Shown here piece after piece: positions 1 to 64,000 of a DNA stretch of 64,000 bases (position 1 is the stretch's first letter; every line of letters begins with the position of its first letter). The notes below the pieces were generated by a model, which saw nothing but the letters and a program-made list of their open reading frames with translations, did not search any database and had not been told where the DNA came from. This stretch comes from Methylobacterium sp. FF17. GTDB lineage: Bacteria; Pseudomonadota; Alphaproteobacteria; Rhizobiales; Beijerinckiaceae. The DNA is taken from assembly GCF_025813715.1 (NCBI RefSeq), contig NZ_CP107532.1, positions 5,118,001 through 5,182,000 of the forward strand. Reading direction: 5' to 3'. A program made the position numbers and the translations under genes.

Positions 1-357
1 GGTGTGGGCGAGTTCGTCCACCAATGCCAGCGCCGGCCGGCGGGCGCGCAGCGCGTCGAGGTCCATCTCCGCCAGGACGGCACCGTGATACGGGACCTGG
101 CGTCGCCCCAGGATCTCGAAGCCCTCGAGGAGGGCCTCCGTCTCGGCCCGGCCATGCGTCTCGACCACCCCGACGACCACGTCGGTCCCGGCCTTGAGCC
201 GCGCACGCCCGACGGTCAGCATTTCGTAGGTCTTGCCGACGCCGGGCGCCGCCCCGAGGAAGATCTTGAGGCGGCCGCGATGGCCCTCTTCCCGGTGGGC
301 GGCAGTCAACAGCGCCTCGGGCGACGGACGGTCCGGATCGCGAGGGGGCGTCGACAT
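1..357 (-). CDS. kdpD: KdpD sensor kinase, N-terminal part (cut by window edge)
   Basis: This is the first 119 codons of the osmosensitive potassium sensor kinase, and the rest lies left of the window. The P-loop GAAPGVGKT at about residues 35-43 and the acidic motif VDELAHT at the cut end belong to the cytoplasmic KdpD domain that binds ATP and helps sense K+ limitation. The ATG at 357 follows kdpC by 24 bases, so the kinase is probably co-transcribed with the transporter it controls, as in many proteobacteria. The catalytic domain and kdpE cannot be seen. Identity is secure because of the motif pair and the operon position. Confidence 0.95.
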   Translation of the reverse strand, partial: MSTPPRDPDRPSPEALLTAAHREEGHRGRLKIFLGAAPGVGKTYEMLTVGRARLKAGTDVVVGVVETHGRAETEALLEGFEILGRRQVPYHGAVLAEMDLDALRARRPALALVDELAHT

Positions 358-381
358 GGTGTGGCCTGTCATCCGGCGGGC

Positions 382-987
382 TTACTGGGTTCCCAAGTCG
401 TCCAGGGCAAGGTTGAGGGCGAGCACGTTGACCCGGGGTTCGCCGAGGATACCAAGAAGACGGCCCTGGGTCCCGGCCTCCACGAGGGCGCGCACCCGAT
501 CCTCGGACAGGCTGCGCGCCCTGGCGACGCGGGGCACTTGGAACAGGGCAGCGTCCGGCGAGATGTCCGGGTCGAGGCCCGAGCCGCTCGCCGTGACGAG
601 GTCGACCGGGACGGGTTTGCCGGGGTTCTCGGCCTGGCGCGAGGCGAGGTCGGCCTTCACGCGCTCGGCCAGCGCGGCACTGGTCGGACCGAGGTTGGAG
701 CCCGAGGAGTTCGCTGCGTTGTAGGGCGCCGACACCGTCTTGGTGGCGTCCGCCGGGTCGACGGCGCTCGTGGCGGAGGGGCGGCCCTGGAAGTAGCGCT
801 CGCTGGTGAAGGATTGCCCGATCAGGCTGGAGCCGACGATCCTGCCGTCGCGCTCGATCAGGCTGCCGGCGGCCTTGGCGGGGAAGATGGCTCCGGCGAG
901 GCCGGTCATCGCGAGGGGGTAGGCAAGCCCGGTGAGCGCCGTCAGGGCGATCAGCAGGACGAGGGCGGGGCGAAGCTGGTTCAGCAT
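382..987 (-). CDS. kdpC: Potassium-transporting ATPase subunit KdpC
   Basis: The 201-aa KdpC subunit stabilises the KdpFABC complex and helps bind ATP at the pump. One N-terminal membrane helix (about residues 7-30) is followed by a periplasmic domain with the family signature segments [16 protein letters not shown] and SGSNLGPTS, and the conserved end region with [12 protein letters not shown]. The ATG at 987 gives the usual family length of about 190-200 residues. It lies 29 bases after kdpB and 24 bases before kdpD on the same strand. Confidence 0.97.
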
Positions 988-1016
988 GGTGGATCTCGAG
1001 GTTGGGAAGGGACGGC

Positions 1017-3107
1017 TCAGACGAGGTGCAGGGCGGTGATGGCGAGATCGATGGCCTTGATGCCGATGAAGGGCACCAGGATGCCGCCGAGGCCGTAGAG
1101 AGCCAGGTTGCGCCGGAGGAGCGCGCCCGCCCCCACCGCCCGGTAGGAGACGCCGCGGAGCGCCAGCGGGATCAGCGCGACGATGATGAGCGCGTTGAAG
1201 ATGATTGCCGAGAGGATCGCGCTCTCGGGCGAGGCCAGCCGCATGATGTTGAGGGCCTGGAGCTGCGGGTAGAGCACCAGGAACATCGCCGGGATGATGG
1301 CGAAATACTTGGCGACATCGTTGGCGATCGAGAAGGTGGTCAGCGCTCCCCGGGTCATCAGGAGCTGCTTGCCGATGCCGACGATCTCGATGAGCTTGGT
1401 CGGATCGCTGTCGAGGTCGACCATGTTGCCGGCCTCGCGGGCCGCCACCGTGCCGGTGTTCATGGCGACACCGACATCGGCCTGGGCCAGCGCCGGGGCG
1501 TCGTTGGTGCCGTCGCCGCACATGGCGACGAGCTTGCCCTGCGCCTGCTCCTTGCGGATCAGCGCCAGCTTGTCCTCCGGCGTGGCTTGAGCGAGGAAAT
1601 CGTCGACGCCGGCTTCCGCCGCGATGGCGGCGGCGGTCATGGGATTGTCGCCGGTGATCATCACCGTGCGGATGCCCATTCGGCGGAGTTCCGCGAAGCG
1701 CTCGCGGATGCCGCCCTTCACGATGTCCTTCAGGGTGACGACGCCGAGGAGTTGCCCGTCGCGGGCGACCGCCAGGGGCGTCCCTCCGGCCTTGGCGACC
1801 TCCTCGGCGATGGCCTGGATCTCGCGCACGGTCTCGGAAGGAACACCGGGGCTGTAGGCCAAGGCCGTGCTGGCGCCGCGCGTGGCCATCGGCTGCGGGC
1901 TCACCGAGGCGACGATGGAATCCACCGCGCCCTTCCGGATCGAGGCGCCGTCGAGGTCGACGCCGCTCATCCGGGTCTGCGCCGTGAACGGCACGAAGGT
2001 GGCGTTCAAGCTTCCCATGTCGCGCGCCCGGATGCCGTACTTGTCCTTGGCCAGCACCACGATGGAGCGACCTTCCGGCGTCTCGTCGGCGAGCGACGCC
2101 AACTGGGCGGCGTCGGCGAGATCCTGCTCGGACACGCCGCGCACGGGACGGAACTCGGTGGCCTGCCGGTTGCCCAGCGTGATGGTGCCGGTCTTGTCGA
2201 GGAGGAGCGTGTCGACGTCGCCGGCCGCTTCCACGGCCCGGCCGGACATGGCCAGCACGTTGAAGCGCACGAGGCGATCCATGCCGGCGATGCCGATGGC
2301 GGACAGGAGCGCGCCGATGGTCGTCGGGATCAGGGTCACGAACAGGGCGACCAGCACGATCAGCGGGATCGTGCCACCGGCATAGGATGCGAAGCTCGGA
2401 ATGCTCGCCACCGCGAAGACGAAGATGATGGTGAGGCCGGCGAGCAGGATGTTGAGAGCGATCTCGTTAGGGGTCTTCTGCCGCGAAGCGCCCTCGACCA
2501 GGGCGATCATCCGATCGACGAAGGTGGAGCCGGCCGCGGCCGTGATGCGCACCCGGATCTCGTCGGAGAGCACCTGCGTGCCACCGGTGACCGCCGAGCG
2601 GTCGCCGCCGGACTCGCGGATGACGGGGGCGGATTCGCCGGTGATGGCGGCCTCGTTGACGGAGGCAACGCCGAGGATGACCTCGCCGTCCGAGGGGATG
2701 ATGTCGCCGGCCTCCACCAGCACCACGTCGCCGACCTTGAGGTCGTTGCCGGGTACCGTCTCGAACACCCGGCCAGGGCCTTTCAGGCGCTTGGCCATGG
2801 TCTCGGTGCGGGTGCGCCGCAGGCTGTCGGCCTGGGCCTTGCCGCGCCCTTCCGCGAGCGCCTCGGCGAAGTTGGCGAAGATCAGGGTAAACCACAGCCA
2901 GAGGATGATCTGGCCGGAAAAGGCGAGGTTGGCGCCGCCGGTGAGGACGTCGCGCGCGAACAGCACCGTGGTCAGCGCGGCCACCACCTCGACCACGAAC
3001 ATGACCGGGTTCCGGATCATGGCGCGCGGGTCGAGCTTCCTGACGGAGCCGAGGAGCGCCGGACCGACGAGGGCGGCGCTGAAGAGGGACGACGAGGGAC
3101 GGGACAT
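1017..3107 (-). CDS. kdpB: Potassium-transporting P-type ATPase KdpB
   Basis: This 696-aa catalytic subunit of the high-affinity K+ pump hydrolyses ATP to drive uptake through KdpA. The phosphorylated aspartate lies in DKTGT at about residue 304, the actuator-loop TGES is at about 156, and the hinge motif [10 protein letters not shown] lies in the C-terminal half. Hydrophobic segments near residues 33-50, 62-82, 215-235 and 245-275, with more at the C-terminus, fit the KdpB membrane topology. Length is close to the E. coli protein. It sits between kdpA and kdpC in normal kdp order, but separated from kdpA by about 270 bases containing another small ORF. Confidence 0.98.
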
Positions 3108-3169
3108 GGTGTTGTGTCCGGGATGGGAGGTTCGGAACCGGGCGCGGGGCGCCCGGTCGGGATTTCGAT

Positions 3170-3379
3170 TCAGGGCGCGACGGCGCGACCGATCAGGGAG
3201 GCCGCGACCACCAGGGCGAGCCCACCGAGCAGCGTGACGCCGAGCAGTCCGAGGATCAGGTTGGAGAGCCGGACCGGCGCAGCGGCGGCCCGGGCGGAGG
3301 CGCGGTTCCTGCGCTGGGGCCGCCGGCGGATCATCAGGTGATGGCGCGGGATGCGTCGGGCCGGGAGGGCGCGCGGCAT
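3170..3379 (-). CDS. Small one-helix membrane protein between kdpA and kdpB
   Basis: The frame encodes 69 residues, starting one base after the kdpA stop. A very basic N-terminus ([13 protein letters not shown]) precedes a single strong hydrophobic helix of about 25 residues near the C-terminus ([18 protein letters not shown]). An internal Met at about residue 16 is another possible start and would still keep the helix. KdpA and KdpB are normally adjacent, so a coding insert here is unusual. No family is recognised. It may be a lineage-specific Kdp accessory peptide, or a non-coding spacer that happens to be open. Codon third positions are GC-rich like the neighbours. Confidence 0.45.
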
Positions 3380-3380
3380 C

Positions 3381-5096
3381 TCAGCCTCCCGTCGAAAAGG
3401 TCTGGCCGAGGCCGCCGGCGAGGTGCTCGACGATGGGTCCGAGCGCCAGCGCCGGGAAGAAGGTCAGGCCGCCGACGATGAGGATCACGCCCACCAGCAG
3501 CCCGACGAACAGGCCGCCATGCGTCGGGAACGTCCCGGCCGAGGCCGGCACGGTCTTCTTGGCGGCGAGCGAGCCCGCGATGGCGAGCGCCGGGACGATG
3601 ACGAAGAACCGCCCGAACAGCATGCCGAGGCCGAGCGTGGTGTTGTAGAAGGCGGTGTTGGCCGTGAGCCCGCCGAAGGCCGAGCCGTTGTTGGCGGCCG
3701 CCGAGGTGAAGGCGTAGAGGATCTCCGAGAACCCGTGCGGGCCGACATTGGCGGGTCCCGCGAGACCGGCCGCAATCACGGTGGCCAGGGCGGTGAAGCC
3801 CAGCATCATCAGCGGCAGGCAGAGGATGGCGAGCATCGCCATCTTGACCTCGCGCCCCTCGATCTTCTTCCCGAGGTATTCCGGCGTGCGCCCGACCATG
3901 AGGCCGGCGACGAAGATCGTCACGATGACGAAGACCAGGATGCCGTAGAGCCCCGCCCCGACCCCGCCGACGATGATCTCGCCGAGCTCCATGTTGATCA
4001 GCGGGATCATGCCGCCGAGCGCCGTGAAGCTATCGTGCATGGCGTTGACCGCGCCGCAGGAGGCTGCCGTGGTGATGGCCGCGAACAGGGCCGAGGCGAG
4101 AATCCCGAACCGGACCTCCTTGCCCTCCATGTTGCCGCCGGTCAGGCCGAGCCCGTTCAGGACGGGGCTGCCCGCGCTCTCGGCCCAGTAGACCACCGCC
4201 GTACCGGCCAGGAACAGCACGCCCATGGCGGCGAGGATCGCCCAGCCCTGGCGCTCGTCGCCGACCATCCGGCCGAAGACGTTGGTCATCGCGGCGCCGA
4301 TGGCGAAGATCGAGACCATCTGGACGAAGTTCGACAGGGCGGTCGGGTTCTCGAACGGGTGCGCGGCGTTGGCGTTGAAGAAACCGCCGCCGTTGGTGCC
4401 GAGCATCTTGATCGCGACCTGGCTCGCCACCGGCCCGACCGCGAGGGTCTGCCTGGCGCCCTCGAGGGTGGTCGCTTCGACGGCGCCGCCCAGCGTCTGG
4501 GGAATGCCCTGGGAGACCAGGAACAGGGTGTAGACGACGCAGAGCGGCAGCAGCACGTAGAGGGTCGTGCGGGTGAGATCGACCCAGAACGAGCCCACGG
4601 TCCTGGCCGAGGCGCGGCTGAACCCGCGCACCAGGGCGACGGCCAGCGCGATGCCGGTGGCGGCCGAGAGGAAGTTCTGATGGGTCAGCCCCAGCATCTG
4701 CGTGAGGTACGACATCGTCGTCTCGCCGCCGTAGGACTGCCAGTTGGTGTTGGTGAGGAAGCTCACCGCGGTGTTGAATGCGAGGTCCGGTGCCACGGCG
4801 GATTGTCCGTCCGGGTTGAACGGCAGCAGCGCCTGGACGCGCAGCAGCGCGTAGAGGGCCAGGAATCCGAGGGCGTGGAAGCTCAGCACGGCGAGCGCGT
4901 AGGCCAGCCAGTGCTGCTCCTGAGCGGCGTCGATGCCGGCCACGCGGTAGAGCCCGCGCTCGACGGGCGCGAGCACCGGCGACAGGACGGTGCGCTCTCC
5001 CGCGAAGACGCGAGTCATGTAGCCGCCCAGCGGACGGGCGAGCGCAAGGATGACCGCGCAGAACAGCGCGATCTGGAACCAGCCGTTGAGGGTCAT
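3381..5096 (-). CDS. kdpA: Potassium-transporting ATPase subunit KdpA
   Basis: The 571-aa K+-translocating subunit resembles the Trk/Ktr channel superfamily, with ten or so membrane helices throughout. Selectivity-loop segments are visible, including [16 protein letters not shown] and the [19 protein letters not shown] region that is nearly invariant in KdpA. The N-terminus [15 protein letters not shown] is also typical. It starts 13 bases after kdpF and is the first large gene of the operon. The length is slightly above the 557 residues of E. coli. Confidence 0.98.
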
Positions 5097-5109
5097 GGGA
5101 GGTGTTCCT

Positions 5110-5199
5110 TCAGAACCGCTCGGGGCGGACGAGGGCGTAGGTGAGGTATCCGAGCAGCCCCAGGGTCACGAGGGCGCCGAGGGTGAGATCGAGGGTCAT
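5110..5199 (-). CDS. kdpF: KdpF small membrane subunit
   Basis: This 29-residue peptide, start ATG at 5199, is one hydrophobic helix ([18 protein letters not shown]) followed by RPERF. The Y-L-x-x-A-L-[VL]-x-P-E-x-F ending is the KdpF signature; KdpF is a lipid-like stabiliser of the KdpABC complex in the inner membrane. It lies 13 bases before kdpA, the standard position. Its size means most gene finders miss it. Confidence 0.93.
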
Positions 5200-5236
5200 G
5201 GCAAGGGTCCTGGCGAGGGTCTCTTGACGAGGCGGC

Positions 5237-5320
5237 TCAGAGGCGTTCGCAGAGGGCGGCGTAGCCGGCGGCCAGGCCGAAGAAGGCGAGGCCTGCGGCG
5301 ATGAAGGCGAGGTCGAGCAT
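5237..5320 (-). CDS. 27-aa membrane peptide heading the kdp operon
   Basis: A 27-codon ORF (ATG at 5320, TGA at 5237-5239) encodes a single hydrophobic helix, LAFIAAGLAFFGLAAGYAAL, ending in CERL. It lies 37 bases ahead of kdpF on the same strand. Short peptides of this design (one helix, then a [CD]-x-R-L tail) occur just upstream of kdpF in other bacteria and are usually unannotated; that comparison is from memory, not a search. It is probably the first gene of the kdp transcript and may be a structural partner of the complex. Confidence 0.6.
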   Translation of the reverse strand: MLDLAFIAAGLAFFGLAAGYAALCERL

Positions 5321-5445
5321 GGTGCGTCCGTTTCGGTTCGGCGGGCCGGTGGCATGACCGGTCGCGCTCGCCTTCCGATGTGGCCTGGAACCGCGTGAGG
5401 GTTCGAGAGGGACGCGAGGGCGATCTTATAAGGATCGCATGAGGA

Positions 5446-5772
5446 TCAGTCGGTCCCGGGCGTCCCGGGGCTGATCGCGCGGCTCGTCCGGCGCAGGCTG
5501 GCCTGGAGTTCCCGGCAGGCGCAGGGCGCGGGCAGGCGTCCCGCACCCGGGCACGAGGCGCGCCACCGACGACGCTCGACCCGGATGACTCCGGTGTCGT
5601 GATCCACGAAGCCCCCGAACGGGAGGCCGCAGGAACGGCAGTGGCCGCTGAGCCGCCGAAGGTCGGCGGCCGAATGCGTATCAGCCTCCTCCCGCGGCGT
5701 TCGCAGCATCGTGGACCGAAGGCCGGGAGCGGTCGCGTGACCCGCGATGCCGGCGCGCGATCCGATGCTCAA
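5446..5772 (-). CDS. Cysteine-rich small protein, possible zinc-binding
   Basis: The frame encodes up to 108 residues. The middle carries CRSCGLPFGG, and about 35 residues later CACRE, a CxxC...CxC arrangement that could form a metal site. The longest form starts at a TTG (5772) that overlaps the stop of the 46-aa gene upstream as TTGA, which would allow translational coupling. An ATG about 60 bases further in is the alternative. Third-position GC is high, as in real genes here. No family is recognised and the C-terminus is low-complexity, so coding status is uncertain. Confidence 0.4.
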   Translation of the reverse strand: MSIGSRAGIAGHATAPGLRSTMLRTPREEADTHSAADLRRLSGHCRSCGLPFGGFVDHDTGVIRVERRRWRASCPGAGRLPAPCACRELQASLRRTSRAISPGTPGTD

Positions 5773-5909
5773 GACCGTGGAAGCAGGTCGAGGAGGATTA
5801 CGGCGAGCAGCGCAAGGGACAAGGCCGACCAGACGCCCAGGACGGCGACCATGGTGGCGAAGACGCGGTCAGCCCCGCATTCGGTGGCGATATCCCGGAA
5901 AACACGCAT
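5769..5909 (-). CDS. 46-aa single-pass membrane protein
   Basis: The ATG at 5909 opens a 46-codon gene ending at TGA 5769-5771. A polar, charged N-terminal 18 residues (MRVFRDIATECGADRVFA) lead into one long membrane helix, VLGVWSALSLALLAVILLDL, and a short PRS tail. The composition is that of a genuine small membrane protein. Its stop codon overlaps the possible TTG start of the next gene. Function is unknown. It lies divergent from nothing and about 450 bases upstream of the kdp peptide. Confidence 0.5.
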   Translation of the reverse strand: MRVFRDIATECGADRVFATMVAVLGVWSALSLALLAVILLDLLPRS

Positions 5910-6224
5910 CGCTCCACTCCACCCGGGCGGAGGCCCGGTGGTGCGAGATCTCCCGCTTCGCCCATTAGGAAACCAGACGAAGGCACGGTTCGCCGTATGA
6001 GGGAACCATCAACGCGGCCATCGGATCTTCGACCGTCGTTGAATATGCCTGGAGTTCGACTTGGAGCGATCTCTCGCCTGAGGGCCATCGATGTCCGCTT
6101 GAATCAGGTACGGACGCGAAAGCAGCCTTTCCGTTCTCAGGCGACGATCCATGGTTGGTGGAGCGTGCACGGCCGTCTTCCGGGGAAGCCGCCATGCACG
6201 CCCCACGGATGCGATCCGTGCTGG
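5910..6224. other. Intergenic stretch, no supported gene
   Basis: About 315 bases separate the 46-aa gene from the exported protein at 6225. Reading frames crossing it on both strands have mixed codon use and no recognisable motif. No terminator or promoter stands out. Confidence 0.4.
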
Positions 6225-6845
6225 TCAGCGCCACTGCTGAGGCATCAGCGCGCGGGCCTGTTGCACCGCGTCCCGGCAGGATTGATCACCCTTGGCGTTG
6301 AGGTCGGTCGCGCGCTGCAGGGCCGTCTTGGCCTGGGAGACCTTGTCCTCGGGGGACAGGCTCGCGGACGCCGAGGCCTCGCCACCCTTCGCGGCTTCGG
6401 CGGCCGCGGTCGGCTTGTTCTCGGATTGCGCGCGGACATCGGCCGGTGAGGTGGCGATCCGCCCGCTGGCGACAGAATCCGCCTGGCCGACCCCGGCCGC
6501 AGCGGCCACGGGTCCGGAGACACCGCCCACCGTGCCCGGCGATCCGCCGGTCTCGCGGGAGGCGCCTCCCTGCTGCGAACGATCGGTCTCGGCGTTCCCG
6601 ACGGGCTTGGCGGCGCCCGAGGCCGTGCTCGCCGTCTGGTCGCTCGAACCCTCGTTCGGTCCTTTGCGCTGTCCGGTATCGGGCTGGGAGACGGGCGCTC
6701 CCAGCCCGACCTGGGTTCCGAGTTCGCGCTTGAGCTTGGCGATGTCGTCCGAGCAGGGGCCGCCCTCCTGCGCGGAGGCAACGGTGTGTACCAGACCCAG
6801 GGCGGAGATGGCGGCTGCGCCACACAGCATCTTCAAACGTGACAT
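6225..6845 (-). CDS. Exported low-complexity protein with C-terminal Cys/Arg helix motif
   Basis: This 206-aa protein starts with a clear signal peptide (MSRLKMLCGAAAISALG, cut probable after VASAQ). A short helical stretch (CSDDIAKLKRELG) is followed by about 120 residues rich in Ala, Gly, Ser, Gln and Pro. The C-terminus is a helix of the form A-x-L-N-A-K-G-D-Q-S-C-R-D-A-V-Q-Q-A-R, then LMPQ. The protein at 39112-39714 has the same design and a similar end (LQGCRAAAQTMRRAG...MP), so the two are probably paralogs of an unnamed periplasmic family. An EcfG-like promoter lies 28 bases upstream. Function is unknown. Confidence 0.75.
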   Translation of the reverse strand: MSRLKMLCGAAAISALGLVHTVASAQEGGPCSDDIAKLKRELGTQVGLGAPVSQPDTGQRKGPNEGSSDQTASTASGAAKPVGNAETDRSQQGGASRETGGSPGTVGGVSGPVAAAAGVGQADSVASGRIATSPADVRAQSENKPTAAAEAAKGGEASASASLSPEDKVSQAKTALQRATDLNAKGDQSCRDAVQQARALMPQQWR

Positions 6846-6872
6846 GTGCTTCCTTTGATCAATCTGATAACC

Positions 6873-6897
6873 AACGAAAACATCAGAATAAAGTTCA
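6873..6897 (-). promoter_or_regulatory. EcfG-like promoter (TGAAC-N16-CGTT)
   Basis: Read on the minus strand, TGAAC at 6897-6893 and CGTT at 6876-6873 are 16 bases apart. The general-stress sigma EcfG recognises GGAAC-N16/17-CGTT in alphaproteobacteria, so this is one mismatch from consensus. The -10 element is 28 bases from the ATG of the exported protein at 6845, a sensible leader length. The surrounding DNA is AT-rich for this genome. Confidence 0.45.
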
Positions 6898-7106
6898 TCT
6901 TCTTTCGGATAGATTTGTATTATCGCGTCAATATTCGGCGGATGCTTTGAATGTAACGGACGCTGCCTCCAGTTGGCACCGGATTCGCGGCTGTAGGGCG
7001 GATCGAAGCCAGCGTAGCCCCATCCGCGCCCCCCGGCGGGCGCGGATGCCGGCGATCCGGTCTGGAAACAGTCGCCGCGCCCGCCGCCGTTCAAGACGTC
7101 AGAGTC

Positions 7107-7334
7107 TCAATAGCCGTTGCCGCCGTGGTAGCCATCGTATCCGATGGCTGGTGCAAAGCCATGCGATACCGGTGACGGGCCACCCCAAGTATAGCTCTGG
7201 CCGACGGGATAGATCGCCCCTTCGCTGAGGGGATGGGATGTTGCGGCAAAGCTCGACCTTAACGCCTTTTGCGGCGATTGTTCAGGTTTGCCGCGTCTCC
7301 TGAATATCGAGAGGGCAGATGGTACGCGACGCAT
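7107..7334 (-). CDS. Small Gly/Tyr-tailed protein, possible stress gene
   Basis: The 75-aa frame starts at ATG 7334, chosen because GGAGG lies five bases upstream and an EcfG-like promoter ends about 30 bases upstream. The protein has a basic N-terminus (MRRVPSALSIFRRRGK), a middle with no recognised fold, and a Gly/Tyr/His-rich tail (YDGYHGGNGY). It is not similar to anything recognised. The longer TTG-initiated form would start inside the promoter and is less likely. The start site evidence makes it a credible gene despite its size. Confidence 0.5.
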   Translation of the reverse strand: MRRVPSALSIFRRRGKPEQSPQKALRSSFAATSHPLSEGAIYPVGQSYTWGGPSPVSHGFAPAIGYDGYHGGNGY

Positions 7335-7365
7335 GCACGCCTCCGGCTTGAGCTGGGAAGCCGAA

Positions 7366-7390
7366 AACAATTCTGCGTCTAGACCGTTCC
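7366..7390 (-). promoter_or_regulatory. EcfG-like promoter (GGAAC-N16-TGTT)
   Basis: On the minus strand GGAAC lies at 7390-7386 and TGTT at 7369-7366, 16 bases apart. This is a perfect -35 and a one-mismatch -10 for the alphaproteobacterial general-stress sigma factor. It points at the small gene starting at 7334. Confidence 0.45.
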
Positions 7391-7446
7391 TTCACTAACC
7401 CGTTATTCAGTCTAGATCCTCGACCCGGGTTCATGGCCGTCGCCTG

Positions 7447-7581
7447 CTAGGAACTTGCGAGCATGCTCGTCGACTGAAGGACGACGACGATGAGGGTGGC
7501 GAAGGCCGCGGCGGCCAGAACGTAGGTGATGGTCTTGTTGAACTTGGTCATGGCCCTGATCCCATTGGTCGTGCTTGTCAT
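7447..7581 (-). CDS. Small single-pass membrane protein
   Basis: A 44-aa peptide (ATG 7581), or 34 aa from the internal ATG at 7551. Either start keeps one hydrophobic helix, ITYVLAAAAFATLIVVVLQ, followed by STSMLASS. It is the smallest of a run of membrane-anchored or helical proteins transcribed in the same direction up to 12.3 kb. The family is not recognised. The helix and short polar flanks make a non-coding origin unlikely. Confidence 0.5.
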   Translation of the reverse strand: MTSTTNGIRAMTKFNKTITYVLAAAAFATLIVVVLQSTSMLASS

Positions 7582-7687
7582 ACCGCCCTGCCCTGCCGGC
7601 ATTCCGGTTCCGCGCCCTGTCGGGGGATCCGTGAGCGAGGGCGCGGAGGACCCACGCTGGCGGTTGCTCGCGTGGGTCGGCGTTGCC

Positions 7688-8836
7688 TCAGCGAGCCGGC
7701 TGGCCGCTCCCGGACGGGCTCGGTGACGCAGCGGGCGGAGCGGCGAGCTGCTGGCGGACCTCGGCGAGCGTCGCCTGTGCGGTGCTGAGGTCCTGTCGGG
7801 CCGAGGCCAGTCGCTCGTCGATGGCTGCAGCCTCCCTGTTGCGCGAGGCCAGCGTCTCGGTGAGCGTGGCCAACTCGGCTTGAGCTTCGGTTTGGCGCTT
7901 GCGCAGGGCGTCGAGGGCGGCGGTGCCCGCGTCGCGGTCGGCGGAAAGCGTCTGCAGCGCCTGCTCGGCCTGGCCGCGCTCGGAAACCACGCGGTCACGC
8001 TGCGCCTGGGCCTCGGCGAGTTCCTTGCGGATATTCGCCAGGGCGTCGCGTGCCTGCTGGGCGTCGCGCTGGGCGAGACCGATCTCGGAGGTCAGCTTGT
8101 CCCTGGTGGCGGTCAGGTCGGCGATGGCCCGATCGGTGTCCGTACGCTGCCGGGTGGCCTGCTCGGTCGCGGTCCGCGCGTCGGCCAGGTCTTTCTGGGC
8201 TGCGGCGGCGGCCTCGCGGGCGGTCTGCTGGCGCTCCTCCGCCTTGGCGAGATCGGCGGTCTTGCCGGTCGCCTCCTGGGTCATGGTCGCGAGGTCGGCG
8301 CGGAGCTTGGCTTCCTGCACGCGGGCGTCCTCGAGACGCCGTCCGACCTCGGCGAGGTCCTGCGTCCGGTCGACCGCGGCCTTCTCAGCGGTGGTGATGG
8401 CCTCGCGCAGCGGGGTCAGCTTCCCCTCGGCCTGCGTGACCTGCGACTGGAGCTCGGTCAGCGTCCGGGTCGCGGCCTCGGCCGTCGTCTTCGCCTCCGA
8501 CGCCTTGGCCTCGGCCGCCCGCTGCTCCTGGGTCAGGGTCGTGGTGCGAGCGCTCGCCTGCTCGGCGGCCTGACCCGCTTCGCGCTCCTGCTGCTGGGCG
8601 GTGGCGATCTTGGCCTGGAGCGCGGTCAGGGTGCCGGCGGTCGAGATCTGCCGCTCGAGGTCGGCGCGCAGCGCCACCTGCTGAGCCTGCAGATCCTCGA
8701 TACGGTGGTCCCGGGCGCTGCGCTGGCGCGCGCCGGCGATCGAGGCGACGATGAGCCAGACGAGCAGGACCACGGCCACGACCGCGAGGCTGAAGGGCAA
8801 GGGACGGCGCAGTTCGGAGCGATAGTCGATGGCCAT
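7688..8836 (-). CDS. Membrane-anchored coiled-coil protein
   Basis: This 382-aa protein has one N-terminal membrane helix (about residues 14-35, PFSLAVVAVVLLVWLIVASI) and then some 320 residues of Ala/Gln/Glu/Arg-rich heptad-like sequence without proline. This predicts a long coiled coil projecting from the inner membrane. The final 18 residues are Pro/Ser-rich. Such proteins often act as spacers or scaffolds in the envelope, but no defined family or enzymatic motif is seen. It could be compared to envelope-integrity proteins with a single anchor; that is only a structural analogy. Confidence 0.85.
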   Translation of the reverse strand: MAIDYRSELRRPLPFSLAVVAVVLLVWLIVASIAGARQRSARDHRIEDLQAQQVALRADLERQISTAGTLTALQAKIATAQQQEREAGQAAEQASARTTTLTQEQRAAEAKASEAKTTAEAATRTLTELQSQVTQAEGKLTPLREAITTAEKAAVDRTQDLAEVGRRLEDARVQEAKLRADLATMTQEATGKTADLAKAEERQQTAREAAAAAQKDLADARTATEQATRQRTDTDRAIADLTATRDKLTSEIGLAQRDAQQARDALANIRKELAEAQAQRDRVVSERGQAEQALQTLSADRDAGTAALDALRKRQTEAQAELATLTETLASRNREAAAIDERLASARQDLSTAQATLAEVRQQLAAPPAASPSPSGSGQPAR

Positions 8837-8939
8837 GGCGGTCTCGCGAGGTCGGGGGTGGTGGTGAATCGAACCCCGGCGCGGCGTCGCCCGGCGTCAT
8901 GTGCGGCCGGCGCCACGGGGCACCGGCCGTGTCGCGGCG

Positions 8940-9449
8940 TCAGGCCGGCCGGCGGCCGTCGGTGGCGTAGCGGTCGATGGCCGAGGGCAGTTCGCGGGAG
9001 AGACGGGACAGGAGCGCGCTGCGGCTCAGGCCGGTCTGCTGGGTGAGGTGGTCGAGGGTGTCCGGGCCGATCGCCCGTTCGAGCTCGGCCTCGGGGATGT
9101 CGCGATTGGCGCCCTGGTTGACCCAGGAGTTCGCCGTCTCACCGTGACCGCCCTTGGTGAAGTGGTCGACGAGTTCGCTCAGACCGCTGGCGATCAGGCC
9201 GCCGACGCCGGCCGTCCCGAGGCCGCCGAGCAGGCTGCCGAGATTGCCGATACCCCCCGTGTTCGACGCGGTGTTCGGGATGGGCGGGACCGTGCCGTGG
9301 CTCGGACTCAGGGAGGGGTTCGGGCTCAGGGAGGGGTTCGACGGCGCGTCGTGGCCCTTCAGGAGCTCGGCGAGTTTGTCGCGGTTCTGGTAGCCGGCCA
9401 CGGCCAGCAGGCCCAGCAGCGCGGTCATCGAGGGATAGCCCTTGCTCAT
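8940..9449 (-). CDS. YidB-like (DUF937) protein
   Basis: A 169-aa protein from ATG 9449. An N-terminal segment ([19 protein letters not shown]) and a Pro/Ser/Asn linker carrying two [16 protein letters not shown] repeats lead to a Gly-rich middle ([17 protein letters not shown]). The C-terminal domain contains [11 protein letters not shown] and [19 protein letters not shown]. This Gly-rich region followed by V-x-G-x-N and a helical Leu/Ser tail is the DUF937/YidB pattern. YidB proteins are cytoplasmic or periplasmic and poorly characterised. It belongs to the stress-protein run. Confidence 0.8.
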
Positions 9450-9613
9450 CGGTCGTCCTTGTCGGTTGGAGGGTTCGAGCGGAGCGCCGCCCGGCGATGT
9501 CCCGGCCACCGTGAGGGCCGGTCGGGATCCTGCCCGATAGCCTGCCCGGTGGAGCCCGGGACGGCTGGCGGTTCGCCGTCCGGACAGACGACGGGGACGT
9601 GCCCAGGCTCGGG

Positions 9614-9721
9614 TCAGTAGCCCCGACGGTTCGGCGGGGCGCCGGACCGGCCGCCGAAGCGGCGGCTCACATAGGCGATGACCTTCGGGAGCAGGAACGC
9701 GGTGAGGAGCTTGCGGATCAT
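9614..9721 (-). CDS. 35-aa hydrophobic/basic peptide
   Basis: A short frame from ATG 9721 encodes [20 protein letters not shown] and a basic Arg/Gly/Pro-rich tail ending RRGY. The amphipathic or membrane-inserting N-terminal half with a cationic tail is typical of small membrane-associated peptides. It lies 25 bases downstream of the CsbD-like gene at 9747 on the same strand, suggesting co-transcription. No family is known. Confidence 0.45.
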
Positions 9722-9746
9722 GGGGAGGGTCTCCGAGGTTGATGGG

Positions 9747-10184
9747 TCAGCGCTTGGAGCGGGACAGCCAGCCCACCGCGAAGGCCACGGCGGCGAGACC
9801 GAGCAGGGCGGCGCTGCGGTTGTCGTCGGCATAGCGCACGGCCTGATGACCATAGCGTGTGCCGCGCTTCCGCGCCTGTTGGGCGAAGTCGCGACCGTCC
9901 GTGATGAGGTTCCCGGCCCGGTCGCGCGCCGCGTCGACGCGATGACGGCCGTCCTCGACGAGGTTGCCGGCGCGATCCCGAACCTCGCGGGCGAGGTCGC
10001 GCCCATCCTCGGCCCAATCCTCCGCCCTGTCGCGCGCGCGGCCATAGGCGTATTGCGCGCCGCCCGCCACCTGGTTCACGGCGCCGCGGACCTGGCGAGC
10101 CGGGTCTCCGGTGAGGCCGCCCAGCGTGGTCTGGGCGCGGCCTTTGAGGTGGCGGGACGCGCCACGGAACTGGTCGCCGTTCAT
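9747..10184 (-). CDS. CsbD-like helical stress protein with membrane tail
   Basis: The 145-aa protein starts MNGDQFRGASRHLKG, matching the W/F-x-G-x-x-x-x-x-K-G entry of CsbD-family proteins, followed by TLGGLTGDPARQ. Its middle holds repeated RDRAGNL-x-x-DGR units (two nearly identical copies about 22 residues apart) of amphipathic helix. It ends in a hydrophobic segment, LLGLAAVAFAVGW, and a basic tail. CsbD-like proteins accumulate in general stress in many bacteria; the molecular role is unclear. It resembles the protein at 11618-12121 and is probably its paralog. Confidence 0.8.
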   Translation of the reverse strand: MNGDQFRGASRHLKGRAQTTLGGLTGDPARQVRGAVNQVAGGAQYAYGRARDRAEDWAEDGRDLAREVRDRAGNLVEDGRHRVDAARDRAGNLITDGRDFAQQARKRGTRYGHQAVRYADDNRSAALLGLAAVAFAVGWLSRSKR

Positions 10185-10281
10185 GGGGTACTCCTGGGTT
10201 CGAGGATTGTGGGGGCGGCGGGCCCCTCATCGGGTCTCCCGCCGTCCCAAGTCGGCGCTTGCCGGGGCAGTGCTTGCCAGA

Positions 10282-10485
10282 TCAGTGCTTGCCGGTGACC
10301 TTGTCGACGACCGACGCGACGCCGTCCTTGGCCTCGCCGACGGTGCGCTGGGCCTCGCCCTTGAGTTCCTGCGCCTTGCCCTCGGCGACCAGCTTGTCGT
10401 TGCCGGTGACCTTGCCGACGCCTTCCTTCAGATTGCCGACGGCTTCGTTGGCGAGGCCCTTCAGCTTGTCCGTGGTGCTGCTCAT
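10282..10485 (-). CDS. CsbD family stress protein
   Basis: A 67-aa acidic/basic helical protein, [20 protein letters not shown] and so on, with the CsbD pattern [20 protein letters not shown]. The size and lack of cysteine, tryptophan or membrane segment are typical of the family. CsbD-type proteins are sigma-B or EcfG regulated in other bacteria and resemble hydrophilin-like proteins. An ATG with an upstream purine-rich stretch (AAGGAGAC) supports the start at 10485. Confidence 0.93.
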
Positions 10486-10557
10486 GGGATGTCTCCTTGA
10501 GTTCGAGTCCGTGGGCTGGGTGGACCGGCCGGTCGCTATGACCGGCCGGGGATGGGG

Positions 10558-11478
10558 TCAGACGCGGCGGGCGTCGTAGCTGTCGGCGAGGGTGGGGAGC
10601 TTCGGGGCACCGATCCGGCCGCCGAGGAAGCCCGCGAGGGCGCCGAGGATCAGGGCGAGCGCGCCGTAGAAGGCGCCCTGGGTGGCGGCGGACTTGGCGG
10701 CGACGGCCGCGGCCTCGGCCTTCACCTTCGCGGTGGCGACGGTCTCGTCGTACTGCTTCTTGTAGTCCTGGATCTGGGTCTTGGCCTGGTCGACCGGGAT
10801 GCCCTGGGCCTTGGCCAGCGCGTCGGCGGCGCGGTTCTCGGCCTGGGCCTTCTGGGCCGGGTCACCGGTGAACAGGGCGCGCATGGCGGCGACGGCGGCA
10901 TCCTTGGCCGCCTGCGGGTCCTGGCCGGCGGCCTGGTTGCGGACCGACTGCTCGATGCCGTCGAAAGGGTTGGTGATCTTCGACAGCGAGGGGGCCGCCG
11001 CCTGGGCCGCCGTCTGCACGGTGCCGCCCACGAGGGAGCCGGCACCGCCGAGCGTGCTGGTCACGCCCGAGAAGGCGCCGCCGATGAGGCCGCCGGCCGC
11101 CGAGGTCAGCAGGTACAGCACCACGAGGGTGGTCACCGCCCAGGAGACGAGGCCGTGCAGGCCGGCAGCACCCGTGACGGGCTTGCCGGAGAGGCGCCCG
11201 GCGATGAAGCCGCCGGCGAGCGCGGCGACGATGCCGGACCCCACGAACCAGATGCCGGCGCTCATCGACAGGGTGGACGCGGCCGGATTGTCGGCGGCGG
11301 TCGTGCCGACGCTCGACAGGCCGACGCCGACACCGACCATGTTGAGGATGACCTGGGTCACCAGCGCGGTGACGGCGCCGGCGAAGATCGCGCCCCAAGA
11401 CACCTGATTCAGGAGGACGGTACGGGTGGCGGCCGAGGCCGCGGTGGACGGGGTCGCGAGAAGGGGGGAAGTGGACAC
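10558..11478 (-). CDS. Polytopic membrane protein (PhnA-like annotation group)
   Basis: This 306-aa protein starts at GTG 11478, supported by GGAG about ten bases upstream and no better ATG. The N-terminus VSWGAIFAGAVTALVTQ is followed by a second and third hydrophobic region (about residues 65-85 and 95-130). Then come a long Ala/Gln/Lys-rich soluble helix, a last membrane segment (GALALILGALAGFLGGRIG), and a polar tail. Proteins with this NQVSWGAIFAG start are often labelled 'PhnA-like' in alphaproteobacteria although unrelated to phosphonate metabolism. Function is unknown; position among CsbD-like genes suggests an envelope stress role. Confidence 0.75.
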   Translation of the reverse strand: MSTSPLLATPSTAASAATRTVLLNQVSWGAIFAGAVTALVTQVILNMVGVGVGLSSVGTTAADNPAASTLSMSAGIWFVGSGIVAALAGGFIAGRLSGKPVTGAAGLHGLVSWAVTTLVVLYLLTSAAGGLIGGAFSGVTSTLGGAGSLVGGTVQTAAQAAAPSLSKITNPFDGIEQSVRNQAAGQDPQAAKDAAVAAMRALFTGDPAQKAQAENRAADALAKAQGIPVDQAKTQIQDYKKQYDETVATAKVKAEAAAVAAKSAATQGAFYGALALILGALAGFLGGRIGAPKLPTLADSYDARRV

Positions 11479-11617
11479 GTGACAGGTACTCCGGGTCGTC
11501 GGTCGTCCGAGAAGTTCGGTCGTTCGAGGGGCAGTTGGGGGTGGAACTTTTGGATCTGTCCTGGGTCCGACCGCACGGTTACGGCGCGCTCGAACCGGTC
11601 GATGGCGGCCCTGCGGA

Positions 11618-12121
11618 TCAGTTGCGGCCGTGGATGAGCAGGCCGAGGCCGTAGCCGAGGAGGCCGGCGACGAGCAGGGCGGCCATGGGGTGTTCGGCGA
11701 TCTGGCTGGTGGCTTCGCGACCGCCCTGGCGCAGGTACCGGCCGCCGTTCTCGTAGGCGTCCTCGGCCCGGTCGTAGGCCTCGCGGCCGGCACCGCGCAC
11801 GGAGCGCTCGGCGCGGTCGTAGGTGTCGGCGGCCGCGCCCTGGGCGCGGCGCGCGCGGTCCTCGACGTCGTCGGAGCCGATCAGGTTGCCGACCGTGTCG
11901 CGCACCTTGCCGCCGATGTCGCGGGCGGTGTCGGCGACGTGGTCGGCCGCCTCGCGCACGGTGTCCTTGGCCTGGCCATACAGGTTCTCGGCGGCACCCT
12001 GCGCCTCGCGGGCACGTCCCTCCAAAGAGTCCCGCCGCGAGCCGGTGAGGTCGCCCACCGTGCCCTGCACCTTGCCACCGAGCTCCTTGGCGGCGCCCGT
12101 GATGCGATCCGTATCGACCAT
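11618..12121 (-). CDS. CsbD-like helical stress protein with membrane tail
   Basis: 167 residues from ATG 12121. The start MVDTDRITGAAKELGGKVQG and GTVGDLTGSRRDSLEG form a CsbD unit, repeated less exactly further on (GGKVRDTVGNLIGSDDVEDR). The middle is rich in RAREAQGAAENLYGQ-type helices. The C-terminus has one hydrophobic segment (MAALLVAGLLGYGLGLLI) and ends HGRN, like the DUF883-type membrane anchor found in ElaB/YqjD proteins. It is a paralog of the 9747-10184 protein. Confidence 0.82.
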   Translation of the reverse strand: MVDTDRITGAAKELGGKVQGTVGDLTGSRRDSLEGRAREAQGAAENLYGQAKDTVREAADHVADTARDIGGKVRDTVGNLIGSDDVEDRARRAQGAAADTYDRAERSVRGAGREAYDRAEDAYENGGRYLRQGGREATSQIAEHPMAALLVAGLLGYGLGLLIHGRN

Positions 12122-12179
12122 GATGTCTCTCCTGTTCTGGTTTCGAAGGATGTTCGTTGGGTTCGACCTGCGACCGAAG

Positions 12180-12341
12180 CTACGGCTTAGGGGTGGTCTT
12201 CGGTTTCACGTCGGACTTCGGTAATTTCTGCTGAGACTTGCCCTCGGCCTCGATTTTGGGATCGCCGACCAACTTGCCGATACTCTCCTTCACCGAGCCC
12301 TTGAGCTTGTCGGAGAGATCACTGGTCTTCTGCGCGCTCAC
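12180..12341 (-). CDS. CsbD family small protein
   Basis: A 53-aa protein. The GTG at 12341 is preferred because GGAG lies eight bases upstream, whereas the in-frame ATG at 12392 has no such site. The core SDLSDKLKGSVKESIGKLVG plus DPKIEAEGKSQQ is the CsbD fold signature. The tail is Lys/Pro/Thr-rich. It is the shortest of the CsbD-like proteins here and the first gene after the LuxR-type regulator, about 90 bases downstream. Confidence 0.78.
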   Translation of the reverse strand: MSAQKTSDLSDKLKGSVKESIGKLVGDPKIEAEGKSQQKLPKSDVKPKTTPKP

Positions 12342-12433
12342 GAGGTGCTCCGGGGCCTGGGCGATGGACGCACCCCTCAAGTGGCCCCCCATCCCAGGGG
12401 AGCAATGATACGGATATACCAGTAGAGGGGTTT

Positions 12434-13894
12434 TTATTTGCTAGTTTCTGATAACGGGAAGCCGTTGTTCCGGCCCCAGACGATGGCCTCGGAGCGCTTG
12501 TGGACGTCGAGCTTCCGGTAGAGGGACGCGGCGTGGTTGCGGACCGTGTTCTTCGACAGGCCGAGCCGTTTCGCGATGACGTCGTCGTCCTGGCCCTGGC
12601 AGATGAGGTCGAGGATCTGGCGCTCGCGGACCGTGACGTTCGGGACGATGCCGTCCTTGTGCTCGCTTCCCGGCTGACGCAGGTTGGCCAGCTTCTCGAT
12701 CAGCCCACGGCTGAACCAGGACGTGTCGGCCATCACCGCTTCGATGGCCTCGAACAGGTCGCGCTCGGTGCGCTTGCGCTCGGTAATGTCCTGCAGGACC
12801 AGCAGCGCGAAGGTCTGGTCGCCGATCTCGACCCGCTCGGCCGAGATCAGGCAATCGAGGTTGGTGCCGTTCTCATGGCGCAGGCAGACTTCCAGGCCGA
12901 GCACGTAGCCGGTTCGTGCCACGGCGGTCTCGAACTTGATCCGGGCGGCATCGTGCACCCAGAGGCCGAGATCGCCGGGCGAACGCCCGGATATGCTGTC
13001 GGGCGCATAGCCGAAGACGCGGGTGAAGGCCTCGTTCGCCCCGGTGAGGGCGAAGTCGTCACCGCGGGCCAGCACGGTCGGCACGGGGGTGAGGCGGAAC
13101 GCCTTGGCGAAGCGCTCCTCGCTCTGGCGCAGCGCCGTCTCGGCCTTCCGGCGCAGCTCCAGATCCGCGAAGGTGAACAGCATGCAGGGCTCGTCGCCGA
13201 GCTCCATCGGCTGGCCGGCGACGATGACGAAGCGGGTTCCCCCGTCCGGCAGATCGAGGCAGGCCTCCATCTGCGGGATGGTGCCGCCCTCGTTGAGCCG
13301 GGAGACCGCCAGGTCACGGTTGCGGGCGCCCGCCAGCACGTCGACCTCGTAGACGCTGCGGCCGACGACGGCTTCGCGGGTGTAGCCCGTCATCTCCAGG
13401 AAGCCGAGATTGACCTTGACGTGGCGCAGGTCCGAGAGCCGGCAGATCGCCGCCGGAGCGGGGTTGGCGTTGAAGGTCTTCTCGAAGCGTTCCTCGGCCT
13501 CGAACTGGTCCGATACGTCCTTGAGGATGAGAGCGAGGCAACTCGGATTGCCCTGGCGGTCGGTGGCCACCAGGCTGCGCAGGGAATGCACGAAATCGAC
13601 GTCCGGCCGGTCGGTGCGCTTCACCTCGACGATGACGTCGTGGAAGCGCTCGCCCGAGACGACACGCTCCATCGGGTATTGATTCGGGGCGTGATTGTTT
13701 CGGTAGCGCAGGGCGAAGCGCCGGCGGTAGGCGTCCACCGTCTCGCCGAGTTCCTCGACGGTCTCGGCACCGTGCATCGCGAGCGCGGCCTCGTTGGCGT
13801 AGGCGATCGTCTGGTCGGGCTCGACCAGGATCACCCCTTCGCTGAGACCGGCGATGATCTGCCGGAGCTCATGCCTGTCGACGCCAACCGTCAC
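12434..13894 (-). CDS. PAS-domain sensor with LuxR-type DNA-binding domain
   Basis: This 486-aa cytoplasmic regulator has three PAS-like domains (roughly residues 10-130, 135-255 and 260-375) joined by coiled-coil linkers. The C-terminal LuxR-type helix-turn-helix has VTVRERQILDLICQGQ, then AKRLGLSKNTVRNHAASLYR, at about 420-480. No kinase or receiver is present, so it should sense a ligand or redox state and bind DNA directly. A possible EcfG-type promoter lies 42 bases upstream. It is divergent from the sigma-factor gene at 14100. A frameshifted copy of its N-terminus lies at 42650-42963, showing that this family is multi-copy here. Confidence 0.88.
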   Translation of the reverse strand: MTVGVDRHELRQIIAGLSEGVILVEPDQTIAYANEAALAMHGAETVEELGETVDAYRRRFALRYRNNHAPNQYPMERVVSGERFHDVIVEVKRTDRPDVDFVHSLRSLVATDRQGNPSCLALILKDVSDQFEAEERFEKTFNANPAPAAICRLSDLRHVKVNLGFLEMTGYTREAVVGRSVYEVDVLAGARNRDLAVSRLNEGGTIPQMEACLDLPDGGTRFVIVAGQPMELGDEPCMLFTFADLELRRKAETALRQSEERFAKAFRLTPVPTVLARGDDFALTGANEAFTRVFGYAPDSISGRSPGDLGLWVHDAARIKFETAVARTGYVLGLEVCLRHENGTNLDCLISAERVEIGDQTFALLVLQDITERKRTERDLFEAIEAVMADTSWFSRGLIEKLANLRQPGSEHKDGIVPNVTVRERQILDLICQGQDDDVIAKRLGLSKNTVRNHAASLYRKLDVHKRSEAIVWGRNNGFPLSETSK

Positions 13895-13935
13895 CTTCGA
13901 CCGCCTTCCTAACTGCTCGGATCGAGCCCGGCCGT

Positions 13936-13961
13936 AACAGGTGCCGGAGGACGGCGGTTCC
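13936..13961 (-). promoter_or_regulatory. EcfG-like promoter (GGAAC-N17-TGTT)
   Basis: On the minus strand GGAAC at 13961-13957 and TGTT at 13939-13936 are 17 bases apart: a perfect -35 and a one-mismatch -10 for the general-stress sigma. It reads into the PAS-LuxR gene starting at 13894. Confidence 0.45.
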
Positions 13962-14099
13962 GGCCGAAGCGGCCGGATGACTGGTATATTTGGATCATTG
14001 ACGTGAACGTGAACGATCAGCCAGAACCGGGCGTGCCGGTTCCTCCGTAGAGCTGCGGAAATATCGGGCCGTCATCCGAAAGAACGATGCCTCTCCCGC

Positions 14100-14786
14100 G
14101 TGGACTTGAGTATGGCCCCCGACGAGCCCTTGCTTGGTGAATCCTTGCCTGAAGAGGGATTGCCCCGCCACATCCAGGACCAGATCGGGCGAAGTCTCGA
14201 CGAACTCATTCCCAGGACCGATACGGTCGACATCGATACGAGGCTGGGTCGGGTCCTTCTTCGGCTCAGGGCCGCCCTGCTCGATGCCGAGGCGGAACGG
14301 CAGGTCACCAAGGCATTCGGCGACGAACTGATTGCCCTTGTGCCGCGCCTGCGCCGCTTCGCCTACCTCCGCACCGGCAACGCCGCGGAGGCCGACGACA
14401 TGGTCCAGGCAACCCTGATGCGGGCGTGGGAGCACCGGTCCCAGTTCGCGGCCGGCACCAACCTCGTCGCGTGGTTGTTCACGATCCTGCGCAACACGCA
14501 CCTGAATCAGCGCAAGCGCCTTCGACGCGAAGTCGAGGACGTCGACGGCGCCCTCGCGGGCAGGCTGTCGTCGGCTCCGGACCAGGAGCACCGTATCGCC
14601 CTCGTCGCCCTGCAGGCCGCGCTGAAGACCCTTCCGGCGGAGCAGCGCGAGACGCTGCTGCTGGTCACGGTCGATGGGCTGATGCACGAGGAGGCGGCGG
14701 CCGTCCTCGGCTGTCAGGTCGGAACCATCAAGAGCCGTGTGAGCCGGGCCCGCGATCGCCTCGCCATCGCATTGGACCTGTCCTGA
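14100..14786 (+). CDS. EcfG-type ECF sigma factor with NepR-like N-terminal extension
   Basis: The 228-aa protein has a sigma-2 region at about 78-141 (AEADDMVQATLMRAW, then NLVAWLFTILRN) and a sigma-4 region at about 170-222 (EAAAVLGCQVGTIKSRVSRA). These closely match the alphaproteobacterial general-stress EcfG group. The first 75 residues are additional: HIQDQIGRSLDELI at about 24-37, then DTRLGRVLLRLRAAL, resemble the two-helix core of the anti-sigma NepR, although the central EPVPDR-like turn is not kept. The 42304 gene on the minus strand has the same layout with a clearer NepR segment. It is divergent from the PAS-LuxR gene and about 520 bases from the LOV kinase. Which start is used between residues 1 and 5 is uncertain. 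Confidence 0.88.
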   Translation: MDLSMAPDEPLLGESLPEEGLPRHIQDQIGRSLDELIPRTDTVDIDTRLGRVLLRLRAALLDAEAERQVTKAFGDELIALVPRLRRFAYLRTGNAAEADDMVQATLMRAWEHRSQFAAGTNLVAWLFTILRNTHLNQRKRLRREVEDVDGALAGRLSSAPDQEHRIALVALQAALKTLPAEQRETLLLVTVDGLMHEEAAAVLGCQVGTIKSRVSRARDRLAIALDLS

Positions 14787-15308
14787 CCGCGGTCACGCCC
14801 GCGAACGGGCACGCGTGCCCTTCGGCGGGGATCCGGTGAGTCTGCGATGGATGCTCCGGGCTCTTCGCGTCTGAGCGATCGGGCGGCCTGCGCGTGTGGC
14901 GCCGGCGGCGATTCAGGAGGGGCCGGCGCTCGAGGCGTTCCGCAGTGAAGATCCCGCCAAGGCACCATTGGGTTGGCATCCGTCGGTCGACCTCATGAAT
15001 GGCTCATGCGGAGGCTCGCCGACGCGTTCAATCGAATCGGCGGTCATTTCCCTGAGGCAGGCCACGTCCGCGATTCGCGCGGAAGAGTGGGGGCGATGGC
15101 GATCCGCGGCGAGACATGATGTCTCCCTTCAGAAGTGCGGCCAACGCCCTAGCTTGCGTTTCAGCGGTCTGGCGATTGCAACCGGTACCATCGAAGACAC
15201 GCGCAGGTTGGTCCCCGGCGAGGAACCAATTTCGGCCTATCCGACTTGAGACTGCCGACCGTCCAGCCCCGCATCAGGCATTTCAGGAACTGGGAAGATT
15301 AGATCGGC
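14787..15308. other. 522-base gap without a supported gene
   Basis: Frames here on both strands use codons unlike the neighbours and show no motif. The stretch precedes the GTG start of the LOV kinase gene, so it should hold that gene's promoter, but no clear -35/-10 pair is visible. It may also contain degraded sequence. Confidence 0.4.
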
Positions 15309-16446
15309 GTGGAAAACCAGGACGCTTGGCATCTGACTGATCGCTTGAACACCGAGCACGGCAAAGGAGATCCCTTTGCTGCGGCTGTGCGTGCCACGCG
15401 TATGCCTATGATTATCACCGATCCCAAGCAGCAGGATAATCCCATTATCTTCGCAAATGACGCGTTTCTGAAGATGACCGGCTACGCGCGTGAGGAAATA
15501 CAGGGCAAGAATTGCCGCTTTCTGCAGGGTCCGGAGACGGACCGGAATGACGTCACCCGCATCCGGGAAGCCATCGAGAACCGTACGGACATCGGTGTTG
15601 ACCTTCTGAACTATCGGAAGGACGGAACCAAATTCTGGAATGCCCTCTACATCAGCCCCGTGAGCAATGAGGCTGGCGAGCTGCAATATTTTTTTCGCCT
15701 CCCAGCTCGACGTCACGGATCGTAAACAATACGAGCTGCGGATCGTCGAAGAGAAAGATCGTTTCGAGAAGGCCGTCTCCGACCGCACAGCCGATCTGCG
15801 CGAGGCCAACGACCAATTGAAGAGCGCCTTGTCGATCAAGGACGAGTTGCTGCACGAGGTCGACCACCGCGTCAAAAACAACATGCAGATCATTTCGTCG
15901 CTGATTTCCATGCAGCTTCGCACGATCGACGACGACAAGATCAAGGCGTCCCTTCAGACGACTCTCGGTCGTGTCGAGGCGATGAGCACGGTTCACCGCC
16001 GCTTCTATCAGTCCGGCGACGTGACGCATTTCGATATCGCGGCGTTCGTACGTGACCTGGCCTCCGATCTGGTCGTGGCGACCGGCCGCCCCGATATTCG
16101 GCTGGACATCGATCTGGAGCCGGTGCAGGTGCCAGCCGAGAAGGCGGCCCCGTTGGCGCTGATGGTCAATGAGTTGGCAACCAACGCGATCAAACATGGG
16201 TTAAGCAGTGAGAGGGGTGGGGTGCTGTCGGTCACGACGCGGCACCAGGGCGACCGTTGCCGGATCACGGTTGCGGATGATGGACCGGGAATGATCGAAG
16301 GCACCACCACATCTCTCACGTACGGTAAGCGCTTGGTGGAACGACTGGGTAAGCAGCTGCAAGCGGAGCTTCGATGGCTCGATGCCGAGCCGGGGCTTCA
16401 AGTTGAAATCACGGTGCCGATCGCGCAACGACTGCGCGGTCAGTGA
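15309..16446 (+). pseudogene. LOV-domain histidine kinase, split by a +1 T in a T7 run
   Basis: The first frame (GTG 15309 to stop 15725) encodes a LOV blue-light domain with the flavin-adduct motif GKNCRFLQG (Cys at about 69). The second frame, from about 15690 to 16446, continues it: [20 protein letters not shown], a coiled coil, the HWE/HisKA_2-type H-box EVDHRVKNNMQIISS, the N-box NELATNAIKHG and the G-box DDGPGM. The frames join exactly if one T is removed from the seven-T run at about 15688-15694; the LOV end [15 protein letters not shown] is then canonical. So the gene is either inactivated, read by slippage on the T run, or a sequencing error. The intact product would be a blue-light sensor kinase of about 378 residues. 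It is followed at once by a response regulator. Confidence 0.9.
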
Positions 16447-16892
16447 TGCCGTCTCGTCCGTTGAAGGTTCTGATCGTCGAGGACGAAGCTGTCCTCGCGA
16501 TGGACTTGGAGTTCCTGCTGGAAGAGGCGGGCCACGAGGTCGTGGGTTGGGCGACCTGCCTCAAGGAGGCGGATCAGCTGATCGAACAGGGCGCGGCCGA
16601 TCTGGCTCTGGTCGACGTCCACCTGACGGATGGCATCACCGGCGTCACGGTGGCGGATCACATCCGGCGTGCGAACGACGAGGCCCTCGTGGTGTTCATG
16701 ACGGCGAACCCCAAGCTGATCCCCCAGGACTTCGTCGGTGCCGTCGGTGTCATCGCGAAGCCCTATACCGTCAACGGGCTGCACGCGGCATTGCGTTACC
16801 TGGAGCAGGGCATCGCGATGCCACCCCCGAAACTGAAGGTTCCGACCGGGCTGACGCTCGCGCCGGACTACCTGTCACGCTGGATGCCGTGA
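16446..16892 (+). CDS. Single-domain response regulator
   Basis: The ATG at 16446 overlaps the kinase stop (TGATG), so translation is coupled to the upstream LOV kinase. The 148-aa product is one receiver domain: acidic pair VEDE near the start, phospho-acceptor Asp in LALVDVHLTDG (about residue 57), Thr in VVFMTANP and Lys in VIAKPY. There is a C-terminal tail of about 30 residues with no output domain. Receivers next to HWE/HisKA_2 kinases often feed the general stress response in alphaproteobacteria. A GTG three bases upstream is an alternative start. Confidence 0.93.
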   Translation: MPSRPLKVLIVEDEAVLAMDLEFLLEEAGHEVVGWATCLKEADQLIEQGAADLALVDVHLTDGITGVTVADHIRRANDEALVVFMTANPKLIPQDFVGAVGVIAKPYTVNGLHAALRYLEQGIAMPPPKLKVPTGLTLAPDYLSRWMP

Positions 16893-16948
16893 GGGCAGCG
16901 GGCTCGATGTTACGGGCCCGGCCGGTCTGACCGTCGCATTCGCATTCC

Positions 16949-16965
16949 TGCCCCCAGAGGGGGCA
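16949..16965 (+). terminator. GC hairpin after the response regulator
   Basis: TGCCCCC and GGGGGCA flank a three-base AGA loop, giving a perfect seven-pair stem 57 bases after the regulator stop. There is no T tract, so it is only terminator-like. Confidence 0.4.
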
Positions 16966-17065
16966 CGAGCGTCGTGTGTGATGGACGTCCTCATCGGCGG
17001 CGTGGGAGGTTGCGCCGCCGCGCACGGGCGTCCGCCCTGGGTACACACGCGCGGTCCGAGGTCGA

Positions 17066-17521
17066 ATGCAGAAGGTCTCAGCAAACAGTCTGCGCGTCGT
17101 CGATGTGATGTCGCGCGACGTCGAGTTCATCGAGCCGCTGGCGAGCGCACAGGACGCCGCCATCCTCATGGGGGAAATCGAGGTCGGTGCGCTGCCCGTC
17201 GGGTCCGCGGATCGCCTCGACGGGATCGTCACCGATCGTGACCTCCTCTACCGCGTCGTGGCGCGTGGACGTGACCCCACGACGGTCTCCGTCCAGGAGG
17301 TCGCCTCACGGCCCGTTCTCTCGTGCCGGCAGGAGGACACGCTGCGTGCTGCCATGGATCTCATGGTCGTCAACTACGTGCGCCGTTTGCCGGTCGTGGA
17401 TCCCGCCGGAACCGTGGTGGGATGGCTGACGCTCGCCGATATCTCCCGCCACCTTCTCGTCGAGGACAGCGCGCTGCAATCGGCGCTCCAGGCCCTGACC
17501 GAGGAGGTCGAGTCTGTGTGA
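17066..17521 (+). CDS. CBS-domain pair protein
   Basis: The 151-aa protein consists of two tandem CBS motifs, a Bateman module. The first begins VVDVMSRDVEFIEPLASAQD and runs to the typical GIVTDRDLLYRVVA; the second has VQEVASRPVLSCRQEDTLRA and ends VVGWLTLADISRHL. Such stand-alone modules bind adenine nucleotides and regulate partner proteins; the partner here is not evident. Its stop codon abuts that of the convergent gene at 17522. Confidence 0.92.
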   Translation: MQKVSANSLRVVDVMSRDVEFIEPLASAQDAAILMGEIEVGALPVGSADRLDGIVTDRDLLYRVVARGRDPTTVSVQEVASRPVLSCRQEDTLRAAMDLMVVNYVRRLPVVDPAGTVVGWLTLADISRHLLVEDSALQSALQALTEEVESV

Positions 17522-18079
17522 TCAGGTACGATACCGGCGCACGGCCGCGCGCATGGTCGTCGTCGGCAGGGCACGATGCAGCGCGACGTAGTCCGCGAAG
17601 GCGCGCGCCGCCGGACCCGCATCGCGGGCGGCGATCAGGGCGAGCACGAAGGCGATGAGCGCCAGGTCTTTGCTCTCGAGGTCGCCGAGGGCGGCGCTCA
17701 GGGTCGGCGGTGCCTCCAGCGCTACCGTGTAGGCCGTGAGCAGGTCCGGCGCGGCGCCGGCCGCGGCCAGCCATGCGCGCACGGTCTCGGAGGCTGCCGG
17801 GACACCGCCGGCGAGCGCCGCCACCGCCGCGAAGCGGACCACCGCCTCGGCTTCCGACTGGGGAAGGCGGCCCAGGTTGATGGTCAGCGGCACGGCCGTC
17901 TGGTGACGGTTCTGCAGCCAGCCATGCAGCACCTTCTGACTGACCACCTCGGCGATCTGGCGCAGCCCGGGAGCGATCTCGCGATGACGCCGGTCGACGG
18001 TCCCATCGACCGACGAAGCCTCCGCTTCCAGCGGCCTGTCCCCCGAACCGGGGTGGGTCTCTCGAACGAAGCCCGTCAT
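17522..18079 (-). CDS. Uncharacterised helical protein
   Basis: 185 residues, almost all predicted helix, with Ala/Leu-rich C-terminal half (DLALIAFVLALIAARDAGPA) and the end RALPTTTMRAAVRRYRT. The N-terminal 40 residues are polar. The alternation resembles TerB/DUF533-type helical proteins, but the similarity is weak and no metal-binding residues are obvious. It is convergent with the CBS gene and divergent from the SLC13-type transporter. No function is proposed. Confidence 0.65.
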   Translation of the reverse strand: MTGFVRETHPGSGDRPLEAEASSVDGTVDRRHREIAPGLRQIAEVVSQKVLHGWLQNRHQTAVPLTINLGRLPQSEAEAVVRFAAVAALAGGVPAASETVRAWLAAAGAAPDLLTAYTVALEAPPTLSAALGDLESKDLALIAFVLALIAARDAGPAARAFADYVALHRALPTTTMRAAVRRYRT

Positions 18080-18204
18080 CGGGCAACGGCCGAACGAACC
18101 TTGCGGCCGCGCGCCCGTTGGCGGCCGTAACGACCCTCGAATGCTTGCATGCGCTCTCCCTCCTCCCGTCCGCCGCTGCCGCGGCTCTCCCAGGTGCCCA
18201 CGCG

Positions 18205-19968
18205 ATGACCCTCGATCAAGTGCTTGCCTTCAGCCTGATCGGCATCACGGTCGCGGCCTTCGTCTGGGACCGGCTGCCCTACGACCTCATCGCGCTCACT
18301 GCCCTCGCGGCGGGGATCGCGCTCGGTCTGGTGCCGGCGGACAAGGCATTCTCTGGGTTTTCGGACGACATCGTCATCATCGTCGGGTCGGCCCTCGTCC
18401 TGTCGACGGCCATCGCCCGGTCGGGCGCGGTGGAAACGCTGATGCGGCCGATCCTGCCCCATCTGACGAGCGCGCAAAGGCAGGTCTGGACCCTGGTCGC
18501 GGGCGTCCTGCTCCTGTCCATGGTCACGAAGAACGTGGGTGCCCTGGCGATCTTCATGCCGATCGCGCTGCAGCTCGCTCGCCGCACCGGCACGTCGCCC
18601 TCGACGCTCCTGATGCCGATGGCGTTCGCCTCGCTGATCGGCGGGATCGTCACGCTGGTCGGAACCTCGCCGAACGTGATCGTCTCGAAGGTCCGGGCCG
18701 ACCTGACCGGACAGCCCTTCGGGATGTTCGACTATGCGCCGGTCGGGCTCTGCGTCGCCGCGACCGGCTTTCTCTTCCTGTGCCTGGGCTGGCGGCTGTT
18801 GCCGCGTCGCGAGAGCGGTGCGCGGGCCATGGACGCCGCGTTCAACCTCGAACGGTATACCACGGAGGCGAACCTGCCCGCCGGACATCCGGGGATCGGA
18901 GGCACGATCGCGGAACTCGAAGCTGCGAGCGATGGCGACGTCCGGATCGCGACGGTCCTGCGCGAGCGCTTCCGACGCTATCCGGCCAGCCCCGACTTCC
19001 GGCTTCGAGCCAACGACGTCCTGCTCCTCACGGGTGAGCCGGATGCCCTGGAGCGCTTCATCGCGCGCACGGATCTGATGCTGGCCGGAACCTTGCCGGA
19101 GGCCGAGGCCGTCGTGATGGAAGGGGTCGTCACCGCCGAGTCCGGCCTCGTCGGACGCACCGCCGCCCAACTCGACCTGGAGCGTCGTCAGGGCGTCCTC
19201 ATCCTCGCCGTCAGCCGACGCGGCCGCCGCATCGAGCAGCGTCTCTCGGCTGTCCGCTTCCGGGCAGGCGACGTGGTGGTGATGCGTGGCCGTACGGCGG
19301 CCCTCGGTCCGAGCCTGGGCGCGCTCGGCGTGCTGCCGCTGGCGGCACGGGAGATCGCCCTCGGCCGCAACGACCGGAGCTGGATCCCGGCCGCGATCCT
19401 GGCGGTCGCGATGGGGCTCGTCGCCCTGCACGTGGTGCCGGTCACCGTGGCGTTCTTCGGGGCCGTCGTCGCGGTTCTCCTCCTGCGGAGCATGACCCCG
19501 CACGAAGCCTACCAGGCCGTCGAGTGGCCGGTCCTCGTTCTCCTGGGGGCGCTGATCCCGATCTCCGAAACCGTGACCAGCACCGGCGGGGCCGACCTCA
19601 TCGCCGCTCATCTGACGACGCTGGTTCAGGATCTGCCGCCGATTGCGGCGATGAGCACGATCCTGGTGCTGGCGATGGCCGTGACCCCTTTCCTTAACAA
19701 CGCCGCGACGGTGCTGGTGATGGGTCCGATCGCCGCCAAGCTGGCGACGAAGCTCGGGCTGGCGCCGGACCCCTTCCTCATGGCCGTCGCGCTCGGCGCG
19801 GCCTGCGATTTCCTCACGCCGATCGGTCACCAGTGCAACACCCTCGTCATGGGACCGGGGGGATATCGCTTCGGGGACTACGCGCGGCTCGGATTGCCAC
19901 TCTCGCTGATCGTCATCGCCGTGGGCGTTCCGATGATCGCGCTGGTCTGGCCGCTGCGGCCGGTCTGA
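18205..19968 (+). CDS. SLC13-type anion transporter with TrkA-C domains
   Basis: 587 residues from ATG 18205; a TTG at 18118 would add an unlikely 29-residue leader. Five or more membrane helices (about 3-190) with MVTKNVGALAIFMPIA and LVGTSPNVIV come first. Then two cytoplasmic TrkA-C-like domains (about 215-385, with FRLRANDVLLLTGEP and VRFRAGDVVVMRG) and another membrane half follow, with TPFLNNAATVLVMGPIA and FLTPIGHQCNTLVMGPGGY. This symmetric layout is that of the SLC13/DASS-related permeases (SdcS, YfbS-like). The likely substrate is a dicarboxylate or inorganic oxyanion such as sulfate. The exact anion cannot be read from the sequence. Confidence 0.9.
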   Translation: MTLDQVLAFSLIGITVAAFVWDRLPYDLIALTALAAGIALGLVPADKAFSGFSDDIVIIVGSALVLSTAIARSGAVETLMRPILPHLTSAQRQVWTLVAGVLLLSMVTKNVGALAIFMPIALQLARRTGTSPSTLLMPMAFASLIGGIVTLVGTSPNVIVSKVRADLTGQPFGMFDYAPVGLCVAATGFLFLCLGWRLLPRRESGARAMDAAFNLERYTTEANLPAGHPGIGGTIAELEAASDGDVRIATVLRERFRRYPASPDFRLRANDVLLLTGEPDALERFIARTDLMLAGTLPEAEAVVMEGVVTAESGLVGRTAAQLDLERRQGVLILAVSRRGRRIEQRLSAVRFRAGDVVVMRGRTAALGPSLGALGVLPLAAREIALGRNDRSWIPAAILAVAMGLVALHVVPVTVAFFGAVVAVLLLRSMTPHEAYQAVEWPVLVLLGALIPISETVTSTGGADLIAAHLTTLVQDLPPIAAMSTILVLAMAVTPFLNNAATVLVMGPIAAKLATKLGLAPDPFLMAVALGAACDFLTPIGHQCNTLVMGPGGYRFGDYARLGLPLSLIVIAVGVPMIALVWPLRPV

Positions 19969-20010
19969 CGGCGTCGCCCCAGGCGCGGGGCGAAACGCTC
20001 GGACCCCTTC

Positions 20011-20772
20011 TCAAGGGGCCGCAGGGTCGGCCTGGCCCTTCGCCGGCGCGCCGGACTGCCCGGGTCCCTCGATCAGGCGGGCATATTCCGCCTCGGTAGC
20101 GCCGTAGCTCCCGCGCGCGAGCTGGATCAGGCCGGCCCGGTCCTGCACCGTGATGCGTCCCCGCTTCGCCTTGATGAGCCTGCCCCCTTCCAGCACCTGC
20201 ACGGCGATCGTCGCGCCGGAACGCTGTACGCCGAGCATCATGGCGATGAACTCGTGGGTGACCGGGATCTCGTTGCCCTCCGAACGGTCGTGGCACATCA
20301 GGATCCAGCGCGCGAGACGGGCCTCCATGTTGTGGCTGGCATTCACGTAGGCCGCCTGCCGGGCCTGGACCAGCTTGGTCTGGATGTAGCGCAGCAGCAA
20401 CTTGCGCAGGGTCGGACTGCGATCCACGGCGGTGGTGAAGGCCGTGGCGTCGATCGCGAACATCTCACCGGGACACTGCACGAACTCATGGTGGGGCGTG
20501 GTGCCGCTGTCGAGCAGGATCGGCGAAGCGCCCACCAGCCCCTCGCGCCCGATGAGGCCGACTTCGATCTTGCCCTCCGCCCGTTCGACCGTGATGGAGG
20601 CGTAGCCGACCTCCGGGAAGAAGAGCCGGGTGACCGGCTCATGCGGTGTGATCAGCGTCTGGCGGAGTTCGGTTCGGACCCGCTGGAGATAGGGGCCGAC
20701 GAGCGCGAAGTCCTCGTGAGACAGACGTCCGAGCAGGCGATTGCGGACGCTGGCTTGCTGCGGCGGCGACAC
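20011..20772 (-). CDS. Crp/Fnr-family transcription regulator
   Basis: The GTG at 20772 is preceded by AAAGGAG at seven bases, giving 253 residues; longer starts lack such a site. The cNMP-like beta-roll domain (about 10-130) contains GEMFAIDATAF and no glycine-rich FNR cysteine set, so an iron-sulfur cluster is not expected. The C-terminal helix-turn-helix has VTHEFIAMMLGVQRSGATIA and RGRITVQDRAGL. Many such one-component regulators in Methylobacterium are orphans controlling stress or respiration genes; the ligand is unknown. It is convergent with the transporter, 40 bases from its stop. Confidence 0.9.
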   Translation of the reverse strand: MSPPQQASVRNRLLGRLSHEDFALVGPYLQRVRTELRQTLITPHEPVTRLFFPEVGYASITVERAEGKIEVGLIGREGLVGASPILLDSGTTPHHEFVQCPGEMFAIDATAFTTAVDRSPTLRKLLLRYIQTKLVQARQAAYVNASHNMEARLARWILMCHDRSEGNEIPVTHEFIAMMLGVQRSGATIAVQVLEGGRLIKAKRGRITVQDRAGLIQLARGSYGATEAEYARLIEGPGQSGAPAKGQADPAAP

Positions 20773-21075
20773 GGCCCTGCTCCTTTGCGGGAAGAGCACG
20801 CCACCTCTCTCGAGCACCTGCATCCCGGGACCCTCGCAAGCGATGCCAACCGATGCGCGTGTGCCCAAGCCCTGTCTCTAATCCAGATTAGGATCAGCGG
20901 TTTTCAACGCACCCGACCCATTGTCGATCGCGCCCGGGCCGTTCCCGAAGGGCTCGCGTCGCTTGGGATCGGCGCTCCCGCTTGCCCGTGTGTCACGCGG
21001 GACGAGCTTGGGAGGGCGGAGTGCGGCTCTCGGCCCTGTACCTCGATCTGCGCCAGCGTGCCGTGGCCAGGAGCG

Positions 21076-21864
21076 TCAGTCCCGCCCCTCGATCATCACC
21101 GTCCTCGCCCGTTCGATGGGCGACGGGCTCATGGCCATGGGGCCGTCGAAGGGGCGCTCGTGCAGGGCCACGAGGCCGAGGGTCGTCACCATGGCGATGG
21201 AGAACAGCGTCAGCGAGGTGGCCTGCGCCATCGGGCGTTCGAGGTGCACGAAGCCGATGGCCACGAGCGTGAGGCCGGCCAGCACCATGAGGGTCAGCCA
21301 TTTCGATTGATCGCTCTGCGCGTCGCTGAGGGCCAGACGCTCGCCCCGCGCCGTGCGCAGGTTCATCACCGCGTCGAGCAGGAGAGCATGGGCGGCCTGG
21401 CCCGACGCGGAGTGCTTCGGGTCGGCGGCGGCCGCCATGAGTTGCCCGAGGGCTGCGCCGGCCTGGGACGAGGATGTCCCATCGGTCATCTTCGGCCATT
21501 CGTCGGTGATCAGGGCATCGGCGTAAGCCAACAGGGCGGTGCGGATCTCGCGCATGTCCGAGACCGTGGCGAGGCTGAGATCGTGGATGGCGAGGAGGTT
21601 CGAGCGCTCGTTCTGGACCACCCGCGCCGCCTGCCGATGACGCTCCCAGGCATCGTTGGCGACGAAGCCCGTCAGCAGGGAGAGCATCACCGAGATCGCG
21701 GTGAAGTAGGTCGGCACCAGGCCGAGGCCGAGGCACAGGATGGTGGGCCGCGTCCGGGACAGATTGGTAAGTGCGACGAGGAGCCCCGCAGCCACGGCGA
21801 ATACGCCCGCGAGGGTGGCGAAGATCAGCCAGACCGGCAGGTCGAGCCATAGGCTGAGGATCAT
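21076..21864 (-). CDS. DUF4239-type membrane protein
   Basis: 262 residues from ATG 21864. Two N-terminal hydrophobic segments (about residues 8-28 and 40-65) and two C-terminal ones (about 190-235) enclose a soluble helical region with NDAWERHRQAARVVQNERSN. This four-helix plan with a W-x-R-H-x-x-A-x-x-x-V-x-x-E motif in the loop is that of DUF4239, whose members resemble bestrophin-like channels. No channel activity is demonstrated. It is the only gene in a 1.2-kb stretch. Confidence 0.8.
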   Translation of the reverse strand: MILSLWLDLPVWLIFATLAGVFAVAAGLLVALTNLSRTRPTILCLGLGLVPTYFTAISVMLSLLTGFVANDAWERHRQAARVVQNERSNLLAIHDLSLATVSDMREIRTALLAYADALITDEWPKMTDGTSSSQAGAALGQLMAAAADPKHSASGQAAHALLLDAVMNLRTARGERLALSDAQSDQSKWLTLMVLAGLTLVAIGFVHLERPMAQATSLTLFSIAMVTTLGLVALHERPFDGPMAMSPSPIERARTVMIEGRD

Positions 21865-22148
21865 GCCGCATCTCCGTCCGGCGTTTCGGCGGGAATTGTA
21901 GGCCGCGGGCGCTACCGAAGCGTGAAGCAGGCTCGGACCGTGGCCGGGCCCGCCCTCGACCCCCCGCCTCGACGAGCCCTCACTCGAGCGCCGTCGGCCT
22001 GGGGTTGCGACCTGTCCGCGAGCGTCCGGTGTCCGCACGTAGGATACAAGGCAGGCCGCCAGGGCTGCCGTAAGGCCTCGGGACCACCGCCTCGAATGAC
22101 ACTGGCGGAACGCACCTCGCCTTCGTAAAGAAGGTTCGTCTCGCGGGT

Positions 22149-22433
22149 TCAGGGACGGTGGGCGAACTCAACGCTCGAGAGGGCGGACGTATGGCAGACG
22201 TAGTTACGGGCGATTTCGGCACCGGTCGTGAGGCACTGGACGGCCTCGAACGCATCTTCGGAGAAGCTGCGGGGCTCCGAGTCGGGCTCCGGCGTATCGA
22301 GGCGCCGCATGGAGACGAGCTGCAAGTGACAGTCGGTGCTCGGGCACTTTCCGTTCCTCGGCCCGTCGCTGTCGTTCTTGCAAACCCTGCTGGTGAGGAC
22401 GAGGTAGACCGGATCGGCAAGGCTGTGCTTCAA
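22149..22433 (-). CDS. Small Cys-containing protein, N-terminus uncertain
   Basis: The minus frame has third-position GC near 80%, far above the overlapping plus-strand frame, so it is the likely coding strand. From TTG 22433 it gives 94 residues with several cysteines (VCKNDSDGPRNGKCPSTDC, then CL and CH). GGAGG lies just before the TTG. The frame stays open upstream to about 22550, and the translation there (TIERRPLGCRYTTIAASDC) also looks protein-like, although I see no ATG or GTG. Either the TTG is used, or the original start was lost by a frameshift near the preceding gene. No family is recognised. Confidence 0.4.
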   Translation of the reverse strand: MKHSLADPVYLVLTSRVCKNDSDGPRNGKCPSTDCHLQLVSMRRLDTPEPDSEPRSFSEDAFEAVQCLTTGAEIARNYVCHTSALSSVEFAHRP

Positions 22434-22546
22434 GCCCTCCAGCTTGCAGAAAGCCTCCGCACCGGAGCAGTCTGACGCGGCAATCGTCGTGTATCGGCAG
22501 CCAAGGGGCCGCCTTTCGATGGTGAGCCAGTGCTCGTCCTCCGCAA

Positions 22547-22732
22547 CTACCGCCCCTTGTCCGCTTCCTTTTTTGCAAGCCGAAGTGCCTTCAACCGCAC
22601 CGTTTTGTCCTCGGTAGCTTGCCGGACAGCATCGTAGTCCGCCCGTGCCTCTCCGCCTGCACGAGCCCTTTCCAGGTGCTTGGCAGCCTTCGTTTCGCGG
22701 CGATCCTGCGCACCGCTGTCATCGCTTGTCAT
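22547..22732 (-). CDS. Small charged helical protein
   Basis: 61 residues, very rich in Asp, Glu, Lys, Arg and Ala (MTSDDSGAQDRRETKAAKHL and so on), without hydrophobic segments. Predicted fully helical or disordered. The stop lies where the next frame starts to look coding, so the two may be overlapping or remnants of one gene. Function is unknown. Confidence 0.5.
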   Translation of the reverse strand: MTSDDSGAQDRRETKAAKHLERARAGGEARADYDAVRQATEDKTVRLKALRLAKKEADKGR

Positions 22733-22771
22733 GATGCTCCCGCTTTGTGACCGGCCGTCGACTTCTGAGCT

Positions 22772-23311
22772 TTAGCGAGGCTTGGCTTGCCCGCCGGCCG
22801 TCCACCCGTGCGCCTGGATTGCCTTCGTCAGCTTCCCCTGGATCTCGGGCATGACCGACTGCATCCACTGCTGCGTCCCGGCCATCTGGGCTTGTGCGAG
22901 TTGCGGTTGCGCCGCAACGAGCCGCTTACCGGCCGGCGATGCGTAGAACGTCGCGATGGCCTGAAGATCGTCCTTCCCGAGCGCGACTGCAAAGCTGCGA
23001 GCCTGGATGTCGAGAAGCTCGTCGTAGTGTGCAGTCAGGGTCGGCAGCACGACCTCCTGGACGAGAACCTGCGCCTGGTCCTGCTGCTTGATCCCGATCT
23101 GCTGCATCATGCCGACCATGGGGGCGGCCACGGCATTCAGAAGCGCGGTGCGATCGCCCTGCATCTGCGCAACGACCTCTCGCGCGGCTTTCAGGGTCGC
23201 TGGGTCGGGGGCAGCGGCCGGAGGAGATGATGAAGTGGCAGGTTGAGCCATCGCCGAGCAAGGTAGCACGACGCTAAGGCAGAGGCTGGCAAGAAGTCGG
23301 GCCGGGCGCAT
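22772..23311 (-). CDS. Exported DUF2059 protein
   Basis: 179 residues from ATG 23311, with a signal peptide (MRPARLLASLCLSVVLPCSA, cut near AMAQ). The mature helical protein contains FAVALGKDDLQAIATFYASP followed by GKRLVAAQPQL, the DUF2059 signature. Members are periplasmic and of unknown role. It is followed on the same strand by two small ORFs with tight spacing, 39 and about 110 bases. Confidence 0.88.
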   Translation of the reverse strand: MRPARLLASLCLSVVLPCSAMAQPATSSSPPAAAPDPATLKAAREVVAQMQGDRTALLNAVAAPMVGMMQQIGIKQQDQAQVLVQEVVLPTLTAHYDELLDIQARSFAVALGKDDLQAIATFYASPAGKRLVAAQPQLAQAQMAGTQQWMQSVMPEIQGKLTKAIQAHGWTAGGQAKPR

Positions 23312-23384
23312 GGCGTTTCCGATCGCAAGCGCCGCACGATCCAAAACCGCGCGGCTGATATCGCCCTGCTATCACAGTTCGGTG

Positions 23385-23645
23385 TCAAACCTGCCCAGGC
23401 TGACAGCCATAGGGGGGCACAGCGCGCGGGAACCGCTCCTTGATGTGCGCACAGCCCCAGCTACGGAGCGAGTCAGGCAGGCGGCGGTTCACCTCGATAC
23501 CAACCTCATCGTAGGGCGAAGCTCCAGCCGTCACGTAGCTGTACCAGCGCCAGCCGATCGTACCCAGTCCAGCAAGCAGAATGGCAAAGGCCACACAGGC
23601 AGCCGTAGCTACCCGCGATTGAGGAGGCCGCGCGTCTCGCGTCAT
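23385..23645 (-). CDS. Small membrane-anchored protein
   Basis: 86 residues with an N-terminal membrane helix (VATAACVAFAILLAGLGTIG) and a short periplasmic tail with two cysteines (LRSWGCAHIKERFP, then PYGCQPGQ) that could form a disulfide. The tail also has PYDEVGIEVNRRLPDSL. No named family is recognised. It lies 73 bases upstream of the DUF2059 gene on the same strand, so the two may be co-transcribed. Confidence 0.6.
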   Translation of the reverse strand: MTRDARPPQSRVATAACVAFAILLAGLGTIGWRWYSYVTAGASPYDEVGIEVNRRLPDSLRSWGCAHIKERFPRAVPPYGCQPGQV

Positions 23646-24049
23646 GCGAAGCTCTTATCGTTGACCACGGCCGCCTGCCGGCGGTCGCGGAGAGTTCGAA
23701 GTTTCATCACAGCCTCAGGCGCTTTGCGATGTTCGTGGGTGTCGTATTCCTAGGAGACCTCCACCAGACACAGGGAGTCTATCGAACGGTCATAGGTGCG
23801 TTGAAGACGTGGCCAGTTCGGGCATGCCGCGGGGGTATATCCATTCCGACACCCTGTCACCGGAGCGCACCTGAGATCTCGCGAATCGCCTTCAGGAATC
23901 CTGGCGGCGTGCGAAGTTGCGTACCGGCTCAGCGTGAGATGGACGATCCTGCCTGCCCGTGATCAGATCGGGCGGCTGGGCTCCTTAAACCGATCCTGCT
24001 TACAAGAGCTTCAACACACGCGAAAACCGAGTCTATCGACAGTTTAGGA
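23646..24049. other. 404-base gap without a supported gene
   Basis: No frame has convincing codon use or a motif. Composition is less GC-rich than the coding neighbours. The end near 24030-24050 is AT-rich and follows the stop of the convergent membrane gene, so it may hold its 3' processing region. Confidence 0.35.
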
Positions 24050-24490
24050 TCATTTTTTAGGCACTACTGTGATCGCGCCTGTATGTTCCACGATCGCGGA
24101 CTGCACGTCCACCAGGTTCGTGATGCCCTGCTGGCGCATCTCAGCCATGACATCCCGCGCATCGACGCGTCGCCGCCGCATCTGCTCATCGTCCCACGTG
24201 CCGTTGGAATAGATCACGACCGGATTGCCTTCTGTGACCATACCAATGGTCGGCCAGATGCGCTTGAGGTGCGATAGCGCCATGTGCAGACCAGCAATCG
24301 TGCAGAGCGCAAGCACAGCCCCGGTGATTGAACGGTCGTCGCCGAGGATCGGCGGTACAGCCATGCCGCCGAAGAAGAAGATCACTACCATGTCGAGTGG
24401 CGTAGCTGAACGCATGATCCGCTGCGTCGTAAGCCTCAGCAGGATCAGCACGATAAGGTACATCAATGCAGCGCGGAAAACAATTTCCAT
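24050..24490 (-). CDS. YetF-type DUF421 membrane protein
   Basis: 146 residues: three membrane helices in the first 80 (YLIVLILLRL, MVVIFFFGGMAVPPIL, ITGAVLALCTIAGLHMAL) followed by the small cytoplasmic domain with EGNPVVIYSNGTWDDEQMRR and DVMAEMRQQGITNLVDVQSA. This is the DUF421/YetF architecture, known from Bacillus to affect spore and envelope properties. The gene follows the membrane protein at 24521 by 30 bases and is probably co-transcribed with it. Confidence 0.92.
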   Translation of the reverse strand: MEIVFRAALMYLIVLILLRLTTQRIMRSATPLDMVVIFFFGGMAVPPILGDDRSITGAVLALCTIAGLHMALSHLKRIWPTIGMVTEGNPVVIYSNGTWDDEQMRRRRVDARDVMAEMRQQGITNLVDVQSAIVEHTGAITVVPKK

Positions 24491-24520
24491 GGCTACAGAT
24501 CCCTACTTCAGGATTGTCTG

Positions 24521-25024
24521 TCAGGGATAGATGAAGAGCGGCAGCATGAGGTCTTCACCGTGTGCTGATAGCTTGGCTTGCACGGAGCCGACGATGCGAG
24601 GCGCTAGCTTGAACATGACCTTGCCTTGACGCTCCGGCCCGAGACGAAAGGTATAGGTCACGCCATGCGGTGTCGCATCGACGGACACGGCACGTGGTTG
24701 GGTCGAGCCGATCGAGGCATGGTCAAGAAGGTCGGAACCGAGTTCGACCCGCAGGATATCTTCCGTCAACGGGCGCGTGACGGCGACTATCATCTCAGTC
24801 GGCGCATTGGCTCTCAAGAGACGTTCATAGGTCACGGCCAAAGGGGTGTTCGGGAAGGTTCCCGTCGCTTTGGAAAGCCAGCCTTGGCCGAACAGTCCCG
24901 CGAGGCCTGCAACGACGATCAGAGCAACCAGGCTTTGCAGAATGGTTTGTGCTCGGCTCCACCAAGCCTCGAAGCCGGTATTTGGCTCGATCTCGGTTTC
25001 GGTCGCATCCGCCGAGGTTATCAT
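24521..25024 (-). CDS. Single-pass membrane protein in DUF421 operon
   Basis: 167 residues from ATG 25024; the longer in-frame start at 25117 overlaps the preceding small gene. One membrane helix (about 27-47, ILQSLVALIVVAGLAGLFG) precedes an extracytoplasmic domain of about 110 residues (VTYERLLRANAPTEMIVAV, then GVTYTFRLGPERQG). It lies next to a DUF421 gene, a pairing I recall from related genomes. It has no catalytic motif. The name is not recognised. Confidence 0.8.
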   Translation of the reverse strand: MITSADATETEIEPNTGFEAWWSRAQTILQSLVALIVVAGLAGLFGQGWLSKATGTFPNTPLAVTYERLLRANAPTEMIVAVTRPLTEDILRVELGSDLLDHASIGSTQPRAVSVDATPHGVTYTFRLGPERQGKVMFKLAPRIVGSVQAKLSAHGEDLMLPLFIYP

Positions 25025-25025
25025 C

Positions 25026-25217
25026 TCAGGGAGCCTCGGCAGAGCGTGTCGCGAAAGCGTCTCCACATAACCTGGGCGATTGAAGAACCGCCTGGGGAGG
25101 CGAAATTTCGCCTTCACCTACCTTCGTCGTTCCTGCTGTGGCTGGAGCAGCGCTCCGCTCCGCCTCAGCGGCCTCAAGATCGAGGAGCATATCCTGGATC
25201 TCGGCTGGTCCAATCAT
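25026..25217 (-). CDS. Possible small acidic protein upstream of membrane operon
   Basis: 63 codons from ATG 25217, ending one base before the ATG of the membrane gene, so tight coupling is possible. The N-terminal half is acidic and helical (MIGPAEIQDMLLDLEAAEAE); the rest is low-complexity. No family is recognised. Size and overlap make it a plausible but unproven member of the operon. Confidence 0.4.
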   Translation of the reverse strand: MIGPAEIQDMLLDLEAAEAERSAAPATAGTTKVGEGEISPPQAVLQSPRLCGDAFATRSAEAP

Positions 25218-25656
25218 CGCGCTGCCCTCCGCAAGCTGCTGCTCTGCAATGCGAGAAGGAGGATCGGCGACGAGCCGTTCCCTACAAGGACGCCGCAGCC
25301 ATCTGGATCACCCGGGTGGTATCCGGACCTTCGACAGTGTCCGGAGGTTTACCCGACACGACAACCAGCCCGCGTTCTCGGTTGCCAGCCCAGCTTCGCG
25401 GGTTTGGGAGAGAGGTGAGGTCATTGGTGCGTCTGCCTCGGACAAAAGGAGCGATCGATTCCTGCTGCCTCTCGTGGCGGTCGCCGTAATGGTCCGTGGA
25501 ATTGTCGCCGTCGGGCTTCCTGTCCGTGGACCCTCAGCTATCTTGCGCACGTCGATGTTCTACCCTCAGGTTATCCCAGCGGTAACCGGAACGTGAACCG
25601 AATGATCAGCGCCCACGACGTGACGGAACGTCGGCTTCCCAACTCGTTGCTGCCCC
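25218..25656. other. 439-base gap without a supported gene
   Basis: Nothing convincing is encoded. A GGAAC at 25625-25629 and CGTT at 25645-25648 lie 15 bases apart, one base short of the usual EcfG spacing and only eight bases from the next ATG, so they are not called a promoter. Confidence 0.35.
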
Positions 25657-27918
25657 ATGCCTGAGAACGCGTCCGAGGGCTTCCCGCTGTTCCTCGCAGG
25701 AGGTGGGGAGATGGGTGAGCTCATTCGATCCCACGACTGGTCCGGCTCGCCGCTCGGGCATCCGGATACTTGGCCGCCCTGCCTACGCTCAACCGTGAGC
25801 CTGCTGCTGGGGTCGCGGTTCCCGATGTTCGTGGGCTTCGGACCCGAGCTCGGGTTCGTCTACAACGATTCCTACGCGGAAATCCTCGGTGACAAGCATC
25901 CGGCCGCCCTTGGCGGTCGCTTCCAGGACATCTGGTCGGAGATCTGGCCCGACATCGTCCCGCTCATCGAGCGGGCGATGGCAGGCGAGGCGACCTGGTC
26001 CGAAAACTTGCCCCTCACCCTGAACCGGCATGGCTACGACGAGCCGACCTGGTTCACGTTCTCCTACTCGCCGGTGCGCGACGAGGAGGACAGGGTCGCG
26101 GGTATGTTTTGCGCCTGCACCGAGACGACCGGACGCGTCCAGGCCGAAGCGGCACTTCGCGAGAACGAGGCGCGCCTCAGGTTCCTCGACCGTCTTGGTA
26201 AGGAGGCGGCCAACAGCCTTGACGCCGACGCTATCCTCGCCACGACCACCCGCATGCTCGCCGAGCACCTCGGACTATCCAACTGCGCCTACGCGGACAT
26301 GGACCCGGACGAGGATGGGTTCACCATCCGTGGGGACTGGGCGGCCGAAGGGTCCCCGAGCATCGTCGGACACTACAGCCTCGCCGACTTCGGAAGGCGG
26401 GCCGTCGAAGACCTGGGCGCCGGCAGGCCTCTCGTCATCCACGACAACCTGGCGGAGTTGGAACCCGGGGAAGCGGCCACGTTCCAAGCCATCGGCATCG
26501 CGGCCACGATCTGCATGCCCCTCGTCAAGGACGGTCGCCTCACCGCGCTGATGGCCATCCACGATCGCGTGCCTCGCACCTGGACGGACCACGAGCTTGC
26601 CCTCCTCGGCGAGGTGACCGAGCGCTCGTGGGCACACATCGAACGTGTCCGGGCCGTTGCGGCACTGCGCGAGGCGGTCGCCGACCTCGAAGCCTTGAAC
26701 TTGACGCTCGAGCAGCGCGTGGAGGAACGGACCTCGCGGCTTTTCGAAACGGAAGAGGTTTTGAGGCAGTCGCAAAAGCTGGAGGCCGTGGGACAGCTCA
26801 CCGGGGGTGTTGCGCACGACTTCAACAACCTGCTGACCATCATCCGCTCGTCCGTGGATTTCCTGCTCCGGCCCGACCTGCCCGAAGCACGTCGGAGCCG
26901 CTACCTGCATGCAGTCTCCGAGACGGTCGAGCGCGCCTCCAAGCTCACGAGCCAACTCCTCGCGTTCGCCCGCCGTCAGACGCTCCAACCGGTGACGATC
27001 GACGTCGGTGCGCGGCTGCATGCCTTGGCCGATTTGCTCGATACGGTCACGGGCGCTCGCATCACGGTCGTGACCGAACTGCCGGAGCGGCCCTGCTTCA
27101 TCGAGGTGGACGTCAGCCAGTTCGAGACCGCCCTGGTGAACATGGCGGTGAACGCGCGCGACGCGATGGATGGCGAGGGAACGCTGACGCTGCGGCTCGC
27201 ATGCGGCTCGTCACTCCCCCCCATTCGGGGGCATGCCGGTTCTCCGGGCCCGTTCGCGGCGATATCGCTTGGGGATACGGGCAGCGGCATTCCTCCCGAC
27301 CTTCAAGCGCGGGTCTTCGAGCCGTTCTTCACCACGAAGGAAGTCGGCAAGGGGACGGGCCTCGGCCTCTCCCAGGTCTTCGGGTTCGCCAAGCAGTCGG
27401 GCGGGGATGTTACGTTCGAGAGCACTCCGTCTCTCGGCACGACCTTCACGCTCTATCTGCCGCAAGTCGCCGCCATGGCATCCTCTGGGGAGCCGGTGGT
27501 CGAGGCCGCCGAGGTTGAGCCGGGTGGTGCCGGCCAGAGGGTCCTGGTGGTCGAGGACAACATTGAGGTCGGACGCTTCGCGACGCAGATCCTGCACGAT
27601 CTTGGATACGAGACGACCTGGGCGACCAACGCCGAGGAGGCCTTGAACAAGCTCGGGCCGAGCGGGGCCGAGTTCGACGTGGTATTCTCGGACGTCGTGA
27701 TGCCTGGCATGGGTGGCGTCGCGCTCGCCAAGCTTCTACGGGACGAATTCCCTGACCTGCCGGTGGTCTTGGCCTCGGGTTATAGCCACGTCCTGGCCCG
27801 CGACGGGACGCACGGCTTCGAGCTCCTGAGCAAGCCTTACTCCGCGGATCAGGTCTCGCGCGTGCTTCGCCGGGTCGTTCGGGCTAAGCGGCGGGTATCA
27901 CCCGAGCCGATGTCATAG
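25657..27918 (+). CDS. Hybrid sensor histidine kinase (PAS-GAF-HK-receiver)
   Basis: 753 residues, cytoplasmic. A PAS-like domain (about 25-150) and a GAF domain (about 190-345) precede a HisKA dimerisation helix with the phospho-acceptor in GGVAHDFNNLLT (about 390). Then come an ATPase domain (NMAVNARDAM, DTGSGIPPDLQ, GTGLGLSQV) and a C-terminal receiver with Asp in FDVVFSDVVMPGMGG and Lys in LLSKPYS. The receiver can pass phosphate to an unidentified Hpt/regulator. Its 3' end overlaps the convergent PAS gene by 35 bases. Proteins of this family are many in Methylobacterium. Confidence 0.93.
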   Translation: MPENASEGFPLFLAGGGEMGELIRSHDWSGSPLGHPDTWPPCLRSTVSLLLGSRFPMFVGFGPELGFVYNDSYAEILGDKHPAALGGRFQDIWSEIWPDIVPLIERAMAGEATWSENLPLTLNRHGYDEPTWFTFSYSPVRDEEDRVAGMFCACTETTGRVQAEAALRENEARLRFLDRLGKEAANSLDADAILATTTRMLAEHLGLSNCAYADMDPDEDGFTIRGDWAAEGSPSIVGHYSLADFGRRAVEDLGAGRPLVIHDNLAELEPGEAATFQAIGIAATICMPLVKDGRLTALMAIHDRVPRTWTDHELALLGEVTERSWAHIERVRAVAALREAVADLEALNLTLEQRVEERTSRLFETEEVLRQSQKLEAVGQLTGGVAHDFNNLLTIIRSSVDFLLRPDLPEARRSRYLHAVSETVERASKLTSQLLAFARRQTLQPVTIDVGARLHALADLLDTVTGARITVVTELPERPCFIEVDVSQFETALVNMAVNARDAMDGEGTLTLRLACGSSLPPIRGHAGSPGPFAAISLGDTGSGIPPDLQARVFEPFFTTKEVGKGTGLGLSQVFGFAKQSGGDVTFESTPSLGTTFTLYLPQVAAMASSGEPVVEAAEVEPGGAGQRVLVVEDNIEVGRFATQILHDLGYETTWATNAEEALNKLGPSGAEFDVVFSDVVMPGMGGVALAKLLRDEFPDLPVVLASGYSHVLARDGTHGFELLSKPYSADQVSRVLRRVVRAKRRVSPEPMS

Positions 27919-28990
27919 ACCCCGACGGCTGTGACGGGCCTCCGACAGACACTGCTTCGTCAAAGCCGAACCAAACCCCTGTTCGACGGCCAAGATACGT
28001 GCATGCCGGCTGGTCGGCACCGGCCGACCAGCCGGTCACCCGGCGGTCGGGGTCGAGGGTGAGGATGGCGTAGTCGGTGGCGCTGTCGAGGATGAGTTGC
28101 AGGCGCTGCTCACGCTCTCTCAGGTGCTCCTCGGCCTGCTTGCGCTCGGAGATGTCGAGCACGAACTCGATGGCGCCGTCCTCGATCCTGCGCGGGGCGA
28201 ACAGGCCCCACCGCCGCGAGCCGTCCTTGCGGACGTATTGCTTCTCGTAGGGCACCGCCTCGCCCAGGGTGGCGACCTGCTCGACCGCACGCTCCGAGGC
28301 CGGCCAGAACGCCTCCGGCGTCAACTCCTGCCAAGTCCTGCCAAGCGCCTCAGGCTCGCTGAAGCCGGTCATCTGGAGGAAGGCCTCATTGACTTCGGTG
28401 AGGCGGTAGTCATCGCTCCAGTGGATGATGCCGACCGTCCTGATCGCGAGGGCTGCCTGGATCCGGTCCGCGACTGCCCGTCGCTCCCGTTCGGCCATGA
28501 CCTGCGCGGTGGTTTCCCAACAGGCGCAGAAGAAGCCGGCGACGGCTCCATCCTCGCTTCGGACCGGCGTGTAGGAGAAGGCGAAATGCGCCTCCTCTGG
28601 CTCGCCGCGGCGATGCATCAGGAGCGTGATGTCGTCCATCTGGACGGCCTCACCGGCATAAGCCCGGTCGACGAGCGGCGTAAGGTCGTCCTGGATCTCG
28701 GACCAGACATCGAGAAAGGGTCGGCCAAGGGCCCAGGCGCGCTTCTCGGCCAAAATAGGTGCGTAGGCCTGATTGTGAATGAGGATGCGTTCCGGTCCCC
28801 AGACGATGAACATCGGCTGAGCTGAGCCGTCAATGACTTCGCACAGGGTCCGAAGCGAGCTCGGCCAGGTCTGCACCGGACCGAGTGGGGTCTCGTTCCA
28901 ATCCCGGGCGAGCGTTACCCTCAGAGGATTGGAAACGGCGGAATGGGGGTGAGTCGATAGCACTTCAGCGTTCGTGTGGATGAGAAGCAT
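27884..28990 (-). CDS. Truncated PAS-domain sensor lacking a kinase
   Basis: 368 residues from ATG 28990. Two PAS domains (about 30-160 and 185-300, the second ending FVLDISERKQAEEHL) are followed by the start of a third (LQLILDSATDYAILTLDPD, then RVTGWSAGA) that breaks off after about 25 residues. The last 45 residues (DQPACTYLGRRTGVWFGFDE and so on) match no PAS pattern. This kind of protein normally continues into HisKA and ATPase domains, as the neighbours at 25657 and 29078 do. The break coincides with a perfect inverted repeat at 28006-28035. It is probably a broken kinase gene, although a stand-alone PAS protein is not excluded. Confidence 0.8.
   Translation of the reverse strand: MLLIHTNAEVLSTHPHSAVSNPLRVTLARDWNETPLGPVQTWPSSLRTLCEVIDGSAQPMFIVWGPERILIHNQAYAPILAEKRAWALGRPFLDVWSEIQDDLTPLVDRAYAGEAVQMDDITLLMHRRGEPEEAHFAFSYTPVRSEDGAVAGFFCACWETTAQVMAERERRAVADRIQAALAIRTVGIIHWSDDYRLTEVNEAFLQMTGFSEPEALGRTWQELTPEAFWPASERAVEQVATLGEAVPYEKQYVRKDGSRRWGLFAPRRIEDGAIEFVLDISERKQAEEHLREREQRLQLILDSATDYAILTLDPDRRVTGWSAGADQPACTYLGRRTGVWFGFDEAVSVGGPSQPSGSMTSARVIPAA
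28006..28035. repeat. Perfect 12-bp inverted repeat at PAS truncation point
   Basis: CCGGCTGGTCGG and its exact complement CCGACCAGCCGG flank a six-base loop. The stem is strong enough to act as a terminator for the convergent genes, although there is no T tract. It lies exactly where the third PAS domain of the 27884 gene stops matching the family, suggesting a rearrangement end point. Confidence 0.6.
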
Positions 28991-29077
28991 ACTGGGTCGA
29001 GGAAGTTGCCCCTCAACCTTCGCCAGGCAGACGCCCCGGGGCAATCGTCCATCGGGGCGCGAACCGTCGTAAGCGTA

Positions 29078-31132
29078 TCAGGCCGCCCCATTGTTCAGGA
29101 CCAGGCGCAGCGAACGCGCGAGCTCGTCACGCCGATACGGCTTGTTCAGAACGGTGAGCTCACCCTTGCCTATGACCTGACCCTCATCGAGGTTGGCGAC
29201 ATAGCCGGAGGTCAGAAGGACCTTCAGGCCTGGACGCAGGCGCTGCGCCTCGACTGCCAGCTGCGACCCATTCATCCCACCGGGCATCACCACGTCGGAG
29301 AACAGGATATCGATGCGCTCGACGCCCCTCAGGTGTTCCAGCGCTTCCGCCGCGTTGAGCGCAACGATCACCCGATAGCGCAACTCTTCCAGGCTCTCGA
29401 CCGCCATGCCGAGCACCCCCTCGTCGTCCTCGACCAGGAGGACCGTGTCCCCTTCGACAGCGCGACGCAGGGGAAGCACGCTGGCCGGGCCGGCGCCGAC
29501 TTCCTCCCCGGCCGCATCGGCGGAACGCGGTATCCTGATGCGGAACGTGGTGCCTGCGCCAACCTCCGACTGGATGTCGACGTAGCCGCCGGCGCTGCAG
29601 GTGAAGCCGTAGACCTGGCTCAAGCCGAGGCCCGTCCCCTTGCCCACTTCCTTCGTGGTGAAGAACGGCTCGAAGACCCGCGCGAGCATCTCGGCCGGAA
29701 TGCCGCTGCCGAGATCGGAGACCGAGATTTCGACGTAGTCGCCCGGCGGCACGCCCTTGTCGGCGACGGCGGCGGTGTCGAGACGGACGTTGCGGCTGCG
29801 CACCGCGATGCGTGCCACGCGTTCGCTGCCCTCCATCGCGTCACGGGCGTTGACCACGAGGTTCAGCACGGCGGCCTCGAACTGGGCCGGGTCGATGCGG
29901 ATCGGATCCAGGGCCGGATCGAGGTCGAAGACCATCTCGATGGCAGCACCGGCGGCCCGCTCGGCCAGGGGCCGGAAGTCGATCAACAGGCGGTTCGGGT
30001 TGAGGGTCTGGGGCCGCAGCATCTGGCGTCGGGAGAAGGCCAGAAGCTGCTGGGTGAGCTGCTCGCCCCGCCGGGCTGCACCCATGGCGGCCTTGGCCAG
30101 ACGCACGACCCGCTCGGTGTTCTCCGGCTTGCGGATCACCATGTCGAGACCGCCGACGATGACCGTCAGCAGGTTGTTGAAGTCGTGGGCCACGCCCCCG
30201 GTCAGCTGGCCGATAGCCTCCATCTTCTGGGCCTGCCGCAGGGCATCTTCGGTCACGCGCTGATCGGACCGGTCGAGGACGATGCCCGCCATGCGGACGG
30301 GATGGCCGTCGCAGCCATATTCCGCCCGGCCCTTGGCGGCGATCCACCGGATCGCGCCGTCCGGACGCTGGATGCGGCATTCGATATCGAGGAAACCGGT
30401 CTCCTCGGCCCGCGCGAAGGCTGCCTCCACGAGGGGCCGATCCTCCGGGACGGCATGGCCGAGGAGGTCGGCCCGTCCCCAGGAGGCGACAGGCTGGTCG
30501 TAACCGAAGATCGCGTCGTGGCGGCCGGAGCGGCGGGCGGTGTCGTTGACGAGATCGAGGTCCCAAGAGCCCATGCCGGCGGAATCGAGTGCGAATGCCA
30601 GCGTCTCGCGCGCCGCTTCGACTTCTCGCGTGCGCTCCTCGACGCGACGCTCCAGCGTTTCGTTGGCGATCCGGAGACGCTCCTGCGCCTGCTCGCGTTC
30701 GAGGATGTGCCCGCGTGCCTGGTACTGACGGCGCCGGACCCGCAAGGCGGACGCGACCGCGCTTGCTAGGGTCTCGGCGTTGATCGGCCGCTCCAGCAGC
30801 ACGACGTTTCCCAGGCGCTCGATGAGCGCGGCAGCACGCGCGGGCCGACGTCCGGCCTGGCGCGTCGCCAGCATGACGAAGGGGAAATCGGACCACGGCG
30901 GCTGGTGATTGACCCAGTCGTCCAGGGTGACCGTGTCTGCCTCGACCAGGGCCTCCTCGGTGACGATGGTGGCGGCCGCGCCGTTCCGCAGTTCACCGAC
31001 CCAGGTGGCGACATCCAGGCAGATGCAGGCAGGCGTCCCCCGCTTGGCGAGCAATTGTTCGATGACCCCCGCATCGCGCCCGCGCGGTGCCAGGATCAGG
31101 ATCCGGCTCTCGATGTCCGTCAACGCCGTCAT
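29078..31132 (-). CDS. Hybrid sensor histidine kinase paired with KaiC-like ATPase
   Basis: 684 residues. The N-terminal 130 (MTALTDIESRILILAPRGRD onwards) are receiver-like but lack the usual Asp set. A coiled coil and a PAS domain (about 175-295) lead to HisKA (GGVAHDFNNLLTVI, about 325), an ATPase domain (NLVVNARDAME, DLGSGIPAEM, GTGLGLSQV) and a C-terminal receiver with Asp in IDILFSDVVMPGG and Lys in VLNKPYR. The start overlaps the KaiC-like stop by four bases (ATGA), so the two are translationally coupled and probably work as one signalling unit. Confidence 0.93.
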   Translation of the reverse strand: MTALTDIESRILILAPRGRDAGVIEQLLAKRGTPACICLDVATWVGELRNGAAATIVTEEALVEADTVTLDDWVNHQPPWSDFPFVMLATRQAGRRPARAAALIERLGNVVLLERPINAETLASAVASALRVRRRQYQARGHILEREQAQERLRIANETLERRVEERTREVEAARETLAFALDSAGMGSWDLDLVNDTARRSGRHDAIFGYDQPVASWGRADLLGHAVPEDRPLVEAAFARAEETGFLDIECRIQRPDGAIRWIAAKGRAEYGCDGHPVRMAGIVLDRSDQRVTEDALRQAQKMEAIGQLTGGVAHDFNNLLTVIVGGLDMVIRKPENTERVVRLAKAAMGAARRGEQLTQQLLAFSRRQMLRPQTLNPNRLLIDFRPLAERAAGAAIEMVFDLDPALDPIRIDPAQFEAAVLNLVVNARDAMEGSERVARIAVRSRNVRLDTAAVADKGVPPGDYVEISVSDLGSGIPAEMLARVFEPFFTTKEVGKGTGLGLSQVYGFTCSAGGYVDIQSEVGAGTTFRIRIPRSADAAGEEVGAGPASVLPLRRAVEGDTVLLVEDDEGVLGMAVESLEELRYRVIVALNAAEALEHLRGVERIDILFSDVVMPGGMNGSQLAVEAQRLRPGLKVLLTSGYVANLDEGQVIGKGELTVLNKPYRRDELARSLRLVLNNGAA

Positions 31133-32676
31133 GCGTTTGCGGCGGGCGTCGTGGCGGCATCGCTCTTCAGCATGGCGACCTTGCCGCCGTAGGCCGGCAA
31201 CCCCGTGAGAACGCCTTGGAAATCGGTCAGCGCCTCGCCGACCTGCAAGCCGGTCCCGGCGATGCGCAATTCGCGAATGGTGCGCTCGTGCGCGTTGACC
31301 CGGCTCTTCACCACGGACAGGGCCGTCCGCACCGCGCCTTCGGCCTCGAAGTACCGGAACAGCACGATGCCATCGCTGAGGTAGCTCAAGTCGACGTCCG
31401 TGCGGACCTCGCCGATCACCCCGTGCTGGCCCAGCACGAGGACGGTCGTCGCCCCCTTCTGGTTAAGGTAGCTCAGGAGCTCGTGCATCTGCAGGACAAG
31501 GTACTGCTCGTCCGGCATGGCGTGAACGTAGGCGTTGAGGCTGTCGATGGCGACGAAGATCGAGCCATGGCCCTCGACGGCCTCACGGGCCCGGCAGGCG
31601 AATTCACCCGGCGAGATCTCGGCCGGGTCGATCTGCATGAGATTCAGGGCCCCGGTCTTAACATAGGGCCGCAGGTCCATGCCGAGGAGTGCGGACCGGG
31701 CGAGCAAGGTCGCCCTCCCCTCGTCGAACAGGAAGTAGGTCGCGCGTGCGCCCCGCTCCAGCGCGGCAAGCAGGCACCGGACGGCGGTGGTCGTCTTGCC
31801 GGCGCCGGACGGGCCCATGAGCAGGGTGTTGGTTCCCTGAACGAGGCCGCCGCCGAGCAGCAGGTCGAGTTCGGCCAGGCCGGTCGAGGTTGTGACCGGC
31901 TCGAAGTCTGCTCCGTGCTCGGCCGCAATGAGCCGCGGGAAGACGGTGAGACCCCCCGTGTCGAGCGCAAAATCGTGGAAACCGCCGCGGACCTTCACGC
32001 CGCGCATCTTCACGACGCGGATGCGCCGACGCTCGGCCCCGAACTCGCGCTCCATCTGTTCGAGGACCAGGACCCCGTGGGCGATGCTGTGGAGCTGGAC
32101 GTCCGCCGTGTTGTCGTCGAGCATCAACACCGTGCAACGACGCGACGCGAAGAACTGCTTCAGGGCCAGGATCTGGCGCCGGTATCGCAGCGGGTTCTGG
32201 GCAAGAAGGCGGAGCTCGGACAGGCTGTCGAAGACCACTCGGGCTGGCTTGAGCGCGTCAACGCGCTCCATGACCTCGCGCACGGTCTCGCCGAGCTCGA
32301 CCTCGGACGGGTGCAGGATGGACTGCTCGCTGTCAGGGTCGAGGCCGAGCTCGCTGACGAGTTCGTACACATCGATGCCATCCAGGCTCCAGCCATGGGA
32401 GGCGGCACCGGCGCGAAGTTCGTCGGCACTCTCCGACAGGGTGACGTAGAGGCCCTTCTCGCCTCGGTCGACGCCTTCGAGCAGGAACTGCAGCGACAGG
32501 GTCGTCTTGCCCGCACCAGGCGTGCCCTCGACCAGAAAAAGGCGCTCACGGGTGAAGCCGCCGATCAGGATGTCGTCCAGGCCGGGAATGCCGGTCGAGG
32601 CGACGGGACGGGAACCTGGGGCGGCGGGGCCTGATGGATCAGCGGGCATGGTCACCGTGATGCGGGAAAGGCGCAT
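31129..32676 (-). CDS. KaiC-like double-domain ATPase
   Basis: 515 residues, cytoplasmic. Two RecA-like KaiC domains each have a Walker A: EGTPGAGKTTLS (about 49-60) and MGPSGAGKTTTA (about 290-301). Walker B-like segments are ARVVFDSLSELRL and SIFVAIDSLNAYV. The end is a coiled-coil tail. Cyanobacterial KaiC is a clock protein, but this family in other bacteria (also called RadC/CircaC-like) serves signalling of unknown type. The coupled hybrid kinase downstream suggests that the ATPase state is passed to a phosphorelay. ATG 32676 is chosen for the upstream GAGGG. Confidence 0.92.
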   Translation of the reverse strand: MRLSRITVTMPADPSGPAAPGSRPVASTGIPGLDDILIGGFTRERLFLVEGTPGAGKTTLSLQFLLEGVDRGEKGLYVTLSESADELRAGAASHGWSLDGIDVYELVSELGLDPDSEQSILHPSEVELGETVREVMERVDALKPARVVFDSLSELRLLAQNPLRYRRQILALKQFFASRRCTVLMLDDNTADVQLHSIAHGVLVLEQMEREFGAERRRIRVVKMRGVKVRGGFHDFALDTGGLTVFPRLIAAEHGADFEPVTTSTGLAELDLLLGGGLVQGTNTLLMGPSGAGKTTTAVRCLLAALERGARATYFLFDEGRATLLARSALLGMDLRPYVKTGALNLMQIDPAEISPGEFACRAREAVEGHGSIFVAIDSLNAYVHAMPDEQYLVLQMHELLSYLNQKGATTVLVLGQHGVIGEVRTDVDLSYLSDGIVLFRYFEAEGAVRTALSVVKSRVNAHERTIRELRIAGTGLQVGEALTDFQGVLTGLPAYGGKVAMLKSDAATTPAANA

Positions 32677-32733
32677 CCGGTTGCCCTCTGGGTCGGAGCA
32701 GCTCGTCGGCCTTTCGATGGATGTCGTCGTGGG

Positions 32734-32967
32734 TTAACTCGGAAACCCGCGATTGGTGTCCACCGCAACGTGGGCTGAAGGCCAGTCGCCGTACCTTTCC
32801 GGGGCCAGGCATCCGAAGCTCGACGCCGCGTCACCCTCTCGTATCGCCTCATCCCCTGCCTGCGCCCAGGGATGAGGCGCCGGCCCCCTCCAGCCGTCCA
32901 GCCGATCCCGCAAACGCCTCAGTTCCAACGGGGCCCCGTCGACACGCGCCAACGCGTCGTTCCGCAT
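32734..32967 (-). CDS. Possible small basic protein
   Basis: 77 codons from ATG 32967 giving MRNDALARVDGAPLELRRLR and a Trp/Pro-containing remainder ending in NRGFPS. It has no transmembrane segment or signal. Third-position GC fits a real gene, but the amino-acid content is not characteristic. It lies in the gap between the kinase operon and the iron-uptake genes. Support is limited to codon use. Confidence 0.4.
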   Translation of the reverse strand: MRNDALARVDGAPLELRRLRDRLDGWRGPAPHPWAQAGDEAIREGDAASSFGCLAPERYGDWPSAHVAVDTNRGFPS

Positions 32968-33192
32968 GTTGTCGCCTGCCGGCGGCCGTCCCCCTATTGT
33001 CGGGTGATCTGCATCCGGTTTCCGTATCCGCTTCGTCCGAGCTGTCCGACGGGGTTGGGCGGATGCCAGCCGGTCCGCTGTAGGAAGAGCGCAGGCGCAT
33101 TGCTTCCTGAGCTCATCCGGGCAGATCATCAGCAGCGCAGGCGTCGTCGGATCGCGGCGCGCCCTGTCAGGCCTTTCGCCTGCCCGTGATCG

Positions 33193-35730
33193 TCACCAGC
33201 GATATCGCAGCGTGGCAAGAATCGTCTGCCTGTTTCCGTAGAAGCAGCCGGTGGCCGCGATGCACGTCGTGACATAGGTCCTGTCGAAGAGGTTCGTAGC
33301 GTTGAGTGCGAGGTCGACGCCCTTCAGCGATGGGTAGCGATATCCGAAATCGTACCGCAGCGCCGCGTCGACGAGCGTGACCACAGGGGTCTTGTAGAGG
33401 TTGGCATTGTCGCCGACCGAGACGCCGATGTAGCGCACGCCCGTACCCAGGCCGAGGCCAGCCCAGTCGCCGGTCCGGATCGTGTAGTCGAGCCAGACGG
33501 AGGCCTGGTGGCGCGGAACGAAGGGCAGTTCGTTCCCGACGATGCTGACGCCCGCCGCATTGGCGTTCGCCTTGGTGAATTCGCTGGTCATCGCCGCGTA
33601 GGAGGCGATGACGTCGAGGCTCTCGCTCAGGCTCGCCTTGGCCTCCAGCTCCAGCCCGCGGACCCGTGCCTCGCCGGCCTGGGTATTGAAGCGGAAATCC
33701 AGGGCGTCCGGCGTCAGCACGTTCTGCTGCTTCAGATCAAAGACTGCGCCAGTCAGCAGGAGGTTGGTTCCTGCCGGCTGCACCTTGATGCCGCCCTCGA
33801 TCTGATCGCCTGTGGTCGGAGCGAAGGGCGTACCGAGGCGATTCGTCCCGGATGTCGGCTGGAACGACGTCGCGTAGCTCACATACGGCGCGAAGCCCCC
33901 CTCGAACAGGTAGCTCAAGCCCACACGCCCGGTGAAGGCCGCATCGTCCTGCCTGACCCGGCTCACCGCTCCGGTCGCAGCCGTCCGGGTCCGGGTGACC
34001 GCATCGGCCCAGTCCTGCCGGCCGCTCAGGGTGAGACTGAACCCGCCCACGCGGATCTCGTCCTGGACGTAGAGGCCGGCCTGGTTACGCCCTTGCGTAA
34101 TCCGGGTTCCCAGCGGGGGGCGCGTGACCGTGCCGGCATAGACCGGAGTGAAGATGTCGACGGACGGGACGACCCGGAGTTCGGATTCGTCGTAGCGCGC
34201 ATCCTCGCGCAGGTAATCGGCCCCGAACAGAAGTGTGTGCGCGAGAGGTCCTGTGAAGAAACGTGCCTCCGCTTGGTTGTCGACGTTGAAGAGGTTGGAG
34301 CGTTCCGGGAACGCCCAGGCATACCGCGACAGTGTCCGGCCGTTGGCCGCGAGACCGATCGCCTGCACGCGCTGGGTGTCGGCTTCGACGTGCGAGAACC
34401 GGAGGTTCTGGCGCACGGTCCAAACATCGTTGAACCGATGCTCGAAGGCATAGCCGATAAAGCCCTGGTCGAGCTTGAAGCGATCGTAGTTCGGCTCACC
34501 GATGAAGCGGTTGGTGGGAATGCGCCCGCGCGGGTTGTTGTAGAGCGTGCCGAGCGTTGGCAAGCCCTGTGGCGCGCCGCCTCCGGGCGAGTCGATGTGC
34601 AGGTACTGCGACAGGATCGTGAGGGAGGTGTCGGCATCCGGCCGGAACGTGACGCTCGGAGCGATGAAGACGCGGTCCTCCTCCAGATGATCGACCTGTG
34701 TGCCGGTGGTGCGGGCGAGGCCCGTCAGGCGATAGAGGATCCGGCCGTCGGGATCGACGGGACCGAAGAGATCGAAGGCGGCCTGCGCACGCCCGAAGCT
34801 GCCGGTCTGAAGCTGGATCTCGCGCAAAGGCACCGCACTCGGCCGCTTGCTCACGAGGTTGAGCAAGCCACCTGGCGAGTTCTGCCCATACAGCCCCGAT
34901 GAGGGACCCTTCAGCAACTCGATCCGCTCCAAGCCGTACGACTCGATGCGCGGCTGCGAGTAGCCCCGGGCGCCGAAGGGCAGGCGCAATCCATCGAGGT
35001 AGCGTCCGGGCACGAAGCCACGGACATAAAGCCAGTCGTAGCGCAGGTCCGTGCCGTACTGCGTGAGAACGCCCGGCGTATAGAGCAGAGCTTGGCTGAC
35101 GCTCTGCGCCTGCCGATCCTCGATCTCCTTGCGGCCGACCACGTTGACCGCCTGGGGCGTCTCCAGGATCGAGGTGCCAGTCTTGGTCGCCGTCGCGCTG
35201 CGTCTGGCGACATAGCCGTTCGTCGGACCGAGGGCCGTATCCCCCATCACCTCCAGGGCATCGAGGGTGACGGCGCCATCCTGGATGCTGCCGAGATCGG
35301 CCTGGGCGACGAGGCCGACGATGGTTGCGGAGCGCGGCGCCGTGAAGTGCGGCACGAGGCCGGTTCCAACGAGGAGGCGTCGAAGTCCTTCCACCCGCTC
35401 GTAGCGTCCGGCAAGCGGCATCGCACGAAGGCGACGGGTGGCGTGGCTGTCGTAGATGAGCTGAACGCCGCTGACGGCACCGTACGTCGCCAGGGCCTCA
35501 TCCAGGGGCTGGGCGGAAATCGCGAAGTCGAGGATCTCCTCCGAACCCGGCCCCATCGCGGCCACGCGAACGATGTGCGGACCAAGGGCCATGTGGCTCC
35601 GGTCCGCCTGCCCGATGGCCCCCGAGGCCGGTGCCGGCAGGGCGAGGACGAGCGCCGCGACACCACTCAAGCCCGTCACCATCCGATAGCCGTCCCCCGT
35701 CCGCTTCTGTCCACGTCCCCGTACCGTCAT
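33193..35730 (-). CDS. TonB-dependent siderophore receptor/transducer (FecA/FpvA-type)
   Basis: 845 residues from ATG 35730, with a signal peptide (VTGLSGVAALVLALPAPASG). The STN signalling domain (about 55-110, FAISAQPLDEALATYGAVSG) allows it to talk to the FecR-like protein through the periplasm. The plug domain (about 165-280) has QSVSQALLYTPGVLTQYGTD and VRGFVPG. A 22-strand beta-barrel follows with NATNLFDRTYVTTC near the end and a final aromatic Trp typical of outer-membrane proteins. The plug sequence ETPQAVNVVGRKEI is that of ferric-siderophore receptors. The substrate is unknown. Confidence 0.93.
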   Translation of the reverse strand: MTVRGRGQKRTGDGYRMVTGLSGVAALVLALPAPASGAIGQADRSHMALGPHIVRVAAMGPGSEEILDFAISAQPLDEALATYGAVSGVQLIYDSHATRRLRAMPLAGRYERVEGLRRLLVGTGLVPHFTAPRSATIVGLVAQADLGSIQDGAVTLDALEVMGDTALGPTNGYVARRSATATKTGTSILETPQAVNVVGRKEIEDRQAQSVSQALLYTPGVLTQYGTDLRYDWLYVRGFVPGRYLDGLRLPFGARGYSQPRIESYGLERIELLKGPSSGLYGQNSPGGLLNLVSKRPSAVPLREIQLQTGSFGRAQAAFDLFGPVDPDGRILYRLTGLARTTGTQVDHLEEDRVFIAPSVTFRPDADTSLTILSQYLHIDSPGGGAPQGLPTLGTLYNNPRGRIPTNRFIGEPNYDRFKLDQGFIGYAFEHRFNDVWTVRQNLRFSHVEADTQRVQAIGLAANGRTLSRYAWAFPERSNLFNVDNQAEARFFTGPLAHTLLFGADYLREDARYDESELRVVPSVDIFTPVYAGTVTRPPLGTRITQGRNQAGLYVQDEIRVGGFSLTLSGRQDWADAVTRTRTAATGAVSRVRQDDAAFTGRVGLSYLFEGGFAPYVSYATSFQPTSGTNRLGTPFAPTTGDQIEGGIKVQPAGTNLLLTGAVFDLKQQNVLTPDALDFRFNTQAGEARVRGLELEAKASLSESLDVIASYAAMTSEFTKANANAAGVSIVGNELPFVPRHQASVWLDYTIRTGDWAGLGLGTGVRYIGVSVGDNANLYKTPVVTLVDAALRYDFGYRYPSLKGVDLALNATNLFDRTYVTTCIAATGCFYGNRQTILATLRYRW

Positions 35731-35871
35731 TCGACCCACCGTCTCCGCGCGGTCTTCTGACCGCGGCCCGACGGGTCGTGATCGCCCGCCTGACTCCTCA
35801 GACGTGCGGCGGGTGACGAACCCGCAAAAAAAGATCATGGCTCACGTCGTCATGCGTGAGCGCTCTCGGGA

Positions 35872-36885
35872 TCAGCGCAGGACCACGATCCGGTCGCCCA
35901 ATCTGACCTCGGACAAGGCCAGGGCGGTCCGGATGCTGCCGAGGGCTTCCTCCGGACGTGCGAGGTGGAAGATCCCCGTCACTCGCCGGGAGGCCGCGCT
36001 CGGACTGCCCAGGATGATCCGGCCCGGGCGATATCGATTGAGGTCCTCCACGACCTGGGAGAGGGGGGTGTCGCGGAACACGAGGAGGCCCCGCCTCCAG
36101 GCCGCGACGGAGGCGATGTCGACGGGATGGACCCCGCGCGCATCCGATCCGATCGCCATCGCGTGCCCTGCCGTGAGGCGCATTGCGGCTCTGCCCGGCG
36201 CGGGAACGACCGTGACGAGGCCGGAGAGGCAGGTCAGGTCGGCATCCGTGCCGCCGACCCAGCCGGAGAGTCCGTCGCTCGGCCTGCAGCGAACGGCGAA
36301 TTCCGTCGCTTGACCGGTCTGGGTGGCGAGGCGAGCCTCGCCGACGCTCAGGGTGAGGGCCGCATGGCCGGCCGGCACCGTGACGACCACCGCACCCGCG
36401 TGCAGTGCGATCGCCGGCCTTTCCGGATCGGGATCGGCGTCGAGCGCCGTCTCGGCATCCAGTTCGACGCGGATGCCGCTCGCGAGGGCCAAGGTCCGGA
36501 TCTCGCCGGTTCCGGTCCGGTGGGCCGCGTTCAAGGCCGGCCATCGTAGCGCGAACGTGGCGCCCGCGGCCGCGATGGAGGCCGACGCAACCCCGCCCAC
36601 GGCGACCCGGCCGATCATGCGGCGCCGGGTCAACCCACGCGTGCCGGCACGGGCGGCCGATGCCTCTCCTGAGGCCGCCAGTGCATGGCCGGCCGTCTTC
36701 CAAAGGCCTGCCGCGGCGCGAAACGCAGCGTCGTGTTCCGGGTTCGCGCGCCAGTCCGCGAGGGCCCGCGCATCGTCCTGAGTTGCCGTGCCGGATGTCA
36801 GGCGGACCACCCAGGCGCGCGCCTCCTGCTCGACGCTTCGATCCCCGTCGCCCGAAGGCTGGCCCCGATGGTTCGGCACGCTCAT
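35872..36885 (-). CDS. FecR-type anti-sigma factor/transmembrane regulator
   Basis: 337 residues from ATG 36885. The N-terminal cytoplasmic DUF4880-like region contains EQEARAWVVRLTSGTATQDD followed by WRANPEHDAAF. A membrane helix (about 95-115) and the periplasmic FecR domain (TLALASGIRVELDAET) come next. The C-terminus ends with a secretin/STN-like repeat (FRDTPLSQVVEDLNRY) that should bind the receptor's signalling domain. It lies between the sigma factor and the receptor, 90 bases after the sigma stop, and should hold the sigma inactive without ligand. Confidence 0.93.
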   Translation of the reverse strand: MSVPNHRGQPSGDGDRSVEQEARAWVVRLTSGTATQDDARALADWRANPEHDAAFRAAAGLWKTAGHALAASGEASAARAGTRGLTRRRMIGRVAVGGVASASIAAAGATFALRWPALNAAHRTGTGEIRTLALASGIRVELDAETALDADPDPERPAIALHAGAVVVTVPAGHAALTLSVGEARLATQTGQATEFAVRCRPSDGLSGWVGGTDADLTCLSGLVTVVPAPGRAAMRLTAGHAMAIGSDARGVHPVDIASVAAWRRGLLVFRDTPLSQVVEDLNRYRPGRIILGSPSAASRRVTGIFHLARPEEALGSIRTALALSEVRLGDRIVVLR

Positions 36886-36975
36886 TCTACTTTTGCCGAT
36901 TGCCGGAAGGGTTGCGGGCCCTCCTTCGGAGAGCGCTCCATGCAGTGAGACGTTTCCACGAGGACGATCCCGCAA

Positions 36976-37521
36976 TCAATCCGGATGCCGTCGGGCGTGC
37001 AGACGTTCGGCACAGTGATCGAGCGCCATTCTGACGTCCGCTTCCACGGTTCGAAGCGACACACCGAGGCGCGTGGCGATCGCCGCGTGGCTCAGGTTCT
37101 CGAGACGGCTGAGGCGGAAGGCCTCGGCGCGGCGGGGTGGCAGTTCGCGCAGCGCCGCAGCGAGTCCTTGCAGCTCGCCACGGGATTGAGCCTGTCGCTC
37201 AGGGCCGGGTGTCTCGTCGGCGACCGTCAGCAGATCGTTGATCTCGGTGTTCGTGAGAACACGAGACTGGCGCCGCTGCGCACGCTGGTGATCCACGGCG
37301 AGATTTGCAGCGATCTGGAACAGGAAGGCACGTTCATTGTGCAGGGGCGTTTGGCCAAAGTCGGCACGCGCGACCCGGATGAACGCCTCGTGCGCGAGAT
37401 CCGCCGCATCGTGTTGACCGACCTTGCGGCCGAGGAAGCGCAGCAAGGCCTTGCACTGCGTACGATACAGCTTCGCAAGCTGGCTCCCGCGCTCGTCGCG
37501 GGTGGGAGTAACGACAGGCAT
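36976..37521 (-). CDS. FecI-type ECF sigma factor
   Basis: 181 residues with sigma-2 (DAADLAHEAFIRVAR, then ERAFLFQIAANLAVDHQRAQ) and sigma-4 (LPPRRAEAFRLSRLENLSHA followed by IATRLGVSLRTVEADVRMAL). This is the FecI/iron-responsive group. It leads a three-gene iron-uptake unit with its anti-sigma and receptor. The AT-rich stretch just upstream (37600-37700) probably carries its promoter, and a Fur box may be present though none is clear. Confidence 0.93.
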   Translation of the reverse strand: MPVVTPTRDERGSQLAKLYRTQCKALLRFLGRKVGQHDAADLAHEAFIRVARADFGQTPLHNERAFLFQIAANLAVDHQRAQRRQSRVLTNTEINDLLTVADETPGPERQAQSRGELQGLAAALRELPPRRAEAFRLSRLENLSHAAIATRLGVSLRTVEADVRMALDHCAERLHARRHPD

Positions 37522-37765
37522 GGACCCCTGTCCGTGGATGACAGCCGGAGCGACGTCGCGGGCCCATCGCGTATAGCAACGATTCGCCCTATGGCAAGTA
37601 CTTCACGGGCTGGAATCGATATAGAGTCTCCATATTATAATTATTCTATTTTAAAAAATCGAGTTGTGATTGCGATGTATCTCCTATTTGGTTTCTTATA
37701 GCTAGCCGAGGTCGCATGAATTTGCCCTCTACTGCCATCGCTAGTCCGACGTATCCTTGAAAAGG
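37522..37765. other. AT-rich intergenic region
   Basis: About 80 bases around 37620-37700 are strikingly AT-rich for this genome (runs such as tatattataattatt and attttaaaaaatc). TATAAT is visible near 37634. This fits the promoter of the sigma gene or foreign DNA at the left edge of the accessory region. No gene is supported. Confidence 0.5.
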
Positions 37766-37927
37766 ATGGGGGATTGGCTCCGTTCCGCCCACGGCGACTG
37801 GATCTGGCAGGTCAAGGACATGGCCGAAGCAAGCGAGTGGGTGACGCGCTGTCCCAACCCAATGTCTGGTCCCCGCGAGATCGAGATCCGCCCCTTGTCC
37901 GAAGCATCCGACTTTACGCTGGCGTAG
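37766..37927 (+). pseudogene. C-terminal fragment of a YCII-domain (COG3795-like) protein
   Basis: The 53-codon frame translates to WQVKDMAEASEWVTRCPNPM followed by SGPREIEIRPLSEASDFTLA. The VKDMxEAxxWVxRCPNPM and EIEIRPLxEASDF segments are the end of YciI-like DGPF-domain proteins, which normally have about 60 more residues before this. The upstream frame is closed by a stop just before the ATG. So this is a remnant; such genes often lie next to ECF sigma genes, and the FecI-type gene is 240 bases away on the other strand. Confidence 0.75.
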
Positions 37928-38065
37928 GATAGACTCGGCAGCGTTTCGCCATACCAGCGAATAGCTTCTAATCAATCTGCGCCTGCTCGCCCTCCCCCCG
38001 CGTCCAGAGTACCGACGCGGGGGCCATTCTATGATCCTGACGCAAGCTTCTGCGCAGCTCGTAGA

Positions 38066-39040
38066 TCAGGAAGAAGCGTTGTTGCGCCCCAATTCGAAAG
38101 CGTGGTCGATGGCCTGAACGACCTTCTCTGGCGCGAGATGGTGGATCATGTGCCCCATGCCCGGAACGACGATGAACTCGCTCTGAGGCAAGGCATGGTG
38201 CAGTCGCTCCGACTGACGCCCAACATCTGCGATCTGATCGTCGGCCCCTGCGATGATGACGACGGGCAGCTTCAGTTCGCGGTAATGTTCCTGCAGTTCG
38301 ATCGTCACAGGTGTCATCAGAGCCGCGTCCTCCGCGGAGGCGCGCAGTTGAAGGGGCCGCAGCATCATCTCCTTGGGGAACTCGCGTTCGAACCGCTCTG
38401 GCACAGGCGCTGGTGCGAACATCCCCTTGATCATGCCCGGCATCAAAGCTCGTCCGACGAGCGGCGACACCGTGTAGCGCAGCACATCACCAAGGCCAGG
38501 GATGGCCGGTGGCGAAGCCAGGATCACGTCGGCGCGCAACGTCGGATAGTAGTAGCCCGACGCCAGGACGAGGCTCCGGACAAGGCCTGGAGCCTGTAGG
38601 GCCAGCGCAACTGCAACGAGGCTGCCCCAGGAGTGCCCGAGGACGACGGCCTTCGATACGCCGAGGCGTTCCAAGGCCTTCTCATACAGAGTGGCATGAG
38701 CCCTCGGGGTCCAGAGCCCTCGGGGTCTGCTGCTGTAGCCATAGCCCGGTCGGTCAAAGATGATGACGCAGTAGCGCTTTGCGAGTTCGTCCACGATCCC
38801 GCTGACCAGGAAGTCCTGGATCATGGTGCCGTTGCCGTGGATCAGTACGAGCGGCTGTCCGCGGCCACGAACGATGTAGTGCAGGCGAACACCATCCACG
38901 GTCATAAAATCGCCGATGGGCGGCGTGCGTCTTTCGGCTTCACGGGCCTTCGAGACGGCATAGAGGGCGGACGTACCGAGGGCGGCAGCAGTCCCGAGCA
39001 GGGCGGGCATCAGCCAAGGGGTGGTCGAGCGGCGTGTCAT
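38066..39040 (-). CDS. Alpha/beta hydrolase with N-terminal membrane anchor
   Basis: 324 residues from ATG 39040. A hydrophobic N-terminal segment (WLMPALLGTAAALGTSALYA) anchors or exports the enzyme. The fold shows the oxyanion motif LVLIHGNGT (about 65-73), nucleophile elbow GHSWGS (Ser at about 140), acid Asp in IAGADDQIAD and catalytic His in VPGMGHMIHH. The family includes haloperoxidases, esterases and C-C hydrolases, and the substrate cannot be set from the sequence. Confidence 0.92.
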   Translation of the reverse strand: MTRRSTTPWLMPALLGTAAALGTSALYAVSKAREAERRTPPIGDFMTVDGVRLHYIVRGRGQPLVLIHGNGTMIQDFLVSGIVDELAKRYCVIIFDRPGYGYSSRPRGLWTPRAHATLYEKALERLGVSKAVVLGHSWGSLVAVALALQAPGLVRSLVLASGYYYPTLRADVILASPPAIPGLGDVLRYTVSPLVGRALMPGMIKGMFAPAPVPERFEREFPKEMMLRPLQLRASAEDAALMTPVTIELQEHYRELKLPVVIIAGADDQIADVGRQSERLHHALPQSEFIVVPGMGHMIHHLAPEKVVQAIDHAFELGRNNASS

Positions 39041-39111
39041 GATAGGATCCTGCGTGATGGATGAGGCTACATGGTCCAAGAGACGCCGCCGAGGGATTGA
39101 GGCGAGGGTCC

Positions 39112-39714
39112 TCAAGGACGTGAGGCAGCTCCCAGGAGCTTCGGTGACATCGCTGCGAGAGCCAGCAGCGGTCCAGGCATCACGACACCGGCCCGGCGCA
39201 TGGTCTGGGCTGCCGCCCGGCAACCCTGAAGATCGTTGGCACCAGCCGCGTTCTCGATCTGCTGGACGTTCTCGGCAGATGGCTTGGGAGCCGCTGGCGC
39301 AGCCGGCGTTGCCGCAGGTGCATCCTTCACGGGTCCTGATGCCGTCGCCGTAGAGCCGGTCGGAGCGGCTTTGTTCTGCGCGTCACCCTGTGGACCGGCA
39401 GCACCAGGTCCGGAGGCCGTGATCTGCCCGCTCTGGCCTGAGGTGTTCTGCGGCGTGCCCGGCGCTGACGGCTTTGCTGAAGACTCGTCACTCCTCTTGG
39501 CCGTCACAGCAGTCGCGAGCTGAGGCGGTGTCTCCGCAGCCTTCGTGGCAGCCTCGGGCTGATGCACGAAGGCGACGAGTTCCTGGCAGAGGTTCGCAGG
39601 CTCCCCCGCACTCGTGCCGTTACCGTTGGACGGCCAGGTGGGCGCGCCTTGAGCGAGCGCGATCGCTGGTGTCAAGACCAGCGCGGCGATCATCGTCGCC
39701 TTCAAAGCTTGCAT
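39112..39714 (-). CDS. Exported low-complexity protein, paralog of 6225-6845
   Basis: 200 residues with a signal peptide (MQALKATMIAALVLTPAIAL, cut near AQG). A long Ala/Pro/Gln/Ser/Thr-rich mature region follows. The C-terminal helix VQQIENAAGANDLQGCRAAA, then QTMRRAGVVMPGPLLAL, matches the end of the protein at 6225-6845 in having a single Cys-Arg pair, helical Ala/Gln and a Met-Pro. The gene is 72 bases from the hydrolase, in the same direction. The family is unnamed. Confidence 0.75.
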   Translation of the reverse strand: MQALKATMIAALVLTPAIALAQGAPTWPSNGNGTSAGEPANLCQELVAFVHQPEAATKAAETPPQLATAVTAKRSDESSAKPSAPGTPQNTSGQSGQITASGPGAAGPQGDAQNKAAPTGSTATASGPVKDAPAATPAAPAAPKPSAENVQQIENAAGANDLQGCRAAAQTMRRAGVVMPGPLLALAAMSPKLLGAASRP

Positions 39715-39975
39715 TGTCGAAGTCCTTGGATCAGCCGCGATCTGCGCAAGGGCGCGACCGTCGGTGCTGACGAAGGGGAACCAGCTGGAAAGGCGAATGG
39801 TTGCAGCACCCGAACTGACCGGTGCTCGCTCCGGATCACCGACGCCTGGAGCAGGCAGAATTCGCTGACAGCTTTGATAAGACTTCGTCGCACATGCTAC
39901 CTAGTCTACGGCGCATCACGATCTTGGCCCAAATGCGCCGCCCACCATTCGTGAGACCTCATGCTATCCACCTGA

Positions 39976-41141
39976 TACCAAGCCTCGTTGAGCGAGACTC
40001 ACGCGGGGTGGCGTCGATATGCGGGTCATGATTCTGTCCTCTGGTTTTGGAGCCTGAGGAGGATGCGATGGCTGCTCCGGTACCGCTGCGGTCGGATTTT
40101 GATGCCGAGGCCCTGCGTGTCTTAGCCAAGGGGTCACGTGATCCGTCCCAGACCCGCCGCCTGTTGGCGCTGTCTGTGATTGCCGCGGGTGGCTCGCGTT
40201 CGGAGGCGGCCGAGATCGGCGGGGTCGGGTTGCAGACGGTGCGTGATTGGGTGATGGCCTTCAACGCCGATGGCCCAAGCGGGCTAATCGACGGCAAGGC
40301 CCCGGGTGCCCGTCCGCGCCTGAACGCCGACCAGCGCGAGGTTCTCAGGGCCCTGGTCGAACAGGGGCCGACGCCCGCCGCCCACGGTGTGGTCCGCTGG
40401 CGCTTGTGCGACCTTGCCCAGATCCTGTGCGAGGATCACGGCGTGTCGGTCTCCGAGCAGACCTTGAGCCGGGTCTTGCGGACCATGGGCTACCGGAAGC
40501 TTTCGGCCCGTCCACGCCATCACGCCCAGGACCCGGACGCCGCGGCTGTTTTTAAAAAAGCTTCACCGACCGTTTGGCGCAGATCGCGCAGGCTGTCGGG
40601 GCCAAGCCCGTAGAGATCTGGTTCTGCGACGAGGCCCGTGTCGGCCAGAAGAACACGCTCACCCGACGCTGGGCTAAGCGTGGAACGCGTCCCTCGGCGC
40701 CAAAGGATCAGCGCACGGCCTCGGCCTACATCTTCGGAGCGATCTGTCCGGCCCGAGGCGTGGGGGCAGGCTTGGTTATGCCCCGTTGCACCACCTCGGC
40801 CATGGCCCATCACCTCGAAGAGATCTCCGCAACCGTCGCGCCCGGCGCCCACGCCGTGCTGCTGCTCGATCAGGCCGGCTGGCACACCACCAGGAAGCTG
40901 CCTGTGCCCGACAACATCACCCTGCTGCCCCTCCCAGCCCGCTCGCCCGAGCTGAACCCCGTCGAAAACCTCTGGCAGTTCATGCGGGACAACTGGCTCG
41001 GCAACCGCGTCTTCCGATCCTATGCCGACATCCTCGACCACTGTTGCAACGCCTGGAACAAGCTCATCGCCCAGCCCTGGCGCATCACGTCCATCGGACG
41101 GCGCCAATGGGCTCATGCATGCTGATCAATGAGAGTTGGTA
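39976..41141 (+). mobile_element. IS630-family insertion sequence, complete
   Basis: A left end CCAAGCCTCGTTGA and right end TCAATGAGAGTTGG form imperfect inverted repeats and are flanked by TA on both sides. This is the TA target duplication of IS630/Tc1-type elements. The repeat similarity continues a few bases outside (CACCTGA against CACCTCA). The element contains one transposase gene in two frames. Confidence 0.85.
40068..41125 (+). CDS. IS630 transposase, made by -1 frameshift
   Basis: ATG 40068 is preceded by GAGGAGG. The first frame (to 40613) is the N-terminal helix-turn-helix part, AAEIGGVGLQTVRDWVMAFN. The second (to 41125) is the DDE catalytic part: FCDEARVG (first Asp/Glu), LLLDQAGWHTT (second Asp) and LPARSPELNPVENLWQF (final Glu). 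At about 40548-40556, TTTTTAAAAAAGC lets a ribosome slip back one base, joining VFKK to SFTDRLAQIAQAV in a single product of about 350 residues. This arrangement is normal for IS630 elements, so the gene is probably active. Confidence 0.9.
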
Positions 41142-41295
41142 TGAGGTGCCCGTTTCGATCCATGATCTTGCGCAACTGAAGTCGATTGCCCCGGTGAGGG
41201 CGGTAACCTCGCTTACCTGTCGCCCTAACCGGCTTCGCCATTCGCGCGTTGGACAAAGCAAAGGAGAGCCGGCCCGCCCATAAAGTGGGACGCGC

Positions 41296-41520
41296 TCATG
41301 ACCGAATCGGAATACAGGGTACTGCACCGAAGCTTGTCGCGCGAACGACGGGTGCCCCACAGGCGGTCATCAGATCCCGCAGGAACTCCACCTCCTCCTC
41401 GGTCTCGGCCAGGGTCATGAACCCTGTCCGCGCATGCAGCACGCGCGCGCCGAGGAGCACGAGAAGATCGAAGCGCCCATCCGGCTGATCGACGATGGTG
41501 TATGTTACCCGCTGAGCCAT
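41296..41520 (-). CDS. Small protein downstream of the NepR-sigma gene
   Basis: 74 residues from ATG 41520: MAQRVTYTIVDQPDGRFDLL onwards with VLHARTGFMTLAETEEEVEF and CGAPVVRATSFG. It looks like a small soluble alpha/beta protein and is 58 bases downstream of the sigma gene on the same strand. The family is not recognised. Its position makes it a possible accessory or target of that sigma factor. Confidence 0.6.
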   Translation of the reverse strand: MAQRVTYTIVDQPDGRFDLLVLLGARVLHARTGFMTLAETEEEVEFLRDLMTACGAPVVRATSFGAVPCIPIRS

Positions 41521-41578
41521 GGAGCTACCTACGCGGGTAGACGTCGAAGGTTGCAAGGAAGCTGTGCGGAGCCGCTCC

Positions 41579-42304
41579 TTACGCAGAAACGCCTTCCTCA
41601 GATGTCCCGAGAGCCGCCGCCAGAAATGCACGGGCCCGGCTCACCCGGCTCTTCATGGTGCCTGTCTGCGTCCCCAGGAGGGCGGCGGCCGCTTCGTAGG
41701 TCATGCCCTGGCCTGCCACGAGCAGCAGGGCCTCGCGCTGCGCTGGCGGCAGCTTGGCGAGGATCGCCCAAACCTTCTGCAATTCGATCCCATGCTCCTG
41801 TGAAGGAAGCTCGATGAGCTGTGCGGCCGCAGCGCCATCGGCATCCTCGACTTCGCGCCTGGCCTTGCGGCACTCGGTGTAGAACTGATTGCGCATGATG
41901 GTGAAGAGCCACGCGTTCAGGTTCGTGCCGGGCACGAAGCGATCCTGGCTCTTCCACGCCTTCAGCAGCGTCTCCTGCACGAGATCGTCCGCGCGGGTGG
42001 CGTTCACGACAAGCGACATCGCAAAGCCGCGCAGGCTTGGCAAAGCGGCGAGGAGACCGGCTTTGAACGAAGCAGCGGCGCGCGTGTCCTGAGACGCGAA
42101 TACCGCATCGAGTTGCGCGATCAGCTCGCGGAGCCGCTGAGGCGGCTCATCTGTCGTGAGCAAGCCGTAGGCGAGCTGAAGCTGGCTGCCGAGATGGTCG
42201 CGGACATGCTCCGGCAGTGCTGCGTTGCTTGCTGACTTCGCTTGCGCTTCGACGCCGATACGCACTGGGATCATGCAGGGTGGATCTCGTTCATGCGCTG
42301 CCAT
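41579..42304 (-). CDS. EcfG-type sigma factor fused to a NepR-like anti-sigma domain
   Basis: 241 residues. Residues 30-69 read LPEHVRDHLGSQLQLAYGLL then TTDEPPQRLRELIAQLD, matching the two helices and central EPxPxRxxxLxxxL turn of the anti-sigma NepR. Sigma-2 follows at about 80-150 (LRGFAMSLVVNATRADDLVQ and NLNAWLFTIMRN) and sigma-4 at 175-228 (PAQREALLLVAGQG, then EAAAALLGTQTGTMKSRVSR), both of EcfG type. In the known pathway NepR is a separate protein that sequesters EcfG until phosphorylated PhyR takes it away. Here inhibitor and sigma are one chain. ATG 42304 has AGGAG at 11 bases; ATG 42274 is an alternative that keeps both parts. Confidence 0.85.
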   Translation of the reverse strand: MAAHERDPPCMIPVRIGVEAQAKSASNAALPEHVRDHLGSQLQLAYGLLTTDEPPQRLRELIAQLDAVFASQDTRAAASFKAGLLAALPSLRGFAMSLVVNATRADDLVQETLLKAWKSQDRFVPGTNLNAWLFTIMRNQFYTECRKARREVEDADGAAAAQLIELPSQEHGIELQKVWAILAKLPPAQREALLLVAGQGMTYEAAAALLGTQTGTMKSRVSRARAFLAAALGTSEEGVSA

Positions 42305-42649
42305 TCCGGTGCCGTCTCCTCACGCTACTCCTCTGCCGGCTAAGGGCATCGGGATGTTTCGGCAATTGGATGCGGGAGCGATTGGCACACCAATTCTGAA
42401 GGGTGCCTAACGCGAGATTAGACTGATATTCAGGAAGGGCCGCGGCCTTGCGAAAGCCGGTCCGCGTGGCTGCTCTATCCAGCCCGTCGCCCTCCTCGGA
42501 AAAGGGCCCGATGCCGCCATAACGATAGAGGGCCCGGTGCTGCGAACGGTGGTGCGAACGGCGAGTGTCCAAGCCGATACGCGTCTCCCACAATCCGAGG
42601 CGTGCATGAGGATGGGAGAGGCCTGATCGGCCTCTCCTTGCGGTATGGC
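42305..42649. other. 345-base gap without a supported gene
   Basis: No frame is convincing. The stretch lies between the sigma gene and a PAS/DUF2382 remnant and should contain the sigma promoter; no GGAAC/CGTT pair is seen, so the sigma does not obviously control itself. Confidence 0.35.
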
Positions 42650-42963
42650 TCAAACCGGCTTGCGCGGGGTCGTCTCGGTGGTGGTGCCGGTGGTCCCGGT
42701 CCGGCTGACCGTGCCGCGTCCGTCCTCCACCTCGACCTCGGTGTGGCGGACCTTGTCGGACACCGTCTCGGTGCGCTGGGTCGCGTCCTTGCGGATGCCG
42801 ACCTCACCCGTGGCGCCGAGGTCGCTCAGTTCCGCCACCCCATGCATCGCGAGCGCCGCCTCGTTGGCATAGGCAAGCGTGTGATCGGGCTCGATCAGGA
42901 TCACGCCTCACCGAGACCGGCAACGACCTGGGCCAACTGCGCTTGTGTATGCTGGCCGAGCAT
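42650..42963 (-). pseudogene. Chimeric remnant: PAS N-terminus joined to DUF2382 C-terminus
   Basis: From ATG 42963 the frame reads QAQLAQVVAGLGE and stops. One missing G restores VILIEPDHTLAYANEAALAM then HGVAE, nearly identical to the start of the PAS-LuxR protein at 12434-13894. After LSDLGATGEVG the sequence switches to IRKDATQRTETVSDKVRHTE, then VEVEDG, the repeat-like end of DUF2382/YsnF stress proteins. So the remnant combines two unrelated genes and a one-base deletion. It is not expected to make a working protein. Confidence 0.8.
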
Positions 42964-43023
42964 CGGCAGGTCCTTCGTTCGACACGACGACACATGTCGG
43001 AGGGCAGCTTGTCGCCGCACCCG

Positions 43024-43404
43024 CTACTGAATGGCCGCACCAACTTTTCCGAGCCCCACACGATCGCCTGCTGCGTTCACACGGCCATATCGAATGATTT
43101 GCGCCTGTAGATCGTTGATGGCTTCAACAGCATGTGCACGGGCCGTCCCGATGGCTCGCTGCAAGCGTCCGTCGTACGGTCCAGTTGTGCCCCGATCGAT
43201 CAGACGCGCGGTGCTCTCCAGCCGCTCGAGTACTGCCCGACGAGCCTCCCAGATGCTGTGATCCTGTTCGAGAAAGCGTAGGGCTCCATCGACCAAGCGC
43301 ATTACGTCATCCACGAAAGTAAGGGTATCACTCCCAGCTCCTTTGGCCTGTTCACCGGCTGCTGTCAGGGCTCGAACAATATCAGCACGAAGCTGTGTCG
43401 ACAC
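43024..43404 (-). CDS. Uncharacterised helical protein
   Basis: 126 residues, MSTQLRADIVRALTAAGEQA followed by KGAGSDTLTFVDDVMRLVDG. It is soluble, mostly helical and acidic/basic balanced, with the motif FLEQDHSIWEARRAVLERLE in the middle. It has a proper ATG, and the codon use, though lower in GC than the core, looks coding. No family is recognised. It is an isolated gene in the accessory region. Confidence 0.6.
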   Translation of the reverse strand: MSTQLRADIVRALTAAGEQAKGAGSDTLTFVDDVMRLVDGALRFLEQDHSIWEARRAVLERLESTARLIDRGTTGPYDGRLQRAIGTARAHAVEAINDLQAQIIRYGRVNAAGDRVGLGKVGAAIQ

Positions 43405-43550
43405 GCTGATTTCCTTTTAGCGGGTATTGGTACATTCGATAACGCCTTCCCAGGTGCAAATTTCAAACGACATCACGAAGATCGGGCCGGCTCGCCAGGT
43501 TCCAACAATCTTACGCTTTTGATTAACTACGATCGCGCGCTCACACACCC

Positions 43551-43808
43551 GTGAGGGTTCATAGGATCAACGCCGCACGTTCCTCGAACATGCGTATGTC
43601 CCGGTCGGTTCTTCCCACACTACATACCCTGGCTATCCTGCCAGCGCGCGATGCAGATATGCTCCTCCGTTCCGCTGAACAGCTGTATCTGGCTCAATTG
43701 GGTCAAGAAAAACGCAATGCCTTGAGACGCATCGCCGTCTATCGCCGCGTCCTGGGCCTGCCGCTGTCGATGCAGCTGATGCAGGAGAGATGGGCGGCTT
43801 CCGCGTGA
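43551..43808 (+). CDS. Small helical protein
   Basis: 85 codons; the internal ATG near residue 14 is another possible start. The C-terminal half (MLLRSAEQLYLAQLGQEKRN then ALRRIAVYRRVLGLPLSMQL) is a convincing amphipathic helix pair, while the N-terminus is basic. No signal peptide or membrane segment is seen and no family is recognised. Confidence 0.45.
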   Translation: MRVHRINAARSSNMRMSRSVLPTLHTLAILPARDADMLLRSAEQLYLAQLGQEKRNALRRIAVYRRVLGLPLSMQLMQERWAASA

Positions 43809-44073
43809 TGGGTGGAGCAGAGTAGCTCGGTGCGCCCTCTTCGCCGCGCCCCGTACAGACTTGATGCAATCGATACGCAGGCGGCCCTACAACTCGGCCC
43901 AGCCCATTTGATGCGCTCACAGATGTCACACCCACGGCCGCAACCCGTCCGAGCGGGCCGATGGTAGCCGCTCGCGTCGTCTACGATTCCTCCCGGTGAA
44001 GGATGCCGTTGAAGGAACAAGAGGCCCCGTGCTCGGTGCAGCCTTCGCCCTCGATGATGCGAGCGGAAGGGCC

Positions 44074-44370
44074 ATGAAAGCGGATCGTGAGGGAGCAGAA
44101 GCCCCCAACCTTCAGGATTTTGCCGCGCAGTACGCCGACACGCTCGGCCTGGGAAGCGCGGTTCGTATGCGTGAATGGGGCATCAGTCCGATACTGGCCG
44201 CCCGGGAGTACGGTGATTTTGGCGTACGCCTCCCGTCGGTATCTGTCCCCTACCGTGGCAGGTACCGTCGATCGACACAGCGCTGCTCAGCACCAACGCT
44301 GCGCCAACCCTCCCGACCCATGACCGCGCGCATGTCGCTGCTCCGTAAAGGGGAGGCGCATGAGAGTTAA
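44074..44370 (+). CDS. Possible small protein in accessory region
   Basis: 98 codons from ATG 44074. The first 60 residues look protein-like (APNLQDFAAQYADTLGLGSA then VRMREWGISPILAAREYGDF); the rest is Arg/Ser-rich and could be read-through of a broken end. Third-position GC is only moderate. Coding status is uncertain, and it may be a fragment. Confidence 0.3.
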   Translation: MKADREGAEAPNLQDFAAQYADTLGLGSAVRMREWGISPILAAREYGDFGVRLPSVSVPYRGRYRRSTQRCSAPTLRQPSRPMTARMSLLRKGEAHES

Positions 44371-44715
44371 CGGCTCGTAAACGAATTGCTGGCATATCGA
44401 AATTCAACGGCTTTGGTGCGCCCGAGCCACACTTCGAAAGGGCCCGAGGCATGATCACAGCGACCTTCATCGGCATGATGACCGCAGCGCTGACCGCTGC
44501 GGTGGCTGGAGCGATCAGCGATCCAGGCGCGAGATAAGCCACCAGCCATCGAGCTGCCGGGATCTCGACGGGCCGGTCACAGGCGCACGTCCAACTCCTT
44601 ATGTGACTGCTACGCTACGGCGGATGTTTCTCGTACGTTGGGGCAGTTCGAGCCCTCGCCTGAGCGTAATTGGCTGATCAGACGGTGGGAGCACACCTGC
44701 TCTTGGTTCAGTCCG

Positions 44716-44826
44716 ATGTCACTCACGCGCTCCGTCCTACGCCAGCACCGCGAGGTCGCCGCCGTAGTCGCGACCTACGGCATGTTTCTGGGTGGTATTC
44801 TGGTGCTCGCCTGGGCGATGGCCTAA
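44716..44826 (+). CDS. Possible 36-aa membrane peptide
   Basis: From ATG 44716 the frame encodes MSLTRSVLRQHREVAAVVAT then YGMFLGGILVLAWAMA, a basic N-terminus and one hydrophobic helix ending at the stop. It may be real, but its context is degraded DNA with two remnants nearby and it has no clear ribosome binding site. Confidence 0.3.
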   Translation: MSLTRSVLRQHREVAAVVATYGMFLGGILVLAWAMA

Positions 44827-44906
44827 GCTCGGCCCTGCAGCGTTGGCTGCTGCCGAGCTGGGAGCACTCAGCGAACGCATACGCGAGAGACCACTCGCAC
44901 GTGCGG

Positions 44907-45496
44907 TCATTGGTGAGGTGGGCCGGCCGGCACGGCCAATCCCGGTGGCGCGCGGTCTGGCGGTCCATCGCGTCCATCGAGACCTTGAACGCCTCGGAGG
45001 CTACGTTTCACGGACGGGTACCCGGCGCCGACCCTGGCCACGATCTCCTCGCGTGACAGGCGGCTGAGGCGCCCGATGCGGGGAACGGGCCTCCAGGCGG
45101 ACGAGGCGCGTTTCCAGGCGTGCAGATCCGTCGCCTCGATCGCACACACAGGGGCGTCAACGGACTTCGAGATGTCGGCGGCCTCGGCCGGGCTCAGATC
45201 CCCCGCTGCCAGCGCGTGCAGGATGGTGCCGGTCGCCCTGGGCAGGTCCGCCGTATCCACGATGGGTGGCAGGGCGAATAGCACAGCCCGGTCCTTCCGA
45301 GGCGGCACAAGGCGGTCCAGGCACATGCGCAGAACCGCAGGGTCAGCTCGATAGCCTTTCGGGTGATCGCCTCGCCCTCGCCGTCAAAGATGGCTTCCAG
45401 AGCGAGCGTAGCCTTGCTGCGGGACCCTTTCGAGCGCTGGGCCGGATTGCCGCACTGGCCTGGCTGAACGTCGGGTTTCCTCGTCGTCGTGGCTCG
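44907..45496 (-). pseudogene. DUF5681-type gene, frameshifted
   Basis: On the minus strand the frame ending near 45350 has VQPGQCGNPAQRSKGSRSKA then TLALEAIFDGEGEAITRKAI, the PGQSGNPAGRPKGSR signature of DUF5681. A few bases later a second frame continues with LRMCLDRLVPPRKDRAVLFA and ALAAGDLSPAEAADISKSVD, the rest of the same family. A small deletion between KAIEL and ADPAVLRM shifts the frame. No ATG is left at the N-terminus, with a stop at 45497-45499. DUF5681 genes are common on mobile elements. The last 60 codons of the second frame do not fit the family. Confidence 0.75.
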
Positions 45497-45579
45497 ATCC
45501 TACCCCACCGTCAGCCTAGGCAATGGCCTGTTTCGATCAACGTTCAAACAGCTGCGTGCTGGCAAAGAAGCCTCAGGCC

Positions 45580-45930
45580 TCATCGACTTGAGGCATTGAC
45601 GAGGGAGGTCGGACTTTCGTCCCAGCATTTCCGAGCCGGCACGAGTTCACCGTGTCGCCTCTTCGCGGTCTTCTCACGCTCGCACGCAACGATGCGCTCC
45701 CGATAAGCCACACGCTTTTCATGATCGGCTTCACGAGGAGATATCGGAATGCGGGTCGTGTTTGCGGCCAAAGGAAGGTTGCACGTTACTGCGCTGAGCA
45801 GTCGAAAATCGCAGGCGTACACCCTCCAAGGAGAAAATTCTTTGGTGCCAGGCCCCATGACAGCGGCTATCGAAGCCGCGACAGCGATAATGGCGATGAC
45901 GTTGAGGATGATCTTTCCTGCCTTTGCCAT
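45580..45930 (-). CDS. Small N-terminally anchored protein
   Basis: 116 residues. MAKAGKIILNVIAIIAVAAS then IAAVMGPG is a membrane segment or uncleaved signal. The exposed part has three cysteines (YACDFRLLSAVTCNLP and VACEREK) and a basic, charged C-terminal half. Third-position GC is lower than core genes, in line with the region. No family is recognised. The start lies 48 bases from the left end of the IS5 element. Confidence 0.55.
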   Translation of the reverse strand: MAKAGKIILNVIAIIAVAASIAAVMGPGTKEFSPWRVYACDFRLLSAVTCNLPLAANTTRIPISPREADHEKRVAYRERIVACEREKTAKRRHGELVPARKCWDESPTSLVNASSR

Positions 45931-45977
45931 CCGTTCAGCTCAGCAAAACCTAAATCGGCCGTAAGGTGCGCTTGTTA

Positions 45978-46902
45978 GACCCCGTTTCATAACGGGGTGA
46001 GGATGTTGGCGGTTGGGTGAGCGGCGGGTGCCGCAGGCGTTGGGGGAGTGTCTGACGCTCACCCTGGATCGCTGATGTGGACACCCACCGCTCGCGCCGA
46101 GCTTGCGCGCGAAAGCCGACCCTACGCAACCTGCCTGACCGATGCCGAATGGGCTGTGGTCGGCACGATGCTGCCCTGTCCCGCCGCGACTGGTCGTCCA
46201 TGGCGCTGGCCAATGCGGTCGGTGCTCGACGGGATTCTCTACGTGCTCCGCACAGGCTGCGCATGGCGGCACCTGCCGCATGAGTTCCCGCCCTGGTCGA
46301 CCGTGCACCGCTGGTTCTTGCGCCTGTCAGCGTCGGGCGTGTTCGAGCGCCTTGCCCATGCGCTCACGATGGACGACCGTGAACGAGCTGGGCGCGAGGC
46401 TAGCCCAACGGGCTCCGTCATGGATGCTCAAGCGGCGCGCTCGGGTGGTGTGGGCGTCGACGGGCAACGCGGCTACGATCCAGCCCGGCGTGTCGTGGGC
46501 CGCAAGCGCCACGCCCTGACCGACACGGATGGTCGCCTTCTGATCGCCGCCGTCTCGCCCGCTAACCTGCACGACAGCCATGGCGGCGTCGCACTTTTGC
46601 GTGCCTCACGTGATCTCTGGCCATTCCTGGCCCACTGCTTCGCAGACCGGGCTTATCGAGGCGAGCGCGTCGGCACCGCGACGGCGATCACCATCGAGAT
46701 CGTCGCGCCCGACGAGGGACAGAAGGGCTTCGCGGTTCAACCGCGACGGTGGGTCATCGAGCGAACCTTCGGCTGGATCAGTCGATGCCGTAGGCTCGCC
46801 AGGGATCATGAGGCGACGGCCTCTTCCGCACTCGCCTTCTTCGTCCTAGCAGCAGCGATGGTCCTGGTCAGGCGACTGGCGAAGGAATTATGAAACAGGG
46901 TC
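45978..46902 (+). mobile_element. IS5-family (IS1031/IS427-type) insertion sequence, complete
   Basis: A 925-bp element with ends GACCCCGTTTCATAA and TTATGAAACAGGGTC, inverted repeats of 15 bases with one mismatch. TTA flanks it on both sides (45975-45977 and 46903-46905), the TNA target duplication of this IS5 subgroup. It contains one intact transposase gene. No known gene is split by it. Confidence 0.92.
46048..46893 (+). CDS. IS5-family transposase
   Basis: 281 residues from GTG 46048 (ATG 46075 possible). DUF4096-type N-terminus: LTDAEWAVVGTMLPCPA and RSVLDGILYVLRTGCAWRHL. The DDE domain follows with SVMDAQAARSGGVGVDGQRG, then ADRAYRG (second Asp), and RRWVIERTFGWISRCRRLAR (the final Glu block, Y-x2-R-x3-E-x6-K-like). 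All key residues and a single frame are kept, so it is probably active. Confidence 0.95.
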   Translation: MSDAHPGSLMWTPTARAELARESRPYATCLTDAEWAVVGTMLPCPAATGRPWRWPMRSVLDGILYVLRTGCAWRHLPHEFPPWSTVHRWFLRLSASGVFERLAHALTMDDRERAGREASPTGSVMDAQAARSGGVGVDGQRGYDPARRVVGRKRHALTDTDGRLLIAAVSPANLHDSHGGVALLRASRDLWPFLAHCFADRAYRGERVGTATAITIEIVAPDEGQKGFAVQPRRWVIERTFGWISRCRRLARDHEATASSALAFFVLAAAMVLVRRLAKEL

Positions 46903-46970
46903 TTATGGTTCCGACGCCAAATAATGTACCATCTTCGCAGCTTTGATCATAGTGATTGCCGTGTGCTTGC

Positions 46971-47165
46971 TTATATCACCGATATGCCGGCTTCGGTTCG
47001 ATCCGTCAGCATCAACACCTTGGCGCTGTCGGCGGAGACAACCATCGTCTCGGTGGTGATGCGCTCCCGGAAGGTCCCAGCGTCCGGGCTGCATTCGTCC
47101 GTGTGGGCGACGATCTGGGCTTTCTTGATGCCGGCGTTGTCGGCGGCGCGTTCGGTCTCGGTCAT
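46971..47165 (-). CDS. Possible small protein
   Basis: 64 codons from ATG 47165, MTETERAADNAGIKKAQIVA then HTDECSPDAGTFRERITTET. Composition is balanced and soluble. It lies 66 bases right of the IS5 element. No family is recognised; coding is plausible from composition and start codon only. Confidence 0.45.
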   Translation of the reverse strand: MTETERAADNAGIKKAQIVAHTDECSPDAGTFRERITTETMVVSADSAKVLMLTDRTEAGISVI

Positions 47166-47308
47166 GTGAAGAGCCTCCGGGTCACGGGTCTGAGACTGTC
47201 TGAACGGAACGGCCGCGCTTCCATCAGCATCGGTTCAGCGGATGGGGCGCAGCTTCAGGTTTCTCCGGACAGCCAAGGCTGCGGCCGGCCGCCAACAAGG
47301 TTCAGGTC

Positions 47309-47644
47309 ATGAAGCGCGTGAAGGTACTGGGAATAGCTGCCGTGATGGTTTCCGGGCTCAGTCTGGCGACCTCGGCCAATGCCGCTGACCTCTCGTTCGA
47401 CCCCTTCGAACAGAGCCGGAGTGAAGCTGTGGTCGAGTTCGTAGCCGGTGGATGCGGCCCCGGCTTCCATCCCAATCCGTGGGGCCGCTGCCGCCCGAAT
47501 GACCGTGGCTACGGCTATGGTGGGTATGGAGGTCCTCGCCGGTTCTACGAAGGACGCCCGGCTTACGGCTACGGAGACGGTTATGGCCGTCGCGGTGACG
47601 GCGATGGGTATGGCGGCCCGCGTCGCTTCTATGACGGCTACTGA
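47309..47644 (+). CDS. Exported GCG-CRPN motif, Gly/Tyr-repeat protein
   Basis: 111 residues with a signal peptide (MKRVKVLGIAAVMVSGLSLA, cut near ANAA). The mature protein has GGCGPGFHPNPWGRCRPN at about residue 48, a motif known in alphaproteobacteria as the GCG/CRPN prefix to glycine-rich repeats. After it come YGYGGYGGPRRFYEG-type repeats rich in Gly, Tyr and Arg. Probable envelope or surface protein; function is unknown. The family is common in Methylobacterium and Bradyrhizobium. Confidence 0.88.
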   Translation: MKRVKVLGIAAVMVSGLSLATSANAADLSFDPFEQSRSEAVVEFVAGGCGPGFHPNPWGRCRPNDRGYGYGGYGGPRRFYEGRPAYGYGDGYGRRGDGDGYGGPRRFYDGY

Positions 47645-47649
47645 GGACA

Positions 47650-47997
47650 TCACGGCTGGTGTCCCTCCGGGCGCCACCCGGGCAGGCCTGCCCATGCCTT
47701 GTCGATGATGCTTTTGCGGCGCTCAGAGCGGTCCTGAGCGGCATCGGCGACGATCCGTAGCGCCGCGTCCATGGCTTCAAGACCGCCCGCCGCCGAGGCT
47801 TCCTCGCCCTTTCGCCGGATCGCGGCTTGGAAGGCTTTCACAGCCGGGCCGGCGCTCGGCTGGGTCTCGACGGCCGCGATGAGGGTCAGCAGGGCGTCTG
47901 CGATCGGGACGATGGCTTCCTGCCACGGCGGAGCAGGGGGAGCGGCCGGTTCCTGAGGAACAGCGGAGGACAGCACGGTCGTTCGCGGACGGATCAT
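47650..47997 (-). CDS. Uncharacterised helical protein
   Basis: 115 residues from ATG 47997. A Pro/Ala-rich first 35 residues are followed by a helical domain, WQEAIVPIADALLTLIAAVE, then PAVKAFQAAIRRKGEEASAA and ALRIVADAAQDRSERR. The codons look real and GC-rich. It is convergent with the GCG-CRPN gene, six bases from its stop. No family is recognised. Confidence 0.6.
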   Translation of the reverse strand: MIRPRTTVLSSAVPQEPAAPPAPPWQEAIVPIADALLTLIAAVETQPSAGPAVKAFQAAIRRKGEEASAAGGLEAMDAALRIVADAAQDRSERRKSIIDKAWAGLPGWRPEGHQP

Positions 47998-48149
47998 GCG
48001 TCGTACTCCTGTGCGCGAGATGTCGGTTTGATGCACGCGTGCCAAACGGCACGGCGATCCGGCTGAAGGGCTCCTAGATCAAGGTCACTGAACAAGTCAC
48101 GGCCAGCCGCCATTCGACGGAGACCGCGCAAACCCAAGTGGATTGTGCC

Positions 48150-48416
48150 ATGAACACCCGTATCACCTCTGCTGTTGCTGCTATTGTCCTGAGCGTGAGC
48201 GCGATTGCTTCGCCCGCCCTTGCTCAGGGCCGCGCCTCTTCGACGAACGTTGCTGCCGCGATCCCATCGGCCAGCGTCGACAGCCGCTACGACGACATCA
48301 CCACCGGCTCGATCGGCTATGGCCGGCGCTACGACTCGGCCCAGGAAGGCAACGCCAACCAGCCGAACTTCCTCGTCCAGCAGTACGGCCAGACCTCCGG
48401 TGGTCCGGCTCGCTAG
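48150..48416 (+). CDS. Small exported protein
   Basis: 88 residues from ATG 48150 with a signal peptide (ITSAVAAIVLSVSAIASPAL, cut at ALAQ). The mature 58 residues are Ser/Asn/Gln/Tyr-rich and end in GQTSGGPAR. No cysteine, lipobox or domain is seen. Exported proteins of this sort are frequent in the genus and unstudied. It is a single gene with its own promoter region of about 150 bases. Confidence 0.75.
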   Translation: MNTRITSAVAAIVLSVSAIASPALAQGRASSTNVAAAIPSASVDSRYDDITTGSIGYGRRYDSAQEGNANQPNFLVQQYGQTSGGPAR

Positions 48417-48633
48417 GCCGTCACACGATTGAGACGATCGGCGGCGGGGCGAAAGCCTCGCCGTTTTCGTGTCTGGCGCACGCGGCGCCATCCCGCTAGG
48501 CCGGTCCACCCCTCGGCTGGGGCCGCCGCATCCGTGCGCAATCACACCGGCAGACCCCCCTCCAATCTGAGTTAATGAATGTCGCACCTTCGAGGCAGAC
48601 CCACGCCTCCGTGACCTCACAGGAGTGCGCGCT

Positions 48634-48897
48634 ATGCTCGAACGGCCTGCGGAGTTCTGGGCAACCATCCCCTCCCTAGTCACGTCGAAGGTCGGACCCG
48701 CACTCAAGGGAAGACCGGAAGCGCGTGAGCTGGTGATCGAGTACCTGAGAGACCTAGAAGTGGTGGCTCGGCAGGAGTGCATCAGCCGCGAAGCCGTGCA
48801 GGTGATCGCCTCAGGGCGTCGGCTGCTGGGGGATAAGACGAGCGTCGGCGAAGGCATGGGCCGCTCTTTTCAAATGGCTTGGGCGAGACGCGCCTAG
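48634..48897 (+). CDS. Small helical protein
   Basis: 87 residues from ATG 48634: MLERPAEFWATIPSLVTSKV then GPALKGRPEARELVIEYLRD. It is soluble and helical, with one cysteine, and has a reasonable codon bias. The last four bases overlap a convergent remnant. Function is unknown. Confidence 0.5.
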   Translation: MLERPAEFWATIPSLVTSKVGPALKGRPEARELVIEYLRDLEVVARQECISREAVQVIASGRRLLGDKTSVGEGMGRSFQMAWARRA

Positions 48898-49160
48898 GAC
48901 GCCAGCACGTTGCGCCGGTCTGCTGGTGCGAGGCGGTTGAGGGCGACGCTCGCGGGCTCCAGGGCAGCAGGATCGGTCTCAGCCTGGGCGAGAAGCCGGC
49001 AGGCATCCGCCACGCGGGGGCTGGCCTAGACCCGCACCAAAGCCCGGAGGGCTTGGAGCCGGGCGCGCTGCTCGGCGGAGTCAATCTCTTCCGCGAAAGC
49101 CCCCCATTTGTCGCCCGCCGGGATCACCGTGAGGGCTCTCACATCTACACCAGAGAGGGG
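48894..49160 (-). pseudogene. Gene remnant with in-frame amber codon
   Basis: On the minus strand one frame reads VRALTVIPAGDKWGAFAEEI then DSAEQRARLQALRALVRV, a TAG at 49026-49028, and continues ASPRVADACRLLAQAETDPA then ALEPASVALNRLAPADRRNV to a stop at 48894. Both halves look like one helical protein, so the amber codon interrupts a former gene. The parent family is not recognised. Confidence 0.45.
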
Positions 49161-49274
49161 CGCCCGCGAGCCACCCCCACCCCTTATGATCGGGGTGTGG
49201 GTGTGGATTACGGGTGGCCCACACCTCCACACCATTCCACACCACATCTGTGCAGATGTGGAAGCTCACCCTTG

Positions 49275-49514
49275 TCGTTGACGAACCATCCAGCCGCCTT
49301 CAGCAAGGCGCTCATCTTCCGGCAGCCGTAGCGACCGTACCGCTCCGCCAGAGCGATGAGATCGGCCGTCAACGCTTCTTCGTCGTCGCGCCCCCGCGGT
49401 ACCTTGCGCGGTGTCGAGCGATGCTGACCGAGCGCCCGGCAGGCGCCACGCCCGGAGACGGTCATCCTCAGCATGATGTGCTCGACACGGGCGCGTCGGC
49501 GCGCGGGGCTTAGA
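49275..49514 (-). pseudogene. IS3 orfB (integrase) N-terminal fragment
   Basis: The frame gives MLRMTVSGRGACRALGQHRS, then DDEEALTADLIALAERYGRY and the start of the helix before the catalytic domain. The DDE region is missing completely. After FVNDK the translation no longer matches the family. Confidence 0.8.
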
Positions 49515-49755
49515 CGTTTCCCCGGGACGCCTCCGGCAAGATCAGCTTGTCCAGCGTTAGGTCGACAATGGCTTTCCTGAGACGCTGGTTCTCCGTCTCA
49601 AGACCCTTCATCCGCTTCACTGGGCCCGATTTCCGGCTGCCGTACTCCTTGCGCCAGCGAGAGTACGTCACCTCGGTCACGCCGATCGCCCTGCTCGACG
49701 CGGCGACGCTCTGTCCTTGTGAGACCCGCACGTCGACCTGACGCAGCTTGCTCAC
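49510..49755 (-). pseudogene. IS3 orfA fragment
   Basis: 81 codons from GTG 49755. It has the helix-turn-helix VTEVTYSRWRKEYG and the leucine-zipper helix LETENQRLRKAIVDLTLDKL of IS3 orfA proteins. The reading frame continues 14 codons upstream (PNDPKPEEIV) to a stop, but no ATG in this frame exists, so the N-terminus is damaged. Confidence 0.8.
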
Positions 49756-49949
49756 GATCTCCTCGGGCTTGGGGTCGTTGGGCCATCGGTTCCGTCCTCT
49801 GTCGGCTCAAAAGACAGGCTTCAGGACGGGCCACTCCCAAGGGGGCCGATCACCAGCGGCTAGGCCCTTCATCGAAAGCAGCATTTTCAAAGGGGTGCGC
49901 TGGCATTGAGCGCGCGTATAGCCGTTCTTATGGGTCTCGAAGAGCAAAG

Positions 49950-49982
49950 AAAAAGCCCGCTAAGTCATTGACTCAGCGGGCT
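49950..49982 (-). terminator. Rho-independent terminator of tRNA-Met
   Basis: On the minus strand AGCCCGCTGAGTCAATGACT, then TAGCGGGCTTTTTC, folds into a stem of AGCCCGCT with AGCGGGCT, extended by AGTC/GACT with one mismatch, followed by five T. It lies eight bases after the tRNA 3' end. Confidence 0.85.
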
Positions 49983-49989
49983 AGAACTT

Positions 49990-50066
49990 TGGTAGCGAGG
50001 GAGAGATTTGAACTCCCGACACAAGGATTATGATTCCTCTGCTCTAACCAACTGAGCTACCCCGCC
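49990..50066 (-). tRNA. tRNA-Met (CAT anticodon)
   Basis: A 77-nt cloverleaf on the minus strand. The acceptor starts GGCGGGG and the gene ends with encoded CCA. The D-arm has GCTCAGTTGGTTAGAGC. The anticodon stem is GAGGA/TCCTT with loop ATCATAA, anticodon CAT. The T-arm has GGGAGTTCAAATCTCTCC. It reads as elongator Met (a CAT anticodon could also be lysidine-modified Ile2, less likely from this sequence alone). It marks the edge of the accessory region. Confidence 0.93.
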
Positions 50067-50177
50067 ATCTCGCGGCCACCGATCCCGGCGGCTGCGCTGA
50101 GATCGGCGGTATAAGGAAACCCGCCCTCGGGTGTCAACGGGGTCCGGAGGTGGAAAACGCAGCCCTTCGGCCGTCCC

Positions 50178-51419
50178 TCAGAGGCGTGTGCCGAGGATCT
50201 CGGCGACCTGCGGGATGTCCTTGTCGCCCCGGCCGGAGAGGTTGAGCACCATGAGGTGGTCGGCCGGCTTCTGCGGCGCCAGTTCAAAGATCTTGGAGAG
50301 GGCGTGGGCCGGCTCCAGGGCCGGGATGATGCCCTCCAGCATCGAGCACAGCTTGAAGGCCTCCAGCGTCTCGGAATCGGTGGCGGAGAGGTAGGTCACC
50401 CGGCCCGCCTCGTGCAGCCAGGCGTGCTCGGGGCCGATGCCCGGATAGTCGAGGCCGGCCGAGATCGAGTGCGCGTCGGCGATCTGCCCGTCGGTATCCT
50501 GCAGCAGGTAGGTGCGGTTGCCGTGCAGCACGCCGGGCTTGCCGCCCGAGAGCGAGGCCGCGTGCAGGCCGCTGGCGATGCCGTGGCCCGCCGCCTCGAC
50601 GCCGTAGATCTGCACCTCGGGGTCGTCGAGGAAGGGGTGGAACAGGCCCATGGCGTTCGAGCCGCCGCCGATGCAGGCGACCAGCGAATCCGGCAGCCGG
50701 CCCTCCATCTCGAGCATCTGCTGCTTCGTCTCGCGCCCGATGATCGACTGGAAGTCGCGCACCATGGCCGGGTAGGGATGCGGTCCCGCCACCGTGCCGA
50801 TGCAGTAGAAGGTGTCGGCGACGTTGGTGACCCAGTCGCGCAGGGCCTCGTTCATCGCGTCCTTGAGGGTCTTCGTGCCCGACTGGACCGGCACCACCTC
50901 GGCGCCGAGCATCTTCATGCGGAACACGTTCGGTGCCTGGCGCGCCACGTCGACGGCGCCCATGTAGACCACGCATTTCAGGCCGAAGCGCGCGCAGAGG
51001 GTGGCGGTGGCGACCCCGTGCTGTCCGGCGCCCGTCTCGGCGATGATGCGCGGCTTGCCCATGCGGCGGGCCAGCATGATCTGGCCGAGCACGTTGTTCA
51101 CCTTGTGCGAGCCGGTGTGGTTCAACTCTTCCCGCTTAAAGAAGATCTTGGCGCCGTGCCCAGGGGCCGCCTGCGCGCGCAGGTGCTCCGTCATGCGCTC
51201 GGCGTAGTAGAGCGGGCTCGGCCGCCCGACATAGTGGGTGAGGTGGCTGTCCATCTCCGCCTGGAAGGCCGGATCGGCCTTGGCGGTTTCGTAGGCCGCC
51301 TCCAGGTCGAGGATCAGCGGCATCAGGGTCTCGGCCACGAAGCGTCCGCCGAAGATGCCGAAGCGGCCGCGCTCGTCCGGGCCGTTGCGGAACGAGTTCG
51401 GAGGGGGAGCGATGGTCAC
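50178..51419 (-). CDS. trpB: Tryptophan synthase beta chain
   Basis: 413 residues from GTG 51419, chosen because AAGGA lies eight bases upstream; an earlier GTG at 51440 is possible. TrpB joins indole and serine to form tryptophan with PLP. PLP Lys lies in [16 protein letters not shown] (about 106), the phosphate-binding loop in [10 protein letters not shown], and Glu in [13 protein letters not shown]. Length is as expected. trpF is about 220 bases upstream on the same strand. The expected trpA is not next downstream: a tRNA gene and IS remnants follow. Confidence 0.98.
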
Positions 51420-51554
51420 GGGCTTGGTCCTTGAAATCACGGGGTGCGCTTGGCGACACGCCTAGACCCGCACGGGGTCCGGCGACAATGCGGCCAACGC
51501 GCCGATCCTTGAGATCAGGGGTTTTCGCACGCGAATGCAAGGGTCTTGGGGCGA

Positions 51555-51608
51555 GAGTTCTTGAGCCGGAGTTCTTGAGCCGGAGTTCTTGAGCCGGAGT
51601 TCTCGGGC
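51555..51608. repeat. 14-bp tandem repeat between trpF and trpB
   Basis: GAGTTCTTGAGCCG is present in three exact head-to-tail copies from 51555 to 51596, with a partial fourth copy (GAGTTCTCGGGC) after it. The block is non-coding and lies between the trpF stop and the trpB start. Confidence 0.9.
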
Positions 51609-51640
51609 AAGCGGCGCGGGGCGCGGAGCCCCCTGCCCCG

Positions 51641-52279
51641 TCAGCGCCTGGCGGCCGCGATGAAGGCAGCGATCCGCTCCGGCGACTTCTCGCCCGGCTG
51701 GGTCTCGACGCCCGAGGAGACGTCCACCGCCCGCGCGCCGGTGCGGGCGAGCGCCTCCGCCACGGTCTCTGGGGTGAGGCCGCCCGAGAGCATGGTGCCC
51801 ACCGGAAGTTCCGCGCCGGTGAGGATGTCCCAGTCGAAAGCATGGCCGTTGCCGCCGGGCAGGGCCGCGCCGGGGGGCGCCTTGGCGTCGAGGAGGAGCC
51901 GGTCGGCGCCGGCATGAACCGCCACGGCGTCGAGGTCGGCGCGCGTCGCGATTCCGACCGCCTTCATCACCCGGCGCCCCGTCGCGGCGCGGATGGCGGC
52001 CACGCGCTCCGGGGTCTCGCGGCCGTGGAGCTGGATCCAGTCGGGGTCCAGGGCTTCGACCGACGCCGCCACCAGGGCGTCGTCGGGATCGACGAGGAGC
52101 ACCACCCGCTCGGTCCGCCCCCTGGCGCGCGCGGAGAGGACCCGGCCGGTCTCCAGGCTCACGTGGCGTGGGCTTCGTGCGAAGTGCACGAAGCCCACGA
52201 GGTCGGCGCCCGCCTCTAGGGCGGCGTCGAGGGTCGGCGCCGTGCTCAGCCCGCAGATCTTGATCGCGATGGCGGCCAT
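51641..52279 (-). CDS. trpF: Phosphoribosylanthranilate isomerase
   Basis: 212 residues, a TIM-barrel enzyme of tryptophan synthesis that converts N-(5-phosphoribosyl)anthranilate to its 1-deoxyribulose form. The catalytic Cys is in KICGLSTAPT (about 9), the general-acid Asp in RLLLDAKAPPGA (about 130), and phosphate-binding in MLSGGLTPETVAEA and AVDVSSGVE. It precedes trpB with about 220 bases between, and follows the LapA-type gene closely. Confidence 0.97.
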   Translation of the reverse strand: MAAIAIKICGLSTAPTLDAALEAGADLVGFVHFARSPRHVSLETGRVLSARARGRTERVVLLVDPDDALVAASVEALDPDWIQLHGRETPERVAAIRAATGRRVMKAVGIATRADLDAVAVHAGADRLLLDAKAPPGAALPGGNGHAFDWDILTGAELPVGTMLSGGLTPETVAEALARTGARAVDVSSGVETQPGEKSPERIAAFIAAARR

Positions 52280-52298
52280 GGTGGAACGCGTGTGGCCT

Positions 52299-52673
52299 TC
52301 AGCGCGGGGCCGGCAGGGCGACGCGGTCGGAGGCGTTGCGGTAGATGCCGTTCGGACCCTCGTTGGCCGGCGGCGGCGCGTAGGTCTTCAGGCGGGCGGT
52401 CTCGCTCTCCAGGCGGCGGATCTCGCGGCGGCGCTCGGCGCTGGTGCGGCGGGTGCCCGATTGCCCGAGCCAGGCGCCGCAGCCGCCCAGCAGCACCCCC
52501 AAGGCCACGGCGATGAACAGCAGGAGGTAGAGCGGCAGCGTCGCGCTGAAGACCGGCATGTCGGGCGAGAACGGATCGAACGAGATCCGAACCAGATCGC
52601 GGTTGGCGACCGCCAGGGCCACCACCAGGATCGCCACGGGAAGCAGCACCAGGCCCTTGAGGAAGCGGATCAT
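52299..52673 (-). CDS. lapA: LapA-domain membrane protein
   Basis: 124 residues, two membrane helices (about 5-24 and 45-67) and a cytoplasmic basic/helical tail with RRREIRRLESETARLKTYAP. The motif ANRDLVRISFDPF between the helices is diagnostic of DUF1049/LapA. In enterics LapA works with LapB in lipopolysaccharide assembly. It lies between ihfB and trpF with gaps of 19 and 38 bases, so all four genes could be one transcript. Confidence 0.92.
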   Translation of the reverse strand: MIRFLKGLVLLPVAILVVALAVANRDLVRISFDPFSPDMPVFSATLPLYLLLFIAVALGVLLGGCGAWLGQSGTRRTSAERRREIRRLESETARLKTYAPPPANEGPNGIYRNASDRVALPAPR

Positions 52674-52711
52674 CGCGGGAAACTCCGAAGCGTTGGGGAA
52701 CGGGGCGGCGG

Positions 52712-53026
52712 TCAGGAGGCGGAGGCGGCGTCCGCCTCACCGATGCCGGCCTCGTTGAGGCGAAGGCGCATCTCCTTGCCCGTCTTGAACACGGGGATGG
52801 CCTTCTCGGAGACGGCAACGGCCGCACCCGTGCGCGGGTTGCGCCCGCGCCGCGCATCGCGGCGCTTGACCGAGAAGGCGCCGAAGCCGCGCAGCTCGAC
52901 CCGGTCACCCCGGGCCAGGGCATCCGCGATGGTGTCGAGGATCGCGTTCACGAGGGTCTCGACGTCGCGCTGGTAGAGGTGCGGGTTCTGCTCGGCGATC
53001 TTGAGCACGAGCTCCGACTTGATCAT
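52712..53026 (-). CDS. ihfB: Integration host factor beta subunit
   Basis: 104 residues, HU/IHF fold. N-terminal [20 protein letters not shown], then [20 protein letters not shown] and the DNA-intercalating [10 protein letters not shown] loop are those of IHF-beta. The protein bends DNA with IHF-alpha. The normal 94-residue length is extended by an acidic/Ala-rich tail. The gene starts 52 bases after the sppA stop and precedes lapA. Confidence 0.96.
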
Positions 53027-53078
53027 GCGGGAACCTTCACGACGTCATGCACGAATGGGGTGGGGACGGGCCCGCGCT

Positions 53079-54065
53079 TCAGCGGGCGGCTTCCGCCGGC
53101 CCGGGGCGCCACAGGACCAGGAGACCGCCCTCGGCGAGCCCGGCCGTCTCGTCGCCGACCTGGCGCAGGCGAGCCGCGAGGCCGCCCAGGCCCGCGAGGT
53201 CGGCGCCGATTCCGAGGGCCGACCAGAGCCGGAAATCGCTCCTGGCCGTGGGCTTCCAGTCGAGCACCGGCAGGTCCTTGGCGACGCCCCGCTCCGCCTC
53301 GAGCCAGGCGATGGCCTGGCGCTCGCCGCCGACGCCGTCCACGAGCTTGAGGGGCACGCTCTGGCGCCCGCTGAAGACCCGGCCGTCGGAGACGCTGGCG
53401 AGCTCCTTGTCGGTGAGCTTGCGCCGGTCGGCCACCAGGCCCTTGAACCACGCGTAGGTGTCGCCGACCACCGAGGCCAGCGCCGCGCGCGCCTCCGGCG
53501 AGGTGGGCGAGAAGCCCGAGGGCTCGGCCTTCAGGGGTGCGGACTTCACCGATTCGACCTTGACCCCGACCTTGTCGAGGAGGCCCGAGACGTCGGGATA
53601 CTGGAACAGAACGCCGATGGAGCCGACCAGCGCCGTCTCGCGGGCCACGATGTGGTCGGCCGCGATCGCCGCGATGTAGGCGCCCGAGGCGGCCGTGCCG
53701 TCCACGAAGGCGACCATCGGCTTCTTCTCCGAGAGCGCCCGCAGGTTGCGGTAGAGTTCCTCGGAGCCGGTGGTGGTGCCGCCCGGCGAGGAGATCGAGA
53801 CCACGACGCCCTGGACGGCGTTCGAGTTCCGCACCCGCTCGATGAGCTTGGTGGTGGCCTCGCTGCCGGCGATGAAGCCGCCGAGCGAGATACGGGCGAT
53901 CTGCGGCCGCACGCTGCCGAGGCCGAGACCCTCGCTGCCGCTGCGCACCCGCAGGCCCACCGCACCGACCGCGACCACGAGGCCGCCGATGCCGACCACG
54001 CGCCACAGGGAGAGCTTGCGGCGCAGGCGCCGGCGATCGATCAGAAGTTCGGCATCCGCAGCCAT
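53079..54065 (-). CDS. sppA: Signal peptide peptidase SppA (36K type)
   Basis: 328 residues from ATG 54065. One membrane helix (about 21-40) anchors it; the ClpP-like serine protease domain faces the periplasm. The nucleophile Ser is in DGTAASGAY (about 127) and the base Lys in SAPLKAEPSG (about 179); spacing 52 matches the Bacillus enzyme. It degrades cleaved signal peptides. Followed on the same strand by ihfB, as in related genomes. Confidence 0.96.
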   Translation of the reverse strand: MAADAELLIDRRRLRRKLSLWRVVGIGGLVVAVGAVGLRVRSGSEGLGLGSVRPQIARISLGGFIAGSEATTKLIERVRNSNAVQGVVVSISSPGGTTTGSEELYRNLRALSEKKPMVAFVDGTAASGAYIAAIAADHIVARETALVGSIGVLFQYPDVSGLLDKVGVKVESVKSAPLKAEPSGFSPTSPEARAALASVVGDTYAWFKGLVADRRKLTDKELASVSDGRVFSGRQSVPLKLVDGVGGERQAIAWLEAERGVAKDLPVLDWKPTARSDFRLWSALGIGADLAGLGGLAARLRQVGDETAGLAEGGLLVLWRPGPAEAAR

Positions 54066-54346
54066 GCGCTGATTACGCTCCCTCGCGCGCCGGCTGCGCC
54101 GGCTGATTCTGTCCGGACCCGAGGGCCGGCATCGGCCCACATGCGTGCGCCTTCCGGTCCTTGTCCCACACTCCCCGCCGATTTGCACCAAGCCTTTGGT
54201 GCGGCACGCGTCCTTGCGCGAGACAGGGGCGGGACGCCGTCATATCCGCCGTCGTCGGCGCGATGACGGGCGCGTGTTCTAGCGCCGTCCGGCACGGACC
54301 GACAAGGGGTCTCCCATGGCGGCTCGCGTCGGGGGGAGCGCATGCG

Positions 54347-54382
54347 AAAACGCCCGCGCGGGAGGCGATCCCGCGCGGGCGT
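54347..54382 (-). terminator. Rho-independent terminator after rpsA
   Basis: On the minus strand a 13-pair stem CGCCCGCGCGGGA/TCCCGCGCGGGCG with a five-base loop is followed by TTTT. It lies 54 bases after the rpsA stop and separates rpsA from sppA. Confidence 0.85.
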
Positions 54383-54397
54383 CGTGGTCGTATCCCG

Positions 54398-54423
54398 GCC
54401 CCCGGTCCCGAAGGACCGGGGGC
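54398..54423 (-). repeat. Second strong hairpin just after rpsA
   Basis: GCCCCCGGTCC and GGACCGGGGGC flank a four-base loop (CGAA on plus, TTCG on minus, a stable tetraloop). It is 13 bases after the rpsA stop and before the terminator, so it may protect the mRNA 3' end. Confidence 0.8.
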
Positions 54424-54435
54424 TTGCCGAAGGGC

Positions 54436-56166
54436 TTAGTCCTGCGGCTCGTCCTTGTCGTCGCTGGTGCGGGCCTTCTTGAAGGCCGCGCCCAGGATCT
54501 CGCCCAGCGAAGCGCCCGAATCGGTCGAACCGAACTGGGCCATCGCCTCCTTCTCCTCGGCCATTTCGAGGGCCTTGATGGAGAGCTGGACCCGGCGCGC
54601 CTTGCGGTCGAACTGGATCACGCGGGCATCGAACTTCTCGCCGGCGGCGAAGCGCTCGGGGCGCTGGTCGCCACGGTCGCGGGCGAGTTCGGCGCGACGG
54701 ATGAAGGTGGTGAGGTCGGTATCGACGATCTTCACGTCGACGCCGGAATCCTTCACGTCCACCACTTCACAGGTCACGATCTGACCCTTCTTGAGGTCAC
54801 CCGCTTCCGTGAAGGGGTCGCCGCCGAGCTGCTTCACGCCGAGCGAGATGCGCTCCTTCTCGACATCGACGTCGAGAACCTGGGCGCGCAGCATGTCGCC
54901 CTTCTTGAACTCCTCGATGACCTGCTCGCCGGGACGGTTCCAGTCGAGATCCGACAGGTGGACCATGCCGTCGACATCGCCGTCGAGGCCGATGAACAGG
55001 CCGAACTCGGTCTTGTTCTTGACCTCGCCCTCGACCTCGGAGCCCACCGGATGCTGCTGGGCGAAGGCCTCCCAGGGGTTCTGGAGGGTCTGCTTGAGGC
55101 CGAGCGAGATGCGGCGCTTGACCGGATCGACCTCGAGGATCTGCACTTCCACTTCCTGCGAGGTGGAGACGATCTTGCCCGGATGGACGTTCTTCTTCGT
55201 CCAGGACATCTCGGAGACGTGGATCAGGCCCTCGATCCCCGGCTCCAGCTCCACGAAGGCGCCGTAATCGGTGATGTTGGTGACACGGCCCTTGAGCTTG
55301 GCGTCGACGGGGTAGCGCTGGGCGATGCCCTCCCACGGATCGGCGAGCAGCTGCTTGATGCCGAGCGAGATGCGGTGGGTCTCGTGATTGATCTTGATGA
55401 TCTTGACCTTGACCGTCTGGCCGATGGTCACGACCTCGGACGGGTGGTTCACGCGGCGCCACGCCATGTCGGTGACGTGGAGCAGGCCGTCGATGCCGCC
55501 GAGATCGACGAAGGCGCCGTACTCGGTAATGTTCTTGACGACGCCGTCGATGACCTGGCCTTCCTCAAGGTTGGCCACCAGCTCGGAGCGCTGCTCGGCG
55601 CGGCTCTCCTCGAGGACGGTGCGGCGCGACACGACGATGTTGCCGCGGCGGCGATCCATCTTGAGGATCTGGAAGGGCTGGGGGGTGCCCAGCAGGGGCG
55701 TGACGTCGCGCACGGGGCGGATGTCCACCTGGGAGCGCGGCAGGAACGCCACGGCGCCGTCGAGGTCGACGGTGTAGCCGCCCTTGACCTGGTTGAAGAT
55801 CGCGCCGGTGACGCGCTCGTTGGCCTCGAAGGCCTTCTCGAGCTTGACCCAGCTCTCCTCGCGGCGCGCCTTGTCGCGCGAGATCACGGCTTCGCCGAGC
55901 GCATTCTCGATGCGGTCGACATAGACCTCGACCTCGTCGCCGACGGCGAGTTCGCCTTCGCGGCCGGGGCCGTTGAATTCCTTGAGAGCGACACGGCCTT
56001 CCGTCTTGGCGCCGATGTCGATGACGGCCACGTCCTTCTCGATCGCAACGACGCGACCCTTGACGACGGACCCTTCGGTGATCTCGTGCTGGAGGAAGGA
56101 CTCCTCGAGCAGGGCCGCGAAATCGTCGCGGCTCGGGCTACGCTGCAGGGCGTTACCAGCGGTCAT
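54436..56166 (-). CDS. rpsA: 30S ribosomal protein S1
   Basis: 576 residues with six S1 RNA-binding repeats. Typical parts include EGSVVKGRVVAIEKDVAVID (repeat 1), NITEYGAFVDLGGIDGLLHV (repeat 3), NITDYGAFVELEPGIEGLIH (repeat 4) and NKTEFGLFIGLDGDVDGMVH (repeat 5), plus an acidic C-terminal tail. It binds mRNA at the ribosome and helps initiation. Size agrees with the alphaproteobacterial form. It is a single gene with its own terminator. Confidence 0.98.
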   Translation of the reverse strand: MTAGNALQRSPSRDDFAALLEESFLQHEITEGSVVKGRVVAIEKDVAVIDIGAKTEGRVALKEFNGPGREGELAVGDEVEVYVDRIENALGEAVISRDKARREESWVKLEKAFEANERVTGAIFNQVKGGYTVDLDGAVAFLPRSQVDIRPVRDVTPLLGTPQPFQILKMDRRRGNIVVSRRTVLEESRAEQRSELVANLEEGQVIDGVVKNITEYGAFVDLGGIDGLLHVTDMAWRRVNHPSEVVTIGQTVKVKIIKINHETHRISLGIKQLLADPWEGIAQRYPVDAKLKGRVTNITDYGAFVELEPGIEGLIHVSEMSWTKKNVHPGKIVSTSQEVEVQILEVDPVKRRISLGLKQTLQNPWEAFAQQHPVGSEVEGEVKNKTEFGLFIGLDGDVDGMVHLSDLDWNRPGEQVIEEFKKGDMLRAQVLDVDVEKERISLGVKQLGGDPFTEAGDLKKGQIVTCEVVDVKDSGVDVKIVDTDLTTFIRRAELARDRGDQRPERFAAGEKFDARVIQFDRKARRVQLSIKALEMAEEKEAMAQFGSTDSGASLGEILGAAFKKARTSDDKDEPQD

Positions 56167-56525
56167 TCTGTCTCCTGACAGGCCTCATCGGGAGGCCGGC
56201 ATCGGCGGCTCGTGTGACGGGGCGCCCTCGACGTCGCCGCCCGGGGTCGCTGACCCGACGGGCTCAACCTCCCGGACAGGAGGGCCGACGCGTTCTCAAA
56301 CGATGGTCGAGAGCGATCCTCCAACGGGCGCGAGACCCGGCGCAGGTGCCCGAGCCGTATCGAGTCCGAACGGAGAACCGGCGTGGCATAGCCGATCGCG
56401 GCGCGTCGGGCAACCGTCCGCGCGCTGCCGCGTCCGGTCTCTCCGGAACGATCGGCGCGGCAGGCCCGCAACGCGAAGGGGCCGCGCCAGCCGGCGCGGC
56501 CCCCCTGCATCGCCGGTGCTCGGGT
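56167..56525. other. Region between rpsA and the phosphatase gene
   Basis: About 360 bases. The left part should be the rpsA promoter and leader; the right part has the phosphatase terminator (56478-56503). Frames here are antisense or unlikely. Nothing else is seen. Confidence 0.45.
56478..56503 (-). terminator. GC hairpin terminating the alkaline phosphatase gene
   Basis: GGGGCCGCGCC and GGCGCGGCCCC form an eleven-pair stem with a four-base loop 22 bases after the phosphatase stop. There is only a short T stretch, so efficiency is uncertain. Confidence 0.65.
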
Positions 56526-59500
56526 TCAGGCGATGGTGCCGTAGCCGAAGGTGCCGTCGTTGAGGACGGCGCGGTTCTCGACCAGACCGTACTGCAGATA
56601 GTGCTGCATCGGGTTGAGCCCCGCCTGCGCCACGTCGCCGTTGACCGCAAGGTATTCCGAGCTGTCGAAGTCGGCGGAGGGATCGCGGCCTTCCTTCCAG
56701 CCGTAGGTGTCGTAGTGGCCGAGCGGGTTGATGCCCGCCGCCGCGACGTCGCCGTAGGCGGCCAGATACCCCTTGGTGTCGAACACCGCGTTCGGATCGC
56801 GGCCTTCCTTCCAGCCATCGGTGTCGAAGTGCTGGCGGGCGAAGGCGAAGGTGTCGCTCGCGCCCGTGCTCTGCGCGACCTGCAGCACGTCGGCATTGGC
56901 GAGCAGGTAGAACTCGGCGTCGAACCCGGCCTTGATGTCGGCGGCCTTGCCGACCGCGTCGAAGATGGCGCGGCCTTCGGCCTGGCCGTACTGGAGGTAG
57001 TGCTCCAGCGGGTTCAGCCCGGCGTCCCGCACGTCCGTGTGGCGGGCGAGATAGAACTCGTTGTCGAAGCGCGCGCCCGGGTCGCGGCCCTCCTTGAAGC
57101 CGGACTGCTGGTACTGGGTGAGCGCCTCGGCCCCGGACTTCACCACGTCGGCGTTCACGCCGAGATAGCCCTTGGTGGAGAAGAAGGCGTTGGGGTCGCG
57201 GCCCTCGGCGGCACCGTAGGCGGCGTAGTGCGCATCCGCATCCTGGCCGGCGGCGAGCACATCCCGGTTGGTCAGGAGGTAGTACAGGTCGTCGACCAGG
57301 GGGTTGCCGTCCGCCGTGTCGATCATGCGATCGCTGAACTGGAACTGCTCGATGCCGATCAGGGTATCGGTACCGTCGGCCCCGGAGATGGTGACGAATC
57401 CGTTCGCATCCCGGCCGAGCGCGACGGAGCCGACGGTCCCGGTGAAGATCACCCGGTCCACCCCGTCTCCGCCGACGATCCGGTCGTTGCCCGCACCGCC
57501 GATGAAGCTGTCCGTGCCGCCCGCCCCGTTGAGGGTGTCGTTGCCGGCGCCTCCCACGAGGAAGTCCGCGGCGCTGCCGCCCGTCACGGTGTCGTTGCCC
57601 TGGCCGGCATTGACGTAGTGGCTCTGATCCACACGGCCGCTGAGCGGTACGAGGGTGTCGTTGCCCGAGGTGCCGAGCGCCACGACCCGGAAGCCGTCTC
57701 CGCGCTGCGTTCCCGCGACGAGGTCGCGCACGTCGAAGGTGAGGCCATCGGTCGTCGCCACGAAGGCGAGGCCCTCGTCGTCGATGCGGGTGACGGCGCC
57801 GGTGAGCGTGTCCCCCGCGCCTTCGGCCTGAAGCCGCACGGCGAGGCCGCCATCCTGGTTCGCGCCGGTCAGCCCGTCATTGGCCGTGCCGTTGCCGACC
57901 TCGGCCGAGGTGAAGGTGAGGCGCACTTGGCCCGCCGCCGCCGCCGAGACCTCGACGCGGTCGCTGCCCTCGCCGAGGTCGATCCGGTCGGTACCGTCGG
58001 TGCTGACGTTGAACAGGGCGGTGTCGTTGCCCGCGCCGCCCGAGAGGGCATCGTCGCCGAGGCCGCCATGCATGACGTCGTTGCCGAGGCCGCCGACCAG
58101 GGTGTCGTTGCCGCCGCGACCGTCGATGACGTCGTTGCCGGCGAGCCCGTCCAGGGTCTCGCCCACCTCCGAGCCGATCAGGTTGTCGTTGCCGGTGGTC
58201 ACCGGCGTCGCGCCGAGGCGGGCCTGGGCCAGCAGGTAATCGCCGAGTTCGGCCTCATCGGTGAAGGCGCGGCCGCTGCCGAGGGCCTGGCCCCGGGCGT
58301 CGGTGAAGGCGTCGGTCTGGTCGGCCAGCTGCGTCAGCTGGGCCGAACCCGCGCCGGCGGCGAAGAGCGGGATGACCTGGTTCGAGTGATTGGTCGAGAA
58401 GAACAGGCCCTCCGGCACACCGTCGCCGTTCCGGTCGGGCTGGACCGCCTGGTAGGGGATCGTGGCGCCCTCGGGGCCGAAGAACAGGTGGTCGTGGTCG
58501 GCCGTGACGATGAGCAGCGTGTCCTCGAAGGTCGCCTTGCTGGTGGGCGCGTTGATGTAGTCGACGACCGACTTCACGGCGTTGTTGAAGTCGATGTATT
58601 CCTCGATCATCCGGCCGCGATTGTTCGCGTGCATCGCCCGGTCGACGGCGCCGCCCTCGATCATCAGGTAGAGGCCGTCAGGATCGGCGTTGAGCTTGTT
58701 GAGCGCGGCCAGCGACAGTTCGGAGAGCGTCGCGGAGGATTCGAGCCGCGGCACGCTGAACGGGATCTCGGTGGTGTTGGCGGCGGCCGCGCCCGAGCGG
58801 TTGAAGTTGTTGCTGGTGAAGGCCTTCGAGATCATCGCGAGGCGCTCGGAGGTCGGGGCGCCGGTGGCCGCCGCCTGGATCGCGGCGCGGTCCTGAAGCA
58901 GGTTCCAGGTCGCGCCGTCCTGCGACTGGTAGCTGTCGGCCTTGAGGCCGTTCCAGAGGTCGGCGCCGATCCAGGTGTAGTCGGCAGTGGTCCGGAGGCG
59001 GCCGTTGTCGTCATAATCCGGATTGCCGGTGCCGGCGATCACGTCGAGGGTGCCGGCCCCGAACATCTCCTGGGCGATCTGGTTGGCGTTGGAGCGCGCG
59101 ATGTTGTGCGCGCCGCCCGTCGCCGAGGGGGTCGCGTCGCTGAACTGCACCGTGGTGACGACGCCGGTGGCCTTGCCCTGCTGCTTGGCGAGCTCGGCGA
59201 TCGAGAACAGTTCCGCGCCGTTGCCGTCCACGTCGATGGCGTTGTTGTAGGTCTTGTCGCCCGTGGCGATGGACGAGGCGGTGTTGCCCGAATCCGGATA
59301 GGTGCTGCGGTTCCACTCGTAGCCCGCGAAGGCGCGGGGCTGGCCGTTCGGATCGAGGCCCGAGACGGGGGTGAAGTCGTAGTTCTTGGCCGGGTCGTAG
59401 ACCACGGCCGGGTTCTGGGCGAGCCCGGTTTCGCCGGGCACGGGGGTCGTGCGGTTGTCGAGGGGATAGACCGACTGCGCCGTGGCGGTGAAGCTCGCCC

Positions 59501-59651
59501 CGTCGGCGATCAGCACCTTGCCGGCGGCGCCCGCGCGCGCATCGCCGTCCGCGAGGCCCTTCAGGTAGAGCCGGGTGGCTTCCAGGGTGTTGTACCCCGC
59601 GCCATCGGCGATCATCACGATGACGTTCTTGACGGAGCCCGCATTGGCCAT
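56526..59651 (-). CDS. Secreted alkaline phosphatase with RTX and C-terminal repeats
   Basis: 1041 residues from ATG 59651. The first 440 form a PhoA-type catalytic domain: metal Asp in VIVMIADGAGYN (16), nucleophile Ser in YPDSGNTASS (121), and metal residues in VTADHDHLFF and TNHSNQVIPL. There is no signal peptide, but RTX calcium repeats follow (GLAGNDVIDGRGGNDTLVGG near 475 and GGAGNDTLNGAGG near 690), as in type I-secreted enzymes. The last 250 residues hold six copies of a unit with YL-x-x-N-x-DV-x-x-AG-x-x-PL-x-HY-x-x-YG-x-x-EGRDP. It should free phosphate from organic esters outside the cell. A combination of the three parts is unusual but coherent. Confidence 0.92.
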   Translation of the reverse strand: MANAGSVKNVIVMIADGAGYNTLEATRLYLKGLADGDARAGAAGKVLIADGASFTATAQSVYPLDNRTTPVPGETGLAQNPAVVYDPAKNYDFTPVSGLDPNGQPRAFAGYEWNRSTYPDSGNTASSIATGDKTYNNAIDVDGNGAELFSIAELAKQQGKATGVVTTVQFSDATPSATGGAHNIARSNANQIAQEMFGAGTLDVIAGTGNPDYDDNGRLRTTADYTWIGADLWNGLKADSYQSQDGATWNLLQDRAAIQAAATGAPTSERLAMISKAFTSNNFNRSGAAAANTTEIPFSVPRLESSATLSELSLAALNKLNADPDGLYLMIEGGAVDRAMHANNRGRMIEEYIDFNNAVKSVVDYINAPTSKATFEDTLLIVTADHDHLFFGPEGATIPYQAVQPDRNGDGVPEGLFFSTNHSNQVIPLFAAGAGSAQLTQLADQTDAFTDARGQALGSGRAFTDEAELGDYLLAQARLGATPVTTGNDNLIGSEVGETLDGLAGNDVIDGRGGNDTLVGGLGNDVMHGGLGDDALSGGAGNDTALFNVSTDGTDRIDLGEGSDRVEVSAAAAGQVRLTFTSAEVGNGTANDGLTGANQDGGLAVRLQAEGAGDTLTGAVTRIDDEGLAFVATTDGLTFDVRDLVAGTQRGDGFRVVALGTSGNDTLVPLSGRVDQSHYVNAGQGNDTVTGGSAADFLVGGAGNDTLNGAGGTDSFIGGAGNDRIVGGDGVDRVIFTGTVGSVALGRDANGFVTISGADGTDTLIGIEQFQFSDRMIDTADGNPLVDDLYYLLTNRDVLAAGQDADAHYAAYGAAEGRDPNAFFSTKGYLGVNADVVKSGAEALTQYQQSGFKEGRDPGARFDNEFYLARHTDVRDAGLNPLEHYLQYGQAEGRAIFDAVGKAADIKAGFDAEFYLLANADVLQVAQSTGASDTFAFARQHFDTDGWKEGRDPNAVFDTKGYLAAYGDVAAAGINPLGHYDTYGWKEGRDPSADFDSSEYLAVNGDVAQAGLNPMQHYLQYGLVENRAVLNDGTFGYGTIA

Positions 59652-59853
59652 GTCGACGCTTCCCTCTCCCACAGCGCGGATGCCGGTCGGGTTCGCCGCC
59701 GGATGCCGAGTTCCGTGGAGTTATTCGCAAGCGTGCGACGGCCGGATGACTGCGGAGACAAAGAGAAACATTTTGAACGCGGGAAGCGAACACGGTTTCG
59801 TGTGCACGGCCCCGATCCGCGATCCGGCGGGGATCGGGTGGCCTGAACGCGAA

Positions 59854-59882
59854 AGCCCCGCTGCCTGCGGGGCCGCGGGGCT
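59854..59882 (-). terminator. Hairpin after the DUF1013 regulator
   Basis: AGCCCCGC and GCGGGGCT form an eight-pair stem with a 13-base loop followed on the minus strand by TTT. It lies 31 bases after the regulator stop. Confidence 0.6.
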
Positions 59883-59912
59883 CGATGGCGAGGTCGTCCG
59901 TGCCGAGGACCG

Positions 59913-60623
59913 TCAGTCCTCGTCGTGGTCCTTGGTGCTGCGCATGCCCTTGAGCTTGGCGAACACCGAATCGGCGTTGAGCCGCTCGTCGCGGGCGCTG
60001 CGGTGGTGCTCGTCGGCCTCCGTGTAGTCCGTGGCCGTCGAGACCTCGGTGGGCAGGAGCGTCGCGCCGCCATCCACCGGCATGTTGGCCGGGCGGTCCT
60101 TGGCCGAGCGCTGGACCTCGAAGTCGAGGTCGATCTGCGTGCACAGGCCGAGCGTCACCGGATCCATCGGCTGGAGCGAGCCCGAGTTCCAGTGGGTGCG
60201 CTCGCGGATCTGCTGGATCGTCGACTTGGTGGTGCCGACCAGCCGGATGATCTGCGCGTCCTTCAGCTCGGGATGGTTGCGCAGCAGCCAGAGAATGGCG
60301 TTCGGTCGGTCCTGGCGGCGCGAGAGGGGGGTGTAGCGCGGACCCTTGGTGGTGCGCTTGACCTCGGGCAGCTTCACCTTGGAAACCGCGACCTTGAGCT
60401 TGTAGGCCGGGCTCTTCTGCGCCTTCTCGATCTCGTCACGGGTGAGCTGGCCCGTGGTGATCGGGTCGAGCCCCTTGATACCGGCGGCGACCTCGCCGTC
60501 GGCGATGCCCTTCACTTCGAGGGGGTGCAGCTTGCAGAAATCGGCGATCTGCTCGAAGGCCAGCGAGGTGTTCTCCACCAGCCACACGGCGGTGGCTTTC
60601 GGCATCAGCGGGCCTTGCGACAT
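59913..60623 (-). CDS. DUF1013 (TrcR-type) cell-cycle regulator
   Basis: 236 residues from ATG 60623. The start MPKATAVWLVENTSLAFEQI followed by ADFCKLHPLEVKGIADGEVA is the DUF1013 hallmark; a predicted helix-turn-helix lies at VGTTKSTIQQIRERTHWN. DUF1013 proteins are nearly universal in alphaproteobacteria, and TrcR members were linked to cell-cycle transcription, so a role in the same process is likely. The tail is polar. It precedes prs on the other side with a 215-base gap. Symbol not assigned because the link is by family only. Confidence 0.9.
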   Translation of the reverse strand: MSQGPLMPKATAVWLVENTSLAFEQIADFCKLHPLEVKGIADGEVAAGIKGLDPITTGQLTRDEIEKAQKSPAYKLKVAVSKVKLPEVKRTTKGPRYTPLSRRQDRPNAILWLLRNHPELKDAQIIRLVGTTKSTIQQIRERTHWNSGSLQPMDPVTLGLCTQIDLDFEVQRSAKDRPANMPVDGGATLLPTEVSTATDYTEADEHHRSARDERLNADSVFAKLKGMRSTKDHDED

Positions 60624-60838
60624 CGGGTAACTCCAACAGGTACGTGCGGGACGGGTCCGGGGCGCCGCCGACAGGGCGTCGCTCGCTCCGGCCTGAAGAG
60701 GGGCCGGCAGCATCCCGTCTCAACGCTGCAATAGGGAAGCGCCGTCTATACAGGTTCCGATGGGGTCTGCGCAATTGCGATCCGCCCGCGTCGGCGCGGG
60801 ATCGCGTCGCCGGCCCGGGAGAGACCCCGGGCCGCGCC

Positions 60839-61783
60839 TCAGGCGAAGAGGCTGGAGACGCTCGATTCCGTCGCGGTCCGGCCAATCGCCTCGCCGAGCA
60901 GCGGCGCGATGGTGGCGACCCGGATGTTGCGGGCGAGCTTGACGGCCTGGGTCGGCTGGATGGAATCGGTGATGACCAGTTCCTTCATCCGGGAGGCGGC
61001 GATGCGCGAGACCGCCCCGCCGGAGAGCACCCCGTGCGTGATGTAGGCCGAGACGTCCTTGGCGCCGGCGTTGAGCAGGGCTTCGGCCGCGTTCACCAGG
61101 GTGCCGCCGGAATCCACGATGTCGTCGACGAGGATGCAGGAGCGGCCCTCGACTTCGCCGATGATGTTCATCACCTCCGACTCGCCGGGGCGCTCGCGGC
61201 GCTTGTCCACGATGGCGAGCGTGGCGTCGATGCGCTTGGCGATGGCGCGGGCGCGCACCACGCCGCCGACGTCCGGGGAGACCACCATCCAGTCCTTGGG
61301 GTCGAGCCGTTCCTTGATGTCGCGCACCATCACGGGGGCGGCGAAGAGGTTGTCGGTCGGGATGTCGAAGAAGCCCTGGATCTGCCCGGCATGCAGGTCG
61401 AGGGTCATGACGCGGTCGGCGCCCGCCTCGGTGATGAGGTTGGCCACCAGCTTGGCCGAGATCGGCGTGCGGCCGGAAGTGCGCCGGTCCTGGCGAGCAT
61501 AGCCGAAATACGGGATCACGGCGGTGATGCGCCGCGCCGAGGAGCGCCGCGCCGCGTCGATCATGATGAGCAGTTCCATCAGGTGATCGTTGGCCGGGAA
61601 GGAGGTCGACTGGACGATGAAGACGTCCTCGCCGCGCACGTTCTCCTGCAACTCGACGAAAATTTCCATGTCGGCGAAGCGCCGGACCATGCATTTGGCC
61701 AGCGGCAATTCGAGGTAGGCCGCGATGGCTTCGGCCAGGGGGCGGCTGGCGTTGCCGGCGATGATCTTGATCGAGGACTTCAT
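60839..61783 (-). CDS. prs: Ribose-phosphate pyrophosphokinase
   Basis: 314 residues. The enzyme makes PRPP from ribose 5-phosphate and ATP for nucleotide, histidine and tryptophan synthesis. Conserved parts are [20 protein letters not shown] (ATP region), [31 protein letters not shown] and the PRPP loop [20 protein letters not shown]. The length is that of class I enzymes. It is monocistronic or leads the DUF1013 gene; no attenuator is seen. Confidence 0.98.
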
Positions 61784-61918
61784 GCCGAGGTTTTCATCTC
61801 GCGATCCTTGAGGTCCGTCCCGTCAACGGTCAACAGGCCTGCCCGCTGCGGGGGTCCATTACAGCCGCGTGACGGTCCCCACAATGCCTTCACCTAAGTT
61901 ATAGTTATCCTGCACCGA

Positions 61919-62146
61919 TCAGGGCTCGAGCAGGCGGTGCAGATGCACGATGAAGTAGCGCGTCTGCGCGCTGTCGACCGTGGATTGTGCCTTGGACTTC
62001 CACGCCGTCTGCGCCGAGGCGTAGTCCGGGAAGATTCCGACGATGTCGAGACCCTTCACATCGCGAAAGTTCACGCCGTCGAGGCTCTCCAATTCGCCGC
62101 CGAAGACGAGGTGGAGCTTCTGGCCGCTGTCGATCGCCGTGGTCAT
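61919..62146 (-). CDS. DUF4170 small protein
   Basis: 75 residues from ATG 62146: KLHLVFGGELESLDGVNFRD then VKGLDIVGIFPDYASAQTAW and TRYFIVHLHRLLEP. These are DUF4170 features, a short alpha/beta protein found near prs/xseA in many Hyphomicrobiales. Function is unknown. The motif set is complete, so the gene looks intact. Confidence 0.92.
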   Translation of the reverse strand: MTTAIDSGQKLHLVFGGELESLDGVNFRDVKGLDIVGIFPDYASAQTAWKSKAQSTVDSAQTRYFIVHLHRLLEP

Positions 62147-62314
62147 GCCGCATCTTCTCCGCGTCGTCGCGGCCCTGGCCTCGCAAGGGGTGGGCCGTCT
62201 CCCCGGTGCGGTCGCAAACGGAGCCGGATTCGTCAACCCGGCCGGCGTGCCGGGAGACACCTGAGCAGAGCCTCACCCATGCATCGGACGCGGACGTGGC
62301 GCAGGCGCCACCGC

Positions 62315-64000
62315 TCACAGGTCGAACAGGGTCCCCTGGCGGGCCGCAGGCCCCGGAAGTGCGGCCTCCCCCGGCGCGGCGGGGGCGACGGCGGGCTTGC
62401 GCGTGGAAGCCTTCCGTTCGGGAGTCTTGCGTGAGGATTCCTGGCCAGAGGTTTCCTTACCGGGAGAACCTTTGCTCACGGAATCCTTGCGACCACCCGT
62501 CCGCCTGGGCGGCGCTGCGTCGCGGTTCGCGGCCGGAGGATCCGCCTCCGGACCGGGCGGGGCCGCGCCCTCCCCCATCCGCACCGCGACGGTGCCGTCG
62601 GCGAATTCGAGGGTCATGACGGGGCGGGCCTGGGCGGCGGCGCGGACCGGCGCCCCGTCGCCGTCGCGCACCAGGGCGTAGCCGCGCGCCAGCACGGCCC
62701 GGTAGCTCAGCGAACCGAGCAGGCCGGCGAGGCCGGCGAGGCGGTCGGCACGGCGCTCGGTGAGGCGCGCCCCGGCCTGGACGAGGCGGGCCTGGAGGGC
62801 GCCGAGACGGTCGGATCTGCGGGCCTGCTCGGTGCGGGCGCGGACGAGGGTGGCATCCCGGGCGATGACGAGGCGGCGCCCGAGATAGGACAGCCCCTCC
62901 CCCTTCCGGGCCGTGTCGTGTCGCAGGGCCGCGCCGGACCGGTCGCCGATGCGCGCGAGGCGGCCGCGCGCCTGGGCGAGCGCCAGGGTCGGCGGGTGCC
63001 GGGCGAACCGCTCCACGAGGTGCGATACCCGCAGGCGGTGGACCCGGGCATTGCCCGCGAGCGCCGGGCCGAGCCGGGCCTCGGCGAGGTCCAGGCGCTG
63101 GCGCTTGGCCGCCAGGAAGGCGTCGGTGTCGGGCATGGCCCGCACCAGGGCACGCAGGTCGCTGCGCTCCCGGTCGAGGCGCCGGCCGATCGCCTCGCGC
63201 TGGCGGCGCGCGAGGTCCACCACCTCGGCGACGAGGTCGGCGCGGACCGGCACCGCCATCTCGGCGGCTCCGGTCGGCGTCGGGGCGCGGCGGTCGGAGA
63301 CGAAGTCGATCAGGGTGGTGTCGGTCTCGTGGCCCACTGCCGAGATCAGGGGAATCGCGGAGTCCGAGGCGGCGCGCACCACGCACTCCTCGTTGAAGGC
63401 CCAGAGGTCCTCGATCGAGCCGCCGCCGCGCGCCACGATGAGGACGTCCGGACGCGGGATCGGCCCGCCGGGCGCGAGCGCGTTGAAGCCCCGGATCGCG
63501 GCGGCGATCTCCTCGGCCGCGCCCTCCCCCTGCACCCGCACGGGCCAGACCAGGACGGGGCGGGGAAAGCGATCCTCCAGCCGGTGCAGGATGTCGCGGA
63601 TGACGGCTCCGGTGGGCGAGGTCACCACCCCGACCACGCGCGGGAGATAGGGGATCGCCCGCTTGCGCTCGGCCGCGAACAGGCCCTCGGCGGCGAGCAC
63701 GCGCTTGCGCTCCTCCAGGAGCGCCATCCAGGCGCCGATGCCGGCGGGCTCCAGGGTCTCGATGACGATCTGGTAGGAGGACTTGCCCGGAAAGGTCGTG
63801 ATCCGCCCCGTGGCGACGACCTCCAACCCCTCCTGCGGCCGCTGCCGGAGGCGGTTGAAGGTGCCCTTCCAGACCACCGCGTCGATGCGGGCGTTGCCGT
63901 CCTTCAGCGAGAAATAGGCGTGGCCCGAGCCATGCTGGCCCCGGAACCCCGAGATCTCCCCGCGCAGGCGGACATGCCCGAAGGCGTCCTCCAGGGTGCG
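62315..64000 (-). CDS. xseA: Exodeoxyribonuclease VII large subunit (5' end outside window)
   Basis: The 561 visible residues run to the normal end QGTLFDL. From the edge, [20 protein letters not shown] belongs to the OB-fold DNA-binding domain. The catalytic region has [40 protein letters not shown] and [21 protein letters not shown] long coiled coil follows. Residues beyond [10 protein letters not shown] form an unusually long Ser/Lys/Pro-rich linker of about 75 residues before the end. The enzyme with XseB degrades single-stranded DNA. About the first 20-40 residues are missing at the window edge. Confidence 0.96.

Follow-up and report, generated by a model that had tools for sequence, protein, structure and literature searches.

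A NepR-like segment fused in front of an EcfG-type sigma factor in Methylobacterium sp. FF17, and a separate fusion of the same kind in sphingomonads

EcfG (ECF15) sigma factors act at promoters of the GGAAC-N16/17-CGTT type, and NepR (PF18557) is a small separate protein that binds both EcfG and PhyR. The switch built from these parts is established: NepR embraces EcfG and bars RNA polymerase, and PhyR mimics EcfG and removes NepR (PMC8103513, PMC4598750). In this switch nepR normally stands as a gene of its own, in many cases upstream of ecfG, with a 4-bp overlap described in S. granuli (PMC7083833). Anti-sigma and sigma parts within one chain, as in the protein that we describe below, are reported for IutY and some ECF36 proteins (PMC8999054); as that source presents them, the anti-sigma part of IutY is C-terminal, membrane-bound and freed by proteolysis, and ECF36 extensions contain membrane helices, whereas the extension considered here is N-terminal, NepR-derived and without such helices.

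The closest described proteins are the EcfGs of M. extorquens, on which Francez-Charlot et al. 2016 (PMC4814048) described a NepR-like extension, suggesting an ancient fusion, calling its role unknown and confining it to the Methylobacteriaceae; the NepR likeness was, by their account, first noted in a 2009 PNAS paper. They reported NepR binding in vitro only for EcfG1 lacking the extension, and in two-hybrid tests only for truncated EcfG1 and EcfG5, while NepR pull-down in vivo recovered EcfG1 both as the full-length isoform and as one shorter by 14 residues, each with the extension. The same paper describes EcfG2 as apparently constitutively active, the EcfG3 level as under post-transcriptional control, for which proteolysis or translation may be responsible, and two NepR paralogues as binding PhyR, with no EcfG binding found for them.

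The stretch of DNA that we analysed, called the window, comprises 64,000 nucleotides of Methylobacterium sp. FF17. On its minus strand, positions 41579..42304 encode a protein of 241 aa plus stop, characterized by ORF reading, Pfam and the closest solved sequence; the start is ATG, with a GAGGAG stretch upstream seen by eye. Pfam placed sigma-2 at residues 88-150 (41855..42043, minus strand; PF04542, Sigma70_r2, 2.8e-16) and sigma-4 at residues 176-228 (41621..41779, minus strand; PF08281, Sigma70_r4_2, 2.6e-14), both above cut-off, along with a PhyR_sigma2 match at residues 86-137 (3.6e-11). The best match among solved sequences was 5uxx_A (8.8e-41, residues 78-229; next best 1.4e-14), by its title a Bartonella quintana sigma-NepR co-crystal. 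Among the 25 NCBIfam models shown, that for the sigma-70 ECF superfamily passed its cut-off (83.5 against 42.9 bits) and the others fell below theirs, and in a tree built from 88 EcfG-like sigma domains, with no other ECF group as outgroup, the product fell among alphaproteobacterial EcfG. In front of these domains lies a NepR-like segment at residues 30-69 (42098..42217, minus strand), recognized by the sub-threshold Pfam match at 36-67, a genome match at 42104-42202 and profile-profile comparison. Segment and sigma factor form a single open frame, not a small separate protein, and on sequence grounds the ORF is an EcfG-type sigma factor preceded by a predicted two-helix NepR-like segment.

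The gene fits the extended-EcfG class of Methylobacterium, since it lies in the clade, sits away from phyR and has an extension at least about 55 aa long. It shares with the M. extorquens AM1 proteins, as described in PMC4814048, the genus, a NepR-like extension of about 55 aa, the presence of several paralogues, a position away from the phyR locus and the lack of an EcfG-type promoter upstream; the likeness to the six AM1 EcfGs is one of kind, and the sister sequences of the window gene in the tree are the copies of Methylobacterium sp. Leaf117, which were also closest (80% identity) among the matches returned. The sequence-only reading had proposed a different wiring of the stress response, and the fusion on which that proposal rested is real; such fusions had already been published for Methylobacterium (PMC4814048), so the window gene is not new as a kind.

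The reading that we favour, with a probability of about one in two, is that the segment is a former NepR, fused in an ancestor of the Methylobacterium copies, that masks the NepR-binding site of the very sigma factor that carries it. Its main support is the published truncation data, since the appearance of NepR binding on truncation (PMC4814048) is what such self-masking would produce. In this mechanism, NepR would have become fused to EcfG in that ancestor and been kept in most EcfG paralogues of this genome; the tethered segment would lie on the surface at which its sigma factor binds NepR and would partly shield that surface from free NepR and core RNA polymerase, until displaced by competition or by PhyR-phosphate capture. 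The fused copy would then not belong to the simple NepR-PhyR switch, or would have been tuned so as to depart from it. The apparently constitutive EcfG2 and the pull-down of extended EcfG1 isoforms with NepR, both reported in PMC4814048, speak against self-masking.

Several lines of evidence bear on the NepR origin of the segment. Pfam alone gave an ambiguous answer, with PF18557 matching residues 36-67 of the window protein at E 0.041 and 13.9 bits, under the curated cut-off of 25.7, though at E<=0.1 the same model matched 22 of the 34 aligned fused proteins, the best at 1.9e-7. At the family level, hhalign comparison of 28 Methylobacterium segments, the window segment included, with 30 stand-alone NepRs gave a probability of 98.0, E 2.1e-13 and a score of 56.4, and the top score among column-shuffled controls (n=100) was 14.6. 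The stand-alone profile used 30 of 56 NepR-match loci, leaving out 20 fused loci, three NepR-receiver proteins, two doubtful loci (L007 and L227) and, for no good reason, L113. The extension columns conserved in at least 90% of the 34 sequences, the start Met aside, are G39, L42, L61 and L65, which align with NepR core positions, two of them in iGraLR (its G and its L) and two at L residues of dLLrkL. The EPvP signature is largely gone from the Methylobacterium segments, which counts against self-masking. The NepR likeness before EcfG sigma-2 and sigma-4, originally read by eye, is therefore borne out by the profile comparison and the retained core positions; of the profile check proposed for it, the Pfam part fell short (13.9 against 25.7 bits) and the profile-profile part succeeded. 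The low Pfam score of the window segment also argues against a role as a PhyR decoy, in which the segment would mainly bind PhyR-phosphate and compete with free NepR, creating negative feedback. Such a role has been proposed for the PhyR-binding NepR paralogues without EcfG partners (PMC4814048), and NepR2 of S. melonis is described as a negative feedback regulator (PMC6599016), but we consider a decoy unlikely for the fused segment.

The segment is under purifying selection. For residues 30-72 we obtained dN/dS of 0.29 against the relative L020 and 0.15-0.59 across ten pairs, figures that are rough because they come from the simple Nei-Gojobori method with high dS in several pairs. Sigma-2 gave lower values than the segment in 8 of the 10 pairs and sigma-4 in 9 of 10, and this faster evolution of the segment is a second point against self-masking. 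It would suit a relic, a frozen NepR that binds nothing and serves at most as a steric shield against free NepR or as a folding aid, as would the weak Pfam score, the loss of most of EPvP and the degenerate segments of two paralogues in this genome (L012 and L015); conservation of the four core positions and the dN/dS range of the segment argue the other way, and we regard a relic as improbable. The N-terminal tail, which is hard to align, gave dN/dS of 0.24-1.40 in eight computable pairs, three of them at 0.24-0.31. These values, rising to 1.4, and the location of the invariant positions in the NepR core rather than the tail make it very improbable that a disordered tail and the segment govern protein stability as a turnover tag, an idea that would accord with the post-transcriptional control of EcfG3 (PMC4814048) and with the low confidence of the first 30 residues in the structural model. 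In 27 of the 34 genes, that of the window among them, a start codon is absent between the segment and sigma-2, so segment-free sigma domains cannot arise from the window gene by starting between NepR helix 2 and sigma-2. Together with the homology to NepR, the purifying selection and this lack of an internal start count in favour of self-masking.

AlphaFold2 predicted two helices joined by a turn, at residues 32-50 (42155..42211, minus strand) and 56-72 (42089..42139, minus strand), with pLDDT blocks of 77-86. The gap to sigma-2 is short, with helix 2 ending at residue 72 and the next helix beginning at 75, and under self-masking this tie of a few residues would create a very high local NepR concentration. 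The models reached pTM 0.51 and 0.49, and the comparison is one of domain arrangement. By Foldseek and VIA-align, the placement of sigma-2 and sigma-4 in the model (pTM 0.51, 34 sequences) is unlike that in the NepR-bound structures 5uxx and 3t0y: in this low-confidence model sigma-2 alone aligned with 5uxx_C (86 residues, 1.7 A), 3t0y_A aligned over 123 residues at 8.4 A, and whole-chain fits to 5uxx gave 17.5 A. An arrangement that is not NepR-clamped, at this pTM, counts against self-masking but does not amount to a refutation, and the lack of a closed clamp would likewise be expected of a relic.

The assembly holds seven EcfG-like genes among 11 matches, six of them with a NepR-like extension; the seventh, L013, has none and adjoins its own separate nepR (48.8 bits). 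Elsewhere in the genome are PhyR and a divergent stand-alone NepR (56.4 bits), which, with the sigma domains and the NepR core, are shared with the canonical switch. The PhyR gene lies at C1:3636223 and the window fusion gene at C1:5159582. At E<=1, Pfam NepR detected four of the six extensions, namely L010 (27.7 bits, above cut-off), L011, L014 and the window gene; the genome search at this threshold found no match in L012 and L015, which also weighs against self-masking. L015 is a second fused paralogue within the window (14112..14786, plus strand), whose NepR-like segment is very degenerate and whose end branch is the longest in the sigma-domain tree. We looked for an EcfG-type promoter upstream of the window fusion gene and found none; among the seven EcfG genes, only L013 and L014 are preceded by a loose motif of this type. 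The single Microvirga copy examined (L051, Methylobacteriaceae) has no extension. Separately, a NepR-like segment followed by a response-regulator receiver domain was seen in this genome (L006:1093-1770, minus strand) and in two other Methylobacterium genomes (L125:1069-1752 and L126:1075-1761, minus strand); the segments scored 17.2, 23.6 and 22 bits respectively (cut-off 25.7) and the receiver domains 38-43 bits, and from their sequences these are possible NepR-receiver fusions.

A small conserved gene of 74 aa lies 58 bases downstream of the fusion gene (41296..41520, minus strand), and its product had no Pfam match at E<=10. The genome scan gave 24 fused Methylobacterium loci, some with short flanks, and in 8 of them a relative of the small gene occurs near the fused EcfG: three directly downstream of the fused gene (L020, L021, L024) and five upstream on the opposite strand (L022, L023, L025, L028, L033). 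The small gene was found in 37 of the 59 genomes of the genus, and EcfG lay within 1.5 kb at only 11 of the 30 small-gene loci examined, so it is an associate and not an obligate partner. The suggestion that it forms part of the unit thus holds for its existence and its conserved neighbourhood, but not for an obligatory one. Past it, two overlapping frames at 40047-41125 (plus strand) resemble an IS630-type transposase by eye.

The genome scan also detected NepR-like and EcfG parts in one frame at six sphingomonad loci (L070, L073, L075, L085, L092, L096). In a quick tree of 88 of the 133 collected sigma domains, 28 Methylobacterium fusions formed one clade (support 96), and 14 sphingomonad fusions fell inside a sphingomonad clade (support 99) that includes 7 unfused genes. 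Placing all fusions in one clade was rejected (AU p 0.0013), and the tree thus indicates that the fusions in Methylobacterium and sphingomonads are separate; a single very old fusion followed by many losses would be an alternative history. A class-wide sample of 385 genomes contained 152 with a match, and among the matches listed, the stop-free alignments beginning no later than position 17 of 240 were all from Methylobacterium; at most seven candidates were scored per genome, and of the rows with an internal stop, G321 was inspected. In that last locus (G321:C1:2040634-2041311, L265), nepR and ecfG share a reading frame and are separated by just one TAA, which leaves the locus a single step from a fusion. 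Candidates from the class survey whose alignments began at 29, 38 and 37 of 240 (G047, G157, G193) and from the family survey described below at 19 and 23 (G538, G515) had no NepR in the sigma frame, each having a NepR-like stretch nearby in another frame. A Caulobacteraceae MAG locus (L053) aligned from residue 9, yet the NepR pattern was absent by eye.

The surveys are of genome collections, and that of the sphingomonad family covered 199 genomes, of which 178 had an EcfG match and 13 a fused frame after inspection; G397 and a second gene of G406 were confirmed as in-frame by a local NepR model (21.9 and 12.6 bits). We searched for NepR at E<=0.1 in 15 fused genomes, these 13 and two MAGs (G002, G006). 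The fused match stood alone in three (S. soli, 31.6 bits; S. microcystinivorans, 30.9; G478, 32.1; all above cut-off), and fused and stand-alone matches occurred together in seven (G001, G002, G003, G006, G406, G465, G527). Three genomes had a stand-alone match alone (G399, G533, G553), G492 had no Pfam match at this threshold, and the sole match in G397 was a weak fused one (17.3 bits), so a sole NepR copy need not score high. The local model detects weak copies that Pfam misses at E<=0.1, as at L196 in G492, and with it the flanks of L092, L085 and L191 showed no second copy. With Pfam at E<=0.01, at least one NepR was detected in 178 of the 199 family genomes; single genes are therefore usually seen, though a second copy may go undetected if it is divergent.

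In these three Sphingosinicella-type genomes, the fused segment, as the sole NepR match, presumably does the job of NepR, and each has one EcfG match at E<=1e-25. PhyR lies about 1 kb from the fusion in both of the sole-NepR genomes searched for it, S. soli and S. microcystinivorans, and in both a start codon is absent from the stretch linking the NepR segment to sigma-2. In S. microcystinivorans PF22029 matched nothing at E<=1e-5 except PhyR and the fusion, which are on one strand; in S. soli the model gave two additional, more distant matches. A kinase with an HRxxN-like motif, seen by eye, lies beside the S. microcystinivorans locus. The separate sphingomonad fusion, as convergence, and the sole NepR matches argue for self-masking. 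We found no earlier report of the sphingomonad fusion in the open-licence literature; this fusion, and its lying outside the Methylobacteriaceae, are new here, so the extension is not confined to that family, contrary to the statement in PMC4814048.

We tentatively suggest that two or more separate fusions of NepR to EcfG took place and that the Sphingosinicella switch has shrunk from three proteins to two, PhyR and a self-inhibited NepR-EcfG chain. In Sphingosinicella, PhyR-phosphate would capture the tethered NepR, open the chain and remain attached during sigma activity. If so, output would be set by an intramolecular equilibrium and not by NepR dose, and the Methylobacterium copies would represent the same device after secondary tuning or blunting in the presence of free NepR. 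The sphingomonad fusion offers a clean natural experiment on the role of the extension: S. microcystinivorans has no NepR match besides the fused segment and no EcfG-type match besides PhyR and the fusion, so that altering this one segment should show whether an anti-sigma factor can control its sigma factor in cis.
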